Part shown: piece after piece, positions 1 to 64,000 of the stretch
Numbering within the stretch: position 1 is the stretch's first letter
Layout: each line of letters opens with the position of its first letter
Assembly: GCF_025854335.1 (NCBI RefSeq)
Contig: NZ_CP107716.1
Coordinates: forward strand, 248,001 to 312,000
Length of the DNA stretch: 64,000 nt
From: Pelagibacterium flavum
GTDB lineage: Bacteria; Pseudomonadota; Alphaproteobacteria; Rhizobiales; Devosiaceae
Direction of reading: 5' to 3'
Notes under the pieces: generated by a model
The model's database searches: none
What the model saw: the letters and a program-made list of their open reading frames with translations, nothing else
What the model was told of the DNA's origin: nothing
Translations under genes and position numbers: made by a program

Positions 1-678
1 TTTCCCGGTGCACGTCCGGTGGTTCTGTCCTCGGACATGGGGTCGATGCGCCAGATCCGCGACCGGTTCGCTGAAATCGCGCGCGGAGAATATGACATCA
101 TCATTGGCACGCAATTGGTGGCCAAGGGGCATCATTTCGAAAAGCTCAGCCTTGTGGGTGTGATCGACGCCGATCTGGGGCTGGCGCATGGTGATCCGCG
201 AGCGGCGGAAAAGACGTTCCAGATCCTGACCCAGGTCACGGGCCGGGCCGGACGCGAATCGCGTTCGGGTAAAGCGTTTCTGCAGACCTATCATCCCGAT
301 CATCCTGTGATGAAGGCGATGGTGAGCGGTGACCGGGAAGGGTTTTACGCCCATGAACTCGCTGTGCGGCGCCAGGGGGGGCTTCCGCCGTTCGGCCGGT
401 TGGCGGCCTTGATCGTTTCAGGCAATGAACATGCCGAAACGATGGCGCTTGCCAAGGCGCTGATGGCCGCGGCGCCATTGGCCGAAGGGGTCAAGCGCTT
501 CGGGCCGGCCGATGCGCCGGTCGCCATGGTCCGCGGCCGGCACAGGGTGCGTATTCTGGTCCAGAGCCCCAAGGAATTTGATCTGTCGGGCTATGTGCGC
601 TTCTGGCTGGAAACGGGGCCTCCGGCCAAGGGAAATCTGCGCGTTCAGGTCGATATCGATCCCATGAGCTTTTATTGA
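1..678 (+). CDS. priA: Primosomal protein N' (PriA helicase), C-terminal part
   Basis: PriA is the 3'-5' helicase that restarts collapsed replication forks by reloading the replisome. The window opens inside the gene: the frame is open from base 1 and stops with TGA at 676-678, giving about 225 residues. Seen directly are late helicase motifs, GTQLVAKGHHF (motif V region) and VTGRAGR (motif VI with the arginine finger), followed by a C-terminal domain ending in DPMSFY. The N-terminal DNA-binding domain, Walker A and most zinc-binding cysteines lie outside the window. It precedes the F1-ATPase operon by about 220 bases, an arrangement familiar in Hyphomicrobiales. Identification is firm. Confidence 0.93.
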   Translation, partial: FPGARPVVLSSDMGSMRQIRDRFAEIARGEYDIIIGTQLVAKGHHFEKLSLVGVIDADLGLAHGDPRAAEKTFQILTQVTGRAGRESRSGKAFLQTYHPDHPVMKAMVSGDREGFYAHELAVRRQGGLPPFGRLAALIVSGNEHAETMALAKALMAAAPLAEGVKRFGPADAPVAMVRGRHRVRILVQSPKEFDLSGYVRFWLETGPPAKGNLRVQVDIDPMSFY

Positions 679-899
679 ATGAAGAACTTGTCACGATGCG
701 ACATTTGCGACGCCCCAATTTGGCCGTGATGCGCTTGCGTGGCCGGTTTTGGCATGGTAAGGCCACCCCGGAATTCATGGGCATGCCCTTGTTGGCGCTC
801 GCCCTGTCGATCCGAATACATATAGAAAACTATGCCGCCGCCGCCGATTATTGGCGATGACGACGATAAAGGGCGGGGCAAGCAGCGGGGTTACAAGGC

Positions 900-1460
900 T
901 TGAGCGCACCACAATCCGTTCTGTCCAAGATTGCTCGGCCCTATGCGGCAGCGCTCTTTGATCTGGCCAATGAAGGCAAGGTCATCGAGGCGGTCGAAAA
1001 GGATCTCGATGCCGTTGCAGGACTAATCGATTCTTCCGATGATTTTTCGCGTTTTCTGGTGAGCCCGACGATCACGACCGACGTCAAGAGCGCAGCACTC
1101 AATGCGATCCTTGATAAGGTCAAGCCGGTCGAGCTGGTTGCCAACACGCTGCGGCTGGTGGCCAAAAATGGCCGGCTTTTCGCGCTTGCCGCGATCATCG
1201 CCGAATTCAAGATGCTTGCCGCCGAAGCGCGCAACGAAGTGAGCGCGGAAGTTACTTCCGCCGCTCCTTTGACCAAAGAACAGGAAACCGAACTTGCAGG
1301 CGTCCTCAAGGACAAGGTCGGCAAGGACGTTTCCCTTATTACACGTGTCGATGAAAGCCTGATCGGCGGCCTTGTGGTCAAGGTCGGGAGCCAGATGATC
1401 GATACCTCCCTCAAGACAAAACTTTCGGCCATGAAGATCGCCATGAAAGGGGTCAGCTAA
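900..1460 (+). CDS. atpH: F1F0 ATP synthase subunit delta
   Basis: The delta subunit (OSCP equivalent) is the peripheral stalk connector joining the F1 head to subunit b. The 186 residues fit the family length, with the N-terminal helical domain ([12 protein letters not shown] near residue 12) and the C-terminal region [17 protein letters not shown]. The chosen start is TTG at 900, since the conserved N-terminus begins just after it and no in-frame ATG is nearby. An AAGG lies only a few bases upstream, so initiation may be weak. The stop overlaps the atpA start by one base (TAATG), which suggests translational coupling. First gene of atpHAGDC. Confidence 0.93.
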
Positions 1461-2995
1461 TGGACATCAAAGCTGCGGAAATTTCCGCGATCCTCAAAGA
1501 CCAGATCAAGGATTTCGGCAAGGAAGCCCAGGTTTCCGAAGTCGGTCAGGTGCTTTCGGTCGGTGACGGTATTGCGCGCGTCTTTGGCCTCGACAAGGTG
1601 CAGGCCGGCGAGCTCGTCGAATTCCCTGGCGGCATCAAGGGCATGGCCCTTAACCTCGAAACCGACAATGTCGGCGTGGTGATCTTCGGGTCCGACCGCG
1701 ACATCAAGGAAGGCGACACCGTCAAGCGTACCGGCTCGATCGTCGATACTCCGGTGGGCAAGGGTCTTCTGGGCCGCGTTGTCGACGGTCTGGGCAATCC
1801 GATCGACGGCAAGGGCCCGATCGAGTATACCGAGCGCCGCCGCGTGGACGTCAAGGCTCCCGGCATTCTGCCGCGCAAGTCGGTGCATGAGCCGATGTCG
1901 ACGGGCCTTAAAGCCATCGACGCGCTGATCCCGATCGGCCGTGGCCAGCGCGAGCTGGTGATCGGCGATCGCCAGACCGGCAAGACCGCGATCATTCTCG
2001 ACACCTTCCTCAATCAGAAGCCCGCCCACCAGGCCGAAGCTTCTGAAGGCGAAAAACTCTATTGCGTTTACGTCGCCGTCGGCCAGAAGCGTTCGACCGT
2101 CGCCCAGTTCGTCAAGATGCTTGAAGACAACGGCGCGCTCGAATATTCGATCGTCGTTGCCGCTACCGCATCCGATCCGGCTCCGATGCAGTTCCTGGCG
2201 CCGTTTACCGGTTGTGCGATCGGCGAGTTTTTCCGCGACAACGGCATGCATGCCGTTATCGCCTATGACGATCTTTCCAAACAGGCTGTCGCCTATCGTC
2301 AGATGTCGCTTCTACTGCGCCGTCCTCCCGGACGTGAGGCTTATCCGGGCGACGTGTTCTACCTTCACAGCCGCCTTCTCGAGCGCGCTGCCAAGCTTAA
2401 CGAAAACCATGGTTCGGGTTCGCTCACCGCTTTGCCGGTCATCGAAACCCAGGCCAACGACGTGTCGGCCTATATCCCGACCAACGTGATCTCGATCACC
2501 GACGGGCAGATCTTCCTTGAGACCAACCTGTTCTTCCAGGGTATCCGTCCGGCCGTGAACGTTGGTCTGTCGGTGTCCCGCGTGGGCGGTTCGGCCCAGA
2601 TCAAGGCGATGAAGCAGGTTGCCGGTTCATTGAAGGGTGAGTTGTCCCAGTACCGCGAAATGGCGGCTTTCGCCCAGTTCGGCTCGGATCTCGACGCCGC
2701 AACCCAGCGTCTGCTCAACCGTGGTGCGCGCCTGACTGAACTTTTGAAGCAGCCCCAGTTTTCGCCGCTCAAGACCGAAGAACAGGTTGCGGTGATCTTT
2801 GCCGGTGCCAATGGTTATCTTGACGATCTGCCGGTTCGCGGCGTGCAGCCCTTCGAAAAGGCTCTTCTCTCGCACCTGCGGAGCAAGCACGCCGATGTTC
2901 TTGGCGATATCGCCAAGGAAAAGGCCCTGACCGATGGGATCAAAGAGCGCCTGGTTTCGGCTCTCGATGCATTCAAGAAGACTTACACCGCCTAA
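1460..2995 (+). CDS. atpA: F1F0 ATP synthase subunit alpha
   Basis: The non-catalytic nucleotide-binding subunit of the F1 head, with three copies alternating with beta on the inner face of the plasma membrane. At 511 residues it has the usual length. The P-loop GDRQTGKTA lies near residues 169-177, after the beta-barrel region with [13 protein letters not shown]. The characteristic PGREAYPGD and [10 protein letters not shown] motifs follow. It starts at the ATG that overlaps the atpH stop and is 36 bases before atpG. The product is essential for oxidative phosphorylation. Nothing unusual was seen. Confidence 0.98.
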
Positions 2996-3031
2996 TTCCG
3001 GCGACCCGGCTGGCAAGGAGCTTTCGGCGCA

Positions 3032-3916
3032 ATGCCCTCTTTGAAAGACCTAAAAAACCGGATCAACTCGGTCAAATCGACCCAGAAGATCACCAAGGCC
3101 ATGCAGATGGTCGCGGCGGCCAAACTCCGCCGCGCCCAGGATGCTGCCGAATCCGCACGTCCATACGCCGAGCGTATGGAAAAGGTTCTGGCCGGTCTTG
3201 GCGCTGCCTATGAAGGGCGTCCCGACGCGCCTGTCCTGCTTTCGGGTACGGGCAGGGAAGACGTGCATCTTCTGGTGGTCGCAACTGGCGAGCGCGGATT
3301 GGCCGGTGGCTTCAACTCCTCGATTGCCCGTATGGCTCGCGAGCATGCCACCAAGCTGATTGCCGAAGGCAAGACGGTCAAGATCCTGACCGTGGGCAAG
3401 AAGGGCGCGGATATCTTGAAGCGCGGTCTTGCCAAGCATATGGGCGAGCAGATTTCCCTGCGCGACGTCAAGCAGCTTGGATATGCCACGGCGCAGGAGA
3501 TCGGCTCGAAGATCCTGGCGATGTATTCTGCCGGCGAATTCGATGTCGCGACGCTGTTCTATTCGCGATTCCAGTCGGTCATCTCGCAGGTGCCGACCGC
3601 GCAGCAGATCATCCCGGCCAAGTTCGAAAAGGCCGAGGGCGAAGCGCTCAAATCCGGTTCGGCAATCTACGAGTACGAGCCTGATGAAGAGGCTTTGCTC
3701 GAAGACCTTTTGCCGCGCAATGTGAGCGTGCAGATTTTCAGGGCCCTGCTTGAAAACAACGCTTCGTTCTTTGGCGCGCAGATGACCGCGATGGACAATG
3801 CAACCCGCAATGCCGGTGAGATGATCACCAAGCTTCAGCTGAGCTATAACCGCCAGCGCCAGGCTCAGATCACCAAGGAACTGATCGAAATCATTTCGGG
3901 CGCCGAGGCGCTCTAG
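3032..3916 (+). CDS. atpG: F1F0 ATP synthase subunit gamma
   Basis: The gamma subunit is the rotating central shaft of F1 that couples proton flow in F0 to catalysis in beta. The 294 residues match the family. The N-terminus carries the usual [27 protein letters not shown] helix region (residues about 4-30), and the C-terminal helix has [15 protein letters not shown], both classic gamma signatures. An AAGGAG ribosome site (3015-3020) precedes the ATG with about 11 bases of spacing. It lies between atpA and atpD in the usual order. Confidence 0.97.
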
Positions 3917-5437
<1,521 letters not shown>

Positions 5438-5508
5438 TTGTGAATGTGCTCGTGCGGGCCGACAGCCGGCCCGCGCAATTTCCGAACGCTTGAAGAACGG
5501 ACGAAGTC

Positions 5509-5931
5509 ATGGCCGAAGGCGTCAAAGTCGAAATCGTATCGCCTGAAGTTCTCGTTTTGAGCGCCGAAGCGCGCTCGGTGATTGTGCCGGGTGCCGAGGG
5601 CTATCTGACGGTCATGGGAAGCCATGCGCCGCTGATGGCGGTGCTCAAGCCCGGCTTTGTGACCGTTACCGATACCAGCGGCACCATTTCGAGCTTCTTT
5701 GTGGGCGGTGGGTTTGCCGATATCTCAGATGCCGGTGTTACCATTCTCGCCGAAGAAGCCAAGCCGGCCGGCGACTTCGGTCGCACTGAGATCGAAGCCC
5801 GTATCGCTACGGCGCAACAGGCACTGGCCGATGCTTCCGAGCTCGAGGACAAGGGCGCGGCCCAGAACACACTCGATACCTGGAAGAATCTGCTGCTTGA
5901 AAGTTCTTCGTTGGGTGGCACAGTCCACTAG
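5509..5931 (+). CDS. atpC: F1F0 ATP synthase subunit epsilon
   Basis: Epsilon sits on the gamma shaft and regulates ATP hydrolysis. The 140-residue protein has the N-terminal beta-sandwich (motif VPGAEGYLTVMGSHAPLMAVLKPG near residues 26-50) and a short C-terminal helical part rich in Ala/Glu. It lies 71 bases after atpD and is the last gene of atpHAGDC, with a strong intrinsic terminator about 30 bases downstream. The F0 genes (atpIBEF) are absent from this window, as expected when F1 and F0 are separate operons in alphaproteobacteria. Confidence 0.96.
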   Translation: MAEGVKVEIVSPEVLVLSAEARSVIVPGAEGYLTVMGSHAPLMAVLKPGFVTVTDTSGTISSFFVGGGFADISDAGVTILAEEAKPAGDFGRTEIEARIATAQQALADASELEDKGAAQNTLDTWKNLLLESSSLGGTVH

Positions 5932-5960
5932 GATCGGTTCGGTCCGATCTCATGTCTAAA

Positions 5961-5984
5961 GGCGCCGCTGGGGCGCCTTTTTTC
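5961..5984 (+). terminator. Intrinsic terminator of the atpHAGDC operon
   Basis: GGCGCC (5961-5966) and GGCGCC (5972-5977) form a stem around a 5-base loop and are followed directly by a run of six T (5978-5983). It lies 30 bases after the atpC stop and fits rho-independent termination on the plus strand. Confidence 0.85.
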
Positions 5985-6278
5985 TTTGTTGCGTCATTCA
6001 AAGCCGATGATCTCGTGGCCAAGCGTGACAATTTGTTCCGCACCCAAAAAGTTGTTGCAGGCTTAAAGCCGCCCGAGCTCAGCACTATCCTTGAAATATA
6101 GTTGTCCTAAGCGCGGCCAACCCTGTCACCGGGTTGTCTCTTGGCACGCGCCGGTGCCTTTTGGGTTGGGAAGTGTTTTCGTTCGTGCAAACTGAAACGA
6201 TCATTTAATCATATGTCCGTAGCTTTGCGTGGATTTCCCAGGAGGGGGAAGGTATTCGTCCACAAGGAGCAGACGGAC
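5985..6278 (+). other. Leader/promoter region of the chemoreceptor gene
   Basis: About 290 bases between the atp terminator and the chemoreceptor start. No convincing gene is seen. An in-frame extension of the chemoreceptor frame starting at 6141 is unlikely to be translated because the downstream ATG has a far better ribosome site. AAGGAG at 6264-6269 is that site. No promoter boxes could be assigned with confidence. Confidence 0.5.
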
Positions 6279-8366
6279 ATGCGGGGCTTAACCAGCAGAA
6301 TTCTGGGTCGTATCCCTATGACCACCACGATCGCCGCGATGGTGGTTACCGCAGTGGTGCTTTCGGTCGGGGCCGTCGTTATGGCGGTTTACATCAACCT
6401 TTCAGCAAACAGCGATGCGGTCGCTCGATCCAGCCAGCAGGCCAATATACGGACTGCGTCAACCATTCTGGGCGGGATGGGCGGCATCCAAGTCGATTGG
6501 ACCGAAGAGGGCGATGTGGCCAGCATCGGCACCTGGGTCATGCCGCGCTTCTACAATAACGACATCGCCGATTCGATCGCTCGTGTTACCGGTGAAACTA
6601 CGGCCATTTTCGCTTGGAACGCCGATACCCAAGCCTTCGAGCAGGTGACGACCTCGATGGTCGACGCCGATGGCAACCGCGTGGTGCAGGATCCCATCCC
6701 CGCCAATGGCGAAATTCATACCCAGATTCTTGAGCAGGGTGCGCTGTTTACCGAGACGGATGTCAATGGCGAGCACTACTACTCGGTCTACCAGCCGATT
6801 ACCTATTTGTCGGGAACCGACGTTCTGGGACTGCTCTATGTGGGCGTGAGCCAGGATGCCATTACTGCGGTCGTAACCGACACTATGAACCTGCTTCTGA
6901 TCGTGGCTGGTATTGCGCTGGCTGTGATGTGTGTTGTTTCGATTTTCGCGTCCCGTCTGATCGCGCGCCCAATTCCGGTTCTCTCGGGCGTGATGGGCAG
7001 CATTGCGCAGAACGAGTTCGATGTTGAGGTGCCTTACACCGACCGCAAGAACGAAGTGGGCGACATGGCGCGCGCTGTGGAAGTGTTCCGCGAGAACGGG
7101 CAGAAGGTCGCTGCGATGACCGAAGCCGAGGCGGCGCGGATCATTGCGGACGAGCAAGCGCGCCGCGCGATGATGGGTGACCTGCAAACCGCTTTCGGCA
7201 ATGTTGTCGATGCAGCAATTGCAGGCGATTTCTCCCAGCGGGTAGAAGCCAATTTTGCCGACGCCGAACTGAACGGGCTGGCCGGCAGCGTCAACGATCT
7301 CGTATCGACCGTCGATCGCGGCCTGCGCGAAACGGCGGGCGTGCTCGGAGCCTTGGCCAATACCGATCTTACCTCGCGGGTGATGGGCGAGTACCAGGGT
7401 GCCTTCGCCCAGCTCAAGAACGATACCAACGCCGTTGCCGAAAAGCTCTCCGACATCGTCCTGGAGCTGCGTGGCACGTCACGCACGCTCAAGACAGCGA
7501 CAGGGGAAATCCTTTCGGGCGCCAACGATCTGTCCGAACGCACGACGCGGCAGGCCGCGACCATCGAGGAAACCTCGGCGGCCATGGAGCAGCTGGCGGC
7601 AACCGTCATGGACAATGCCCGCCGGGCGCAGGACGCCTCCCAGACCGCAGCTTCGGTCACCAAATCGGCCGAAGAGGGTGGCGAGGTGATGGAAGCGGCG
7701 ACCAGCGCCATGGAGCGCATCACCACCTCCTCGGCAAAAGTGTCCGACATCATCAAGATGATCGACGACATCGCCTTCCAGACCAACCTTCTGGCACTCA
7801 ACGCTTCGGTCGAAGCGGCGCGGGCCGGGGATGCGGGCAAGGGCTTTGCCGTGGTGGCGGTCGAAGTGCGGCGCCTTGCCCAGTCCGCGGCATCGGCTTC
7901 GTCCGAGGTCAAGGCGCTGATCGAACAATCGGCCAATGAGGTCGATGGCGGGTCCAAGCTCGTGGCGCAGGCTGCCGAAAAGCTCGTGGCCATGCTCGAG
8001 GCGGCGCGTACCAACACAAGCCAGATGCAGCAGATCGCCAATGACAGCCGCGAACAGGCATCCTCGATCGAGGAGGTCAATGCCGCGGTGCGCCAGATGG
8101 ACGAGATGACCCAGCACAATGCCGCGCTGGTGGAAGAAACCAATGCCGCCATCGCCCAGACCGAAGAACAGGCAACGGCCCTCGACCGGATCGTCGATAT
8201 CTTCAAGATCGACCGTGCCACGGCAATCGCGCAGTCGCCGACCAGCCATGGGTCTGGTAGTGGATCGGGTGATGCCCGTGCGCTTCAAAACAAGGTCAAG
8301 CAGGCTGCCGGCGCCTATCTCAGCCATGGCAACGCAGCTGTGGATCAGGAGTGGAGCGAATTCTGA
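6279..8366 (+). CDS. Methyl-accepting chemotaxis protein with periplasmic Cache-like sensor
   Basis: A transmembrane chemoreceptor signalling to CheA/CheW. Starting at ATG 6279 (AAGGAG 9 bases upstream) it has 695 residues. A first membrane helix (about 14-39) is followed by a periplasmic domain of about 170 residues (motif GGIQVDW, then EGALF-type segments) that resembles Cache_3/Cache_2 sensors. Then come a second membrane helix ([19 protein letters not shown]), a HAMP region and the cytoplasmic signalling domain with the conserved hairpin tip ([22 protein letters not shown]). The last five residues are EWSEF, a W-x-x-F tail like the CheR/CheB-tethering pentapeptide. The ligand cannot be read from sequence. 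It is monocistronic, with its own terminator. Confidence 0.93.
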
Positions 8367-8392
8367 TCAAGTGCTTGAACGTCAAATGATCA

Positions 8393-8416
8393 GGGGCGCC
8401 GCGGCGCCCCTTTTTC
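8393..8416 (+). terminator. Intrinsic terminator after the chemoreceptor
   Basis: GGGGCGC (8393-8399) and GCGCCCC (8404-8410) pair around a 4-base loop and are followed by TTTTT (8411-8415). It lies between the convergent chemoreceptor and racemase genes. The T-run favours function on the plus strand. Confidence 0.8.
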
Positions 8417-8432
8417 GTTGCGGTGAGAAAGA

Positions 8433-9119
8433 TTACCGCAGGGCCTGCTCCACGGCGGCTTTGGCATGGAGTGCAGTGGTATCGTACAGCGGGAGGGGAC
8501 TGTCATCGTCAGAGATGAGCAGCCCCAGTTCCGTGCAACCGAGAACGACTGCCAGCGCTCCGCGCGCGCCGAGCCGTTCGATGGCTGTGCGGTAAATGCT
8601 GCGAGAGGTATCGTTGACGATGCCGCGGCACAGCTCATTGTAAATAATGCCGTCGAGATTGGTCCGGTCGACCTCGGGCACTATGGGGTCCAGTCCGCGC
8701 AGACGTAGCCGGTCCTTGTAGAAATCCATTTCCATGGTGAATCGCGTTCCCAGCAGTCCAACCCTTTCGGCGCCATCCTCGATCAGCGCATCGGCCGTGG
8801 GGTCGGCGATGTGAAGGAAGGGGACGGAAATTGCCGCTTCGATGCTTTGCGCGACAACATGCATGGTGTTGGTGGCCAGAACCAGCATCTGGGCGCCCGC
8901 AGCCTCAAGGCGCTCCGCAGAGGCGGCGAGGTGCTCGCCGGCCCGGCCCCAATCGCCTTGGGTCTGAAGCGCTTCGATTTCGGCAAAGTCGAGGGAGTCC
9001 AAAAGGATGGGCGCCGAATGCAGCCCGCCGCGCCGCTTTGCGGTTTCCCGATTTATGAGTGCATAATACTGAGCCGTGGATTCCCAGCTCATACCGCCGA
9101 TCAACCCGATCGTTTTCAT
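8433..9119 (-). CDS. Aspartate/glutamate racemase family protein
   Basis: A 228-residue member of the Asp/Glu racemase superfamily, which interconverts L- and D-amino acids with a pair of acidic/thiol residues and no cofactor. Visible are the N-terminal IGLIGGMSWEST, the first active-site loop as ATNTMH, and the second as LGCTELG. The second cysteine is present, but the first loop has Ala-Thr where many racemases have Cys, so activity or mechanism may be atypical (YgeA-like). The start ATG at 9119 overlaps the rppH stop as ATGA. Longer in-frame starts would run into rppH. Last gene of the minus-strand housekeeping run, so probably co-transcribed with rppH. Substrate unknown. Confidence 0.82.
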   Translation of the reverse strand: MKTIGLIGGMSWESTAQYYALINRETAKRRGGLHSAPILLDSLDFAEIEALQTQGDWGRAGEHLAASAERLEAAGAQMLVLATNTMHVVAQSIEAAISVPFLHIADPTADALIEDGAERVGLLGTRFTMEMDFYKDRLRLRGLDPIVPEVDRTNLDGIIYNELCRGIVNDTSRSIYRTAIERLGARGALAVVLGCTELGLLISDDDSPLPLYDTTALHAKAAVEQALR

Positions 9120-9652
9120 GCCATACGCGCCCGGAGTTGGCCCGGAATATGGGCAAATGCCTTGTGCACATCGAGATAAGCGGGGCGCTTGAAGGGCACG
9201 ATGATATCGGCAACCTTGTCGAAATCTTCCCAGCGCCAAGCGTCAAATTCAGGATCGATACCCGGATTGTCGAGCAAAAGTGTGATCTCGCTTTCATCGC
9301 CCTCGAACAGGAAGGCAAACCATTGCTGGCGCTGACCGCGATACTTTCCCTTGAGCGCGACGCCCAGCACCTCGTCCGGGAGGTCGTAATGGATCCAGTC
9401 CGGCGCCTGGGCAAGCAGGCGTATGGTGCGAACGCCCGTTTCCTCATAAAGCTCGCGATAGGCAGCGGGCAGCGCGTCCTCGCCCTCATCGATTCCGCCC
9501 TGCGGCATCTGCCAGGGTGCATCGACTTCGGACGTGTCAGGGCCCGGCGTCAAAATCCGCCGCGCCAGAAAAACCTGCCCGCGGTCGTTGAAGAGCGCAA
9601 TGCCCACGCAGTCGCGATAGGGCATGTCGGCGCGGTTGGGAATTGGCTTCAC
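9116..9652 (-). CDS. rppH: RNA pyrophosphohydrolase (Nudix)
   Basis: RppH removes pyrophosphate from 5'-triphosphate mRNA ends, or cleaves dinucleoside polyphosphates, and so starts RNA decay. From the GTG at 9652 it has 178 residues. The Nudix box is complete: G-G-I-D-E-G-E-D followed by REL-YEETGV near the middle. PYRDCVGIALFN at the N-terminus and DAWRWEDF downstream are typical of RppH/NudH. The GTG start overlaps the stop of the upstream deacetylase-like gene (GTGA). A longer frame reaches 9727 but would sit wholly inside that gene. It is followed by the racemase-like gene with an ATGA overlap. Confidence 0.9.
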   Translation of the reverse strand: MKPIPNRADMPYRDCVGIALFNDRGQVFLARRILTPGPDTSEVDAPWQMPQGGIDEGEDALPAAYRELYEETGVRTIRLLAQAPDWIHYDLPDEVLGVALKGKYRGQRQQWFAFLFEGDESEITLLLDNPGIDPEFDAWRWEDFDKVADIIVPFKRPAYLDVHKAFAHIPGQLRARMA

Positions 9653-10794
9653 TGTGTGGCCTCCGTGCGCGATAGGGCGCTCACCGGGACGAGAAGATAT
9701 TGTTCCTGATCGAGCGCGTCGGCCCATTCGGACAAAGTGCGGATCGAGACCGGCAAGGCTGACAAAATACCAATGGCATTCCCCCGCTCATCGGCCGTTC
9801 TCTTGAGGGCGTCGAGCGCCGCAAGGATAGAGGTCTGAGAGGGGTTGGTATCGATAGCACTGTCCACACGGGCATAGGGGACGCCATTCTGGCGGGCCAA
9901 TTGGGGAGCGACCGAGCGATTTGAACTGCCATCGTCGAGATAGGCCAGACCGCGCATGCCGAGCTCTTCCATTATGGGAGAGAAATCAACGGCGGAGGCC
10001 GTAAACCGCGCGCCCATATGATTGATGACGCCGGTATAGCCGGTCATTCGCGTCAAAAGCCAATAGAGCTTTTCGAGATTGTCGCGAGTCGGTTGTTCAA
10101 CCAGCAGCGTATGGGGCCCTGGGTCGTTCTGGGGATAGTCGAAGGGTTCGAGCGGAACCTCGAGCATGATCTCATGGCCGTCGGCGCGTGCCATATCGGT
10201 CAGGGCGTCCAGGTTGCTCCCATAGGGTGCAAAGGCCAGCGTCACTGTGCCAGGCAGGGCGCTGATGGCCTCGCGGGTGGTCGGATCGCTCAATCCGAGC
10301 CCTGAAATTACCACCGCGATCAGTTTGCGACCTCCAGCGGCCTGGGGCGAGATCGAGGGGCGGGCATAAGCCTCATAGGGCTTGAGACCGGAATTGCTGA
10401 TGCGCGGGAGAGGGCCGTTCTCGGTCATCTCGAACAGGTCCTGTTCTAGATCGGTTGCCGGTGTTCCGGCGGTATCTTGAGAACTCGTCGTTTCGCCAAT
10501 CGTGATGATCGAGGGGCCGTCGGCGGCCAAAGGTGTGACGGCTGCTGGCGCCGATGCCACCTCCTCGGCCACAGGGTTTGGATCGGGTTCGAGGCTGACG
10601 GGGGCATCAGCCACCGGTCGGCCTCCTTGAGGATCATCGACAAGTACGATCCATGCGCCGATCCCAAGACCGGCGAGCACCACCAGCGCAGCGCAGATGC
10701 GGCCCCATGGGAGGGCCATCCATCGACCGGAACGAAGGCCCGTCCGCTTCTTGCGGCGTTTCCGGCCGAGTGGTGTGCTCAACTCGTCGGTCAT
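9649..10794 (-). CDS. Divergent polysaccharide deacetylase family protein (YibQ-like)
   Basis: A 381-residue membrane-anchored protein with a basic N-terminus (GRKRRKKR), one membrane helix (about residues 30-50), a low-complexity periplasmic linker and a C-terminal domain of the divergent polysaccharide deacetylase family. Motifs seen are IAVVISGLGLSDPTTREAI, LEVPLEPFDYPQNDPGP, NHMGARFTAS and LAYLDDGSS. The last two match conserved active-site areas of the family. Its position after envC and ctpA is a common alphaproteobacterial arrangement and suggests a role in envelope or peptidoglycan turnover, which is inference. The start at ATG 10794 is preferred over 10827 because the charged cytoplasmic segment begins there. 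Confidence 0.85.
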   Translation of the reverse strand: MTDELSTPLGRKRRKKRTGLRSGRWMALPWGRICAALVVLAGLGIGAWIVLVDDPQGGRPVADAPVSLEPDPNPVAEEVASAPAAVTPLAADGPSIITIGETTSSQDTAGTPATDLEQDLFEMTENGPLPRISNSGLKPYEAYARPSISPQAAGGRKLIAVVISGLGLSDPTTREAISALPGTVTLAFAPYGSNLDALTDMARADGHEIMLEVPLEPFDYPQNDPGPHTLLVEQPTRDNLEKLYWLLTRMTGYTGVINHMGARFTASAVDFSPIMEELGMRGLAYLDDGSSNRSVAPQLARQNGVPYARVDSAIDTNPSQTSILAALDALKRTADERGNAIGILSALPVSIRTLSEWADALDQEQYLLVPVSALSRTEATQ

Positions 10795-10920
10795 GGTGCG
10801 GCTGGTCCCGAAGCTCGCAGTACGCATTCATCGTTTCAGATTGCCGTCTGCGACGATGGTGTCATTGGGGCTGGCCCGCGAATCGGGCCAGCCATGATTC
10901 AGACCGAGCTATAGCATAGG

Positions 10921-12285
10921 CTATTGGGATTCGGTCACTGCGGCATCGTTGGGCTCCTGCTGGGCGATGACGGCGTCGGGATTGGGCGGGAAGGCCGGAT
11001 CCTCGGCCTCGCCCAAAATGAGGTCGATCGCATATTGGAGCTGATTGTCCTCGGAGCGCTCCGCGGGAACGTAAACCGAGGATCCAACGGTTGCTTCCTC
11101 TTCGGCCTCGCCAGAAATATGTCCGGCCAGACCGGCCTCGCCGATCAAGAGGTCGCGGCCCTGGAATTCTTCGGGCACGTCCTGGAGAACCTCGATGTCG
11201 GGTGTGATCCCGAGGGCCTGGATCGAGCGATTGTTGGGCGTGTAGTAGCGGGCTGTCGTCAGCCGCATGGCGCCATCAAAGCCCAGCGGAATAATCGACT
11301 GCACCGAGCCCTTGCCGAACGAGCGTGTACCGACCAGCGTTGCGCGTCCCTGATCCTGCAGTGCGCCGGCGACGATCTCGGCGGCCGATGCCGATCCGCC
11401 ATTGATGAGCACGATGATCGGAACACCGGTCAGCATGGCATCGATCTCGTCGGGGCTGGCATCATAACGTGAATTCTGGTTCGGAATGCGACCGCGGGTC
11501 AGCACCACCGATCCCTGGGTGAGAAAGGCATCGGCCACAAACTGTGCCTGGTCGACAAGGCCACCGGGGTTGTTGCGCAGGTCGAGGATGATGCCCTCTG
11601 GGGCTTCCCCGTCATTTTCCTCGAAGATCTCCTGGATTGCATCGGTCAGCCCGCTATAGGCTTGGCCCGAGAATCGCGACAGGCGGATCAGCGGTACATC
11701 GCGCTCCATGCTCCAGCGGACTGCCGAGACGGAGATGATGTCGCGGGTCAAGGTCAGTTCGATGAGCTGCTCCGCACCATCGCGGGAGATCACCACATCG
11801 ACGTCGGTGCCTACTTCGCCGCGCATCAGCTCGACGGCATCGTCCAGGGTCATGCCCATGACCTGCTGGCCGTCGATCTCGACAACGTAGTCATTGGCAA
11901 GGATGCCGGCGCGCGAGGCGGGGCTGTCGTCATAGGGGGTAACGACCTTGACCAGACCCTCTTCCATGGTGACTTCGATGCCCAGGCCACCGAAGGTGCC
12001 CGAAGTGTCTTCGCGCACATCGGCAAAGCTTTCGGGGGATAGGTAGGCCGAGTGGGGGTCGAGCGATGTCAGCATGCCCTGGATGGCGGCGCGGATCAGT
12101 TCGGTCTCGTCGGGTGCCTCGATATATTCGTCCCGAATGCGGTCGAGGACCAGACCGAACAATTCGAGCTGGCGATAGAGTTCTTCCTGTTCGAGTTCTG
12201 TCTGCTCGGACTGAGCCGCAACCGGCCCCACGCTCGCGGCGATCGCCAACATAACGATCAGAATCCGCTTGAATACCAACGCCAT
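10921..12285 (-). CDS. ctpA: S41 family C-terminal processing peptidase
   Basis: A periplasmic serine protease of the tail-specific/CtpA type. It has 454 residues with a signal peptide (about 1-25, ending PVAAQ), a region SLDPHSAYLSPESF typical of S41A, a PDZ domain (about 95-180, with GGLGIEV), and the catalytic domain with LDLRNNPGG, the nucleophile loop GGSASAAEI (Ser about 298-300) and the general-base lysine in SFGKGSVQ (about 325). The start at ATG 12285 shares one base with the envC stop (TGATG), so an upstream extension is not needed. CtpA-type proteases act with or near cell-wall hydrolases, and the adjacency to envC is typical. Confidence 0.94.
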   Translation of the reverse strand: MALVFKRILIVMLAIAASVGPVAAQSEQTELEQEELYRQLELFGLVLDRIRDEYIEAPDETELIRAAIQGMLTSLDPHSAYLSPESFADVREDTSGTFGGLGIEVTMEEGLVKVVTPYDDSPASRAGILANDYVVEIDGQQVMGMTLDDAVELMRGEVGTDVDVVISRDGAEQLIELTLTRDIISVSAVRWSMERDVPLIRLSRFSGQAYSGLTDAIQEIFEENDGEAPEGIILDLRNNPGGLVDQAQFVADAFLTQGSVVLTRGRIPNQNSRYDASPDEIDAMLTGVPIIVLINGGSASAAEIVAGALQDQGRATLVGTRSFGKGSVQSIIPLGFDGAMRLTTARYYTPNNRSIQALGITPDIEVLQDVPEEFQGRDLLIGEAGLAGHISGEAEEEATVGSSVYVPAERSEDNQLQYAIDLILGEAEDPAFPPNPDAVIAQQEPNDAAVTESQ

Positions 12286-13676
12286 CAGCTCGTTCCACTT
12301 TCCTGTTGTTGGGACTCGGCTGTCCACCATCCCTCGGGATCTATGGGAATGCCACCTTCCCTGAGTTCAATATACAGCGCGGGCCCCGAGGCTCCAGCAC
12401 CCGCTTCAAGGTTTGGCGCGTCGCCCATGGTTCCTATCGGATTGCCCATCTGAACGAATGCGCCGGGCTCTACCGTAACTGAATCGAGCCCTGCCAGAAC
12501 GATCAGATAATTCTGGCCAGCATTGAGAATGACGATTTGGCCGTAATTGAGGAATGGTCCCGAATGAACCACCCAGCCATCTGCTGGTGCCGAAACGGTT
12601 GCGCCCTCGGACGTCGATATCGTTATGCCCTTGGATTGCCCGCCAAATCCGTCCGCTGCGCCATATGTGGTGAGCGTCGCACCTACAACCGGGGCGCGCA
12701 GGTAACCCCTTGCAGCCTCTAACGGAACCGCCGGCTCGGTGCGGGCGGTATCGGCAAAGGCAAGACGGAGCGTTTCGGGATCGAGCGTGGGTACGTTCTG
12801 GCCGGCGTTTGCGGCACGGGTGGCTTCATCGGCGGCCGTCATGGCGGCAATGCGGCCTTCTAGCCCTGCGATCAATTGTTCGAGAGATGTCGCTCTGTCG
12901 GCCAACGCCTGAGCCTCGGCTTCCTCGCGCAGCAGATCGTCGCTCAGCCATTCACGCCCCTGATTGCGGGCTTCGATGATCGTGGCGATGCGCAACCGCT
13001 CCTCATTGAGCGTTGTGAGGTTTGCGTTGAGCCGTTCGGCTTCTGCCAGCGCTGTCTGCTTGAGCGCGATCAACTCGTTGAGGCTCTCGGTGACCGTTTC
13101 AGCGCGCTCCTGCAACTGGGGCAGTACGGCGCCGAGCAGCATCGCGGCGCGGGCCGACCCCAGGGCATCGGACGGATCGACGATGATGGCCGGTGGTGGC
13201 TGGGCCGAAATGCGTTGCAGGGAGGCCAAAAGGTTCGAGATCGAGCGGTCGTGGCCGTCAAGGCGGGCGCGAACTGACCGTTCTGAGGCAAACAGCGCTT
13301 CGAGCCGTTCTTCGATCAGCCTGATGTCCTTGTCGGCCAGATCGACCCGTTGTCCTGCTGCGACCAGCTCGGCGCCCAATTGGGTGGCGTCGCCATCGAG
13401 CGCCTCGATTTCAGCGCGGATTGCTTCGATACGCTCCTCGCTGAGGTCGATTTCGCCGCGGACGCTTTCCAGATCGCCCTGGACGGATTGGGTGGTTTGC
13501 TCAAGCTCCTGGGCGGGAATTTCCTCGACAGAGGGAACATCGCCGTCCTGAGCCAATGATGATGCCGCACCAAATCCGATGCCCGCAATGGCGGCCAGCA
13601 AAACGGGCAAAGAGGGTCTAAGGAAAGGTCCCACAGGCAGGCTCAAACCGGCAAACTCCGAATCAGCCCGGACCAT
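12285..13676 (-). CDS. envC: EnvC-like murein hydrolase activator (coiled coil plus degenerate LytM domain)
   Basis: EnvC-type proteins activate cell-separation amidases at the septum. The 463-residue protein has an N-terminal export signal, a long coiled coil (about residues 50-270, with heptad Glu/Leu/Ala patterns) and a C-terminal M23/LytM domain (about 330-440). In that domain the zinc ligands of active M23 peptidases are not seen: the usual H-x-x-x-D segment reads GGQSKGITI, and the H-x-H segment reads NYLIVLAG. That points to an activator, not an active endopeptidase. It is 16 bases downstream of rlmH and translationally coupled to ctpA. Confidence 0.88.
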   Translation of the reverse strand: MVRADSEFAGLSLPVGPFLRPSLPVLLAAIAGIGFGAASSLAQDGDVPSVEEIPAQELEQTTQSVQGDLESVRGEIDLSEERIEAIRAEIEALDGDATQLGAELVAAGQRVDLADKDIRLIEERLEALFASERSVRARLDGHDRSISNLLASLQRISAQPPPAIIVDPSDALGSARAAMLLGAVLPQLQERAETVTESLNELIALKQTALAEAERLNANLTTLNEERLRIATIIEARNQGREWLSDDLLREEAEAQALADRATSLEQLIAGLEGRIAAMTAADEATRAANAGQNVPTLDPETLRLAFADTARTEPAVPLEAARGYLRAPVVGATLTTYGAADGFGGQSKGITISTSEGATVSAPADGWVVHSGPFLNYGQIVILNAGQNYLIVLAGLDSVTVEPGAFVQMGNPIGTMGDAPNLEAGAGASGPALYIELREGGIPIDPEGWWTAESQQQESGTS

Positions 13677-13692
13677 AGCAGAGACGACGTCA

Positions 13693-14178
13693 TCAATCGC
13701 CCCGATGGTAGGGATGGCCGGACAAAATTGTCGTTACCCGATAGAGCTGTTCGGCCGCCATTATGCGTACCAGTTGATGTGGCCAGGTCATGGCCGAAAA
13801 GGACAACACAAGGTCGGCCCTGTCACGTAACTCGGCCGCCAGCCCGTCCGCACCACCAATCAGGACGACGAGTGCCTGTTTGCCAACGTCGCGCCAATCG
13901 GACATCCGTCGGGCAAAATCATCGCTTGGTATGGACTTTCCGCGCTCATCAAGAGCGACAACCACGCTTTTTTCAGGAATGGCGGAGCGAATGGCTCGCG
14001 CTTCCTCGCCTTTGCGCGCATCGGCGCTCGAAGCGCGGGATTCGACGAGCTCGACGACGGAAAAATCGGCAAGCCCGAGTGGCCTGCCGCTGGCTATGGC
14101 GCGGTCGATATAGCGCGTCACAAGGTCCCGTTCGGGTCCGGCTTTCATTCGCCCGACCGCGACGATCAAAACACGCAT
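13693..14178 (-). CDS. rlmH: 23S rRNA (pseudouridine-1915-N3)-methyltransferase
   Basis: RlmH methylates pseudouridine 1915 in helix 69 of 23S rRNA on assembled 70S ribosomes, using S-adenosylmethionine. At 161 residues it is full length for this SPOUT-class enzyme. Visible are the N-terminal VLIVAVGRMKAGPE, LDERGKSIPSDDFAR, the cofactor loop VLIGGADGL and the tail EQLYRVTTILSGHPYHR. It sits 18 bases after rsfS, the usual partner gene, and 16 before envC. Confidence 0.96.
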   Translation of the reverse strand: MRVLIVAVGRMKAGPERDLVTRYIDRAIASGRPLGLADFSVVELVESRASSADARKGEEARAIRSAIPEKSVVVALDERGKSIPSDDFARRMSDWRDVGKQALVVLIGGADGLAAELRDRADLVLSFSAMTWPHQLVRIMAAEQLYRVTTILSGHPYHRGD

Positions 14179-14196
14179 GCGAACCGTTAGGCTCTG

Positions 14197-14589
14197 CTAG
14201 TGCGTATCAGTCCCGAAATCCGCGGCCCACATCTTTTCGATGTTGTAGAACTCACGAACCTCAGGGCGGAAAATGTGTACGATCACATCGGATGCATCGA
14301 CCAGAACCCAGTCGGCCGAGGGAAGTCCTTCGATCCGGGGCTTGTCGTAGCCATGCTCCTTGAGCGACTGGACCAATTGATCGGCCACGGCTGCAACATG
14401 ACGATTGGAGCGTCCCGACGTAACGACCATATGGTCGGCGAGCGAGGATTTTCCGGTGATGTCGATGGAGATCGTTTCTTCGGCCTTTGCATCGTCAAGC
14501 GATGCGAGGATCAGGTCGAGAACGGGGACCTGAGGAACGGCCTTGGTTGCGGTATCGCCCGATACCGACTTATTGGGCGTTGGAGCCAT
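14197..14589 (-). CDS. rsfS: Ribosomal silencing factor RsfS
   Basis: RsfS binds ribosomal protein L14 and blocks subunit joining when nutrients are low. The 130-residue protein has a family-specific Asp-rich core: LADHMVVTSGRSNRHVAAVAD, GLPSADWVLVDASDVIVHIF and the tail REFYNIEKMW. The start at ATG 14589 is chosen over a TTG at 14592. It follows nadD after a 199-base gap with no gene and precedes rlmH. Confidence 0.95.
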   Translation of the reverse strand: MAPTPNKSVSGDTATKAVPQVPVLDLILASLDDAKAEETISIDITGKSSLADHMVVTSGRSNRHVAAVADQLVQSLKEHGYDKPRIEGLPSADWVLVDASDVIVHIFRPEVREFYNIEKMWAADFGTDTH

Positions 14590-14791
14590 CAAGCGTGGTC
14601 CTCCGCCCTTTGGGGCATTTGTTGGGTCATCAAGCCTTTTCGGTTTCCTTGTATCAGCTTGTCGATAAACGCATGCAGCGCCTCATGCGATGCATGGGAC
14701 CAATATGCGTGCGCCACGGCACTTTGCCAAGGGCCAGCATGGGCCAATATCGATCATGGATTAATGTCGTTAATGAGACGGTAACCAAATG

Positions 14792-15427
14792 TCAGGGCCG
14801 CGGATCTTTCGGAGAGCCGTTGCGCAGTTGGGTCGATGACAATGTGCTCATCAGGCCATGGAGGAACACCCAGGACGGCGGCTGCGCTGTCGCGAGAAGC
14901 GGTGCGTCGCCCTCGTCGAGGCGCGACTGGGCAAAGCGCAGCGCCGCTTTTGAAAAGGGCGCGCGGCGCGTCGAGCCCGGCCTGACATAGACTGCTATGG
15001 GGACGAGAGCAAAAATATCTTCCCAGCGCTCCCAACGATGAAAGCTCGACAGGGAGTCCGCCCCCATTATCCAGACAAAGCGCCGATCGGGCAGGGTACG
15101 CGTGAGATAATCGAGGGTCTGATAGGTATAAGTGAACCCGTGCGCCGCCTCGAAACCTGTGACGCGGATAGCCGGATGGTCAACGAGCGCCCGCGCCGCT
15201 TTCACGCGGGTCTCAAGAGGGGCGAGCTCGGAGCGGTTCTTTAACGGATTGCCCGGAGTCACCAGCCACCAGACGGCATCGAGGCCCAGCCGCTTGAGGC
15301 TTTCGCGCGACACGAGACCATGGCCCTCATGGGGTGGGTTGAAGCTGCCGCCGAACAACCCGATGCGCATGCCGGGCGCCGAGGGCGGCAGATCGGTGAT
15401 ACCGGGGACAATGAGACGATTGGTCAA
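14792..15427 (-). CDS. nadD: Nicotinate-nucleotide adenylyltransferase
   Basis: NadD transfers AMP from ATP to nicotinate mononucleotide, a late step in NAD synthesis. The N-terminal nucleotide-binding motif [14 protein letters not shown] (about residues 23-36) and the later [17 protein letters not shown] segment are diagnostic, while the C-terminal S-S-T-x-(L)R signature reads SSTQLRNG. With the TTG at 15427 there are 211 residues and the start overlaps the proA stop (TTGA). An ATG at 15370 directly before RIGLFGG is a good alternative. Coupled to proA and proB. Confidence 0.94.
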
Positions 15428-16707
15428 GGGCGGGTCTGCCCGGTGCCGCGCACGAGGTATTTAAAACTCGTCAGTTGTTCGACGCCGACCGGACCGCGGG
15501 CGTGCATCTTGCCGGTGGCGATGCCGATCTCGCCCCCGAAGCCAAATTCTCCGCCATCGGCAAACTGGGTCGAGGCATTGTGCATGAGGATCGCGGAATC
15601 GATTTCGTTGAAGAATTTTTCGACCGCCTGTGCATCCTCGGCGATGATCGCCTCAGTATGGTGCGACGAATAATGCTCGATATGGGCGATGGCTTCGTCC
15701 ACATCGGCGACGATTTTCACCGAGATGATCGCGTCCTCATATTCGGTGCGCCAATCCTCTTCGGTGGCAGGGCGGGCGGTGGCGACCAGGTTGCGAACGG
15801 TCTCGTCGCCGCGGATTTCGCAGCCCTTTTCAACCAGCGCATCAATGATGGGTTTGAGATGGGTAGCGAGGACATCCTTGTGGATCAGCAAAGTTTCGGC
15901 TGCTCCGCATATGCCGGTGCGGCGCATCTTGGCGTTGGCGATAACGCTGACGGCAATGTCGAGGGCGGCGCTTTTATCGACATAGACATGCACCAGGCCC
16001 TCGAGGTGAGCAAAGACCGGCACGCGGGCTTCGGACTGAACACGGCTGACGAGGCCCTTGCCGCCCCTGGGCACAATCACGTCGATGGCGCCGCCAAGCC
16101 CCTTGAGCATTTCGCCCACGGCTGCCCGGTCCGTCGTCGGGACGATCTGGATGGCGTCCTGGGGCAGACCGGCAGCGTTCAGACCCTCGACAAGGCAGGC
16201 ATGGATGGCGCGGGATGAATGAAAGCTGTCGGACCCGCCGCGCAGGATGACGGCGTTGCCAGCCTTGAGGCATAGCGCACCGGCGTCTGCGGTCACATTG
16301 GGCCGGGACTCAAAAATCACGCCGATGACGCCGAGCGGGGTGCGCACGCGGGAAATATCGAGGCCATTGGGGCGCTGCCAATTGGCGATAACAGTTCCGA
16401 CAGGGTCGGGCAGGTCGGCAACCGTTTCCAGCGCCGAGATGATACCATCAAGACGGGTATCATCGAGCAGCAGGCGATCGAGAAAGGCCGCGCTCATGCC
16501 GCCGGACTTGGCCGCTTCAAGGTCGGTCTGGTTGGCGGCCAGGATCCTTGCGCGATTGATGTCTGCCGTTTTTGCGGCGGCGCGCAATGCTGCGGTTTTT
16601 TTATCGCTCGATGTGTGGGCGAGAATGGATGCGGCCTTGCGTGCCCGGCGCCCGAGGTCATCCATTGTTGCCACAAGGGCGTCGGTTTGCTGTGCGGCTG
16701 CGCTCAT
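15424..16707 (-). CDS. proA: Gamma-glutamyl phosphate reductase
   Basis: ProA reduces gamma-glutamyl phosphate to glutamate semialdehyde with NADPH in proline biosynthesis. The 427 residues are full length for this aldehyde-dehydrogenase-like family. Seen are the cofactor-region segment [26 protein letters not shown], the catalytic cysteine area [13 protein letters not shown] and [10 protein letters not shown]. It lies 21 bases after proB, with which it acts in sequence, and overlaps nadD by four bases. Confidence 0.97.
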
Positions 16708-16728
16708 GACGGCCTCCCGGTTTTTTAC

Positions 16729-17883
16729 TTATTGGCCCAAAAGCACCAGATTGTCGCGATGCACAAGTTCGGTGCGCGTCGAAGGGCCGAGCATGTCCTT
16801 GATCGTCTCGCTTTTCTTGCCGATCACCAGATCGGCCGAGTCGCGGTCGAGGCCGACAAGGCCACGGGCAATTTCGCGATTCTCAAGATCGCGGATCGCC
16901 ACGACGTCGCCGCGCACGAAGTCGCCGCGCAGTTTCACCACACCGATGGGCAAGAGCGAGCGCCCGCCCTTGAGCGCGCGTACGGCGCCATCGTCGATGG
17001 TGATCTGACCGGTAACCTCGAGCGTTCCCATGATCCAGCGTTTGCGCGCCGCGGTGGTGTTTGTCGCGGGAGCAAAAAGCGTGTGGCGGCCGCCTTCGAT
17101 CAGATTGCGCAGCGGGTGCAATCCGGTCCCCAGCGCAATGATCATTGCCGTTCCCGCGCTTGCTGCGATCTTGCCGGCGCCCAGCTTGGTGGTCATGCCG
17201 CCGCGGGACAGATGGCTCGCGGCCCCGCCGGCCATGGCTTCGATCTCGGGGGTAATCTCGGCGACGTGGGGAATGTGGCGCGCATCGGGGTTTTGCGCCG
17301 GGGGGGCGGTGTAGAGCCCGTCGATATCGGAAAGCAGAACGAGCATATCCGCTTCGATCATCGTGGCGACGCGGGCCGAAAGGCGGTCATTGTCGCCATA
17401 GCGAATCTCGAAGGTCGCGACCGAGTCGTTCTCGTTGATGATCGGAACGGCCCCCAGGCCGAGCAACGTGTTGACCGTGGTGCGGGCATTGAGAAAATAG
17501 CGCCGCTCTTCGGTGATATTGGGGGTCAACAGGATCTGACCGGTGGTGATGCCGTGCTCGCTCAAATGGCTGGCCCAGGCCTGAGAGAGGGCAATCTGTC
17601 CGGCGCTGGCTGCCGCCTGGCTCTGATCGAGCGGGAGGGTCTTGCCGGGCAGGCCCAGAATGCGGCGGCCCAAGGCGATGGCTCCTGAAGATACGATGAC
17701 CACATCGCGCCCTTCGGCCTTGAGCGCGGCAATGTCACTGGCAAGAGCCGCGAGCCATTCGGTGCGCAACCTGCCCGATTTGTCATCGACAAGCAGGGCG
17801 GAGCCGATCTTGATGACCAGCCGCCTGTGTCCCGCCAAAGGATTTTGCGTTTCGACCCCCTGGGACTGCATCAGGGCACCCAT
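16729..17883 (-). CDS. proB: Glutamate 5-kinase
   Basis: ProB phosphorylates glutamate to gamma-glutamyl phosphate, the first and feedback-controlled step of proline synthesis. The N-terminal amino-acid kinase domain starts at [14 protein letters not shown] and includes [19 protein letters not shown] and [13 protein letters not shown]. The C-terminal PUA domain (about 285-370) carries [19 protein letters not shown]. Two starts are plausible: ATG 17883 (AAGGA just upstream, overlapping obgE by 13 bases) and ATG 17871 (TGATG overlap with the obgE stop). The longer one gives 384 residues. Confidence 0.96.
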
Positions 17884-18914
17884 TTGTCCTTGATATCGGT
17901 TCGTGAGGAGCGCGCCTCGTTCTCCTTGTTGTGGTCGAGCACGGCAAGCACTGCGTAGAGCACGGCTTCCACGTTCTTTCCAGTTGCACCCGAGATGGCC
18001 AGAACATCACCGCCCGACGCCTCTTTGAGGGCGCTCAGACGCTCAGCGAGCGTATCCTCATCCAAAGCGTCGATCTTGTTGAGGCAGAGGATTTCTTCCT
18101 TGCCGACCAGTCCACCGCCATAGGCTTCAAGCTCGTTGCGGATCGTTTTATAGGCGCCAACCACGTCTTCCTGGGTGCCGTCCACGAGATGGACCAGCAC
18201 GCCACAGCGCTCGACATGGCCCAAAAACCGATCGCCCAGCCCAGCGCCTTCCGAAGCGCCTTCGATCAGGCCGGGGATGTCGGCAAGCACAAACTCACGC
18301 GCTCCGGCGCGAACGACGCCGAGACCGGGGTGCAGTGTGGTGAATGGGTAATCTGCGATCTTTGGTTTGGCGGCGGTGACAGCAGAGAGAAATGTGGACT
18401 TGCCCGCATTGGGAAGCCCCACCAGGCCGGCGTCGGCGATCAGCTTGAGCCGCAGCCATATCCATTTCTCCTCGCCGGGCAGCCCAGGGTTGGCGCGGCG
18501 AGGGGCCTGATTGGTCGATGTCTTGAAGTGCGCGTTGCCAAAGCCGCCATTGCCGCCTTCGAGCAGGGTCTGGCGCTGTCCCACCTCGGTAAAATCGGCA
18601 ATCAGCGTTTCCCCGTCCTCTTCAAAAATCTGGGTGCCGACCGGTACTTTGAGGACAACGTCGGCGCCATCGGCTCCGGTGCGATCCTGCCCCATGCCAT
18701 GGTTGCCGGCGCCGGCCTTGAAATGCTGCTGATAGCGATAGTCGATGAGCGTGTTGAGCCCATCGACGCATTCGACGAGCACGTCGCCGCCACGTCCGCC
18801 ATTGCCGCCATTGGGACCGCCGAACTCGACGAACTTCTCGCGCCTGAAGGCGATCGAGCCAGCCCCGCCATTGCCCGAGCGGATATAGACCTTGGCCTGA
18901 TCGAGAAATTTCAT
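17871..18914 (-). CDS. obgE: Obg family GTPase
   Basis: ObgE is an essential GTPase linked to 50S ribosome assembly and stress control. The 347 residues contain the glycine-rich OBG fold (residues 1-158, with IRSGNGGAG and [14 protein letters not shown]), then the G domain with GLPNAGKST (G1, about 166-174), DIPGLIEGA (G3) and NKID (G4). The ATG at 18914 overlaps the stop of the upstream acetyltransferase gene as ATGA. It belongs to a coupled series with proB and proA. Confidence 0.97.
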
Positions 18915-19459
18915 AGTGTTTCAAGCGCCTTGTAAAAGGCGTCCCGTGTCAACTCGGTTTCGATATGGTCGATGTCGGTGTTCTGGGCAAGGCAGATTCG
19001 CTTGCCGATGCCGGTTTGGACAAAGCCCAGCTTGTTCTGGATGGCCAGAGATGCCGCATTGAAGTGAAAAACCCCCGAGACCAGGCGGTTGGCGCCGGTG
19101 GTCGAAAAATACCACTCGATGACCGCCGCGGTTGCCTCGGTCATATAGCCCTTGCCCCAGTAGGGCTGGCCAAGCCAGTAGCCGATTTCGGCGTCATGGC
19201 CTTCCTTGTGCATGCCGCAAAAACCCATGACACCCTGGCGCGGATCGCACACCGCAAAGGTAATCGAGTCCGGAGTCCATTCCCTTTTCTGGCGCATGAG
19301 CCAGTCCACAGCCATGTTGATGGTATAGGGATAGGGCACGCGGGCGAGGTTCTTGGTTACCTCGAAATTATTGAGCAGGGACGCGATGCGGGGCGCATCC
19401 CGCAGCCGGGGGCGGCGCAGGATCAACCTTCGGGTGCGGATCTCGGGTTGTTCGGCCAT
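18911..19459 (-). CDS. GNAT family N-acetyltransferase (RimJ/RimL type)
   Basis: A 182-residue acetyl-CoA-dependent acyltransferase. Recognisable parts are the N-terminal [20 protein letters not shown], the core [24 protein letters not shown], in which Q/R-x-x-G-x-G/A acetyl-CoA binding reads [11 protein letters not shown], and the C-terminal [17 protein letters not shown]. These are typical of enzymes modifying ribosomal-protein or small-molecule amines, but the substrate is unknown. It is adjacent to a second, related acetyltransferase (gap of two bases) and coupled to obgE. The pair probably arose by duplication. Confidence 0.88.
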
Positions 19460-19461
19460 GA

Positions 19462-20007
19462 TCAGATCGGTTCCGCCGGGATGGTCAGTTCATATGTTGT
19501 GACCGGAACATCCTTGTGAGGGCCGCACGCTGATACGGTTTCATCGAGACGAACAAAATCGAGCTTTTCGAGGATCGCGCGTGACGCGCCATTTTCGCTG
19601 CGGGCCTTGGCGCGCAGGGTTGCGCAATGACCGGTGGTCCGGACCGATCCAATAAGCGCGCCGGTCGCTTCGGTTGCATAGCCCTGACCCCAATAGGGTT
19701 CTCCGAGCCAGTATCCGATTTCGGGAGTAGATTCGAGGCCCAGGTGTAGGCCGATCATCCCGATCAGAACACCGTTCTGCAGCGTGATGGCATAGGCATG
19801 TTCGGTCTCGCTTCGGGCGATGGTCTCGACAAACTGTGCCGCGTCGCTTTCGGCATAGGGGAAGGGCAGGGTGGTCATCGCGTGGATCTTGCGGTTGTTG
19901 GCGAGAACGGCAATGGCGGAAATGTCGGCGCTACAAGGCGCGCGCAGGACGAGGCGTTCGGTCTCGATCCGATCCGGCATTGCACGTCTTAGCGCTTCGC
20001 TGTCCAT
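19462..20007 (-). CDS. GNAT family N-acetyltransferase, paralogue of the next gene
   Basis: A 181-residue GNAT protein with the same layout as its downstream neighbour: RLVLRAPCSADISAIAVLANN at the N-terminus, GYWLGEPYWGQGYATEATGALI as the acetyl-CoA-binding core, and GASRAILEKLDFVRLDE near the C-terminus. The near-identical core phrase in two adjacent genes suggests tandem duplication. It starts at ATG 20007, just downstream of a terminator that closes the rplU-rpmA unit, so it may begin a new transcription unit. Substrate unknown. Confidence 0.87.
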   Translation of the reverse strand: MDSEALRRAMPDRIETERLVLRAPCSADISAIAVLANNRKIHAMTTLPFPYAESDAAQFVETIARSETEHAYAITLQNGVLIGMIGLHLGLESTPEIGYWLGEPYWGQGYATEATGALIGSVRTTGHCATLRAKARSENGASRAILEKLDFVRLDETVSACGPHKDVPVTTYELTIPAEPI

Positions 20008-20026
20008 CTAATTGCCCTTGCAAACG

Positions 20027-20051
20027 AAAAAGGGAGCCGATGACGGCTCCC
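20027..20051 (-). terminator. Intrinsic terminator of rplU-rpmA
   Basis: Read on the minus strand, GGGAGCC (20051-20045) and GGCTCCC (20038-20032) pair around a 6-base loop and are followed by a run of T (A-run 20027-20031 on the plus strand). It lies 80 bases after the rpmA stop. Confidence 0.85.
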
Positions 20052-20130
20052 CTGATCCATATGCGATTGCGCTGCCGGGGAGAAGGTCTCCGGCAACTCC
20101 GTTTCGGAGCGATCCGAACGGCCTGCCGAA

Positions 20131-20397
20131 TTATTCAGCAGCCTTGAGCGGCGCAACCGATACATAGCTTTTGCCGCCCGACTTGGTGGCGAATGTCACC
20201 TTGCCGTCGACGAGAGCGAAAATGGTGTGGTCCTTGCCCAGGCCAACATTAGTGCCCGGATGCCATTTGGTGCCGCGCTGGCGCACGATGATGTTGCCGG
20301 CGACAACGGCTTCGCCGCCGAACTTCTTGACGCCGAGGCGGCGGCCGGCTGTATCGCGACCGTTGCGGGATGAGCCGCCTGCTTTCTTATGTGCCAT
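20131..20397 (-). CDS. rpmA: 50S ribosomal protein L27
   Basis: bL27 lies near the peptidyl-transferase centre. The 88 residues start [16 protein letters not shown], with a typical N-terminal tail that needs no processing, and contain LGVKKFGGE and [14 protein letters not shown]. It follows rplU by 33 bases in the usual L21-L27 order and is followed by a terminator. Confidence 0.98.
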
Positions 20398-20430
20398 GGT
20401 TCAATATCCTCGAATTTGTCTGTGTCGCGA

Positions 20431-21093
20431 TTACTGATCGGCCTTGGCGCGCGGGGGCTTGCCGGCAATCAGCTCATTGGCCTGGTCGACCCATTCGTCG
20501 CGCTCGATGCGGCCCTTGAAATCAAGCTCTTCGTCGAACTTGGCGACGTCGGCCTTGGTCCACTTGGCGATCTGGGTCAGGCTGGTGATGCCGGCTGCAG
20601 CGAGCTTTTTTTCCAGCGCGGGACCAACGCCGCCGATCAGCTTGACGTCGTCCTTGAAGTCGGCTGCGGGAGTGGCTTCAGTCTTTTCAGCCTTGGCGGG
20701 CTTGGCTTCGGCAGCAGGTTTGGCTTCTGCCTTTGCAGCCTTTTTGGGCGCAGCGGCCTTCTTGCCCGAAGGCTTGGCGCCGCCGGTCAGAATTTCGGTG
20801 ATGCGGACCAGCGTCAGTTCCTGACGGTGGCCATTCTTGCGGCGATAGCCCTGGCGGCGCTTCTTTTTGAAAACAATGACCTTCTTGTCGCGGAACTGCT
20901 CAACGACTTCGCCGGCAACCAGCGCGCCATCGACGAGCGGGGCACCGAGCGTGACGTCGGCACCGGCGCCAACCATCAGGACGTTTTCAAAGGTGATGGC
21001 ATCGCCGGCTTCGCCAGCGAGCTTTTCGACGCGGACCAGATCATTGGCAGCAACTTTGTACTGCTTGCCACCGGTCTTGATGACTGCAAACAT
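20431..21093 (-). CDS. rplU: 50S ribosomal protein L21 with C-terminal helix-hairpin-helix extension
   Basis: bL21 is an early-assembling 23S rRNA-binding protein. From ATG 21093 the product has 220 residues, about twice the bacterial norm of roughly 100. Residues 1-103 are L21 proper ([19 protein letters not shown], then [16 protein letters not shown]). A lysine/alanine-rich linker (about 105-155) leads into a domain with [22 protein letters not shown], which looks like a helix-hairpin-helix fold. Such extensions occur in L21 of other Hyphomicrobiales. The longer in-frame start at 21264 is rejected because L21 always begins at this methionine. Confidence 0.95.
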
Positions 21094-21326
21094 ATGTTTT
21101 GGCCGGATTTTCACCCGGTTCCCTTGGTTTTCGCACCTTACGGCGCCGCGGACGATGCCTGTTTTCCGCGGTCTTCCGGCTGGCCGGAGATATAGTTCCG
21201 GCGGGCGGCCTGTGGCAGCGTATTTGAACAAAACAAATGGCGCACAGGCGGGGCCCATGCGCATTCGGAGCTGCTTATCGGTGCAAATGGCTCAAGAGTC
21301 AAGGCCAGCACGCGTCTGAGCGATCC

Positions 21327-22019
21327 CTAATACCAGTCCCGTTCGACGATCTCGGTGTTCGAGCCTTTGGGCATCAATGCCGTCAGGTCAGAGGGCTCTT
21401 TACCCGGCTTGTCGAAAGGAAAGCGATAGTGAAAGGGATAAACATAGCGCGGCGCGGTTTTTTCGATGCAGGTCAGCACCTGATCGGGGGTCATCGTATA
21501 GGGCAGGTTCATGGGAAAGAACGCGATGTCGATCTTGCCCAATTGATCCATTTCCTGGGTCGGCTCGGTGTCCGAAGCCAGATAGACCACGGTGCCGGAA
21601 AAGTCGAAGAGATAGCCGTTTCCGACACCCTTTTCATGATATTTCTGACGATCAGGGGTGGTGTTGTACATCGCGACGGCGCGGATGGTGATGCCATGCC
21701 ATTCGGTTGTCTCGCCGTTCGCCATCAACGTTGTGCGGACGACCATGTCCTCGGGCAACTGATCATAGACAATCCTGGGGGCGATGATCTGCGTGTCCTC
21801 GCCTATGACGGCGCCCAATGTCTCGAGTTCGAGATGGTCGCCGTGATGGTGGGTGAGAATGATCAGGGTTGGTGCAGCGAAATCGGCAAAGCGGGCCGGA
21901 TCGCCGACGGGATCGCAATAGATGGTCTCCCCGCTCCATTCCATGACGAAGGTGGCGTGATGGATTGGAGCGATGACCAGGGGGCCGGCTGGCGTATCGT
22001 AGGTGTCGCGCTCTTTCAT
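21327..22019 (-). CDS. Metal-dependent hydrolase of the metallo-beta-lactamase fold (UlaG/UPF0173-like)
   Basis: A 230-residue metallo-beta-lactamase-fold protein. The metal motif reads LTHHHGDHLE (about residues 55-64). IHHATFVMEWSGETIYCDP at the N-terminus, YLASDTEP (metal-bridging Asp) and YPFHYRFP (last His) complete the set. These features fit UlaG-like or UPF0173 hydrolases, whose substrate here is unknown. The start at ATG 22019 has GGGAGAG a few bases upstream; a longer frame to 22448 overlaps the next gene and is not credible. It is 19 bases downstream of the gamma-glutamylcyclotransferase-like gene. Confidence 0.85.
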   Translation of the reverse strand: MKERDTYDTPAGPLVIAPIHHATFVMEWSGETIYCDPVGDPARFADFAAPTLIILTHHHGDHLELETLGAVIGEDTQIIAPRIVYDQLPEDMVVRTTLMANGETTEWHGITIRAVAMYNTTPDRQKYHEKGVGNGYLFDFSGTVVYLASDTEPTQEMDQLGKIDIAFFPMNLPYTMTPDQVLTCIEKTAPRYVYPFHYRFPFDKPGKEPSDLTALMPKGSNTEIVERDWY

Positions 22020-22038
22020 CGGTCTCTCCCTTTGTTGG

Positions 22039-22464
22039 TCAGCTCGCAAAGTCGTCCGACCTGTACTGCGCAATGGCTTGAGGCCGGTGGAGCGCTGTCC
22101 AGGTTTCAAACGACCATCGTGGGGCGTCGGTATTGATCGTCTTTGTGGGAAAATAGGTCTGAGCGGTCCCGGTTCCACCCTGCGTCTCGATTTCGATCCT
22201 GCCGCGCCGATATTCGTCGCCTTCGAAGGCATCGAGCCGCGCCATATCGCGCTGACCCAGTCCTGCGATCTTAAGCCCGAGGGTCCATTGATTGGCCGGG
22301 ACCAGTGCGGGATAAAGCCGGTCGGGATAGTAAACGGTGCGCCATCCATATGCCCGGGCATCGACACGGTCGGCCGGGGGCACGGCACGGCCAAGGACGC
22401 CCTCGAGAATTTCCCGGTCGCGCAATGTGCCATAGACGAAAAGGGCAAGATCGATCTCAGTCAT
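22039..22464 (-). CDS. Gamma-glutamylcyclotransferase-like (AIG2/BtrG fold) protein
   Basis: A 141-residue protein with the BtrG/GGCT fold: the glycine-turn motif FVYGTLRDREI near the N-terminus and the catalytic glutamate region LDAFEGDEYRRG in the middle. Members cyclise gamma-glutamyl amines to 5-oxoproline or trim related bonds, but the bacterial AIG2-like branch is mostly uncharacterised. It is transcribed with the downstream hydrolase gene (gap of 19 bases) and diverges from the tRNA-Ser gene. Confidence 0.82.
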   Translation of the reverse strand: MTEIDLALFVYGTLRDREILEGVLGRAVPPADRVDARAYGWRTVYYPDRLYPALVPANQWTLGLKIAGLGQRDMARLDAFEGDEYRRGRIEIETQGGTGTAQTYFPTKTINTDAPRWSFETWTALHRPQAIAQYRSDDFAS

Positions 22465-22586
22465 GAAAAGGTGACTATCAGGCTTGGCGACAATTCAAAA
22501 CAAGGTGTTGCGGGGCAACCAACCCTATGCCATATAGCGCCCACCCAACGACCCAAGCGGCGATCGTCTCGCCGCGACACCAAGAC

Positions 22587-22892
<306 letters not shown>

Positions 22893-22920
22893 TGTTGATT
22901 TCCGCTGAGAAGTGACCCGG
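22893..22920. repeat. Left terminal inverted repeat of the IS21 element
   Basis: Begins TGTTGATTTCCGCTGAGAAG and ends GACCCGG. It matches the reverse complement of 25362-25389 at 27 of 28 positions. Confidence 0.92.
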
Positions 22921-23005
22921 TTCAGGGAGATTTTTCCACTGAGAAGTGACCCATGTTTGAACGCTATCCTGCTCGTTTTGGGCGGGAGATTTAGGAGTGT
23001 TGGAC

Positions 23006-24532
23006 ATGGCGTTTTTGAGCGTTATCCGGCGCTGGCATTTCCGGGACGGTTTATCGATCCGGGAGATTGCGCGGCGCACGGGCCTGTCCCGGAATACCAT
23101 TCGCAAATACCTTCGGACCGATACGGTTGAGCCGAAGTTCCAGGTTCCAGATCGGCCAAGCAAGATCGATGCTTTTGCCGAGAAGCTGTCAGGCTGGCTG
23201 AAGGCCGAGAGCCGCAAGCCGCGCAAGCAGCGGCGCACCATCAAGCAGATCCATGCTGATCTGGTGAGCCTCGGTTTCGAAGGCTCTTATGGTCGTGTGG
23301 CGGCCTTTGCCCGTCGATGGAAAGAGGAACGCCAGCGCGAGCAGAATGTGAGCGGCAGGGGCGTTTTCGTTCCTCTTGTTTTTGAGCCTGGCGAAGCTTT
23401 CCAGTTTGACTGGAGCGAGGATTGGGCACTGATCGGGGGCGAGCGGATCAAGCTCCAGGTCGCCCATACCAAGCTCTGCTACAGCCGGGCCTTTATTGTG
23501 CGGGCCTATCTGCTCCAGACCCACGAGATGCTGTTTGATGCCCACAACCATGCCTTCCGAGTTCTGGGCGGCGTCCCGCGCCGGGGCATTTATGACAACA
23601 TGAGGACGGCCGTGGACAAGGTTGGCCGTGGCAAGGCACGTCAGGTCAATGCCCGGTTCTCGGCCATGGCCAGCCACTTCCTGTTCGAGCCCGAGTTCTG
23701 CAATCCCGCTGCCGGTTGGGAAAAGGGTATGGTGGAAAAGAACGTGCTCGATATGCGGCACCGGCTTTTCCAGCCCTTGCCACGTGCAAACTCGCTCGAT
23801 GAGTTGAACGTCTGGCTCGAGCAGCGCTGTGTGGCTCTATGGGAAGAGATTGCTCATGGCGCGGAACCGGGTTCGGTTGCCAATTCCTGGTGCATCGAGA
23901 CGCCGTATCTGATGACCGTGCCGCGGGCCTTTGACGGGTTCATCGAACATACCAAACGGGTCTCGCCCACCTGCCTGGTTCACCTCGAGCGCGTTCGCTA
24001 TAGCGTTCCGGCCTCGTTCGCCAACAGACCGGTCAGCGTCAGGGTCTATCCGGACCGCATTGTCGTTGTCGCTGAAGGCCAGGCGATCTGCGAGCACAAG
24101 AGGATTATCGAGCGGCATCATGGGCAGGGTCACACCGTTTATGACTGGCGCCATTATCTGGCGGTGATCCAGCGCAAGCCCGGTGCCCTGCGCAATGGTG
24201 CACCCTTTGCCGACATGCCCGATGGATTCCGGCAACTTCAGCGCCACCTTCTGGGCAAACCCGGTGGCGATCGTGAGATGGTCGAGATCCTGGCTCTGGT
24301 TCTCCATCACGACGAACAGGCGGTGCTGGCCGCGGTCGAGATGGCGCTGGAGGCCGGGGTGCCCACCAAGACCCATATCCTCAACCTGTTGCACAGGCTG
24401 ATCGATGGCAAGCCGGGAACGGTGCCGCCAGTCAGGGCACCGCAGGCCCTTGTGCTGGGCAAGGAACCGCAGGCCAATGTCGAGCGCTACGATACCCTGC
24501 GCGCGGACAAGGAGGTGCGCCATGCGTCATGA
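23006..24532 (+). CDS. istA: IS21 transposase IstA
   Basis: IstA is the DDE transposase of IS21-type elements and acts with the ATPase IstB. From ATG 23006 (TAGGAG 8 bases upstream; a GTG at 22997 overlaps that site) it has 508 residues. An N-terminal HTH reads [21 protein letters not shown] (about 16-36). The catalytic core has the first Asp in FQFDWSEDW (about 135), the second in [12 protein letters not shown] (about 197) and the Glu in [11 protein letters not shown] (about 244). The C-terminus is a beta-barrel plus basic tail. The frame is intact. Confidence 0.95.
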
Positions 24533-25313
24533 TCCGGCAAGCGCGGCCCTGATCATCATGCTCAAGAGCCTCAAGATGGCAGGCATGGCCCAGGCAATCA
24601 GCGAACTCACCGAACAGGGATCTCCGGCCTTTGAATCGGCCGTTCCGATCCTCTCACAATTGCTCAAGGCCGAGATGGCTGAAAGAGAGACGCGATCCAT
24701 TGCCTATCAGCTCAAGGTGGCGCGCTTTCCAACCTACAAGGACTTGGCTGGCTTTGATTTTGCCAGTAGCGAGATCAATGAGGCCCTGGTGCGCCAGCTT
24801 CATGCCGGCGCCTTTATCGACAAGGCCGACAACGTGGTGTTGGTGGGCGGGCCGGGAACCGGCAAGACCCACATCGCCACGGCACTGGGCATTCAGGCCA
24901 TCGAGCATCACCGCAAGCGGGTTCGCTTCTTTTCGACCGTCGAACTGGTCAATGCGCTGGAGCAGGAAAAGGCCCAGGGCAAGGCCGGGCAGATCGCCAA
25001 CCGGCTCATCCATTCCGATCTGGTGATCCTTGATGAGCTCGGATATTTGCCCTTCAGCGCTTCAGGAGGAGCATTGCTCTTCCATCTGCTGAGCAAGCTC
25101 TATGAGCGCACCAGCGTCATCATCACCACCAATCTCAGCTTTGCCGAATGGGCCAGCGTATTCGGCGACGCCAAGATGACGACCGCGCTGCTCGACCGGC
25201 TGACCCATCACTGCCATATCCTCGAGACCGGAAACGACAGCTTCCGGTTCAAAAACAGCTCGGCCCAAACCGTCAAAACCAAAAAGGAGAAAACACCCGG
25301 CTTGACCACCTGA
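24522..25313 (+). CDS. istB: IS21 helper ATPase IstB
   Basis: IstB is a AAA+ ATPase that loads onto target DNA and activates IstA. The 263-residue product has Walker A GPGTGKTH (about 110-117), Walker [13 protein letters not shown] (about 167-178) and sensor-like [11 protein letters not shown]. The start at ATG 24522 is set by a perfect AAGGAGG (24509-24515) with 6 bases of spacing. It overlaps istA by 11 bases. The frame could be read from 24405, but that part lies inside istA. Confidence 0.95.
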
Positions 25314-25361
25314 CCAATCCCAAATCATATCCATGAGGCGGGTCAATTCTCGGTGAAAATA

Positions 25362-25389
25362 CCGGGTCACTTCTCAGCAGAAATCAACA
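25362..25389. repeat. Right terminal inverted repeat of the IS21 element
   Basis: Ends ...AGAAATCAACA at 25389. It is the reverse complement of the left repeat with one mismatch (T for C). Confidence 0.92.
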
Positions 25390-25529
25390 TACACGGATCA
25401 CAGACATATTCTCCTCCTATATTCTGTATATTATGGAAACAAACATCCAAATTATACAAAGTCAATGTCTGATTGTGTGGTAAGGGGTTTGCGGTTAGAC
25501 TCCGCCAAGCTTATAGAGGGAGTGCGTTG

Positions 25530-26204
25530 GTGAATGAGGTTTTGGCATCGAGCGAGCCCAAAGCGGCTCGACCCCGGCGTCGTATGGGTTTGGCCGAATT
25601 GATGCGTGAAGACATAGTTTCAGGCGCGTTGCCGGCTGGCAGTCCGCTGAAAACCATTGAGCTGTCAAAGCGTTATGGGGTCAGTACCAATCCCGTTCGC
25701 GAAGCGCTACACCAGCTGAGCGGTGAGGGATTCGTGGTTTTGTCGCGCAACCGCAGCGCACAGGTTCGCAGTCTCGATGAATCGTTCGTGCGCAATATTT
25801 TCGATATTCGCACCCTCATCGAGCCTTATCTGATCCGGGTGTTTGTGGAGCAGGCTCGCGAGGAAGACGTTGAACGTGCGCGTATGGTCCAGCATCAGCT
25901 CGAGCAATCGCAGGGCGACCAGGTTGAGTGGGACAGCCTGGACGAAGAATTTCACGGCATCATGTATCGGCGGCATTTTAACGGCGAGGCACGCGCCATT
26001 CGTCAGCGCCACGGAGAGGTGGTGAGGGCTCTGGCGCGGCGCTATCCGATCAGTCGTGCCCGCCGCGCTGCCGTGCTCAAGGATCATTGGGATATCATCG
26101 AGGCGGTCGAGGCCCATGATGCCGATCGTGCAGCTCAAGTCGTCGAACGCCACGCTCGCGGCGCTGAACGCCATCTCTTGCTCAGAATGCAGGAAGATAA
26201 TTGA
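25530..26204 (+). CDS. GntR family regulator (FadR/FCD type)
   Basis: A 224-residue transcription regulator. The N-terminal winged helix is seen as MGLAELMREDIVSGALPAG and KRYGVSTNPVREALHQLSGEG (recognition helix). The C-terminal all-helical FCD ligand domain has IRTLIEPYLIRVF, an EFH motif (DEEFHGIMY) and HWDIIEAVEAHDADRAAQVV with the usual Asp/His metal-ligand positions. The start at GTG 25530 is preferred because GAGGGAG precedes it by 7 bases; a TTG at 25527 is equally close. It is convergent with the PfpI gene, lies next to the IS and has no clear partner operon. Confidence 0.85.
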   Translation: MNEVLASSEPKAARPRRRMGLAELMREDIVSGALPAGSPLKTIELSKRYGVSTNPVREALHQLSGEGFVVLSRNRSAQVRSLDESFVRNIFDIRTLIEPYLIRVFVEQAREEDVERARMVQHQLEQSQGDQVEWDSLDEEFHGIMYRRHFNGEARAIRQRHGEVVRALARRYPISRARRAAVLKDHWDIIEAVEAHDADRAAQVVERHARGAERHLLLRMQEDN

Positions 26205-26266
26205 ATTGCAGACGAAACGCCGATTGGGCTTGGGCTCGAGCGACCTCATCCCTCGAGCCCTTTTAC

Positions 26267-26854
26267 TCAGTCCAAAACGATCTTGGTGCCCAGGACATTG
26301 AGGCACTCACGGATAAAGGCAGCAAGCGCTGTCCAGCCTTTCGCCGATACCATCTTGCCATCGACAAGCGCCTCGGTTGGTGACAGGTCAACATATGTCC
26401 CACCTGCCAGAATAACTTCCGGCTCGCAGGCCCCCAAAGCACCCACTCTTTTCCCGCGTACGACGCCGTCCACGGCGATCAGGATCTGGACCCCGTGGCA
26501 GATTGTAAAGATCGGCTTGTCGTTCTCATGAAAGTGCCGAACCATGTCCTGAACCCGCTTGTCGGTCCGGATATACTCAGGACCCCTTCCACCGGCCGCA
26601 TAGACCGCGTCGTACTCATCAAGATTGACTTCATCGAAAGTCTTGTTGAGCTGGAAATAGTGCCCGAGCTTTTCGGTATAGGTCTGGTGTCCCTCGAAGT
26701 CGTGGAGCGAGGTGGCGATCAATTGGCCGGCCTTTTTGTCTGGGCAGACCACGTGGACGATATGGCCAACGGCCTCCATCGCTTGCTGGTAAACGTAGAT
26801 TTCGTACTCTTCGGTGAATTCGCCGACGAGCATGAGGATTTTCTTGGCGGGCAT
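26267..26854 (-). CDS. DJ-1/PfpI family protein
   Basis: A 195-residue member of the DJ-1/PfpI superfamily (glutamine-amidotransferase-like fold), a group of glyoxalases, chaperones and peptidases. The nucleophile elbow reads FTICHGVQ (Cys 119, His 120), with KILMLVGEFTEEYEIYVYQQA at the N-terminus. The length fits the PfpI branch. It is the last gene of an apparent operon with the RbsABC-type importer (62 bases after the binding protein, with a hairpin between). Its role there, perhaps removal of reactive carbonyl by-products, is inference. Confidence 0.85.
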   Translation of the reverse strand: MPAKKILMLVGEFTEEYEIYVYQQAMEAVGHIVHVVCPDKKAGQLIATSLHDFEGHQTYTEKLGHYFQLNKTFDEVNLDEYDAVYAAGGRGPEYIRTDKRVQDMVRHFHENDKPIFTICHGVQILIAVDGVVRGKRVGALGACEPEVILAGGTYVDLSPTEALVDGKMVSAKGWTALAAFIRECLNVLGTKIVLD

Positions 26855-26882
26855 TGTCCGTCTCCAGAATAAAACGCGTGCA

Positions 26883-26908
26883 GGGAAGGGCCATTTTGTG
26901 GCCCTCCC
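26883..26908 (-). promoter_or_regulatory. Intercistronic hairpin after the sugar-binding-protein gene
   Basis: GGGAAGGGCCA and TGGCCCTCCC pair with one bulge around a short T-rich loop. There is no adjacent T-run on the minus strand, so it more likely stabilises the upstream binding-protein mRNA or reduces readthrough into the PfpI gene. Confidence 0.5.
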
Positions 26909-26916
26909 GAAATCGA

Positions 26917-27870
26917 TCAGAACGGCGAGTCGGGAAAATAGAACTCTTCGGCATTATCGATGGTGATCAAGGGGGCATCGAGGATGACTTCCCCACGCAC
27001 CGGCGCCTGGCCGTTGAGATTAGCGGCGGTCAGATACATGGCCGTCTTGATCATCGAGGGCGGATACGGGGTCGAGATGGGCGTGCGCGGGTCGCCGGCC
27101 CGGACCATCTCGACAATATCGACCATGCCATTGGCACCGAGCGCGAATTTGATGTCGTCGCGGCCGGCCTGGTCGATAGCTTCAAGCACGCCCAGCAACA
27201 TGTCGTCATCATTGGCCCAGACCGCATCGATATGGGAGTATTTGGCAAGATAGTCTTGCATAAGATTGAACGCTTCGTCCCGATTCCAGTTGGCATATTG
27301 GATGTCGAGGATGTTGATGTTGGTGCCCTCGAGAGCGTCCTGAAATCCCTGAATGCGTTCATCATCGATGACGGTGGGAATACCGCGAAGTACGACCACG
27401 TCACCTTCCCCACCTAGCTGTTCGGACAGCCAGTTGGCGGTGTTGGCGCCAACGGCGATATTGTCACCGGCAACGTAGAGGTCCTGTATTCTGGGATCGG
27501 TCAGTCCACGATCGACGACAGTTATGAAAGTGCCAGCGTCCTTGACTGTCTCGACCGGGCCGGTGAGCTCCTCGGAGGTGAAGGGTAGAATGACCAGCGC
27601 ATCTGGATCGCGTGAAGCCTGCAAGTCTTCGAGCGCACCGACCTGAGCAATGGCCGAGGGTGAGGTGTTTACGACCACGTCGATATTGGGAAAGGCCTCG
27701 CGGATTTCCGCGGCGGCCGCTTCGGCATGATAGACAACGCCTCCGGTCCATCCGTGTGTCGCGGCCGGAATGGAAACGGCCATAACCTTTTGCTCCTCTT
27801 GGCCCAGGGCCGGTGCAGCCGCGGCAATTGCGGCGACACTGAGCAGTGTAGACATACTCAAATACTTCAT
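26917..27870 (-). CDS. Sugar ABC transporter substrate-binding protein (RbsB/PBP-4 type)
   Basis: A periplasmic binding protein of 317 residues. A signal peptide (about 1-23, ending APALG) is followed by a type-I periplasmic-binding fold: VMAVSIPAATHGWTGGVVYHA, a GALEDLQASRDPDALVILPF hinge region, FITVVDRGLTD and VVVLRGIPT. This is the ribose/xylose/autoinducer-2 class, which carries small sugars or polyols. It is followed by a hairpin and the PfpI gene and preceded by permease and ATPase genes. The ligand is unknown. Confidence 0.9.
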   Translation of the reverse strand: MKYLSMSTLLSVAAIAAAAPALGQEEQKVMAVSIPAATHGWTGGVVYHAEAAAAEIREAFPNIDVVVNTSPSAIAQVGALEDLQASRDPDALVILPFTSEELTGPVETVKDAGTFITVVDRGLTDPRIQDLYVAGDNIAVGANTANWLSEQLGGEGDVVVLRGIPTVIDDERIQGFQDALEGTNINILDIQYANWNRDEAFNLMQDYLAKYSHIDAVWANDDDMLLGVLEAIDQAGRDDIKFALGANGMVDIVEMVRAGDPRTPISTPYPPSMIKTAMYLTAANLNGQAPVRGEVILDAPLITIDNAEEFYFPDSPF

Positions 27871-27926
27871 GGATTGTCCTCCCTAAATGATGAGCCAAGT
27901 GTATTGGTAGAAGTCATGTGGCTCGC

Positions 27927-28922
27927 TCATGACCGCCTGGAAAACCTCTGGATCAGCATGGCGACGATGATGATGACGCCCTGAACTGCTGCCACGAGGT
28001 ATTCGGAAATGAAGTCGGAAAGCACCATGAGGTTGGCGATCATCTCAAGGATGACGGCACCGGCGATCGTGCCCCAGATGTGGCCCTTTCCCCCGCGGAG
28101 CGCAGTGCCACCAATGACCACGGCGGTGATCACCTGAAGCTCCCAGAGCAGTCCGGTCGTTGGGGTCGCGGCGCCCAAGCGCGGCACATAGCAGACAGCG
28201 GCAATCGCAACGCAGATGCCCTGTATCACGAAAGCCGTGGTGCGAATTCTTGCGACGGAGATGCCGGAAAACCGCGCAACCTCCTCGTTGGCGCCGACGG
28301 CGGCGCACCGGCGGCCATATTTGGTCTTGTAGAGGATGAACGCCCCGATCCCGGCCACGATCGCGCAGATGACGATGGGTATGGGAATGCCCAAGACCTC
28401 GCCGAAATAGATGGGCCGGAAGGGATCGCGCAAAGAGCGGTCGATCGGGATTGTTCCGCCATTGGACATAAAGGTGATGAAGGCCCGGAAAATGCCCATC
28501 GTGCCAAGGGTGACGATGAACGGCTCGATCCTGCCGATCGTGACAATCAGTCCGTTAAAGAGCCCGCACAGCGCTCCGACGCAGATCACAAGGCCTATAC
28601 CGGCAATGATGGCATTGGCTTCGAGGCTGGGGACCAGAGCATTCATGAACATGATCATGATGCCGGCGACAAATGCCGTCATGGCGCCGACTGAAAGGTC
28701 CAGGCCGCCCGAAGAGATGACGAACGTTGCGCCTACGGCGATGATTGCCACGAAGGTGGACCGCGTTAGGACGTTGGACACGTTGGTGGCCGAAAGGAAA
28801 TCGGGATTGATCAGCACGCCCATCACAGCCAGAGCCACAAGGGCGATGAACGGGCCCAGATCGAACCAGTTGATGCGCTTGAGAATTGGTTCCTGTCCGG
28901 GAACCGCTATGATATCAGTCAC
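27927..28922 (-). CDS. Sugar ABC transporter permease (RbsC type)
   Basis: An inner-membrane permease of 331 residues with about 8-10 predicted hydrophobic helices. The characteristic segments ATFVISSGGLDLSVGAM, GLFNGLIVTIGRIEPFIVTLGTM and GGTALRGGKGHIWGT match the RbsC/XylH family. The start at GTG 28922 gives an 8-base overlap with the ATPase gene, typical of such operons. A longer frame to 29054 would lie inside the ATPase. Confidence 0.92.
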   Translation of the reverse strand: MTDIIAVPGQEPILKRINWFDLGPFIALVALAVMGVLINPDFLSATNVSNVLTRSTFVAIIAVGATFVISSGGLDLSVGAMTAFVAGIMIMFMNALVPSLEANAIIAGIGLVICVGALCGLFNGLIVTIGRIEPFIVTLGTMGIFRAFITFMSNGGTIPIDRSLRDPFRPIYFGEVLGIPIPIVICAIVAGIGAFILYKTKYGRRCAAVGANEEVARFSGISVARIRTTAFVIQGICVAIAAVCYVPRLGAATPTTGLLWELQVITAVVIGGTALRGGKGHIWGTIAGAVILEMIANLMVLSDFISEYLVAAVQGVIIIVAMLIQRFSRRS

Positions 28923-30486
28923 GTATTGTTTCCTCCCCCGTCTTCGCCGATCCGTTGTTGCTGGTTGCGGCGAGAACGACTGCGTCTTCGGTGATCTGGT
29001 CACCCGTGAGTTCTTTCGTGATCCGGCCGCTGCGCATGACCAGCACCCGGTCACACAGGCCGACGAGTTCTTGAAGCTCCGAAGAGATCACCACGCAGGC
29101 CTTGCCGGCACTGACGAGCTTGTCGATGAAGGCATAGATCTGGCCCTTGTTGCCGATGTCGATGCCGCGCGTGGGTTCATCGATGATGACGACGTCGGGA
29201 TCGAGCATCATGATCTTGGCAAGCAGAAGCTTTTGCTGGTTGCCGCCCGAGAGTTGACCCGCCTTAAGCTTCTTGCTGCGGACCCGGATATCGTATTTTT
29301 CGATGGCGCCGTCGAGTTCGCGGCTTTCCAGCCGCTCGTCGGTGTAAATGGTGCGAAAGAGCCATGAGAGCGCCGAAAGGACAAGGTTAGGCGCAAGCCG
29401 TTCGCCGAGCAGCAGACCCTTGCCCTTGCGGTCCTCGGTCAGATAGCCGACCCCCAATTCCATCGCATCGGCGACCGAGCCGATCCTGACACGCTTGCCG
29501 CGTACCATGACGGATTTCACATGAGCCGGACGAAGCCCCAAAAGACCTTCGAACACCTCGGTTCGTCCCGCGCCCATCATGCCGCCAAAGCCCAGGATTT
29601 CGCCTGGCCTGGCGCTAAAGGAGATGTCGTGGGCAGTTCCAGGAACCTGTAACCCCTCAACCTCGAGCAGGGGAGGATGGCTGGAGGCGCCGCGCTTGGG
29701 CGGATAGAGCATCGAGAGCTCGCGCCCCACCATCATGCGGGCCATGTCTTCCTGGGACAGTTCGGCCGCGGCGTGTGTGCCGATTTTCTCGCCATCGCGT
29801 AGAACGGTGATCCTATCGGCCAGTGCCTGGACCTCGTCGAGGCGGTGAGAGATATAGAGAACCGCGACGCCCTGCCGGCGCAAGCGGCGCGCGATGCCGA
29901 GCAAGGTTTCCACTTCATTTGCCGTGAGCACGGCCGTTGGCTCATCGAAAATCACCAGCCGGTGATCTTCAAGCAACGCCCGGGCGATCTGGACCAGTTG
30001 CCGCTGGGCAATGGGAAGGGTGTTGACCGGATCGCGCGGTGACGCCGTCGCACCGAGCTCTGCAAGCTTTTCGCGTGCAATTGCCTCCATGCGCGCGTTG
30101 TCGATGATCCCGTTCCTGGTCAGTTCGCGGCCCATGAACAGGTTCTCGGCGACCGTGAGGTCGCCAGCGAGCAGGATTTCCTGGTGAACGAGCACGATGC
30201 CCGCATCTTCGGCATCGGCGGGCTTGGAAAATTTTGCCGTTTCGCCCAGGTAGCGAATCGAACCATCGGTGGGCTGGATATAGCCCGAGATCAGGCGCAT
30301 CAGGGTCGATTTTCCAGCGCCGTTCTCGCCGATGATTGCATGAACCTCTCCGGTGCGGATCTCAAGGTCGACGTCGCGCAACACCTTGATCGGGCCATAG
30401 CTTTTGCCCAGCCCCGAAAGCGCGATCAGCGGTGCCGACTGCACCTTGTGGTCCGCCGATTGCTCGATGCTGGCTGTGGCAGTCAT
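28915..30486 (-). CDS. Sugar ABC transporter ATP-binding protein (RbsA type, two ATPase domains)
   Basis: A 523-residue cytoplasmic protein with two tandem ABC domains. The first has Walker A GENGAGKST (about 56-64), signature near LPIAQRQLVQIARAL and Walker B VIFDEPTAVL. The second has a degenerate Walker A region (GMMGAGRTE), signature LSGGNQQKLLLAK and Walker B VIIDEPTRGIDIG. This is the RbsA/XylG/MglA layout. The start overlaps the stop of the GntR gene (ATGA), and its end overlaps the permease. Confidence 0.94.
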   Translation of the reverse strand: MTATASIEQSADHKVQSAPLIALSGLGKSYGPIKVLRDVDLEIRTGEVHAIIGENGAGKSTLMRLISGYIQPTDGSIRYLGETAKFSKPADAEDAGIVLVHQEILLAGDLTVAENLFMGRELTRNGIIDNARMEAIAREKLAELGATASPRDPVNTLPIAQRQLVQIARALLEDHRLVIFDEPTAVLTANEVETLLGIARRLRRQGVAVLYISHRLDEVQALADRITVLRDGEKIGTHAAAELSQEDMARMMVGRELSMLYPPKRGASSHPPLLEVEGLQVPGTAHDISFSARPGEILGFGGMMGAGRTEVFEGLLGLRPAHVKSVMVRGKRVRIGSVADAMELGVGYLTEDRKGKGLLLGERLAPNLVLSALSWLFRTIYTDERLESRELDGAIEKYDIRVRSKKLKAGQLSGGNQQKLLLAKIMMLDPDVVIIDEPTRGIDIGNKGQIYAFIDKLVSAGKACVVISSELQELVGLCDRVLVMRSGRITKELTGDQITEDAVVLAATSNNGSAKTGEETIRD

Positions 30487-31187
30487 TCGAACACCGGAAG
30501 GATTCTGTCGCGCGAGCGTTCGATGTGCACGCGCATAGCGCGCTCGGCGGCGTCGGCGTCGCGATGCTCGAAGGCGGTAATGATCGCTTCGTGTTCGGCC
30601 AGAGCCTCTTCGGTAACACGCGAATGGAACAACAACCGGAAGATGTGAAAGTGCACATGCTGATGGGCAAGAATGCCGCGCACGAGCTGGTTTCCCGCTT
30701 CCTTGAGAATGAGGTCGTGGAAGATGGCATCCTGACGCGCGAACTCAGAATAGCGGGCGCGCTCGTCCTTCTTGTTGCTCCGCCGGGCCATTACGCCTGC
30801 CGCTTCGGTAAGCGCGGAAAGATTTGATGCGTCGAGATTGGCAACCACGCGGCGGGCGGCGTCAGGCTCAAGAAGCAAGCGAAGCTCGTATAGCTCGGAA
30901 AACTGCGCCCGAGTCAGTTGCGGCGCGGCGCTGTAGCCCATCAGGTGGGTCTTGATCACCAGTCCCTCACCCTCGAGGCGGCCCAGGGCCTCGCGGATCG
31001 GGGTCTGGGAAACGCCGAACTCGCGGGCGAGTGTGTCCACTGTGATGCGTGATCCCGGCGGAATCTTGAGCGCCATCAGCTGCGAGAAAATGGTGTCGTA
31101 GATTTCACTGGCCAGCCCAGCCGGGCGGCGGATCGGCGAGGTCGCCGGCTCGGTTGTTGATGCGGGGAATGGATGTTCTTGCGCCAT
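30483..31187 (-). CDS. GntR family regulator of the adjacent catabolic operons
   Basis: A 234-residue FadR/FCD-type repressor or activator. The winged helix covers about residues 26-90 (AREFGVSQTPIREALGRLEGEGL), and the FCD ligand domain follows with ELYELRLLLEPDAARRV, ARQDAIFHDLI and EHEAIITAFEHRDADAAERAM. It is first in the minus-strand importer operon and divergent from the plus-strand dehydrogenase operon, so it most likely controls both through the short shared region. A palindrome there overlaps the dehydrogenase ribosome site. A longer frame to 31466 lies in the opposite gene. Confidence 0.88.
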   Translation of the reverse strand: MAQEHPFPASTTEPATSPIRRPAGLASEIYDTIFSQLMALKIPPGSRITVDTLAREFGVSQTPIREALGRLEGEGLVIKTHLMGYSAAPQLTRAQFSELYELRLLLEPDAARRVVANLDASNLSALTEAAGVMARRSNKKDERARYSEFARQDAIFHDLILKEAGNQLVRGILAHQHVHFHIFRLLFHSRVTEEALAEHEAIITAFEHRDADAAERAMRVHIERSRDRILPVFE

Positions 31188-31263
31188 GTTTGCCTCTTGA
31201 CATTGCGCGACTGCTAACACGATAGTCGGCGATATGCAATCATATATCCTATAGGATTTGAAC
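31188..31263. promoter_or_regulatory. Divergent control region with a 12-bp palindrome (candidate GntR operator)
   Basis: The 76 bases between the GntR and dehydrogenase genes carry a perfect palindrome ATCCTATAGGAT at 31246-31257, seven to eight bases before the dehydrogenase ATG. It overlaps the likely Shine-Dalgarno TAGGA (31252-31256). A GntR dimer bound here could block both transcription and translation start sites. Its role as an operator is inference from position and symmetry. Confidence 0.6.
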
Positions 31264-32298
31264 ATGAAGGTAGAAGCGGGACAGGCGCTGTCGCTCGCGA
31301 CGGAGTTGCTCGAAGCCAGGGGAGCAGAGCATTCTAATGCTCGGCTGCAGGCCGAGCTGCTTGTCGAAGCGGAACTGCGTGGCCACCCTTCGCACGGGCT
31401 GCAAAGACTCCCACGCCTTCTTGCACGCATCGAACGCGGGTTGGTCGCTCCCAATGCTACGGGCATTCAAACCTGGTCCGGCTCTGCATTTCTAGCTGTC
31501 GACGGCGAGGCCGGACTGGGTCCGGTTGTTGCCCATGCCGCAATCGAGAAACTTGTCGTTCGAGTCGAGCAAACCGGCATCGCCATCGCAGGCATTCGGG
31601 ATGCAAATCATCTGGGAATGCTGGCTCTCTACGCTCAATCGATCGCTCAGAGGGGCCTGATCGGTATCGTGCTCACCAGCAGTGAAGCCCTCGTTCATCC
31701 CTATGGGGGCGACAAGGCGATGATGGGGACCAATCCCGTTGCCATCGGCATGCCGACCTCGGGCGAGCCCTATGTTCTCGATATGGCGACCAGTGTCGTG
31801 TCCATGGGCAAGATCCATGATTATGCACTCAAGGGAGAACCAATTCCCCCAGGCTGGGCACTAGGGCCTGATGGCGCGCCCACACTTGATGCGCAACAGG
31901 CCAAGTCGGGGTCGATCGCGCCTTTCGGGGGCGCAAAGGGGTACGGGCTGGGGCTGGGATTCGAGCTCCTGGTGGCCAGCATTGCGGGCACGCCTCCCGC
32001 TCCCGACGTGCGCGGCACGCTCGATGCAGATCATCGCGCGAACAAGGGCGACGTCATCATTATCGTCAAGCCCGGCAGCGCGGGTGTTGGAGCGATTGTG
32101 TCGGGGTATCTCGACATGGTGCGCGACAGCAAATCGGACGGTGACGCCGTCACAATTCCCGGCGACCGTTCACGGCAGCGCCGGCAACACGCAATAAGCG
32201 AGGGTTTTGAGGTCGACCCCCGCGTCTGGGATGAACTCGTCGCGGCGGGTTCAAATGTCCCGGCCTCAGTCAGGAAATCGTATCATGAACATGTTTAG
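31264..32298 (+). CDS. Malate/L-lactate dehydrogenase family (Ldh_2) oxidoreductase
   Basis: An NAD(P)-dependent oxidoreductase of about 344 residues in the Ldh_2 family, which includes YlbC, ureidoglycolate and 2,3-diketo-L-gulonate dehydrogenases. Seen are HPSHGLQRLP (substrate/catalytic His region, about 44-53), VDGEAGLGPVVA, IAGIRDANHLGMLALYAQ and PYGGDKAMMGTNPVAIGMP. It does not resemble classical lactate dehydrogenase. The start at ATG 31264 is preferred over an in-frame TTG at 31258. First gene of an operon with alcohol and aldehyde dehydrogenases, so it probably oxidises or reduces a hydroxy-acid intermediate. Confidence 0.87.
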   Translation: MKVEAGQALSLATELLEARGAEHSNARLQAELLVEAELRGHPSHGLQRLPRLLARIERGLVAPNATGIQTWSGSAFLAVDGEAGLGPVVAHAAIEKLVVRVEQTGIAIAGIRDANHLGMLALYAQSIAQRGLIGIVLTSSEALVHPYGGDKAMMGTNPVAIGMPTSGEPYVLDMATSVVSMGKIHDYALKGEPIPPGWALGPDGAPTLDAQQAKSGSIAPFGGAKGYGLGLGFELLVASIAGTPPAPDVRGTLDADHRANKGDVIIIVKPGSAGVGAIVSGYLDMVRDSKSDGDAVTIPGDRSRQRRQHAISEGFEVDPRVWDELVAAGSNVPASVRKSYHEHV

Positions 32299-33514
32299 CG
32301 CTCTTAGGGCGCCAAGGGAAATCGTCTTTGGCGCCGGGCAAAGAGCTTGCCTTGCCAGGATTGCCCGGCAACTGGGGGAGCGGGTGCTTGTCTGTACGGA
32401 CGCGCGTTTTGCCGCTGAGCCGATCTTTGCCGAACTTGTGGAGTCACTCAACGAAGCCGGAATGGCGGTAGAGATCGAGGCCGGCGTCCTGCCCGATGTC
32501 CCGGTCAAGTCCTGTTTGGCCTCGGCCGAACGCATGCGGGGCTTTGCGCCGGACGTGGTGGTCGGCATTGGAGGTGGCAGTTGTATTGATCATGCCAAGT
32601 GCGTTGCGATCTTGCTCGCTCATGGGGGCGCGCCCCAGGATTACTATGGCGAGTTTAAGGTGCCAGGGCCCGTCCTGCCGATAATCGCCGTTCCCACGAC
32701 AGCGGGCACTGGATCGGAGGTGACGCCTGTGGCCGTACTTTCCGACGCTGACCGCATAATGAAGGTCGGAATATCCAGCCCCCACATCATTCCTACCGCT
32801 GCCATATGCGACCCTGACCTTACGGCGAGCTGTCCCAAAGCGCTGACCGCTGTCGCCGGTGCCGATGCGCTCACCCATGCCATTGAGGCCTTTACGGCAA
32901 CCCGGCGTGTTGCGAGCCCCGGCATGGCGCAAGAACGGGTGTTTATTGGCAAGTCGGCGATAACCGATCATTTCGCGCGCCTGGCCATACAGACGATTTT
33001 TCCAAGTCTCGAGCGCGCCTGTACGAATGACAACGATAGCGAAGCGCGTGAGCAGGTCATGTTGGGCGCGCTTATGGCCGGTCTGGCTTTCGGCACGGCC
33101 GGCACGGCCGCGGCGCATGCGATCCAATATCCGATAGGTGCGGTTACCAATACCGCCCATGGTCAGGGCGTGGCGTGCGTCCTGCCCTATGTCATGCGCT
33201 TCAATCTCGAGGCGGATGCGGAGCCGTTGGCCGATATCGGGCGGATGCTTGGGCTGTCGGGATCGGACGAAATCGCGCTTGGCAACGCGGCAGCTGACGC
33301 CGTCGAACGCCTTTTTTCGGCCATTGGAATTCCATCCACGCTCGAAGCCCTGGGCCTGCCCCAAGACAAGCTCGAATGGGTCTGCACCCAGGCGCTCGGA
33401 GTTTCGCGCCTGATCGACAACAACCCCCGCCGGATCGACGCCCCCGCGATGGCCGCACTTTTGCAGGCAGCCTATCGCGGTGACCGTATCCGGCTCCAAC
33501 ACGCCATCACCTAG
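32285..33514 (+). CDS. Iron-containing alcohol dehydrogenase
   Basis: A 409-residue group III alcohol dehydrogenase. The NAD-binding motif is GIGGGSCIDHAK, followed by VPTTAGTGSEVTPVAVL, and the metal-binding positions are in GADALTHAIEAF and further on at HAIQYPIGAVTNTAHGQG. It starts at ATG 32285, overlapping the previous gene by 14 bases. Substrate is probably a small primary alcohol or polyol, to judge from the neighbouring aldehyde dehydrogenase. A lactaldehyde/4-hydroxybutyrate-type enzyme is possible. Confidence 0.9.
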   Translation: MNMFSALRAPREIVFGAGQRACLARIARQLGERVLVCTDARFAAEPIFAELVESLNEAGMAVEIEAGVLPDVPVKSCLASAERMRGFAPDVVVGIGGGSCIDHAKCVAILLAHGGAPQDYYGEFKVPGPVLPIIAVPTTAGTGSEVTPVAVLSDADRIMKVGISSPHIIPTAAICDPDLTASCPKALTAVAGADALTHAIEAFTATRRVASPGMAQERVFIGKSAITDHFARLAIQTIFPSLERACTNDNDSEAREQVMLGALMAGLAFGTAGTAAAHAIQYPIGAVTNTAHGQGVACVLPYVMRFNLEADAEPLADIGRMLGLSGSDEIALGNAAADAVERLFSAIGIPSTLEALGLPQDKLEWVCTQALGVSRLIDNNPRRIDAPAMAALLQAAYRGDRIRLQHAIT

Positions 33515-33524
33515 GAGTCCCTTT

Positions 33525-34994
33525 ATGTCATCTGTAGTCGTTGAGTCTTCGCCCGTGGGCATGGATTGTTCTGCCTACGCGCAAGGTCTTTACATAGGCG
33601 GCAAATGGGAGCCCGGCGGCGGCATTCTCGTCATCGATCCTTCGAGCGGAAGCCGGATCGCGGAGGTGGCCGACGCTACTGTCGAAAATGCTCGCGCAGC
33701 CGTTGACGCCGCCGCCCGCGCTGCCGCCAAATGGCGTGCCACGCCGCCGCGCGAACGCGCCGGGATACTGGTTAAATGCTTTGATCTAATGATGCAGCGG
33801 CAGGAAAAGCTGGCCCATCTCATTGCCCTCGAGAACGGTAAATCGCTCGCCGATGCCCGCGGGGAAGTCGCCTATGCAGCGGAGTTTTTCCGCTGGTACG
33901 CCGAAGAGGGCGTCCGCATCTCAGGCGAGTTCATGACGGCACCTGCCGGCAGCAATCGCATTATTGTAGACTACGAGCCGATCGGAATAGCGGTTCTGAT
34001 TACGCCGTGGAACTTTCCTGCCGCCATGGCAACACGCAAGATCGCGCCAGCACTTGCCGCCGGATGCACAGTGGTCCTCAAACCCGCCAGCGAAACACCG
34101 CTTACCGCTTACGCCCTTGCGGCTCTCTATGCCGAGGCGGGCGTTCCCGATGGGGTGGTCAACGTTATTACCACCACAAATCCTGGTCCCGTCACCGCAG
34201 CAATGCTCAATGACCCCCGTGTTCGCAAGCTGTCTTTCACCGGCTCTACGCCGGTTGGGCGCCTGCTGCTGGCGGAAGCATCAAAAACCGTCGTGAGCTG
34301 TTCAATGGAGCTTGGAGGCAATGCCCCCTTTATAGTGTTCGATGATGCCGATCTCGATGCCGCGCTCGACGGGGCGATGTTGGCCAAGATGCGCAACGGG
34401 GGTGAAGCGTGCACGGCGGCAAACCGCTTCCTCGTTCAGGAGGGCATCCATGACCGGTTTGTAGAGGGGCTCACAGCGCGCATGAAGGCGCTCAAAGTCG
34501 GCCCGGGCACGGACGCCGATACCGGCTGCGGGCCGATGATCACGCGCAAGGCGGTGAACAAGATCGAGGCGCTGGTTGCCGATGCCGTCGAGCGCGGTGC
34601 CAGGCTGGTGCTGGGCGGTAAAGGGCTCGATCGGCCGGGCTATTATTTTCCGCCGACGGTTCTGGTCGACGTCTCGCCCCAAGCCGAAATGGCCAAGGAC
34701 GAAATTTTCGGACCGGTGGCACCGGTCTATCGGTTCAAGACCGAAGACGAGGCCGTGGCCATGGCCAACGATACCGAGTACGGGCTGGCCGCTTACATCT
34801 TTACAAGGGATATCCGGCGAGGCATGGCCGTTGCCTCACGGATCGAATCGGGCATGATCGGGCTCAATCGCGGGCTGGTTTCAGATCCAGCGGGGCCGTT
34901 CGGCGGGGTCAAGCAAAGCGGGCTCGGGCGCGAAGGTTCTCACCATGGGGTAATCGAGTTCATGGAAGCAAAATACATCGCCACGAGTTTTTGA
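33525..34994 (+). CDS. NAD(P)-dependent aldehyde dehydrogenase (GabD-like)
   Basis: Oxidises an aldehyde to its acid. The 489-residue protein contains the oxyanion Asn in [10 protein letters not shown] (about 163), the general-base Glu in MELGGNAPF (Glu 262) and the catalytic Cys in [10 protein letters not shown] (Cys 296). Overall it is closest in feel to succinate-semialdehyde-type dehydrogenases ([30 protein letters not shown]). TAGGAG precedes the ATG at 33525 by 7 bases. It probably takes the product of the adjacent alcohol dehydrogenase. Confidence 0.93.
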
Positions 34995-35836
34995 TGTCGG
35001 AAGTCGACGATTTCCGCACGCGCGATCACGTGCCCGACTTCGACCGAAATGTTGAGTGGTTTCGGGAATACAGTAGCCAGACGAAAGCCGCACTGCGCAA
35101 TCGCTGCGACCTCAGGTACGGGGCAGGGGAGAAGGCTACCCTTGATTTGTTTTTCCCAAAGGAGAGGCAGGCTCCTGCCCCGATCCATCTTTTCATTCAC
35201 GGCGGATACTGGCGCATGTTCGACAAGTCGGACTTTTCGTTTGTTGCCAACACGATCTGCACAGCCGGTGGCATTGCGGCGATCATGAACTACGACCTGA
35301 TGCCTGGCGTTCGAATGGCAACGATCGTTGAACAGGTGCACCAGTGCGCATCATGGCTGGTTGAAAACGCAGAGTCGTTCGGGGGTGATCCGGCGCGTTT
35401 CAGCGTCTCGGGCCATTCGGCTGGGGGACATTTGTGTTGTTTTCTTTTTAGCAAAGACAGCCCGGTGCGCCCGAAGGGCATTCTCGCACTGAGCGGAATA
35501 TACGACCTTTCACCTTTGCGGCAGTCATTTCTCCAACAAGAGCTGAGACTCACAGATGACGAGGTCGCGTGTTTCTCGCCGATCAGTATGGACAGCGTTA
35601 GATCGGGCGCAATGGTACTGATGGTAGGAGAAGCGGAGACCTTGCCGTTCCATCGTCAGGCAGCGGCGCTGCGGCAAAAACTGTTGGATGAAGGCTGGGA
35701 CGTTTCTTATCAGTCCATCAAAGGAGCCAATCACATGAGCATCATGGCTCAACTAGGAAGTCCAGATACGATTCCGGGACGGTGCTTGGCAGCGATGATT
35801 GTACCGGGAGTAGGGCCGGGTTTGGGTAAGAAATAG
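34994..35836 (+). CDS. Alpha/beta hydrolase (kynurenine formamidase/esterase type)
   Basis: A 280-residue alpha/beta hydrolase. The oxyanion motif FIHGGYWR (about 67-74) and nucleophile elbow GHSAGGH (Ser 142) are those of arylformamidase/carboxylesterase-like enzymes; the catalytic His is probably in GANHMSIM. The start ATG 34994 shares a base with the aldehyde dehydrogenase stop (TGATG), so it is the fourth gene of the dehydrogenase operon. It may hydrolyse an ester or amide form of the substrate before oxidation, which is inference. Confidence 0.85.
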   Translation: MSEVDDFRTRDHVPDFDRNVEWFREYSSQTKAALRNRCDLRYGAGEKATLDLFFPKERQAPAPIHLFIHGGYWRMFDKSDFSFVANTICTAGGIAAIMNYDLMPGVRMATIVEQVHQCASWLVENAESFGGDPARFSVSGHSAGGHLCCFLFSKDSPVRPKGILALSGIYDLSPLRQSFLQQELRLTDDEVACFSPISMDSVRSGAMVLMVGEAETLPFHRQAAALRQKLLDEGWDVSYQSIKGANHMSIMAQLGSPDTIPGRCLAAMIVPGVGPGLGKK

Positions 35837-36098
35837 GTCAAGCCGATCCAACTATGCAATCGGCAACGAGCTAACGCTAAGCGGGCGCGAAATAAAGAAG
35901 CGATCTGGGGTGCGGCCCGAGCCGGAATCACTGTCAGACCGGCCATTGCGTCGCGAGTGTGAAGACGTCAAGGAGGCGCCTCCGCCAGACGCAGGGTGGC
36001 CGAAAGCAACGCCATCCTATTGTCTTCGCGCCAGGGTCCTGGTGCTGGCGTCAAAATTGGGACCTTGGAGACGCAGCCTTCGGCACTTGGCCAACCTG
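35837..36098. other. Spacer between the dehydrogenase operon and the AAA-protease cassette
   Basis: About 260 bases between two convergent units. A 12-bp perfect palindrome GGAGGCGCCTCC lies at 35972-35983, with no T-run on either side, so termination here is uncertain. Nothing else is recognised. Confidence 0.4.
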
Positions 36099-37970
36099 TC
36101 AATCTTTCGCCGGACTGGCACAAGTCTGGTCGATGGTTTCGCGGATGGCTCCGGCATGCAGGATCTTAACCTTCACCAGACGCGCCGCCAAAACCCGGAT
36201 GGCCGTCTCATTTTCGGTCACCATTTCTCGAGACCGATCCATGAGCTGCCTGAGCTTGGTTTCAATCCAGTCCTCAAGCGAGGGGTCACTCGCGCCTTGG
36301 GAGGAACTAAAGAGCTGCTCGCGTGCGGCAAGTCTTCCGTACAGTCCCCAGTTGTTCCGGGCATCGCCGAGCAGCCGGGTCGCAAATGCCAGATCGGCCG
36401 ACGCTCCCGAATCCGCACCCCCGCCGAACAGTTCATCGGTTGCGCGGCCAGCGAGCTGTATGACGATCATGTCTTCGACCTCATCGGCTGTCGGCGCCCG
36501 GCTCGCCAAGTGCATTTTCGTGCTGCCCGCCGACTCGCCATAAGGGATGATCGTAACAGAATGGACAGCAGTGCCGAGCCGAAGTGCAACGACAGCATGT
36601 CCAGCCTCATGCAGCGCCAACCGCTGGATCTGCTCATCGTCCAGCCCATCGTCAGAGAAGAAGATCCGAGTGACATCTTCGAGGGTGATAGGGCGATCCT
36701 CTTGTCTCGCCCGGGCTTCGGCGGACCGCACTGCTGCCTCGATCTTTGCTGGCGTCGCTCCAATAGCAAGGTTCACGATGACTTGGATGTCCGGCTCCAG
36801 GAGCCGATCGCCGATATAAAAGCGCACGAATTTTTCAGCCTCGGAGTGTGAGGATGGTGGCATGACAGTAATCCTCATCTCAAGGCGCCCCGGCCGGATC
36901 AATGCGGGATCGAGCAGGCTGTAGTGATTGCAGGCACCCAAAAGGAGGACTTTTTTTCCTGAATGGCGAACGCGGTCGATCTGGATGAGGATTCCATCCA
37001 CAACTGGCATCCACCAGTCTCTGCCTTTGGCCTCCAGTCGCCCACGATCGGGAATCGACTGAAGCTCCTCGATAAAACCAATACTGCGATCCTCAGAAAG
37101 CAAAATTTCCACAAAGTTTGCGCATGCCTTGGTCACTGCACCAAGATGGCCGTCGCCAGCATTGAACCATTCCTGGACGCTCGTGCTATGCAATTTCCAT
37201 CCCGAAGATTTGGCGATCGATGCCGCCAGTAAGGACTTGCCAGTGCCTGGCGGGCCATCGAGCGTGGCAAACCGGATAGCCGAGGGAGCAATTTCACCGG
37301 CATCGAGACGGGCAAGATCGGCCATCAGCATGTCGGTCCATTCGCGGACCGGAATGGTGAGCGGCAGTCGGGAAAGCGTTGGAACATGAGACAATTCGAC
37401 GGGGGCCAATTTCCGTGCCCGGACGCGACGCAGCCGCTCCACGCAGTCTTGCGCCGAGTTACCCGCACCAATTGCTGCCATGGCCTCGTGAACGCCGACG
37501 CTCAGCAGATCGATCTGCTTTAGTCCTTTGGGCCGCTGTCCCGTTACCTGGCGAATGACCTTCCGGATCACTCCGACATCAAGGCTTTCGATCTCGAAGA
37601 CTTGATCCGTCATGGAGTGGTACTCCTCAGAAATTGCAGTTGCGGGTGTCGCGCTGATGGCGATCGTAGACACGCCGCTGCCGAGCGTATTGAGGAGTTC
37701 GGTTGCCGCGCTGTTTCTGGAGCTGCTGCGGTTGCTGTGCTTGAATGACCGAATTTCGACTCTATCGAGCTGGCGTGTCAGGCAGGACTCGAGCACATCG
37801 CACCAGCTTTCGGAGGGTACTTTGATAAGCACGGCCGTGGTGGGTGGCTCGGCGGTTTTGAGCCGTTTGAAAAGCGCGCGTCCAAGCACGTGTTCAATAA
37901 GTGCAACAGGCAATGCCACGATTGCGTTTGGTCGACTGCTATTCGGAGTGGATTTCGACGATTTGGGCAT
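36099..37970 (-). CDS. Soluble FtsH-like AAA-M41 metalloprotease, Walker B altered
   Basis: A 623-residue protein pairing a AAA ATPase domain with an M41-type zinc peptidase domain, but with no membrane helix visible. An unrecognised N-terminal region (about 1-190) is followed by Walker A DGPPGTGKSL (239-246), a Walker B that reads IGFIEEL (297-303, Glu where Asp is usual), an arginine-finger region LLDPALIRPGRLE (about 353-365), the zinc motif HEAGH (454-458) and the third-ligand segment SGASADL (Asp about 526). It probably unfolds and cleaves proteins. It is the last gene of a cassette with a small protein and a PD-(D/E)XK-like protein. The start at ATG 37970 is chosen because residues before it overlap the small gene. 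Confidence 0.85.
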   Translation of the reverse strand: MPKSSKSTPNSSRPNAIVALPVALIEHVLGRALFKRLKTAEPPTTAVLIKVPSESWCDVLESCLTRQLDRVEIRSFKHSNRSSSRNSAATELLNTLGSGVSTIAISATPATAISEEYHSMTDQVFEIESLDVGVIRKVIRQVTGQRPKGLKQIDLLSVGVHEAMAAIGAGNSAQDCVERLRRVRARKLAPVELSHVPTLSRLPLTIPVREWTDMLMADLARLDAGEIAPSAIRFATLDGPPGTGKSLLAASIAKSSGWKLHSTSVQEWFNAGDGHLGAVTKACANFVEILLSEDRSIGFIEELQSIPDRGRLEAKGRDWWMPVVDGILIQIDRVRHSGKKVLLLGACNHYSLLDPALIRPGRLEMRITVMPPSSHSEAEKFVRFYIGDRLLEPDIQVIVNLAIGATPAKIEAAVRSAEARARQEDRPITLEDVTRIFFSDDGLDDEQIQRLALHEAGHAVVALRLGTAVHSVTIIPYGESAGSTKMHLASRAPTADEVEDMIVIQLAGRATDELFGGGADSGASADLAFATRLLGDARNNWGLYGRLAAREQLFSSSQGASDPSLEDWIETKLRQLMDRSREMVTENETAIRVLAARLVKVKILHAGAIRETIDQTCASPAKD

Positions 37971-38052
37971 GGGGATTCCAATGCGGCTGTGTCCGCGCGA
38001 TGTTTGATTAAGTGAAGGGAGGAGGGCGTTTGACGCCCTCCAGACCGGCAAG

Positions 38053-38322
38053 CTAGGCGCGTGCACGCCGTTCGGCAGCTTCAAGGTCGGCGAGAAGCAG
38101 ATCGTCCAGCCATTCGAGCACGAGCGCACAGGCCAGTTCGCCACTGGTCGCATTGATCCGCAAACCGTTGCGGACAGTAGCCGGCACCCCCTGGCGGTTC
38201 ACCCGGCCGATGATCCCAAAGCGTATGGCATTGGCAATCAAATCCGAAGTATCGTCTCGCTCAGAGTTTTCGCTGGCGGGCACGCGAGCAGCCCTCACAG
38301 GTGCGTTCTTGTTTGTGCGCAT
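38053..38322 (-). CDS. Small hypothetical protein in the protease cassette
   Basis: An 89-residue protein not recognised from any family. A polar, basic N-terminus (about 1-25) is followed by a mixed segment and a likely C-terminal amphipathic helix (SGELACALVLEWLDDLLLADLEAAERRA), suited to protein-protein contact. The start at ATG 38322 is set by AGGTGG 8 bases upstream; a GTG at 38334 directly after the upstream stop is an alternative. Between the nuclease-like gene (12 bases) and the protease gene (82 bases), so it is probably an adaptor, regulator or substrate of the pair, which is inference. Confidence 0.6.
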   Translation of the reverse strand: MRTNKNAPVRAARVPASENSERDDTSDLIANAIRFGIIGRVNRQGVPATVRNGLRINATSGELACALVLEWLDDLLLADLEAAERRARA

Positions 38323-38334
38323 GTCTTTTGCCAC

Positions 38335-39201
38335 CTAACCGCTGGTCCGCGCCAGCTGGCGCTTACGAGCAAAGTTTATGGTGACCGGACCATGGGCTTC
38401 GACGTCGAGCTCGCTTTCGAGATTCTCGGACGGGAACTCTTGGCTATCGGTGTCGGTCAAGAAGGAGCGGCCCGCATCGCCATGATCGGGGGCGACCAGG
38501 GCAGTAAGCGCTGACTGGACGCTGGCGGCAAAGCTGGCGCGCAGGTAGCGCAGGCTGTCGCCAACTCCGGGACACCCGAGGAGCTGATCGAACCCGTTCA
38601 GACCAATGACATGGTCTCGGGTGTCCTTGTCCGAGCAATCGACTATAGCAACCTCAACACGAGACACAATCAGTGGTCGCCGCCCTGAGAGCAGGGCGTC
38701 CCGCGTGACGAGAGCGGTGGCCATCATCTTTTCTTCCAGCACATCGAGAATAGGTCGGGGATAGCTTGCGGTTGTGCGCTTGAGCTCGAGCAAAAAGGCG
38801 GTGCCCGTTTCGCGGTGTACCGCTACGATATCTGGCGTGTAGTGCTCGACAGCATAGACTTTGGGATCGAGCCTGAATGCGGAAAGAGCGGCGTTGTCAT
38901 TGTTGCGGACGGCTGCCTGTGCGGCTTCGATTACGGGCAACCGGAACTCGGGCGGCAGGAGTGCGAATGCGCCGGAATGGACAAGAATGGCCCGCAGGCC
39001 CGTTTCAAGGACAGTGCCCTCGATACAGACCGCTGATCGCACGAATCCCGCCACTTGGGCGAATGCGCCGAACATCGGATCGGCACGCTCGGGGGAAACA
39101 GTGATGCCGTCGACGGCTTGGCGCGCAAGCCCATCGAGCGTTGGTGCCAATTCGGCAAACCGGGCCGGAAGAGCCGGGAATTTCTTTTGGTCATGAAGCA
39201 T
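38335..39201 (-). CDS. Hypothetical protein with PD-(D/E)XK nuclease signature
   Basis: A 288-residue protein not recognised as a named family. It contains YTPDIVAVHRETG followed by FLLELKRT: Asp 124, Glu 139 and Lys 141 with the spacing of a PD-(D/E)XK nuclease core, preceded by a helix with a conserved-looking Glu (EGTVLETGL). The C-terminal third is polar and acidic. The fold call is by motif only. It is first in a three-gene minus-strand cassette with the small protein and the FtsH-like protease. The start at ATG 39201 has AAAGGCG upstream. Confidence 0.65.
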   Translation of the reverse strand: MLHDQKKFPALPARFAELAPTLDGLARQAVDGITVSPERADPMFGAFAQVAGFVRSAVCIEGTVLETGLRAILVHSGAFALLPPEFRLPVIEAAQAAVRNNDNAALSAFRLDPKVYAVEHYTPDIVAVHRETGTAFLLELKRTTASYPRPILDVLEEKMMATALVTRDALLSGRRPLIVSRVEVAIVDCSDKDTRDHVIGLNGFDQLLGCPGVGDSLRYLRASFAASVQSALTALVAPDHGDAGRSFLTDTDSQEFPSENLESELDVEAHGPVTINFARKRQLARTSG

Positions 39202-40097
39202 GGATTTTTCGCCTTTCAAGGGAAAGGCGGTGCCAAGGATCAAGGATCGCTTCCTACCGCACAGAATATTCGTCTGCACCAATTCGGTGGGCAAACATTG
39301 GGTAGAGACTGGCGAACAGTCATCGCGATAACAGCAATAACTCGCTGTCATCGCGATACGCCCCTTTGTTCCGGATTGTGTGGAACGGGCTTGACGAACA
39401 GGGATTAGTCCCGAGGTCGTGCCGTCGCAAATCCGAATTGACCTCTTTGGCAACCGCCACGGAGTGTCAGGTCAGGAAGCCGTCATGGCGGGGGCGCAGG
39501 CGGCCGGATGCGCGGCGCTGAGATCTGGGACCTCATGATCACGCGGACCCGAACCAGGCAAAATGGGGGATTTGCGCAAGGCGCAGCAATTGATAAGGCT
39601 GTTCATAGCCGTTGATCTCCACAATAGATCTGCGGTCAGGTCCTCGAAGCGTGTTGGCGCACCTTCGGGGACCGCCCTTAGCGATGGCTGGGCGGTTCTG
39701 ACCGGCGGCTCGGACCATTCCGCGCCGCTCCAAGCCAAATGGGTTCAGCCAGACCACTCGACAAGGGTCAATATCAACTTTTTCTGTAACGTTTTCAGTA
39801 TGGTTAACGGCGGGTAGATCCCGTTCGAAGGGAACGTTGGCAATGCGCCATCCGGCTTTGGAACGTCTATGGCCCAGTCGCAATGCTCTGTAATGCGGGC
39901 AGCCATATCGGCAGCGACCTCACCCCGTCCTCCCAGGGCGCCGTCGACAGGAGGCTCAACCTCAACGTCGATGCGGCGATCACTGATTGGGCGTGACCGA
40001 TCCGGAGCGGTCTGGCGCGAGCACACTTTTTCGTCTGCGCGACGTGCTCAAACCGGAGCGTCGTTGACAAGGGGCCCGAGTTCGTGTGAAAAATTTA
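39202..40097. other. Long non-coding stretch upstream of the protease cassette and LacI gene
   Basis: About 900 bases with no gene I can support. Minus-strand open frames (for example 39539-39883 and 39745-40026) lack family resemblance and good ribosome sites and may be decayed remnants. The left part must hold the cassette promoter, including a direct repeat with paired 8-bp palindromes; the right edge holds LacI-type operators. The sequence is mosaic in character, fitting insertion of the cassette. Confidence 0.45.
39319..39358. promoter_or_regulatory. Paired GTCATCGCGATA repeats upstream of the nuclease-like gene
   Basis: A 12-base direct repeat at 39319-39330 and 39347-39358, each containing the palindrome ATCGCGAT, is spaced 28 bp centre to centre. 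It lies about 120-155 bases before the start of the nuclease-like gene on the minus strand. It is a candidate operator for a dimeric regulator; no regulator is encoded next to it. Confidence 0.5.
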
Positions 40098-40137
40098 AAT
40101 CGTTTGCAAAATCATAACAGCAAAATTGCAAACGTTT
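40098..40137. promoter_or_regulatory. Two LacI-type operators upstream of the lacI-family gene
   Basis: Core AA-N-CG-N-TT sites are found at 40098-40105 (AATCGTTT) and 40130-40137 (AAACGTTT), set in the inverted arrangement CGTTTGCAA...TTGCAAACG. The centres are 32 bp apart, about three helical turns, allowing co-operative binding. Autoregulation by the downstream LacI protein is inferred. Confidence 0.7.
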
Positions 40138-40153
40138 CAAATGGGAGGAAGGT

Positions 40154-41191
40154 TTGCAGGTGACGCGGGCGCGCACGCTCAAGGAACTGGCCGAACGGCT
40201 GGGAGTTTCGGTGACCACGGTAAGCCGGGCGCTGGCCGGGCATGAGCAGATCGCGCGCAAGACACGTGAGCGTGTTTCCGAAGCGGCGCGTGAGATGGGA
40301 TATGTCCCCAATATCGCCGGACGCCAGCTCGTATCGGGACGATCGAACTTCGTTGGCTTCATTATTCCGCTGCGCGGCCCCAACTTCATGGACAGCTATC
40401 TGGGCGAATTTGTCACCGGGCTGGGGGAAGGGCTGGTGAGCCACGGGATCGATCTTATCTTGGCAACAGTGCAGCAGGGCCAGTCTGAACTTGAAGTGCT
40501 GCGGCATCTTGTGGAATCGGGCCGCGCGGACGGAGTGGTAATCCCGCGTATCGCGGCCCATGACGAGCGCGTGCGCTATCTCGCCCAACACAATTTTCCC
40601 TTCGTCGCCCACGGCCGGATCGAAGACGACGACATCGTCTACAGCTGGCTCGACGCCGATGGCGAGAAAGCCTTCGAGAATGCGTTCGAGCTGCTTTATG
40701 GCTTGGGGCATCGCCATTTCGGGATGGTGTCGATCTCCGAGGAAATGACGTTCCGCAATCTGCGCGAGCGCGGGTTCAAAAGGGCCATGGAGCGCATCGG
40801 CGATCCCGGTCTTCGTCTCGATATCGTTCGCGCCCCACGGTTCGATCGCGGCGAGACAGTCTCGGCAATCGGGCGGCTGCTCGACGCCCCGGATCGGCCG
40901 ACTGCCATCGTGGGGCTGTTCGACGAGATCGCGTTGACTATTATCCGTGAAGCGGCGCGGCGAGAGCTTTCGATTCCGCGAGATCTCTCAGTCGTGGGAT
41001 TCGACAACATTACCGCTGCCGCCTATGCGCCGCCGGGGCTGACCACATTCGAGGTCGAGACCCGCTCCATGGCGCGCGAGATCGCCCACATGCTGGTGCG
41101 CCGCATTGAGGGCGAACCGGCGGGACTGTCCAACACCCTTATTCGGCCCAGGCTCGTCGAGCGGGCCTCTCACGGACCGGCTCCTCAATGA
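40154..41191 (+). CDS. LacI family transcriptional regulator
   Basis: A 345-residue regulator. The N-terminal LacI helix-turn-helix reads TLKELAERLGVSVTTVSRALAGHEQIA, with a hinge around YVPNIAGRQLVSGRSN, then a periplasmic-binding-like ligand domain (FVGFIIPLRGPNFMD, GLFDEIALTIIREA, VVGFDNITAAAYAPPGLTTFEV). The start at TTG 40154 has GGAGG 5 bases upstream; a GTG at 40160 is an alternative. It heads a cluster with a CUT1 sugar importer and a glycosidase, and two operator-like sites precede it, so it most likely represses this operon and itself. Confidence 0.9.
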   Translation: MQVTRARTLKELAERLGVSVTTVSRALAGHEQIARKTRERVSEAAREMGYVPNIAGRQLVSGRSNFVGFIIPLRGPNFMDSYLGEFVTGLGEGLVSHGIDLILATVQQGQSELEVLRHLVESGRADGVVIPRIAAHDERVRYLAQHNFPFVAHGRIEDDDIVYSWLDADGEKAFENAFELLYGLGHRHFGMVSISEEMTFRNLRERGFKRAMERIGDPGLRLDIVRAPRFDRGETVSAIGRLLDAPDRPTAIVGLFDEIALTIIREAARRELSIPRDLSVVGFDNITAAAYAPPGLTTFEVETRSMAREIAHMLVRRIEGEPAGLSNTLIRPRLVERASHGPAPQ

Positions 41192-41237
41192 CGGGGCCGT
41201 CCAGTTGCAATCCATCAGTGCCGGGAGGAAATACACG

Positions 41238-42515
41238 ATGGCAATTAAGGCAAAAATACTGGTTTCGGGCGCGCTGAGTGTTTCGGTCGCGCTTGGCGGC
41301 GTAGGCGGAGCGCAGGCGCAGGTGCTGTTCTGGTCCAATCAGGCAGCGCCAGTCGAAGAAACCCAGGCGATGCGTGACCAGGTGCTCGCTGGGTTCGAAG
41401 GCGAGGTCGATTTCCAGGCGCAGGACCCCGGTCCGTTTCTGACGCGTCTCGATGCCGAGCTGGAAGCGGGTTCGGGCTCGATCGGGCTTGTGGGCGCGCT
41501 GCATGGGGAGCTCTCGAGCTATGCCGATGCGTGGGCCGATCTCTCCGAGATCGATCTGGGCGACATTACGGTTAGCGAAGCGTTTCTGGAGTTGGCGCGT
41601 CTGGGGACCGACGAGCTCAAATACCTGCCCTGGATGCAGGCCAACTACGTAATGGCGGCCAGCAACGAGGCGGTGGAATATCTGCCCGAAGGCTATGATA
41701 TCAATGCTCTGAGTTATGACGAGTTCATTGACTGGATGCGGGTGCTGGCCGAAGAAACCGGGCAGCCGCGCTTCGGGTTCCCCGCCGGACCGGACGGGCT
41801 CAAACACCGATTCTTCCAAGGATTTTTGCTACCGTCCTATGCTGGCAGCACGGTGACCAAGTTCAATTCACCCGAGGCGATCGAGGGCTGGGAAAAGTTC
41901 CGCGAACTCTGGCAGTACACCAATCCCGCCTCGACCAACTACGGGTTTTTGCAGGAACCGTTGCTTTCGGGTGATGTTTGGGTCGGGTTTGACCACGTGG
42001 CGCGGCTGGCCGATGCGTTCAACCAGCGGCCCGGAGATTTCGTGGCATTTCCGGCACCGGCCGGCCCGGTGGGGCGCGGATTCATGCCGGTCCTGGCCGG
42101 GATCGCCATTCCCGCCAACGCTCCAGACATGGAACAGTCCATGGCGCTTGCCACCTACATGATGCAGCCCGAAACGCAGGTTGCGACCTTGCTGGCCACC
42201 AGCTTTTTCCCCACGACCGATGCCGAATTGCCCGATGACCTGCCGGCTTCGGCCCAAGCGCTGGGTGCAGCCATCACGGCGATGACGAGCGGTGAGGATG
42301 CGCTGCCGGCCCTATTGCCGGTTGGTCTGGGCGATCTGGGTGGCCAGTTCAACCAGGTCTATATCGATGCCTTCGAACGCATCATCCTGGGTAACCAGGA
42401 CATTCCCATGGTCCTCGAAGAGCAGGCCAGTCAGCTGCGCGCGATCATTGAACAGGCTGGCGCCCCGTGCTGGGAACCCGATGAGCCTTCCGAAGGGCCG
42501 TGCCCGGTCGATTGA
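41238..42515 (+). CDS. Sugar ABC transporter substrate-binding protein (CUT1)
   Basis: A periplasmic solute-binding protein of 425 residues. A signal peptide (about 1-27, ending GAQAQ) is followed by an SBP_bac_1-type fold, seen as VLFWSNQAAPVEETQ, YMAASNEAVEYLPEGYDINALSYDEFIDW-like hinge segments and GIAIPANAPDMEQSMALATYMM. The C-terminus holds two Cys (CWEP...CPVD) that may form a disulphide. It starts at ATG 41238 with GGGAGGAA upstream. First transporter gene of the LacI operon. The ligand is a di- or glycosylated sugar by context. Confidence 0.88.
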   Translation: MAIKAKILVSGALSVSVALGGVGGAQAQVLFWSNQAAPVEETQAMRDQVLAGFEGEVDFQAQDPGPFLTRLDAELEAGSGSIGLVGALHGELSSYADAWADLSEIDLGDITVSEAFLELARLGTDELKYLPWMQANYVMAASNEAVEYLPEGYDINALSYDEFIDWMRVLAEETGQPRFGFPAGPDGLKHRFFQGFLLPSYAGSTVTKFNSPEAIEGWEKFRELWQYTNPASTNYGFLQEPLLSGDVWVGFDHVARLADAFNQRPGDFVAFPAPAGPVGRGFMPVLAGIAIPANAPDMEQSMALATYMMQPETQVATLLATSFFPTTDAELPDDLPASAQALGAAITAMTSGEDALPALLPVGLGDLGGQFNQVYIDAFERIILGNQDIPMVLEEQASQLRAIIEQAGAPCWEPDEPSEGPCPVD

Positions 42516-42614
42516 TCTTCCAAGTGCGTCCGGGATCTAAGACCCCGGGCGCCCCTCCCTCCCTCCATCCGGCGCGGCGACCGGGTGGTAGGTGCGCCGT
42601 TTTCGGAGCATGCC

Positions 42615-43460
42615 ATGCCCAACAAGAGCTTGCCCTATCTGCTGATGGCCCCTGCCATCCTGTTCCTGCTGGTGTTCTTTTTCTATCCCTTCGTCCAGAT
42701 CGCGGTTCTCGCGTTCACGGCGGAGGAAGGGTTCACGCTCGCTCATGTGCAGCGCATGATCGGGCACTGGAAATTCGGAACGGCGTTGACAAACACGTTG
42801 ATCCTGGCGGCCATCATCGTGCCGGTGCAATTGGCGCTGGCACTCGGAATGGCCTCGATCGTCACTCGGGTCAAAACCGGGCGCTCGACGATTCTTTACA
42901 TCTTTGCGATCCCGCTCGGGCTTTCCGATCTTGCGGCGGGGATCATTTGGCTTGCGATCTTTGAGCAGTCGGGTTTCCTCAATTCGCTGTTGGTGGGCGT
43001 GGGGGTCGTCGACCGGCCGATCCTGTTGCTGGGGTATCAGAACGTCTGGGTGATCTTTCTCGCGGTGATCCTGGCCGAGATCTGGCGGGCAACCGCGATT
43101 ATGATGGTGATCCTGGTCTCCGGCATGGGGATTATTCCCAAGGAATATTACGAGGCGGCGGAAGTGTTCGGGGCCTCGCCCTGGAAGCGGTTCCTCAAGA
43201 TAACGCTGCCGCTACTTCGGCCAAGCCTGCAGACGGCGTTGATCCTTCGCACCATCGCTGCCTTTGAGGTATTCGCGGTGGTCGTCGCGCTGGGCGGCAC
43301 GACGCTGCCGGTGCTAATGGGCGAAACCTATGAGTGGCAATTCACGCTGCGCGACCGCAATGTGGCGGCAGCCTACGCCCTGGTGATCCTGGGCATATCC
43401 ATTGTTGCAACGATTGCATTTCTGCGCCTCTTGCGCGTGCCCAAGGAGGCGACGATATGA
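42615..43460 (+). CDS. Sugar ABC transporter permease 1 (MalF type)
   Basis: A 281-residue inner-membrane permease with about six hydrophobic helices, starting MPNKSLPYLLMAPAILFLLVFFFYP. The EAA-type loop contacting the ATPase reads YYEAAEVFGASPWKRFLKITLPLLRPS (about 185-212). The start at ATG 42615 is chosen because of GGAG 6 bases upstream. Its stop overlaps the next permease start as ATGA. CUT1 family, forming a heterodimer with the next permease. Confidence 0.92.
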   Translation: MPNKSLPYLLMAPAILFLLVFFFYPFVQIAVLAFTAEEGFTLAHVQRMIGHWKFGTALTNTLILAAIIVPVQLALALGMASIVTRVKTGRSTILYIFAIPLGLSDLAAGIIWLAIFEQSGFLNSLLVGVGVVDRPILLLGYQNVWVIFLAVILAEIWRATAIMMVILVSGMGIIPKEYYEAAEVFGASPWKRFLKITLPLLRPSLQTALILRTIAAFEVFAVVVALGGTTLPVLMGETYEWQFTLRDRNVAAAYALVILGISIVATIAFLRLLRVPKEATI

Positions 43461-44308
43461 GCGCGACCCAAGCTCGGCCCGACAAGCCAAACGCGGTCGC
43501 CGATGCAGGCGCGGCAGGACGGCTGGTTTTCACTACTGCGCTGGTGCTGTTGCTCGCCTGGATTCTGGTGCCGCTATATCTGTTGTTCGTCAATACGCTC
43601 TCCTCTCCCGAGGCGGTCAACGGATTTCCAAAGACCGGAATGCCCGAATTCGATCTGGGTTCGATCCAGTTCTTCGCCTCGTTTGCGGGCGTTGGGCGGG
43701 CGCTGTGGAATTCGATCCTCGTTGCGCTGCTGACCATGGTCTTATCCATCGCGATAGGGGCGCCGGCGGGCTATGCGCTTTCCCGGTTCGAGTTCCGGGG
43801 AAAGGAAATCTTCCGGGTGATGGTGGTGATGACGCGGGCCTTTCCGCTGCCGCTCCTCGCCCTGCCGCTCGCGGTAATGTTCATCCGCACCGGGCTCGAC
43901 GATACCGCAATCGGGCTGGCCTTCGTTCACACCGTGCTGGCGCTCCCCTTTGCGGTGCTGATCACCTTCTCGCTGTTTTCAGGCATCCCTATCGAACTCG
44001 AAGAAGCGGCCTGGACGCTGGGGTGCAACCGGTTACAGGCGTTCATAAAAGTCGTTCTGCCGCTGGTCTTGCCCGGGATCGTGGCCTCGGCAGTCTTTGC
44101 CTTCACCATTTCATGGAATGAGGTGTTCGCCGCCGCGGTGCTCACCATCGAGAACCGGACGCTGACCGCATTCCTTGTCCAGAATCTGAACGTATCGCCC
44201 CTGCATCTCAAATTTGCAGGCGGGGCGGCGCTGGTGTTGCCGGCGCTGATCTTCATTTTTGCCGTTCGCAAATATCTGTTTGCGATGTGGGGCATAGCCA
44301 ACAGGTAG
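43457..44308 (+). CDS. Sugar ABC transporter permease 2 (MalG type)
   Basis: A 283-residue permease with six hydrophobic segments. The conserved ATPase-contact loop reads ELEEAAWTLGCNRLQAFIKVVLPLVLPG, near the middle. AAGGAGG (43443-43449) precedes the ATG at 43457. Partner of the upstream permease; the ATPase gene follows eight bases after its stop. An earlier in-frame start at 43334 lies in the previous gene. Confidence 0.92.
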   Translation: MSATQARPDKPNAVADAGAAGRLVFTTALVLLLAWILVPLYLLFVNTLSSPEAVNGFPKTGMPEFDLGSIQFFASFAGVGRALWNSILVALLTMVLSIAIGAPAGYALSRFEFRGKEIFRVMVVMTRAFPLPLLALPLAVMFIRTGLDDTAIGLAFVHTVLALPFAVLITFSLFSGIPIELEEAAWTLGCNRLQAFIKVVLPLVLPGIVASAVFAFTISWNEVFAAAVLTIENRTLTAFLVQNLNVSPLHLKFAGGAALVLPALIFIFAVRKYLFAMWGIANR

Positions 44309-44316
44309 GGTTGACC

Positions 44317-45363
44317 ATGGCTGAAATCGTCATCAAGAACGTCGCCAAGAGTTTTGGCTCGTTCAAGGCGCTGCACTCGGTCGATATGACCATTTCCAAC
44401 CAGGAATTCATGGTGCTGCTCGGCGCATCAGGGTGCGGCAAGACCACCTTGCTGCGCATTATAGCAGGGCTCGAGACGCCCACGCAGGGTGAAGTATGGA
44501 TCGGAGGGCGGCGCGTCGACCATTTGCCGCCACGCCAGCGCGGCATCGCCATGGTGTTCCAGAACTATGCGGTTTTTCCCCATCTGACGGTATTCGAAAA
44601 CATTGCATTCGGGCTGCGCATGCAGAAGATGGACAAGGCTGAGGTGGAGCGCCGCGTGACACGCACGGCCGAACTGATGCATATCGAACAGCTCTTGAAG
44701 CGCTATTCGGGACAGCTTTCGGGCGGTCAGCGCCAGCGTGTTGCCGTGGCCCGGGCTCTTGCCATGGAGCCCGACGTCATATTGATGGATGAACCGCTCT
44801 CCAACCTGGATGCGCTGTTGCGGCTCGAGATGCGCGCCGAACTCAAGGGCGTTTTGGCGGATTCAAAAACCACGACGATCTATGTGACCCACGACCAAGT
44901 CGAGGCGATGAGCCTGGCCGACAGGATTTCAGTGATGAATGGGGGGCGGATCGTTCAAAGCGACAGCCCCGTCGAAGTCTACCGCAATCCCGCTGCTCGG
45001 TTCGTGGGCAGCTTTATCGGCAACCCGCCCATGAATTTCATGGAAGCGAAGCGTACCGGAACGGGCCGATGGCGGGTGGGTGGTATCGAAATCGATGGAC
45101 CACAAGCCGATCGCGGCACGCTCGAGTTCGCCATTCGGCCCGAAGACGTTACGCGTGCAGAAGCCGGCTTTGCCGCCACCGCGCGCGTCGTCGAGCCGCT
45201 GGGCGCGCATACGCTTGTAACGTGCGAGGTGGGCGGCAAACCCTTCCGCGCCATTATCGATTCCGACGACCCTATAGCTCCAGGGGATACCATGACGCTT
45301 GCGCCCCAGCCGGCGCGGGTGCGCTGGTTCGACCCCGAAACCCAGACCGCCATCTCCGCCTGA
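44317..45363 (+). CDS. Sugar ABC transporter ATP-binding protein (MalK/UgpC type)
   Basis: A 348-residue ATPase energising the CUT1 importer. Walker A is GASGCGKTT (about 37-45), the signature is LSGGQRQRVAVARA, Walker B is VILMDEPLSNLD, and the H-loop is VTHDQVEAM. The C-terminal TOBE/OB region (about 240-345) carries FAIRPEDV. It starts at ATG 44317. The MalK type is often shared between importers. Neighbours point to a dedicated one here. Confidence 0.93.
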   Translation: MAEIVIKNVAKSFGSFKALHSVDMTISNQEFMVLLGASGCGKTTLLRIIAGLETPTQGEVWIGGRRVDHLPPRQRGIAMVFQNYAVFPHLTVFENIAFGLRMQKMDKAEVERRVTRTAELMHIEQLLKRYSGQLSGGQRQRVAVARALAMEPDVILMDEPLSNLDALLRLEMRAELKGVLADSKTTTIYVTHDQVEAMSLADRISVMNGGRIVQSDSPVEVYRNPAARFVGSFIGNPPMNFMEAKRTGTGRWRVGGIEIDGPQADRGTLEFAIRPEDVTRAEAGFAATARVVEPLGAHTLVTCEVGGKPFRAIIDSDDPIAPGDTMTLAPQPARVRWFDPETQTAISA

Positions 45364-45394
45364 CCCCGTTAGCGTCCAACAGACTGTATTCGAC

Positions 45395-46678
45395 ATGACC
45401 GTAATAGAGATGACCGACCCACGGGATCACGCGATTTCCGTGCTCAAAGAAAACGATCGCGGCACCTATACCGTGCCCACCAAGGGGCTGTACCCCTTCC
45501 AATGGAACTGGGATTCGTGCTTTACCGCCATCGGGCAGGCCCATTTCGACGAGGACCGCGCCTGGACCGAGATGGAAACCCTGTTCGCCCATCAATGGGA
45601 CGACGGAATGGTGCCTCACATCATCTTCCACGTTCACGACGACGGGTACTTCCCGGGTCCGGACGTGTGGCAGACCGGCCGGGCCGTGAGGACATCGGGG
45701 ATCACTCAGCCGGCGGTTGCCGGGTTCGCGCTCAAGCGCCTTTTCGCCATGAGCAAGGACAAGGCAATGGCGGCACGCCGTGCCAGGGCCCTGCTCGAGC
45801 CGATCCATCGCTGGCACCAATGGTTCTACACCTGCCGCGACCCCGGGGCTGAAGGACTGGTGGCGATCATCCACCCCTGGGAAGCGGGCCGGGACAACTC
45901 GATCGATTGGGACGAGCCGTTCGCACGCGTGCCCACTGATGGGATCGATCCATATGTACGCCGTGATACTCAGCACGCCGATCCGGCACATCGGCCCACA
46001 AAGGAGCAATACGACCGCTACCTTTGGCTGGTCCAGCATTTCCGCGCTCTGGGATGGGACAACAACAAGCTTCACGACGCTTCACCGTTCCAAGTCGTCG
46101 ATCCGGGGTTCAATGCCATCCTGATCCGAGGCTGCGCGGATCTGTCCGAACTTGCCGGGGAGTTGGGAGCACACCAGATCGCGGCAGCCAACCGAGATTG
46201 GGCGCAAAAAGGCGTGGGGGCACTCGAAGCGCTCTGGAGCGAGAAACACGGACAGTACCTATGCCTGGACCGCACCACGGGCACGCTGATCGACAGTGCC
46301 TCGATCGGTGGGATCATGGCGGTAATCGCCAATATTCCTGCTTACCGGGCTGCTGCCATCACCAGGACCATCGCCAGCGAGGCCGAACGGACCCGCTATG
46401 TCGTGCCCAGCCATTCACTCGACGACCCCAGGTTTGACGCCAAGCGCTACTGGCGCGGGCCGGTTTGGCTGGTGGTCAACTATTTGATCGCGGTAGGGCT
46501 AAAGGCGGCCGGCGAGGACGCGATGGCGGAAAAAATCGTAAGATCCTCGCTCGAGCTAATCGAAAAGTCCGGATTCGCTGAGTATTACGATCCGCTGGAT
46601 GGTGAGCCGCTCGGGGGACGGACCTTTACCTGGACCGCAGCGGTGGTGCTCGAATTTCTCGCCGGGGAGCCAGCCTGA
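45395..46678 (+). CDS. GH63/MGH-type glycoside hydrolase
   Basis: A 427-residue cytoplasmic (no signal peptide) glycosidase with an (alpha/alpha)6-barrel look. Markers are YPFQWNWDSCFTAIGQ (near residue 29, general-acid Asp region), DDGMVPHIIFH, GRTFTWTAAV near the C-terminus and HPWEAGRDNSIDW. This set is that of the GH63/mannosylglycerate hydrolase-like group, which also includes glucosylglycerate hydrolase. Not a debranching enzyme by length. It follows the importer ATPase by 31 bases and probably hydrolyses the imported glycoside, an inference. The start at ATG 45395 lacks a clear ribosome site; ATG 45410 is an alternative. Confidence 0.85.
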   Translation: MTVIEMTDPRDHAISVLKENDRGTYTVPTKGLYPFQWNWDSCFTAIGQAHFDEDRAWTEMETLFAHQWDDGMVPHIIFHVHDDGYFPGPDVWQTGRAVRTSGITQPAVAGFALKRLFAMSKDKAMAARRARALLEPIHRWHQWFYTCRDPGAEGLVAIIHPWEAGRDNSIDWDEPFARVPTDGIDPYVRRDTQHADPAHRPTKEQYDRYLWLVQHFRALGWDNNKLHDASPFQVVDPGFNAILIRGCADLSELAGELGAHQIAAANRDWAQKGVGALEALWSEKHGQYLCLDRTTGTLIDSASIGGIMAVIANIPAYRAAAITRTIASEAERTRYVVPSHSLDDPRFDAKRYWRGPVWLVVNYLIAVGLKAAGEDAMAEKIVRSSLELIEKSGFAEYYDPLDGEPLGGRTFTWTAAVVLEFLAGEPA

Positions 46679-46681
46679 GCC

Positions 46682-47374
46682 ATGCGCGTTCTGGCGCTGG
46701 GCGCGCATCCGGACGATATCGAGATATTTATGTTCGGAACGCTGGCAGCGTTTGCGACTTTGGGGGCCGAACTGGTGTTCGCCATTGCCACAGACGGCGC
46801 GATGGGGGGACAGGGAGACAGGGTGGCGCTGGCGGAAATGCGGGCACAGGAAGCCCGGCGGGCAGCGGGCCTGCTCGGGGTCGAGCCGCGTTTTCTGGCA
46901 CTCGTCGATGGCGGTCTGGTGCCCGACCCGCAATTGGTGGAAACAATGCGTCGACTGATCTCGGACACCGAGCCCGACTTGATCCTGACACACGACCCCA
47001 ATGACTATCACGCCGACCACCGGGCGCTTTCGCAGGCGATCGACCTTGCCGCCTCGTTCAGAGTGCCGGTTGCATTCGTTGATACTCTAAACGGGACCGG
47101 GTTCGCGCCGTCCCACTATGTCGACATCTCCGCCCACTTCGCGCTCAAGCGCAAGGCGATCTTGTGTCACGCGAGCCAGAACCCGCAGCGGTTCGTTGCG
47201 ATGGTGGAATTGCAGAACCGGTTTCGTTCGGCCCAGTGCTACCAGGAAACCGGCTATGCCGAGGCGGTCCGGTTTGCGAGCCGGGCGCCGTTTGCCGATA
47301 TCCGCGATCTCTTGCCGCCCGCCCCACCGGTGCGGTCGGTGTTCGACCGTGGCGGCATCGGCGGGGGGCAATGA
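46682..47374 (+). CDS. PIG-L family deacetylase
   Basis: A 230-residue zinc-dependent N-deacetylase of the LmbE/PIG-L family. The metal motif AHPDD (residues 8-12) is followed by the second-shell DYHADHRALSQAI (His region, about 102-114). The family cleaves N-acetylglucosamine or related conjugates. It lies three bases after the glycosidase stop and is last in the LacI operon, which hints that the imported substrate or its product is acetylated, an inference. Confidence 0.9.
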   Translation: MRVLALGAHPDDIEIFMFGTLAAFATLGAELVFAIATDGAMGGQGDRVALAEMRAQEARRAAGLLGVEPRFLALVDGGLVPDPQLVETMRRLISDTEPDLILTHDPNDYHADHRALSQAIDLAASFRVPVAFVDTLNGTGFAPSHYVDISAHFALKRKAILCHASQNPQRFVAMVELQNRFRSAQCYQETGYAEAVRFASRAPFADIRDLLPPAPPVRSVFDRGGIGGGQ

Positions 47375-47555
47375 TCAACCGGCGCGACAAACGACCAAGG
47401 TTGAGGCAGTTGCTTTGGCCGAAAAGATCGACCGGATGGCCTGGGTATTGATGACCAGGGGCGAACGCTGCAGGGAGCCGGTCATCGCAAAGAGATAGTA
47501 CGAGCCAAGGCGAGCAGTCGGCTAAGAAGTTGGAAGGAAAGCACGGGGCTTTATC

Positions 47556-47665
47556 TCGCTGTGGGCGTCGAGTACGCGATGCTTCTGGTTGCACAAACCG
47601 AATTTTGATCATGAAGCGGTCGTTTGCTCACAACCGATGACCACTTCGTGCGGCGCCCACAGCGA
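47556..47665. repeat. 12-bp inverted repeat pair framing about 86 bases
   Basis: TCGCTGTGGGCG (47556-47567) and its exact reverse complement CGCCCACAGCGA (47654-47665) frame 86 bases. The arms are long enough to form a hairpin or to be the ends of a small defective element. No transposase is present and no target duplication was checked beyond inspection. Confidence 0.45.
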
Positions 47666-47789
47666 AGCTGACGCTCATAGTGCCGATGCCTTGATCGAGT
47701 CCCAGTTTCTGATGGCTAAGCCAGGGCTGCGCTTGAGCCCTGGGCGCCTTCCATGGACAAGCACTTCGTATGTTGAGTGGCGTGAAATG

Positions 47790-48069
47790 CTACGCTCCAA
47801 GTAGATTCGCTTCAGTAATTCCGCACAGATTGACCGCGATCCCCAATTCCCGGGCAAGCGCCGCCTTGGTAAGCGCACACCGATCCGCCTCGGCGGACGA
47901 GTTTGCATAGGCGACCTGAATGTGATTGGCCTTATGTTTGGCCATCATCTGATCGCGGTTAACGCCGGAGAGAATGGCGTGCATCATCGGCCATTCGCGG
48001 TTGGTCACAGACCAGCGGCGCTCGGTTTCCTGTTGCGGCAAGGTTCCGGAAACAGCTCCTAAGCTTTAA
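47790..48069 (-). pseudogene. C-terminal fragment of an L-fucose/L-arabinose isomerase-like gene
   Basis: An open frame of about 90 codons whose middle and end (NREWPMMHAILSGV, NRDQMMAKHKANHIQVAYA, ...AVNLCGI) resemble the C-terminus of the L-fucose/L-arabinose isomerase family, whose members are about 450-500 residues. Upstream the frame closes with TAA near 48070 and there is no other matching sequence, so only the tail remains. It fits loss of a sugar-isomerase gene during rearrangement of this sugar locus. Confidence 0.65.
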
Positions 48070-48076
48070 TTCTACA

Positions 48077-48208
48077 ATGGCGCATGAAGCGTTCTCAAAC
48101 CAATCTCACCTGGTTATCGAGCTGTTCCTTTTCACATCCAGAGGTCGGTGTGTACGCCACCTGACCAACCAGGCGATGCCCGCGTATCTGCAGAAAACGC
48201 CGTTATAG
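48077..48208 (+). CDS. Short open frame of unknown function (43 aa)
   Basis: ATG 48077 to TAG 48206-48208 encodes 43 residues (MAHEAFSNQSHLVIEL... ending PAYLQKTPL). I do not recognise it. It may be a remnant of a longer gene, since it lies in a stretch of decayed DNA. No good ribosome site was seen. Confidence 0.2.
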   Translation: MAHEAFSNQSHLVIELFLFTSRGRCVRHLTNQAMPAYLQKTPL

Positions 48209-48411
48209 GTGCCCCGCATAGCCGGGGGCCGGTGGGATAAGGCAAGCGGCATTGGAGGAGGTGCGGTACCATTTTTTCGTCGGCCGCCGATTAGATCACG
48301 GTGGGGCGCTCAATGTCGGTGGTGGCTGGCTGGCGCGCAAGCGGCAAGCGCGACCAAGCCACAAGGAACGCCTTTTTTGTCTGCAGCCGTGCATAGCATT
48401 GGCCCTGTGCC

Positions 48412-49323
48412 TTAGTAGATTCGTACGAGCCGCCCTCCAGCACGCTCAATAAGTTTGCTGCCTTCTGGTCTCTCCCATGCGGCCTGGACAATCGTGCGAT
48501 CTGCGGGCTGCAGCGTGCCTTGACCAGCGTCTTCGGTCGAAAGCACCGAGGCTTTGAGTAGCTTCGAATATGGGTGTTCGGGCTGCTCCAGTATGGGCCT
48601 GGCCGGACCCATTTCCACAACATGTCCTTTCTGCATGATCATGATGCGGTCGGAGATATAGTAAGCGGTGGCAAGGTCGTGGGTGATGTAGATCACCGAA
48701 ACGCCGAACTTGTCGCGCAGATCACGCAGCAGATTGACAATCGACATGCGCAGGGAAGCATCGACCATCGAGACCGGCTCGTCGGCAATCAGCAGCGCAG
48801 GCTCGGGGATCAGCGCGCGCGCGATGGCGACCCGCTGGAGCTGGCCGCCGGACAGTTCATGGGCGTACCGGCCAGCAATTTCCTTCAAGCTCAACCCAAC
48901 CTTTCGGAGGGCTGCATCCATGGCGGCCTCTATCTGCTCGGGTTCGGTCACACCCAGGAGCGTCTTGGCCGTCGACAGGAGGTAGCGATCTACCTGTTTG
49001 AGCGGATTGAAGGCCTCGAACGGGTTTTGAAAGACCGGCTGCAGTCGCCTCATGAACGACAGTCTTTCCCTGCGTGAAAGACTGTCGGAAACCGGTAAGC
49101 CATCGAACGAGATGGCGCCTGAGCTCGGCTTTTCAAGTCCCAGGATCATGCGCGCCAGTGTGGTTTTTCCCGACCCCGATTCACCGATGATCGTAAAGAT
49201 CTCGGCTGTCTCGGCTGAAAGCGCAAAGCTTACATCGGAAACCGCATTGATGACGTCTCGTGAGAACAATCCGCCCATGACAAATTGTTTCGAAACGCTC
49301 GCGACGTTCAGAAGCTTCTTCAT
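48412..49323 (-). CDS. Oligopeptide/oligosaccharide ABC transporter ATP-binding protein (DppF/OppF type)
   Basis: A 303-residue ATPase. Walker A is GESGSGKTT (about 48-56), signature LSGGQLQRVAIARAL, Walker B LLIADEPVSMVDAS, H-loop ITHDLATAY. The C-terminal oligopeptide-type tail (LEQPEHPYSKLL) marks the OppF/DppF family. Its start overlaps the stop of the other ATPase gene (ATGA). It energises the transporter with its partner. Confidence 0.93.
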   Translation of the reverse strand: MKKLLNVASVSKQFVMGGLFSRDVINAVSDVSFALSAETAEIFTIIGESGSGKTTLARMILGLEKPSSGAISFDGLPVSDSLSRRERLSFMRRLQPVFQNPFEAFNPLKQVDRYLLSTAKTLLGVTEPEQIEAAMDAALRKVGLSLKEIAGRYAHELSGGQLQRVAIARALIPEPALLIADEPVSMVDASLRMSIVNLLRDLRDKFGVSVIYITHDLATAYYISDRIMIMQKGHVVEMGPARPILEQPEHPYSKLLKASVLSTEDAGQGTLQPADRTIVQAAWERPEGSKLIERAGGRLVRIY

Positions 49324-50357
49324 GCGACACCTTCCGATTTCCGATTTGCCAGCGTATCGGGCGGCCCGACCTCGTCACTGCGCCAGCAGGCAGATCTGTG
49401 ATCTGCTCCCACCGTCTCGAGCGGCGGGATTTCCACTCTGCATTTATCGACGGCCATCGGGCAACGCGGATGAAAGCGGCAGCCAGGGGGAGGGTCGGCC
49501 AGATTGGGAGGGCGTCCTTCGAGCGAAGCCTTGGGTGTGGAATCGCCGATCCTGGGAAGACTGCCCACCAGGTGCGCCGTATAGGGGTGTTTGGGCGCCG
49601 TGAACAAAGTGCGAGCTGGACCTTCCTCGACCAGTCGCCCAGCATAGATTATGCCGATACGGTCGGCGATATTGGCATGTACACCCATGTCGTGGGTCAC
49701 AAAAACCACCGACGAACCCATCTCGCGCTGCACATTACGGATCATCGCCAGCACATCTTTCTGGACCACCACGTCCAGTGCGGTCGTCGGTTCGTCGGCG
49801 ATGATGAAATTGGGTCGACAGACCGTTGCCAGCGCAATGACAACGCGCTGGCGCATGCCGCCAGAAAGCTGGTGGGGATAGGCGTTGAGAACGCTGGCCG
49901 GCAAGCCGAGCCGATCGAGATGGGACTCGACTGCTGCCCAGAACTCAGGTCTGGGTAAGCCCATAGGGCGAAAAGCGAAGTCGTAGAACGAGTGCCTGAT
50001 GCGTCGAACCGGATTGAGCAGGCTCATCGAGCCCTGCATGACGTAGGAGAGGTTTTTCCAGCGAATTGCGTCGACTTCGGCCTTGCTCGCCTTGTAGGGG
50101 TCGATCACCGTGTCTCCGAAGGTAAATGTCATCGATCCGTCCACTATCCGCAGGGGAGGGCGGATCGCGGCAGCGAAGGACTTGATCAGCGAGGTCTTGC
50201 CCGACGAGCTCTCTCCTGCAATCCCATACACCTCGTTTTCGCGGATCGTAAGCGTGATGTCGTCAACCGCGCGGACCTCCCGATCGATGCCGAAATAGGC
50301 CATCTGGTAGTAGGCCTTGAGGTTTCTGACGGTGAGAACGGGTTTTGCCGCGTCCAT
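49320..50357 (-). CDS. Oligopeptide/oligosaccharide ABC transporter ATP-binding protein (DppD/OppD type)
   Basis: A 345-residue ATPase with Walker A GESSSGKTS, signature LSGGMRQRVVIALA and Walker B FIIADEPTTALD. The C-terminal domain has the cysteine-bearing segment GCRFHPRCPMAVDKC, as in OppD/DppD, where it can hold an iron-sulphur cluster. The start ATG 50357 (6 bases after GGGAGG) is preferred; the first ATG 50360 is equally in frame and overlaps the permease stop. Partner of the next ATPase. Confidence 0.92.
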   Translation of the reverse strand: MDAAKPVLTVRNLKAYYQMAYFGIDREVRAVDDITLTIRENEVYGIAGESSSGKTSLIKSFAAAIRPPLRIVDGSMTFTFGDTVIDPYKASKAEVDAIRWKNLSYVMQGSMSLLNPVRRIRHSFYDFAFRPMGLPRPEFWAAVESHLDRLGLPASVLNAYPHQLSGGMRQRVVIALATVCRPNFIIADEPTTALDVVVQKDVLAMIRNVQREMGSSVVFVTHDMGVHANIADRIGIIYAGRLVEEGPARTLFTAPKHPYTAHLVGSLPRIGDSTPKASLEGRPPNLADPPPGCRFHPRCPMAVDKCRVEIPPLETVGADHRSACWRSDEVGPPDTLANRKSEGVA

Positions 50358-51217
50358 CATTGACCTCCCATGCGCCGCAGGCGTGATCTGGGATCGATAT
50401 ATTCGTTCATTGAAACCGCCAGCAAGAACAGCCCCAGGAACGTCAGAACGATGAGGATCACGGGAATGATGATCCACCACCATGTGCCCACCACCATGGC
50501 CGAATGGTTGTTGGCCCAGTAAAGCGTGGTGCCGATCGTGGGGTGATTGATGTTTGTGAATCCCAGAACGCCGAGGGTGACCTCAAAGCCGATCGACCAG
50601 ATCATATTGGCCATCGCCGTGGAAAACACGATTGGCATGACATAGGGCAGGTGCTCCTGGAACATGATGCGCGCGGGTGCCATGCCGGCAAAGACGGCGT
50701 GCCGTGTGAATTCGCGATGACGCAGGCCCAACGCTATCGAGCGGATGAGGCGGGCGTCGAATGGCCAACCGAGGGCTGCCATCACCAGTGCCAGGGAATA
50801 AGTCGTCAGATCGCCTCTGAACACGAAATAGAAGAGGATCAGGATGGGGAATATGGGGATGGCGACGAAGATATCGGCGAAGAACATAAGCACTCTGTCG
50901 ACCCATCCACCCATGTACCCGGCGAGCAGTCCCACGGTGATGGAAACGATGCGGCTGAGCACCGCAACGATCAGCCCAAAGGTGAGGGTGTTGCGAAAGG
51001 CAAAACTGAGGTTCCAGAACAAATCCTGGCCCCGGGAGTTTGTGCCGAACCAGAACTCGAGGCTCGGGGGCTGGTCGGGAAAGACCACGTAGATCTCGTT
51101 GGGCGGGTAGGGCGAGAAAAAGCTCAGCAGCGCAAAAACGGTAATCAGGCCCACCAGGAATACGCCGATTGCGAACTCGATGTTGTAGCGGATGAGGTCT
51201 TTGAAGACGGAGAACAT
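50357..51217 (-). CDS. Opp/Dpp-type ABC transporter permease (DppC type)
   Basis: A 286-residue inner-membrane permease with an N-terminal helix (FAIGVFLVGLITVFALLSFF) preceding the core. FGTNSRGQDLFWNL and the ATPase-contact region LGLRHREFTRHAVFAGMAPARIMFQEHLP are typical of the family. It forms a dimer with the upstream permease, four bases away. Confidence 0.9.
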   Translation of the reverse strand: MFSVFKDLIRYNIEFAIGVFLVGLITVFALLSFFSPYPPNEIYVVFPDQPPSLEFWFGTNSRGQDLFWNLSFAFRNTLTFGLIVAVLSRIVSITVGLLAGYMGGWVDRVLMFFADIFVAIPIFPILILFYFVFRGDLTTYSLALVMAALGWPFDARLIRSIALGLRHREFTRHAVFAGMAPARIMFQEHLPYVMPIVFSTAMANMIWSIGFEVTLGVLGFTNINHPTIGTTLYWANNHSAMVVGTWWWIIIPVILIVLTFLGLFLLAVSMNEYIDPRSRLRRMGGQ

Positions 51218-51220
51218 GGC

Positions 51221-52225
51221 TCAGCTCACCCTCACGCGCGGATCGAGAAAAGGATGGATGAGGTCGATGACGAATATGGCGGTTGCCACCGCTATTACCG
51301 ATATGCAGGACACGGCAAGCACCAGGGTTGTGTCACCGCCATTGACCGCCCGGATAAGCAAGGTGCCGAGCCCGGGGTAGGAGAACACTTGTTCGGTGAT
51401 GATTGTGCCGGAAAAAATCTGGCCAAGAGCCATGGCGAGCGCGGTCAATTGCGGCACGACCGCATTGCGCATGACATAAGAGGAAACGATCCGGCTTTTT
51501 TTGACGCCACCCAGCTCCGCGTATGTCACATAGTCTTCCGTGATGATGTTGGAGACCAGCGAGCGCATGCCCAAAAACCAAAGCCCCAACCCGGTCACCA
51601 CAAGCGACAGGGCCGGCAGGATGGCGTGATGGAGAACGGACAGGACATAGGGTACCGACCATCCGGGCCGTATGCTCATGGAAAATCCGCCGCTGATCGG
51701 TAACACCGGCCACAGGTATCCGAAGATGATGACCATAAGAAAGGCTACGATGTAGTAGGGGATCGGCTGAATGCCGATGGCGACGATACCGATGCCCTTG
51801 AGCACGCGCGAATTCTGATAGTACCCGGCCAACCCACCCAATATGTTGCCCAGGATGAAGGTGAAAACGATCGAGACCATCAAAAGGCCGGTCGTCCAGG
51901 GCAATGCGAGCATGATCAGGTCCATCGCCGGCGTGGGGTAGGCGATTAGCGAGGGGCCGAAATCCCCGGTGGCCAACCGACCCCAGAAATTGAAATACTG
52001 CTCGAGCAGCGGGACGTTGACGCCGAACAGTTCCTCATAGGTTGCGCGGAGCGAAGCGATGGCCGTGGGACTTAGGCTTGATTGATTGGTGACACGCGCG
52101 ATGATGTTTTCGACAGCGCTGATCGGGCTTAGCTTGGCGATGAAGAAGGCCAGCGAGGTTCCTGCGAAAACCACGGCTGCAAGCTGAAGCAGCCGCTTGA
52201 ATACGAAGATCAGATATCCCTTCAT
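51221..52225 (-). CDS. Opp/Dpp-type ABC transporter permease (DppB type)
   Basis: A 334-residue permease starting MKGYLIFVFKRLLQLAAVVF, with about six hydrophobic helices. Typical segments are RSLVSNIITEDYVTYAELGG (ATPase-contact loop) and TEQVFSYPGLGTLLIRAV. The start at ATG 52225 follows a hairpin after the binding-protein gene. Confidence 0.9.
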   Translation of the reverse strand: MKGYLIFVFKRLLQLAAVVFAGTSLAFFIAKLSPISAVENIIARVTNQSSLSPTAIASLRATYEELFGVNVPLLEQYFNFWGRLATGDFGPSLIAYPTPAMDLIMLALPWTTGLLMVSIVFTFILGNILGGLAGYYQNSRVLKGIGIVAIGIQPIPYYIVAFLMVIIFGYLWPVLPISGGFSMSIRPGWSVPYVLSVLHHAILPALSLVVTGLGLWFLGMRSLVSNIITEDYVTYAELGGVKKSRIVSSYVMRNAVVPQLTALAMALGQIFSGTIITEQVFSYPGLGTLLIRAVNGGDTTLVLAVSCISVIAVATAIFVIDLIHPFLDPRVRVS

Positions 52226-52258
52226 CGGCCCGTTCGTTTTGTTGGAAGGGTCGGGGAT

Positions 52259-52281
52259 GACGCCCGGCAATGCCGGGCGTC
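52259..52281 (-). promoter_or_regulatory. Perfect 10-bp hairpin between binding-protein and permease genes
   Basis: GACGCCCGGC (52259-52268) and GCCGGGCGTC (52272-52281) pair around a 3-base loop, about ten bases after the binding-protein stop. There is no T-run, so it more likely protects the upstream mRNA and lets the binding protein be made in excess over the membrane parts than terminates. Confidence 0.65.
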
Positions 52282-52290
52282 ATGGCGCAA

Positions 52291-54201
52291 TTATTGGGCA
52301 TTTGTTGGTGTCAGCTGGGTCAGGATGTACCTGGAATTGGCCCAGTTGTTGACGATATTGGCATAGGGACGTTCCTCTGCCGTGGGGAAGCCTGACCAAT
52401 ACCGTGTGTCGTAAGCGGCAAACACGTTGTAGGCCATTACCGGAATGATCGGCATCTCCTCGACCATCAATTCCACAAAGTCGCGTCCGAGCTCGAGATT
52501 TTCCTCCGATGTGAACTCGGTCACACGGATCTGCTCGATGATCGTGTCCAGTTCCTCGTTGCTCCAGCGCTGCCAGTTGCGCGGAGGCTGGCGTTCGCCT
52601 GGCTCAACAACGTATTCAGAATGCCAGGAGTCGATGAAGAAGCTCAGGTCCGGATCGCCTCCCCAGGTTTCGATGGACCATGCAGTGGCCACCTGGAAAT
52701 CTCCGAGCGGCAGTGTCTGCTGGAACATCTGGGGATCGGCTTCTGCCGTCACATTCACGCCCGCCTGGCTCCATTGCTGGGCGATCATGGTGCCCATGCG
52801 GTTGATCACGCCTTCGGGGAAGGTTTTGATCGTGAAGGCAAAGGGTTGCCCGTCAGGCATCATCCATTGATTGCCCTGCCGCGTGAAACCGGCGCTTTCG
52901 AGGAGCGTGCCGGCCGCCTCGACGTCCTGCTTCCACCAGCCATAGCCGAAGGCCGTGCGGATCGCTTCGGGGTCGGTCGGTACATCCTCGAACTGGCCCG
53001 AGACCATTTGGGCGATCTGACTACCGATTTCCGGATCATAGGGCTGAATGGTTTCGCCGTTGCCCAGATCCAGTTCATAGTTGGTCAGCCATTCCTGCAT
53101 CGGCCCGTGATAGTCGGCGGGATGAGTGCCGGTGGGTGGAACGGCGATGGCTGACAGCGTCGCAGCGCCCCGATAGGACGCCATGGCAATCTGACGGGCG
53201 TCGAGCATCAGCGCCAGGGCCCAGCGGACGCGCTTGTCCTGGAACATCTCGTTCTGGTTGTTGAAAATTATCATGGGCAATGTTGGATCGGGGTGAGCAT
53301 AAGGGAACCCCGGGAACCAGCCACGCGCGGTGTCGGACTGTTCGACCAGCGAGAACATCGCCTCAGGCGTGAGGTCATGGATCATGTCGAGATTGCCATT
53401 GACCATCTCGATGAGCCGGTTGTCGGTCGAGGGAATGCTGCGATAGATCACATATTGCGGACCAGGCTCGCCATACTGGGCCATCGTGGTGCGGTCCCAG
53501 TCTTCGCGCTTTTCCCAGATATACCAGAACCCGTTGGGGTCGAACGAATGCAAAGTGTAGGGTCCGAGGCCGACCGGCGGGTTGAAATCGTAGGACATCA
53601 CGTCATCGATGTCGGCAAAGACGTGTTCGGGCATGATCCATGCCCCGTTCCAGCGCACCGAGAACGTGGTGTGGAAACGTGAGTTGGGCTGGTTGAGTTC
53701 GAAGCGAACGGTGTAATCGTCGACGGCTTCGACGCTCGCAACGTTTTCCTGGAAGGTGGCCGTCCAACCCATTCCGGGCGTGGCCATCTGGGTTTCGACG
53801 GTGAAAACGACATCTTCGGCGGTAAATTCTTCGCCGTCGCTCCAGTAGATGCCCTCTCTCAGATTCACGGTCATTTCCGTGAAGTCTTCATTGTACTGCC
53901 ATGGCTCGCTGGCCAGGCTGTTATAGAGCGCGCCGTCCAATCCTTCGTCAGGGTCGATGTACCAGAGCGTGTCCATCATGAGCTGTTGAAGGCCGGTCGA
54001 CAGACCTCCGCCGCTTCCGGGAATCCAGATGTTGAACATCGATGGATTGGCTGCGGCCTGTTCAGGGTTCTGGATGATCAAAGTCTGTTCGCGCGGCAAA
54101 TCCTGCATGGGCGGCGCGGCCTCCTCCTGCGCCACGATCTGCCCGGGTATCATGCTGGCCATGAGGCCAGCAGATGCCAAAAGCATCTTCCAGCTATCCA
54201 T
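52291..54201 (-). CDS. ABC transporter substrate-binding protein (SBP_bac_5 type)
   Basis: A 636-residue solute-binding protein of the oligopeptide/dipeptide class, which in many bacteria binds oligosaccharides. A signal peptide (about 1-24, ending GQIVAQ) is followed by LIIQNPEQAA, GLDGALYNSLASEPWQYNE, the YWSDGEEFTAEDVVFT family motif and GVNVTAEADPQMFQQTLPLGDF. It lies upstream of the permease genes and downstream of the GH51 gene on the same strand, so arabino-oligosaccharide binding is inferred. Confidence 0.9.
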   Translation of the reverse strand: MDSWKMLLASAGLMASMIPGQIVAQEEAAPPMQDLPREQTLIIQNPEQAAANPSMFNIWIPGSGGGLSTGLQQLMMDTLWYIDPDEGLDGALYNSLASEPWQYNEDFTEMTVNLREGIYWSDGEEFTAEDVVFTVETQMATPGMGWTATFQENVASVEAVDDYTVRFELNQPNSRFHTTFSVRWNGAWIMPEHVFADIDDVMSYDFNPPVGLGPYTLHSFDPNGFWYIWEKREDWDRTTMAQYGEPGPQYVIYRSIPSTDNRLIEMVNGNLDMIHDLTPEAMFSLVEQSDTARGWFPGFPYAHPDPTLPMIIFNNQNEMFQDKRVRWALALMLDARQIAMASYRGAATLSAIAVPPTGTHPADYHGPMQEWLTNYELDLGNGETIQPYDPEIGSQIAQMVSGQFEDVPTDPEAIRTAFGYGWWKQDVEAAGTLLESAGFTRQGNQWMMPDGQPFAFTIKTFPEGVINRMGTMIAQQWSQAGVNVTAEADPQMFQQTLPLGDFQVATAWSIETWGGDPDLSFFIDSWHSEYVVEPGERQPPRNWQRWSNEELDTIIEQIRVTEFTSEENLELGRDFVELMVEEMPIIPVMAYNVFAAYDTRYWSGFPTAEERPYANIVNNWANSRYILTQLTPTNAQ

Positions 54202-54333
54202 AGTCTCCTCCCTTTATGAAGAAGCGCTCCTCCGCGCTTCAAAAATCATGCTACCTTAGTCGCAATATCTGTCAACATGTTATATGATATGAACCCGATA
54301 ATCAGATAGACAAATGGCTGTGGAACGAGGCAT
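54202..54333. other. Gap between the GH51 and binding-protein genes
   Basis: About 130 bases, AT-rich compared with its surroundings (ATGTTATATGATATGAACC near 54280-54300), which may hold a promoter for the transporter genes. No terminator was seen after the GH51 gene. No other feature was identified. Confidence 0.35.
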
Positions 54334-55842
54334 TTAGCGGCCCATTCGGATCATCTGATACGAGTAAGGCGGTAGCGCGACCGACAATCTGCCGTCCGAG
54401 AGCGTGGCGCCGTTTCCCGGTTTGGGGGCGACCGCGTCTTGCCGATCGCGCGTATTGACGGCCTGAAGGTCGGGAGAGGCCATGATCTGATGATCGACAA
54501 CGCGGAGATCGTCAAAGCCGATCATATCGACCTCCAGCTCGATCGCCTCGTCGGGGTGCCGGCTGACCACGAAGATGGTAACGCCGCCATCTTCGGTATG
54601 GACGGCCGCAACATCGGCATAGGCAATGCCGGAATACTGGTCGCTGTCATAGGTCGGGCAGGTCACAGCAAGGTCAAGTGCCTTTCCGCGTCCGAAGCGT
54701 GAGGCGAAATAATAGGGATAGTAAATCGTCTGACGCCAGGCGGGGCCACCGCGCTCTGTCATGATCGGCGCGATGACGTTCACGAGTTGAGCGATGCAGG
54801 CGATCTTGACCACGTTCGAGCGGCGAATGAAGGTGTTGATGATCAGCCCGACCTGCAACACGTCTTCGAAATTATAGATGTCTTCCAAAAGCGCAGGTGC
54901 GTGCGGCCAGCCATTGCCACCGTCGAGAATTTCCCTGTCCTGTTGGTTTGAATGATACCAGACGTTCCATTCATCGAACGAAATATACACGTCCTTCTGG
55001 GACCGGCGCTTGGCCTTTACGAACTGAATCACGCCCGCCACCGTGTCGATGTAGGTGTCGAGTTTGTGCGCCAGAGCGAGGTAGCTGCCAGTGTTTTTTT
55101 CGTGGTTGGCAAAGTACATATGCAGCGAGATGTAGTCGACCACGTCATAGGTGTGCTCGAGCACTGTCGCTTCCCAGTCGGGATAGGTAGGCATTCCCGA
55201 GTGGCTCGATCCGCACACCACCAGTTCCAGGCTTGAGTCAAAGGCCCGGATCGCCTTGGCTGTTTCGGCGGCCAGCTTGCCGTATTCGGCAGCGTCCTTG
55301 TGGCCGATCTGCCAGGGGCCGTCCATTTCGTTGCCCAGGCACCAGAGCTTGACGTTCCATGGCTCTTCCTGGCCGTTTTCACGGCGCAGGTCGCTCCAGT
55401 AACTGCCGCCGGGATGATTGACGTATTCAACGAAATTGCGGGCTGCATCGAGCCCGCGGGAGCCCAGGTTCACCGCCAGCATCATCTCTGTGCCCACGCT
55501 CTTGCACCAATTGGCGAATTCGTGGATGCCTACCTCGTTGCTCTCGGACGTGTGCCAGGCGAGATCGAGGCGAACGGGTCTTTCCTGCTTGGGGCCGATG
55601 CCGTCTTCCCAATTGTAGGCGGAAACGAAATTGCCGCCGGGGTAGCGCACGATCGGAATGTCGAGGTCCTTGACGAGATCGATCACGTCGCCGCGCATTC
55701 CGTCGCTGTCGGCTGTGGGATGATCGGGCTCGTATATGCCCGAATAGATGGCGCGACCAAGATGCTCAAGGAATGCCCCATAAATGCGCTCGTCGATCTT
55801 GCTGATTGTAAAGTCGCGATGCGCCGTTGCCGTCGCCTTCAT
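54334..55842 (-). CDS. GH51 alpha-L-arabinofuranosidase
   Basis: Removes terminal alpha-L-arabinofuranosyl residues from arabinan or arabinoxylan oligosaccharides. The 502-residue protein has no signal peptide, so it acts in the cytoplasm. The acid/base Glu is in LGNEMDGPW (Glu 172) and the nucleophile in SFDEWNVWYH (Glu 291), and RYPGGNFVSAYNWEDGIGP is a family hallmark. The start at ATG 55842 has GGGGAGGG just upstream. It follows the HTH regulator on the same strand, and the Opp-type transporter genes come next. Confidence 0.95.
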   Translation of the reverse strand: MKATATAHRDFTISKIDERIYGAFLEHLGRAIYSGIYEPDHPTADSDGMRGDVIDLVKDLDIPIVRYPGGNFVSAYNWEDGIGPKQERPVRLDLAWHTSESNEVGIHEFANWCKSVGTEMMLAVNLGSRGLDAARNFVEYVNHPGGSYWSDLRRENGQEEPWNVKLWCLGNEMDGPWQIGHKDAAEYGKLAAETAKAIRAFDSSLELVVCGSSHSGMPTYPDWEATVLEHTYDVVDYISLHMYFANHEKNTGSYLALAHKLDTYIDTVAGVIQFVKAKRRSQKDVYISFDEWNVWYHSNQQDREILDGGNGWPHAPALLEDIYNFEDVLQVGLIINTFIRRSNVVKIACIAQLVNVIAPIMTERGGPAWRQTIYYPYYFASRFGRGKALDLAVTCPTYDSDQYSGIAYADVAAVHTEDGGVTIFVVSRHPDEAIELEVDMIGFDDLRVVDHQIMASPDLQAVNTRDRQDAVAPKPGNGATLSDGRLSVALPPYSYQMIRMGR

Positions 55843-55955
55843 GGCAGTCCCTCCCCAAGATTTCCGATATTCGGGTTTATATCGAAAATCATGATAGTAA
55901 GGACTGCGCTTGTCAACGCCTTCGATGTGCTTTTGAAACTGAACTTCAGGTAGTC

Positions 55956-56885
55956 TTACTTCGCCTTGTGGATGCGCATGACGATATCCTGGTCGTAATT
56001 TCCAAATCCGCGGCCGAAGATGTTGATGCCGCCGGGGTGTTTGGCGTCGTCGCGAATGCCAATCCGCATGCGGATCGAATGGTGGGCCGGCACATCGAGA
56101 TCGGCCAGCTTGACGCCTGAAATCTTGACGCCGTCCACGAAGCTGCCGGTACCGTTGACCCGGAAGGTCTTGAGCTTGCCGTATTGCGACCCCTTGAGCT
56201 TCCACCAGTCCGGTGTATAGACGCCCCGCTTGTCACCGTAATCGCCCGGAGAGGTCCATGTACCCACTTCGACCCCGTTGACCCAGACGGTGATGTCGGA
56301 TGGCCAGTCCGCGCTGGTTCCGGGAACCTCAGAGGAAAGTTCCATCGAGAACTCTATGGCTTCGATCTCGCTTTTGGAGAGCTTGGCATTGTTGGGGAAC
56401 TGATACTCCACGTGTCCGCGCGTGAACCACAGGAGTCCGGCGCGCATGCGCTCGGGGTCAAGAAAAGTGTCGGGCACGTCGAGCAGACCCGCCACTCCAT
56501 CGGGCGTACACAGTCCGCAAGGAGCAACGACGTCGCAACTGGTGTAGAGCCCGAGAGGCATTGCCACCTCGATATGCCCACTGGGGGCGGGGATGACGTC
56601 TTCCTTGAAAGCGACCAGGATCTCGTCAAAGTTCGAGTGACAGATTTTCTGATTGCCCTTGCGGGCCTTGAGGATGTCCGATCGGATAAGGTCGGCTTCT
56701 TCGAGGATCGAGACGTTCGCCGACACAGTCGATTGCGGCAACTGCAGAATGCGTGCGATGTCGTTGATGTTCTGAGATCCCTGCTCATGGAGGAGTTTGA
56801 GGATCTTGATCCTGACGGGTGAGGCCAGTCCCTTGAGGACGTTCATATCCTGCTCGGGGTCCACCACCAAGAAATTGCGAGCCAT
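55956..56885 (-). CDS. HTH (ArsR-like) regulator with beta-rich C-terminal domain
   Basis: A 309-residue protein. The N-terminal winged helix reads GLASPVRIKILKLLHEQGSQNINDIARIL, LPQSTVSANVSILEEADLIRSD (about 15-70). A linker with a Cys pair (SCDVVAPCGLC, about 120-130) leads to a C-terminal beta-rich region (about 170-305), VWVNGVEVGTWTSPGDYGD and IGIRDDAKHPGGINIFGRGFG, which looks like a jelly-roll-type ligand domain. It is upstream of the GH51 gene and likely controls the arabinose operon, with the C-terminal part sensing sugar or acting in dimerisation. The start at ATG 56885 is preferred over GTG 56918. Confidence 0.8.
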   Translation of the reverse strand: MARNFLVVDPEQDMNVLKGLASPVRIKILKLLHEQGSQNINDIARILQLPQSTVSANVSILEEADLIRSDILKARKGNQKICHSNFDEILVAFKEDVIPAPSGHIEVAMPLGLYTSCDVVAPCGLCTPDGVAGLLDVPDTFLDPERMRAGLLWFTRGHVEYQFPNNAKLSKSEIEAIEFSMELSSEVPGTSADWPSDITVWVNGVEVGTWTSPGDYGDKRGVYTPDWWKLKGSQYGKLKTFRVNGTGSFVDGVKISGVKLADLDVPAHHSIRMRIGIRDDAKHPGGINIFGRGFGNYDQDIVMRIHKAK

Positions 56886-56990
56886 ATATTGTTGAATCCT
56901 CGTGCCTGGAGGGAACACGGATATCAGGTATTCGGATAGAGTCCAGCCTTTTGGACCCAGGGCCCGGATCGCTTCCAGTTCTTGTGGTCT

Positions 56991-58568
56991 TCACGTCGCT
57001 GGAATCAGGATTTCGACATCACTGACGCTGGCAGCCTCGGCGGCAGGCTTGTCCCAGCGGATGCGGTTTATGCGGGGGAAGCGCAGGGCGACGCCGGATT
57101 TGTGGCGGGTGGAGGCCTGGGCGCTGTCGAAGGCGACTTCGAAGACTAGGGATTTCTCCACTTCGCGCACCGGGCCGAAACTCGCGATGGTGTGGGCGCG
57201 CACCCATTTGTCGAGTTCCTTGAGCTCGGCGTCGGTAAAGCCGAAATAGGCCTTGCCAATGGGCACCAGCTCGTTGCCCCGCCAGGCGCCGAAGGTGAAG
57301 TCGGAATAAAAGGACGAGCGTTTGCCGTGCCCGCGCTGGGCGTACATGAGGACGGCATCGACAAGGTTCGGATCGCGCTTCCATTTAAACCAGTTGCCCT
57401 TGGGACGACCGGGGACATAAGGGGCGGATTTGAGTTTGATCATCACGCCTTCGTGGCCGTTTTCATCGGCGCCCTGGCGGCGGATGACGCCCAATTGCTC
57501 CCAATCGGAAAAGGCGAGCAGTTCGGAGAGATCGAGCCGGGACTGGGTCTGGTCGGAAAAGAAGCTCTGGAGGCGGGCGCGACGGTCGATCCAGGGGAGG
57601 GCGCGGATATCTTCGTCGCCATCAAACAGCATGTCATAGACCCGGATGAAGGCAGGGTATTCGCGGACCAGCTTTTCGGTGGCCGATTTGCGGTTGAGAC
57701 GTTGCTGGAGGGCGTTGAAGGGGGCGGGCACGAATTCGGACCCGACCAGCAGTTCGCCATCGAGGACGCCGTGCCCGAAGACGTTTCCGACAAGGTCGGG
57801 AAAGGCCGGGGCGATATCCTCGCCGGTGCGGGAGAACAGCGATGCGGGGCCTTGGCCGAGGATCAGTTGCACCCTTATGCCATCCCATTTCCATTCGGCG
57901 ACGAAATCGGTGGGGTCAAGGCTTGAGAAATCCTTCTCCTCATCGATAGGGTTGGAAAGCATCAGGGGATGAAAACGGGCCGTATGGTCGATCTCGGGTT
58001 TGGGCTTTCGGCCCTCAAGCCACGCAAACAGATCGCCATAGGGCAGTTTGATGCCGTGCCAGATTTCCTCGATATCCTGTAGATCGGTGCCGCTCATTTC
58101 GGCCAGAGCGGTCTTGGCAAGGCGCTCGGACACCCCGATGCGCAGGCCCCCCGTGGCCAGTTTGACCAGGGCCCAGCGCTCATTGATCTGCGCGCTGGTC
58201 AGAAGTTCAGCGATCAGCAGCGCAAGTTCGGATTTCGGGGTGGTGTTTAAAAGTTCGACGAGATCGGAGAGCGAAGGCAGCTCGCGCGTACCGCCCTTGT
58301 GGGGCCAGATCAGCGCGATGGTTTCGCCCAGATCGCCGACATAGTCGTAGCTGAGCGCAAAAAGATGCGGGTCGACTTCGGCCAATACGGCTTCCTTGAG
58401 GCGGGCGGGTTTGACATGGGCGAAGCTGAGCGCGCCGGTGAGGACCGCCAGCGCATAGCCGCGGTCGGGATCGGGCGTATCGCGGAAATAGGCGGCAAGC
58501 GCTTCGATCTTGCGGTTGCGCGAGGGGGTGAGCGCAAGGGTTTCGAGCAGGGTCGCAAAGCGCTTCAT
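56991..58568 (-). CDS. ATP-dependent DNA ligase (repair type)
   Basis: A 525-residue ligase sealing nicks with ATP. The adenylation motif is EWKWDGIRVQ with the nucleophilic lysine at about residue 227, followed by downstream motifs DGELLVGSEF and EGVMIKLKSAPYVPG, and the OB-fold C-terminus. The N-terminal helical domain (1-200) is of the type seen in repair ligases. It is coupled to the adjacent MBL nuclease gene (ATGA overlap), a well-known pairing. It is not LigA and has no polymerase domain. Confidence 0.93.
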   Translation of the reverse strand: MKRFATLLETLALTPSRNRKIEALAAYFRDTPDPDRGYALAVLTGALSFAHVKPARLKEAVLAEVDPHLFALSYDYVGDLGETIALIWPHKGGTRELPSLSDLVELLNTTPKSELALLIAELLTSAQINERWALVKLATGGLRIGVSERLAKTALAEMSGTDLQDIEEIWHGIKLPYGDLFAWLEGRKPKPEIDHTARFHPLMLSNPIDEEKDFSSLDPTDFVAEWKWDGIRVQLILGQGPASLFSRTGEDIAPAFPDLVGNVFGHGVLDGELLVGSEFVPAPFNALQQRLNRKSATEKLVREYPAFIRVYDMLFDGDEDIRALPWIDRRARLQSFFSDQTQSRLDLSELLAFSDWEQLGVIRRQGADENGHEGVMIKLKSAPYVPGRPKGNWFKWKRDPNLVDAVLMYAQRGHGKRSSFYSDFTFGAWRGNELVPIGKAYFGFTDAELKELDKWVRAHTIASFGPVREVEKSLVFEVAFDSAQASTRHKSGVALRFPRINRIRWDKPAAEAASVSDVEILIPAT

Positions 58569-59560
58569 TGGTCTTCCCCCTCGTCTTCATAGCCCTGAAT
58601 GTTGAGCGGTTCGGCGACAAGCCCTTGCTGGCGGCACCAATAGACCAGCGCATCCTCGCGGCCGTGGGTGACCCAGATGGTCCGGGCCCCAGTCTCAGTG
58701 ACCGTCTGGGTCAATTCGGGCCAGTCGACGTGATCGGAAATGACCAGGGGCAACTCGATGCCGCGCTGGCGGGCGCGCTGCTTGACGCTCATCCATCCCG
58801 AGGCCATGGCGAGGACGGGATCGGGCAGTCGACGGCTCCAGCGATCCTTGAGCGCGGAGGGCGGGGCGATGACGATGGCGCCGGCCAGCTCGTCTTTTGT
58901 TGCATCGGTGGCGTAGCGGAGTTCGCCGAGCGCGATGCCCCGTTCGCTATAGAGATCGCACAGGCGCTGCATGGCGCCGTGCAGATAGATCGGGGCATCA
59001 TAGCCGCCATCGCGCAACAGGGCGATGACCCGTTGCGCCTTACCCAGAGCGTAGGCACCGATCACGTGGGCGCGCTCGGGATAAGCGGCGAGCGATTTGA
59101 AAAGCCTAGCGATTTCCTCGGATGGGTGCGGGTGCTGGAAGACCGGCAGCCCGAAGGTGGCTTCGGTAATCAGGAGGTCGCAAGGGACCAGTTCGAAGGG
59201 CTGGGCGGTCTTGTCGGGGAGGCGCTTGTAGTCGCCGGTGACCACGACCCGCTGGCCGTCCTGTTCGATCAGCACCTGGGCCGACCCCAGAATGTGGCCG
59301 GCAGGATAGAGCGTGATGGTGACGTCATCGATTTCGAGGGGCTGGCCGAATTGGAGGGGCTGGAAGCTCCCGGCGCAATCCTTGCCGTAGCGGGTCTGCA
59401 TGATGGCGATGGTATCGGGGGTGGCGAGAACCTTGTGGTGCCCCGAACGGGCATGATCGGCATGGCCGTGGGTGATGATGGCGCGCTCGCGGGGGAGGGT
59501 TGGATCGACATAGGTGTTGATACGCCGGATATGGAGATTGCGATCGATCGCTTGGATCAT
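58565..59560 (-). CDS. Ligase-associated DNA exonuclease (MBL fold)
   Basis: A 331-residue metallo-beta-lactamase-fold nuclease. The metal motif reads THGHADHARSGH, the Asp in VVTGDYKRLPDKTAQ, and later His residues in ISDHVDW and WVTHGRE. This protein family regularly travels with the ATP-dependent ligase in repair operons. The start at ATG 59560 is chosen over 59605, because the conserved N-terminus begins there. Its stop overlaps the ligase start. Confidence 0.9.
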   Translation of the reverse strand: MIQAIDRNLHIRRINTYVDPTLPRERAIITHGHADHARSGHHKVLATPDTIAIMQTRYGKDCAGSFQPLQFGQPLEIDDVTITLYPAGHILGSAQVLIEQDGQRVVVTGDYKRLPDKTAQPFELVPCDLLITEATFGLPVFQHPHPSEEIARLFKSLAAYPERAHVIGAYALGKAQRVIALLRDGGYDAPIYLHGAMQRLCDLYSERGIALGELRYATDATKDELAGAIVIAPPSALKDRWSRRLPDPVLAMASGWMSVKQRARQRGIELPLVISDHVDWPELTQTVTETGARTIWVTHGREDALVYWCRQQGLVAEPLNIQGYEDEGEDQ

Positions 59561-59702
59561 GGTCCTGGCCTGTGTGATCTGGCGTTGGGCGATGAGTGAG
59601 TTCAACGGCCGAGCGGCGGTTCACACGGCATGGCTTTAAACGTAGATCGACCGGGTTCGGTTCAGGCGCTAGGGTCAGGGCGTTTGGAGAAAGGGAGCGG
59701 AC
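59561..59702. other. Divergent promoter region of exonuclease and gamma-carbonic-anhydrase-like genes
   Basis: About 140 bases between divergent starts. GGAGAAAGGGAG upstream of 59703 is the ribosome site for the plus-strand gene. No SOS box of the GAAC-N7-GAAC type was found here. Confidence 0.5.
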
Positions 59703-60230
59703 ATGAGTCTTATCGGGTTTGAAGGGCAGGCGCCCGAGATTGCGCGGGATGCAGGCTATGTGGCGCCCTCGGCGATGCTGATCGGCAAGGTGCGGCTCGA
59801 GGAAGGGGCGAGCATCTGGTTCGGCGCTGTGCTTCGGGGCGACAATGAATGGATTGGTGTGGGCCGCAATTCCAATGTGCAGGACAACGCCGTGCTGCAC
59901 ACCGATATGGGCTATCCGCTCACAATCGGGGAGGGCTGCACGATCGGTCATCTGGCGTGCCTTCATGGCTGCACCGTTGGGGACGGGAGCCTGATCGGGA
60001 TGGGGGCGACGGTGCTCAACGGGGCGAGAATCGGGCGCAATTGTCTGATCGGGGCCAAGGCGCTGATCCGAGAAGGCATGGATATCCCCGATGGATCGAT
60101 GGTTCTGGGTATGCCAGGGCGCGTGGTGCGGGCGCTTTCAGGCGAAGAGGTCGGGCGGCTTTTCCAAGGGGCCAAAGCCTATATCGAGAAATCGGCCCGC
60201 TATCGCGACAGCGCCGTTTTCCTCAAGTGA
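59703..60230 (+). CDS. Gamma-carbonic anhydrase-like left-handed beta-helix protein
   Basis: A 175-residue hexapeptide-repeat protein with the gamma-CA signature. Repeats of the [LIV]-G-x-x type run from about residue 20 to 145. Metal-ligand histidines are in [19 protein letters not shown]. Family members include carbonic anhydrases and many whose activity is unproven. It lies between the exonuclease and the imuA operon, transcribed toward the latter but with its own start and an SOS box after it. Confidence 0.88.
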
Positions 60231-60279
60231 AACTCACACACAGACACGATTGACTCTTGGTTCGATCTGAGTCCAAATA

Positions 60280-60294
60280 GAACAAAATAGGAAC
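60280..60294 (+). promoter_or_regulatory. LexA (SOS) box of the alphaproteobacterial type
   Basis: GAAC at 60280-60283 and GAAC at 60291-60294 form a perfect direct repeat with a 7-base spacer (AAAATAG). It lies 9 bases before the imuA ATG, where LexA would block transcription of imuA-imuB-dnaE2 until DNA damage. Confidence 0.88.
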
Positions 60295-60302
60295 ATTGAG
60301 CC

Positions 60303-61082
60303 ATGAACAAAGCCCGCCAGATCGGTGTGCTGCGGGAGGCTCTGGCCAGTCTCGATCCTTTTGGCGAGACCGGGCGGCACGGCGTCTTCACTCTGGGCGC
60401 CGGCCCGGTCGATGATGCCTTGGGGGGCGGTCTGGCGCGGGGCGCCGTGCACGAAATCTACCCTGCCCAGGCGTTCGACATCGCGGCTGCTGCAGGATTT
60501 GTAACCGGGCTCAGCCTGCGGGCGGCGCCCCGTGCGCCGCTGATCTGGATACGGCACAGGCGCAGCGAAATCGAGACCGGGGCGCTCTATGCCCAGGGAT
60601 TTGCCGAAATGGGCGTGGCGGGCGATCAACTCGTCGTGGTGCATGTGAGCGATGTCGCCGATGGTTTGCGGGCGAGCCTTGAGGCCTTGCGGTGTCCGGG
60701 GCTGGGGGCAGTGATTTTCGAAAGCTGGGGCACTTCGAAACATCTCGACCTCACCGCCAGCCGCAGGCTGTCGCTGGCCGCGCAGGACAGCGGGGCCACG
60801 GGTCTGGTTTTGCGCGTGATGGCCCAGCCCGAGCCGAGCGCGGCTGCAACGCGCTGGCAGATACAGGCGGCTCCGTCCTCCGATCCGCTTGGCATGCCCG
60901 GGCGGGCGGTGTTTTCTGCCCGCCTGCTTCGCCAGCGGAGCGGGCCGTCAGGCTGGTGCTGGAATTTGGAATGGAACCATGAAACCCTTGGATTTGCACA
61001 AGCCCAGGCGCTATCTGGCGTTGTGGCTGCCCCTCATCGTGACCGACCGATTGGTTCGTCAGGCTGGGCAAAAACGGGGTGA
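60303..61082 (+). CDS. imuA: ImuA, RecA-like mutasome protein
   Basis: ImuA is a RecA/SulA-like protein that helps assemble the ImuB-DnaE2 mutasome for damage-induced translesion synthesis. The 259-residue protein has a RecA-like core (LIWIRHRRSEIETGALYAQGF, LGAVIFESWG, SGATGLVLRVM). The start at ATG 60303 is set by the upstream LexA box. Its 3' end overlaps imuB by 104 bases in another frame, which is large but reported for this pair in relatives as far as I recall. Confidence 0.9.
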   Translation: MNKARQIGVLREALASLDPFGETGRHGVFTLGAGPVDDALGGGLARGAVHEIYPAQAFDIAAAAGFVTGLSLRAAPRAPLIWIRHRRSEIETGALYAQGFAEMGVAGDQLVVVHVSDVADGLRASLEALRCPGLGAVIFESWGTSKHLDLTASRRLSLAAQDSGATGLVLRVMAQPEPSAAATRWQIQAAPSSDPLGMPGRAVFSARLLRQRSGPSGWCWNLEWNHETLGFAQAQALSGVVAAPHRDRPIGSSGWAKTG

Positions 61083-62535
61083 TCATCCTTTGGTGGTCGT
61101 TGCCCGCAAGGGCAATATTCTGGCCCTGGTGGGGGCTGATGCCAATGCCCGCCGACAGGGTTTGAAACCCGGTCTTGCTTTTGCCGATGCAAAGGCAAGG
61201 GTGCCGCACCTCGACGTCGTCGAGCACGACGAGATGGCCGATGCCGAACTTTTCGAGAAACTGGCCGACTGGTGTGATCGCTACACCCCCTTGGTCGCCG
61301 CTGAGCCGCCAGACGGGATCGTGTGCGACATTACGGGCGTGCCCCATCTGTTCGGTGGAGAGGCGGAACTGGTTGCCGATATGGAAACCCGGTTAAGGGC
61401 ACAGGGCTTTGCAACCCGCATCGCCATTGCAGGAACGGCGCGCGCGGCACGGGCGCTGGCACGGTTCGGCGGAGGCGGGATCGTTGCACCCGGAGCCGAG
61501 GCGCACGCTCTGGCCGGCCTGCCGGTCGAGGCGCTCGAAGCGGGGCACAAAACCACTACGGGCCTGCGCCGGGCCGGTCTCACCGCGATCGCCGACCTCG
61601 CCGCCCGTCCCAGAAAGCCGCTCGCGGCGCGGTTTGGAGATGAAACGACGGCGGTTCTCGCTCAACTCCTTGGGGAGATCGACCGGCCGATCACCCCGCG
61701 CCGACCCTTGCCGGACTTTGTGGCCGAGCAGCGCTTTGCCGATCCCATCGGGCTCATGGACGATATCGTCGCCACGCTCGCAACGCTTTCCGCAGATCTT
61801 TGCAAAAGTCTAAATCGTCATGGACAGGGTGGGCGGTGTTTTGAGGCTGCATTCTTTCGCGCCGATGGCAAAGTTACCCGTATCGAATTGCTCTCGGGAC
61901 AACCTCTCAAGGAAGCGGGCGTGCTTGCGCGGCTGTTGGAAATGCGGCTCGATGCCCTGGCCGATCCGCTCGATCCGGGCTTCGGGTTCGACATGATCAG
62001 GCTTTCGGTGCTGGCGGGTGACGATATGGCCGCGGTGCAGAGCGGGCTTGATGGCAAGGCGATTGCCGCGGTGGAAGTGCGCGATCTGATCGATCGGCTG
62101 AGTGCGCGGTTCGGCGCGGACGCGGTGCAGCGATTTGTTGCCAATGACAGCCACCTGCCCGAGCGGGCCGCGCGCGCCATTCCGGCGATCTCGGATGAAA
62201 ACCCAGGCGGGGCATGGCGGCAGACAGGTCCGTTCGGTGTTCCGGCCCGCCCCCTGTTTCTCTTTTATCCGCCGCCCACCATTGAGGTGATCGCCGAAGT
62301 TCCTCATGGACCACCGCGCAGATTTCAGTGGCGGCGGGCCTGGTTCGATATCGTTATGGCCGAAGGCCCCGAGCGCATATCTCCTGAATGGTGGCGCAAA
62401 ACCAGCGATACGCGCACACGCGATTATTTTCGCATCGAGGATGCGTCCGGGCGCCGGTTCTGGGTGTTCCGGTACGGGTTTTACGGCATCGGCACCGAGC
62501 CGGTGCGCTGGTATCTGCATGGGGTCTTTCCATGA
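60979..62535 (+). CDS. imuB: ImuB, catalytically altered Y-family polymerase homologue
   Basis: A 518-residue DNA polymerase Y-family homologue. The N-terminus RYLALWLPLIVTDRLVRQAG is followed by a palm region, in which the usual acidic metal pairs appear incomplete, fitting ImuB's role as a beta-clamp-binding scaffold for DnaE2 and not a polymerase itself. HLFGGEAELVADMETRL and RIAIAGTARAARALARFG are fingers/palm remains. The start at ATG 60979 gives the known N-terminus. The stop overlaps the dnaE2 start by four bases (ATGA). Confidence 0.9.
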   Translation: MKPLDLHKPRRYLALWLPLIVTDRLVRQAGQKRGDHPLVVVARKGNILALVGADANARRQGLKPGLAFADAKARVPHLDVVEHDEMADAELFEKLADWCDRYTPLVAAEPPDGIVCDITGVPHLFGGEAELVADMETRLRAQGFATRIAIAGTARAARALARFGGGGIVAPGAEAHALAGLPVEALEAGHKTTTGLRRAGLTAIADLAARPRKPLAARFGDETTAVLAQLLGEIDRPITPRRPLPDFVAEQRFADPIGLMDDIVATLATLSADLCKSLNRHGQGGRCFEAAFFRADGKVTRIELLSGQPLKEAGVLARLLEMRLDALADPLDPGFGFDMIRLSVLAGDDMAAVQSGLDGKAIAAVEVRDLIDRLSARFGADAVQRFVANDSHLPERAARAIPAISDENPGGAWRQTGPFGVPARPLFLFYPPPTIEVIAEVPHGPPRRFQWRRAWFDIVMAEGPERISPEWWRKTSDTRTRDYFRIEDASGRRFWVFRYGFYGIGTEPVRWYLHGVFP

Positions 62536-64000
62536 GCTTTTATGCGGAGCTGGCAACGACGACCAATTTCTCCTTTCTGCGCGGTGCGTCGCACGCTCAG
62601 GACATGGTTCTGACCGCGCTGTTGCTGGGTCACAAGGGGATCGGTATCGCCGACCGCAATTCGGTGGCCGGGGTGGTGCGCGCCTTTGGGGCGCTGGAAG
62701 ATCTGCGCAAGGGCGTAAAACTTGTCGACAAGGTGCGCGAAGGGTCAGGCCCGGGAGAATATGTGCTTGTCGAAAGACATCCCGACCTCGATTTTCCCTT
62801 CACTCTCGCCGACCTGCAGGCGCGCGCGAAAGCCTTCAAGCTCGCGGTGGGAGCCCGTCTGGTCTTTGTGGATGGAACGCCCGATATCATCGCCTATCCG
62901 CAGGATCTGGAAGGATGGGGGAAGCTGTGCCGGCTTTTGACGCGCGGCAATCGCAAGGCGAAAAAGGGTGAATGTATCCTGACCCTTCCCGATCTGGTTT
63001 TCGCCGCATCGGGGCTGAGCCTGATCGTAATGCCCGATAACGAAAAACCGGGTCTGGACAAGGCTCTCAAGGACCTCTCGCGAGTTTCGGCAACCCTGTG
63101 GCTGGGGGCGAGCATGGGGCACAAAAGCAATGATCTGCGCCGTCTGCACCATTTGGGGCTTTTGGCCCAGGCCCATGGGGTGCCGCTGATCGCCACCAAT
63201 GATGTGCTCTATCACGCCGCCGGACAACGCGATCTGCAGGATATTCTCACCTGCATCCGGGAGGGTGTGACGATTGAAACGGCCGGCACGAGGCTGGAGG
63301 TCAATGCGGAACGCCATCTCAAGACGCCCGAGGAAATGGAGCGGCTGTTTCACCCATGCCCGCAAGCCATCGCCCAGACCGAGGCGTTCTTGCAGACCAT
63401 CGATTTTTCGCTTGATCAATTGCGCTACCAGTATCCCGAAGAACCTGTTCCCAAAGGCTGGACCCCGCAGGCCTGGCTTGAGGAACTCACCTGGCGGCGG
63501 GCGGACCTGCGCTACCCCGAGGGAGTGCCTGCAAAGGTCAGAGCCCAGATCGAGAGCGAACTCGCGCTGATCGGGAAGCTTAACTACGCCACCTATTTCC
63601 TCACCATCTTCGATATCGTGGAGGTGGCAAGGAGCAAGAACATCCTCTGCCAGGGGCGGGGATCGGCGGCCAATTCGGCGGTCTGTTTCGTTCTCGGCAT
63701 CACAGCAGTGGACCCGGCCGAGCATCAATTGCTGTTTGCGCGGTTTCTCTCGGAAAACCGGGGCGAACCGCCCGATATCGACGTGGATTTCGAGCATGAG
63801 CGGCGCGAAGAAGTGATCCAGCATATCTACACGACCTATGGCCGGCACCGGGCGGGGATCGCCGCGACGGTGATCAGCTATCGCCCGCGCTCGGCCATCC
63901 GCGAAGTGGGCAAGGCGCTGGGGCTGACCGAGGACATCACTTCGCGCATCGCCTCGACCGTCTGGGGAAGCTGGAGCGGGGAGGGGTTGCCGGAAAAACA
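62532..64000 (+). CDS. dnaE2: Error-prone DNA polymerase DnaE2, N-terminal part
   Basis: DnaE2 is the translesion polymerase of the SOS mutasome. The frame is open from ATG 62532 to the window edge (489 residues of about 1,050-1,100). The N-terminal PHP domain begins MSFYAELATTTNFSFLRGAS, with GIADRNSVAGVVRA. The catalytic palm region has GRGSAANSAVCFVLGIT and PPDIDVDFEHERREEV, carrying the metal-binding Asp pair. The C-terminal part is outside the window. Transcribed with imuA and imuB from the LexA-controlled promoter. Confidence 0.95.
   Translation, partial: MSFYAELATTTNFSFLRGASHAQDMVLTALLLGHKGIGIADRNSVAGVVRAFGALEDLRKGVKLVDKVREGSGPGEYVLVERHPDLDFPFTLADLQARAKAFKLAVGARLVFVDGTPDIIAYPQDLEGWGKLCRLLTRGNRKAKKGECILTLPDLVFAASGLSLIVMPDNEKPGLDKALKDLSRVSATLWLGASMGHKSNDLRRLHHLGLLAQAHGVPLIATNDVLYHAAGQRDLQDILTCIREGVTIETAGTRLEVNAERHLKTPEEMERLFHPCPQAIAQTEAFLQTIDFSLDQLRYQYPEEPVPKGWTPQAWLEELTWRRADLRYPEGVPAKVRAQIESELALIGKLNYATYFLTIFDIVEVARSKNILCQGRGSAANSAVCFVLGITAVDPAEHQLLFARFLSENRGEPPDIDVDFEHERREEVIQHIYTTYGRHRAGIAATVISYRPRSAIREVGKALGLTEDITSRIASTVWGSWSGEGLPEK

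Follow-up and report, generated by a model that had tools for sequence, protein, structure and literature searches.

The window analysed here is a stretch of 64,000 nucleotides from Pelagibacterium flavum (contig NZ_CP107716.1, positions 248,001 to 312,000). The original prediction had described three same-strand genes within it, the first two 12 bases apart, and three open reading frames were confirmed at that place on the minus strand (36099..39201), forming a cassette. The features of the locus are given below in the direction of transcription:

39705..39728, minus strand: putative hairpin directly before the junction RNA, drawn from single-sequence folds and the listed sequences
39633..39704, minus strand: structured RNA of 72 nt, a three-way junction 5' of the first start codon, called from models R1 and R2 and from covariation
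39472..39606, minus strand: tiny putative ORF of 44 aa, with its ATG at +27 after the RNA
38335..39201, minus strand: PD-(D/E)XK-like putative nuclease (P0001), 288 aa, with E66, D124, E139 and K141
38053..38322, minus strand: small protein, 89 aa, beginning 12 bases after the nuclease gene
36099..37970, minus strand: AAA ATPase with M41 zinc protease (P0003), 623 aa, lacking an FtsH N-terminal domain
35801..39997, no strand assigned: accessory stretch carrying the cassette, the flanking blocks being found without it in relatives

The start of P0003 is uncertain: its frame is open up to 38153 (684 aa), which would overlap the small gene, and the ATG at 37970 gives the 623-aa protein. A hairpin like that at 39705..39728 was also seen by eye in several relatives. 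The stretch previously called gene-poor contains the structured RNA and the 44-aa ORF, and that description was partly wrong. Taken as a whole, the earlier interpretation survives in part: the three genes are real and form one set, and the RNA at 39633-39704 had been overlooked.

The residues on which the first gene product had been called a nuclease, Asp124, Glu139 and Lys141, are present in the 288-aa protein. Among 89 relatives, D124 and K141 occur in 89 of 89; position 139 holds Asp in 74 and Glu in 15; and all 88 with a residue at position 66 have E66, so the E, D, (D/E)xK signature of the PD-(D/E)XK superfamily is found almost throughout. The protein is likely a PD-(D/E)XK-like nuclease that cuts DNA or RNA. 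Searches of Pfam and PADLOC at E 1 returned no match for the nuclease or the small protein, and NCBIfam gave a single sub-threshold match for the latter. A paralogous locus (L005) has the small protein as a fusion with the nuclease, and in Rhizobiaceae it is separate and longer; the basis includes an hhalign match (probability 96.4, E 1.3e-9, 52 columns).

Pfam assigned AAA (E 2.7e-18) and Peptidase_M41 (E 1.9e-16) domains to P0003. Membership of peptidase family M41 is clear, with PF01434 scoring 60.9 bits against a cut-off of 29.9 and an HExxH motif and third Asp ligand beside the AAA module. Each of 56 aligned fused relatives (56 of 56) has the zinc ligands H454, H458 and D526 as well as E455, in agreement with the claim that the ligands are kept. 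P0003 shares with FtsH (TIGR01241) the pairing of AAA with an M41 zinc protease and the Walker, arginine-finger and zinc residues. Unlike FtsH, it scores 107.8 bits against the curated equivalog cut-off of 600, Pfam lists no FtsH N-terminal domain in it, and its AAA and M41 parts are separate genes in Rhizobiaceae. The most hydrophobic stretch of 19 residues, from residue 16, has a Kyte-Doolittle mean of 1.77 and includes charged residues, which is not decisive for a single anchor. The claim that the protein has no membrane anchor is therefore likely, though not proven.

Elsewhere the host genome encodes a true FtsH, and it has two more M41 proteins besides. When 101 relatives were searched with P0003, 97 matched, most of them solely through their FtsH at about 85 bits; copies scoring at least 119 bits numbered 33, in 21 genomes. 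Phage sequences gave nine records with partial matches to P0003 (below 28% identity), which we take for FtsH, and zero matches to the nuclease. The scan of viral contigs for the cassette found one (L220). M41 proteases are usually quality-control enzymes, and in the open-licence PubMed Central literature we found neither an assigned role for non-FtsH AAA-M41 proteases of the P0003 kind nor a published account of this gene set.

Comparison with close relatives located the boundaries of the insert. Two genomes of the same genus (L072 and L073) match window positions 30001-35800 at 86% and have other genes beyond, and a genome of the same species (G101, locus L071) matches from 39998 at 99%, again with other genes beyond. 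Instead of the cassette, G101 (a genome 92% complete) has a RES-domain gene some 0.5 kb past the right boundary. The cassette is an accessory insert, absent from this site in this same-species genome. As had been observed earlier, it sits among sugar operons; its neighbours in the window are these operons, with genes for sugar uptake, and not defence genes, which counts against a defence reading.

The same genome harbours two related loci. At 385 kb (L005), a 366-aa gene encodes a nuclease (39% identical) fused with the small protein, and an AAA-M41 gene and then a tyrosine recombinase gene come after it; at 2451 kb (L006), a gene for a 428-aa alternative effector precedes an AAA-M41 gene that is interrupted by a transposase gene. 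The order nuclease, small protein, AAA-M41 is found in the window and in L181. In Rhizobiaceae the order is the same, but AAA and protease are encoded by separate genes, on plasmids and other replicons. Relatives of P0001 were detected on 11 plasmid records, Rhizobiaceae by genus, and the gene content described here covers ten of the 11. Nuclease, small protein, ATP-binding protein and ATP-dependent Zn protease follow one another in L198, L201 and L205. In L202 the AAA part is split over two frames, in L196 no small gene is annotated between the nuclease and the following gene, and in L203 the last gene is annotated as hypothetical, yet matches the M41 part. IS3 genes occupy the expected protease position in L197, the sequence stops near the record edge after nuclease and small protein in L204, and L199 and L206 are records without annotation.

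To extend this survey, genome contigs were scanned with a rhizobial nuclease alignment drawn from loci that have the cassette, yielding 79 loci that by title belong to Rhizobium, Shinella, Ensifer/Sinorhizobium, Neorhizobium, Hoeflea, Agrobacterium, Devosia and other Hyphomicrobiales; the viral-contig locus L220 brings the number to 80. Genes for AAA and Zn protease lie 3' of the nuclease in 72 of the 73 loci with a called nuclease and enough DNA, the exception being L297. The small protein was called in 57 of the 72 loci with nuclease, AAA and Zn protease. Many of these loci are close relatives, and 72 loci are therefore not 72 independent events. The proposal that these genes form a conserved neighbourhood is nonetheless upheld by their occurrence together elsewhere.

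In Devosiaceae, a GIY-YIG/DUF4357-like protein often occupies the place of the nuclease. These alternative effectors of about 400-430 aa resemble the PADLOC candidate defence family PDC-S14, with best E values of 4e-14 to 1e-23 for four proteins; in L041 and L043 the best match leaves out about 130 to 145 N-terminal residues of the effector. The 428-aa protein and its relatives match PDC-S14 and also DUF4357, the latter under Pfam's cut-off. In five effectors scanned, Pfam at E 0.1 yielded this DUF4357 match alone and no GIY-YIG family model. The GIY-YIG label accordingly comes from the resemblance to PDC-S14, from our reading of the motifs, and from one annotated gene: in a Bosea plasmid, a gene annotated as a GIY-YIG nuclease stands before an AAA gene. 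The arrangement differs from PDC-S14 as such in having an AAA-M41 gene 3' of the effector and an RNA 5' of it. Such effector swapping, the patchy and multi-copy distribution of the cassette among relatives, and linkage in 72 of 73 loci all argue against a protease operon for stress or housekeeping that merely has an unrelated nuclease-like gene nearby by chance. That explanation draws on the usual quality-control work of M41 enzymes, and we consider it very improbable.

We then turned to the DNA 5' of the effectors, which contains a common element, many copies of which fold as an outer helix around two hairpins. A model (R1) was built from seven training sequences that include the window's own RNA, which it scores at 65.8 bits. 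Its top three matches in the genome of the window are the three cassettes, at 71.6 and 65.8 bits (both in the training set) and 25.2 bits, and the next match is at 18. A leave-out model (R2), built from 14 leaders of the GIY type only, recovered the window RNA at 40.1 bits (E 2.6e-8). Applied to eight other PD-(D/E)XK loci, R2 found L048 alone, weakly (E 0.043), and at E 1 gave nothing in L005, L039, L181, L196, L199, L204 and L206, the leaders of which consequently depend on R1 and on position. Searching 136 genomes of the family with R1 gave 44 matches, with 36 genomes having one at E 0.01 or better. The 29 matches of at least 36.5 bits comprise the seven training sequences and 22 new ones; an effector, or fragments of one, follows the RNA in 21 of the 22, and an M41 gene does so in 19 (in L167 only the first 51 M41 residues lie inside the fetched stretch). 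The misses are L162 and L170, with a fragmentary effector and no M41, and L163, where nothing was called in the 1.5 kb to the contig end. Of 14 weaker new matches, only L183, L185 and L190 have both effector and M41, and about nine look like chance.

The element extends beyond the family. In 74 mostly rhizobial loci there were 45 weak RNA matches, of which 34 share the strand of the nuclease match and lie no more than 600 nt ahead of it, about one being expected by area. Among 397 genomes of the order, 18 had an RNA match, 12 of them outside the family; a GIY-type gene adjoins the RNA in L207 and L219, and the other ten loci are without a labelled effector. The leader RNA precedes both effector types, and the recurrent core consists of the RNA leader, a nuclease and an AAA-M41 protease, with the small protein specific to the PD-(D/E)XK form. 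A loose DNA pattern of the element gave 45 candidate stretches in viral contigs.

Support for the fold came from strong covariation in 36 aligned sequences (A7), in which 86.0% of cells pair, compared with 75.2% after shuffling, and 97 cells are doubly changed, compared with 34.4 (none of 500 shuffles as high); these pair counts lean towards the model, to which A7 was fitted. Slid versions gave at most 14 doubly changed cells and are the better control on A7. RNAalifold recovered the second hairpin in part only (8 pairs), and the full three-way junction accordingly relies on single folds, pair counts and the models. Rfam gave three matches over window positions 35700-40300, all below gathering scores, and consensus scans found 2 promoter and 1 terminator sites, against 1.6 and 4.2 in shuffled sequence. 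Two other identities were set aside. ARAGORN reported only a tRNA-Ser at 22587, leaving no tRNA-like gene here. The element was also considered as an attachment site for the tyrosine recombinase seen after M41 in some loci; this was dropped on account of the covariation and of the finding that the elements of four cassettes, compared against 35 loci, lack a second copy in their own loci.

The position of the RNA is regular. A start codon follows it at +27 to +30 in all 11 PD-(D/E)XK loci read (ATG in ten, TTG in L244). In L196, L251 and L244 it is the start of the nuclease; in the other eight (the window, L039, L181, L005, L048, L206, L226 and L223) a short ORF begins there. For many loci of the GIY type, the effector start as called falls at +24 to +39. 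At least five bases are common to both hairpin loops in 24 of the 36 RNAs, where swapped partners give 11.7 (none of 2000 as high), and in 6 of 16 against 2.7 (20 of 2000 as high) when RNAs with TGCAA in the second loop are left out, the relatedness of the sequences being retained in both tests. Short sequences in the two loops often match and vary in concert from locus to locus, so a dimeric nuclease of the PD-(D/E)XK or GIY type could be tethered or muzzled by the RNA until a dedicated cytoplasmic AAA-M41 protease strips the complex and allows the nuclease to act. That the RNA is in this way a working part of a new immunity class is a speculative and rather unlikely proposal.

The genes around the cassettes bear on its function. 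In a sample of 72 of 402 neighbour genes of rhizobial cassettes, one per locus, Pfam identified HNH_2 in 8, Mrr_cat in 3 and two kinds of DNA methylase in 1 each. PADLOC at E 1e-10 gave HNH in 8, PDC-S02 in 3, mREase_IV in 2, and MTase_I, ZorD, OloB, DruM, PDC-S11 and PDC-S36 once each among the best 25 of 97 families, some of which may name the same member. Genes of restriction, Zorya-type and further defence systems are among these neighbours. A single syntenic gene may account for most of the eight HNH cases. By comparison, 72 control genes gave mad3 in 2 and mad8 in 1; the controls are ordinary chromosomal loci, some homologous to each other, and are not matched for accessory DNA. The cassette recurs in relatives and on plasmids, in some cases close to anti-virus genes, and so may represent a defence system that has not been described. 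Cassettes also lie beside repABC on three plasmid records, KfrA or ParA genes stand beside or downstream of some, a tyrosine recombinase follows M41 in eight loci (L005, L043, L046, L048, L176, L179, L183 and L190), and more distant M41 relatives adjoin TnsB- and TniB-like genes. These neighbours also fit maintenance or mobility of a plasmid or integrative element, with the cassette serving addiction or segregation, or helping transposition, and not acting in phage defence. We regard this as unlikely: the window cassette is without any such neighbours, rhizobial copies have defence genes nearby, and the gene order persists where recombinase and rep genes are absent.

We propose that the cassette is an accessory nuclease-protease module, probably directed against phages or plasmids, in which the nuclease is freed by the AAA-M41 protease, a reading we hold to be evenly balanced between right and wrong. 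The RNA leader would limit expression of the operon post-transcriptionally. The AAA-M41 protein would sense, or be recruited to, a state of invasion, and its ATP-driven unfolding and proteolysis would strip away an inhibitory portion or partner, which could be the small protein where the effector is of the PD-(D/E)XK form. The freed nuclease would then cleave nucleic acid, halting either the invader or the cell itself. FtsH-type proteases degrade processively, and do not usually activate a target by a clean cut, which speaks against this reading. The main rival is restraint, ahead of plasmid or element maintenance: AAA-M41 would continually degrade the nuclease, or the small protein would tag it, and the nuclease would build up once an invader blocks or titrates the protease, as with a toxin and its antidote protease. 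Linkage of nuclease and protease in nearly every locus, fusion of the small protein to the nuclease in L005, which would befit a degron or adaptor domain, and a leader RNA that could keep translation of a toxic product low all suit this rival. Against it, putative effector frames are full length where the protease is damaged: in L006 by the transposase gene inside M41, in L197 by IS3 genes at its position, in L045 by an M41 match that stops at residue 539 of 623, and in L166 by division of M41 over two frames. Activation is preferred for this reason, and restraint appears improbable. The converse, a broken effector with an intact protease, occurs in L272 and L185 and was counted against activation.

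Hachiman and AVAST encode nuclease proenzymes that are activated by a partner protease (PMC12799240), which is the nearest published principle to what the cassette may do. The Hachiman, AVAST and canu loci considered there share with it adjacent nuclease and protease genes, making proteolytic control of the nuclease a natural model. They combine a hydrolase of the MBL type with a protease that is trypsin-like or a caspase, unlike the cassette with its PD-(D/E)XK-like or GIY-type effector, ATP-dependent AAA-M41 protein, small protein and structured RNA; Pfam gave AAA and M41 for P0003 and nothing for P0001. IetAS likewise joins an AAA ATPase with a protease, and the AAA part of P0003 matches IetA models at E 1e-10 to 1e-11. 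The NCBIfam IteA model scored 34.8 of 510 bits, and none of the three cassette proteins is a subtilase, the class to which IetS belongs. Type III toxin-antitoxin systems such as ToxIN also have a structured RNA 5' of a nuclease gene, but the cassette has a protease, a single three-way junction and no tandem RNA repeats: four PD-(D/E)XK cassettes lacked a second copy of the element in their own locus, and R1 gave one same-strand match per cassette.

The cassette suggests a testable role for non-FtsH AAA-M41 proteases. Through it, two dissimilar nuclease families share a single protease and a single RNA, and it occurs on plasmids as well as other replicons in Devosiaceae and Rhizobiaceae. Should it serve in defence, it would stand beside the trypsin and caspase nuclease switches as their ATP-dependent equivalent, with the addition of an RNA with twin co-varying loops.

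The RNA at window positions 39633-39704, a three-way junction with two hairpins upstream of the first cassette gene, and its relatives often carry the same 5-7 bases in both hairpin loops, and the loop bases of the two hairpins vary jointly from locus to locus. By eye, several of these loops resemble 7-base anticodon loops. Analysis of the window with ARAGORN revealed one tRNA and no other:

22587-22676, tRNA-Ser (cga)

Cassettes in which a GIY-YIG/DUF4357-like effector replaces the PD-(D/E)XK-like nuclease can be followed by genes encoding 87-aa and 201-aa proteins without Pfam matches, and also by a DUF6634 gene (L160:3931-4832, L172:3909-4172). Two genes often come after the rhizobial cassettes (L220:7654-7965, L246:11178-12104): one of 103 aa, likewise without a Pfam match, whose cluster comprises 45 of 80 loci, and one of 308 aa with weak resemblance to DUF429, present at 17 loci.

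In the genome that the window comes from, a transposase gene breaks up the third AAA-M41 gene (L006:7388-8224, L006:8219-9859); the effector frame at this locus, 428 aa, is full length despite the interruption. In a same-species genome, a RES-domain gene (L071:5781-6281) lies close to the cassette's site, which may therefore be an accessory-gene hotspot. More distant AAA-M41 relatives are adjoined by TnsB-like (rve, Mu-transpos_C) and TniB-like genes, with a weak TnsA resemblance among the adjoining genes (L056:8154-12282, L064:8502-13462), and the arrangement is similar, as judged from gene lengths only, in L052, L053, L054, L057, L059, and L061. Tn7-like transposons may be linked with M41 proteases.
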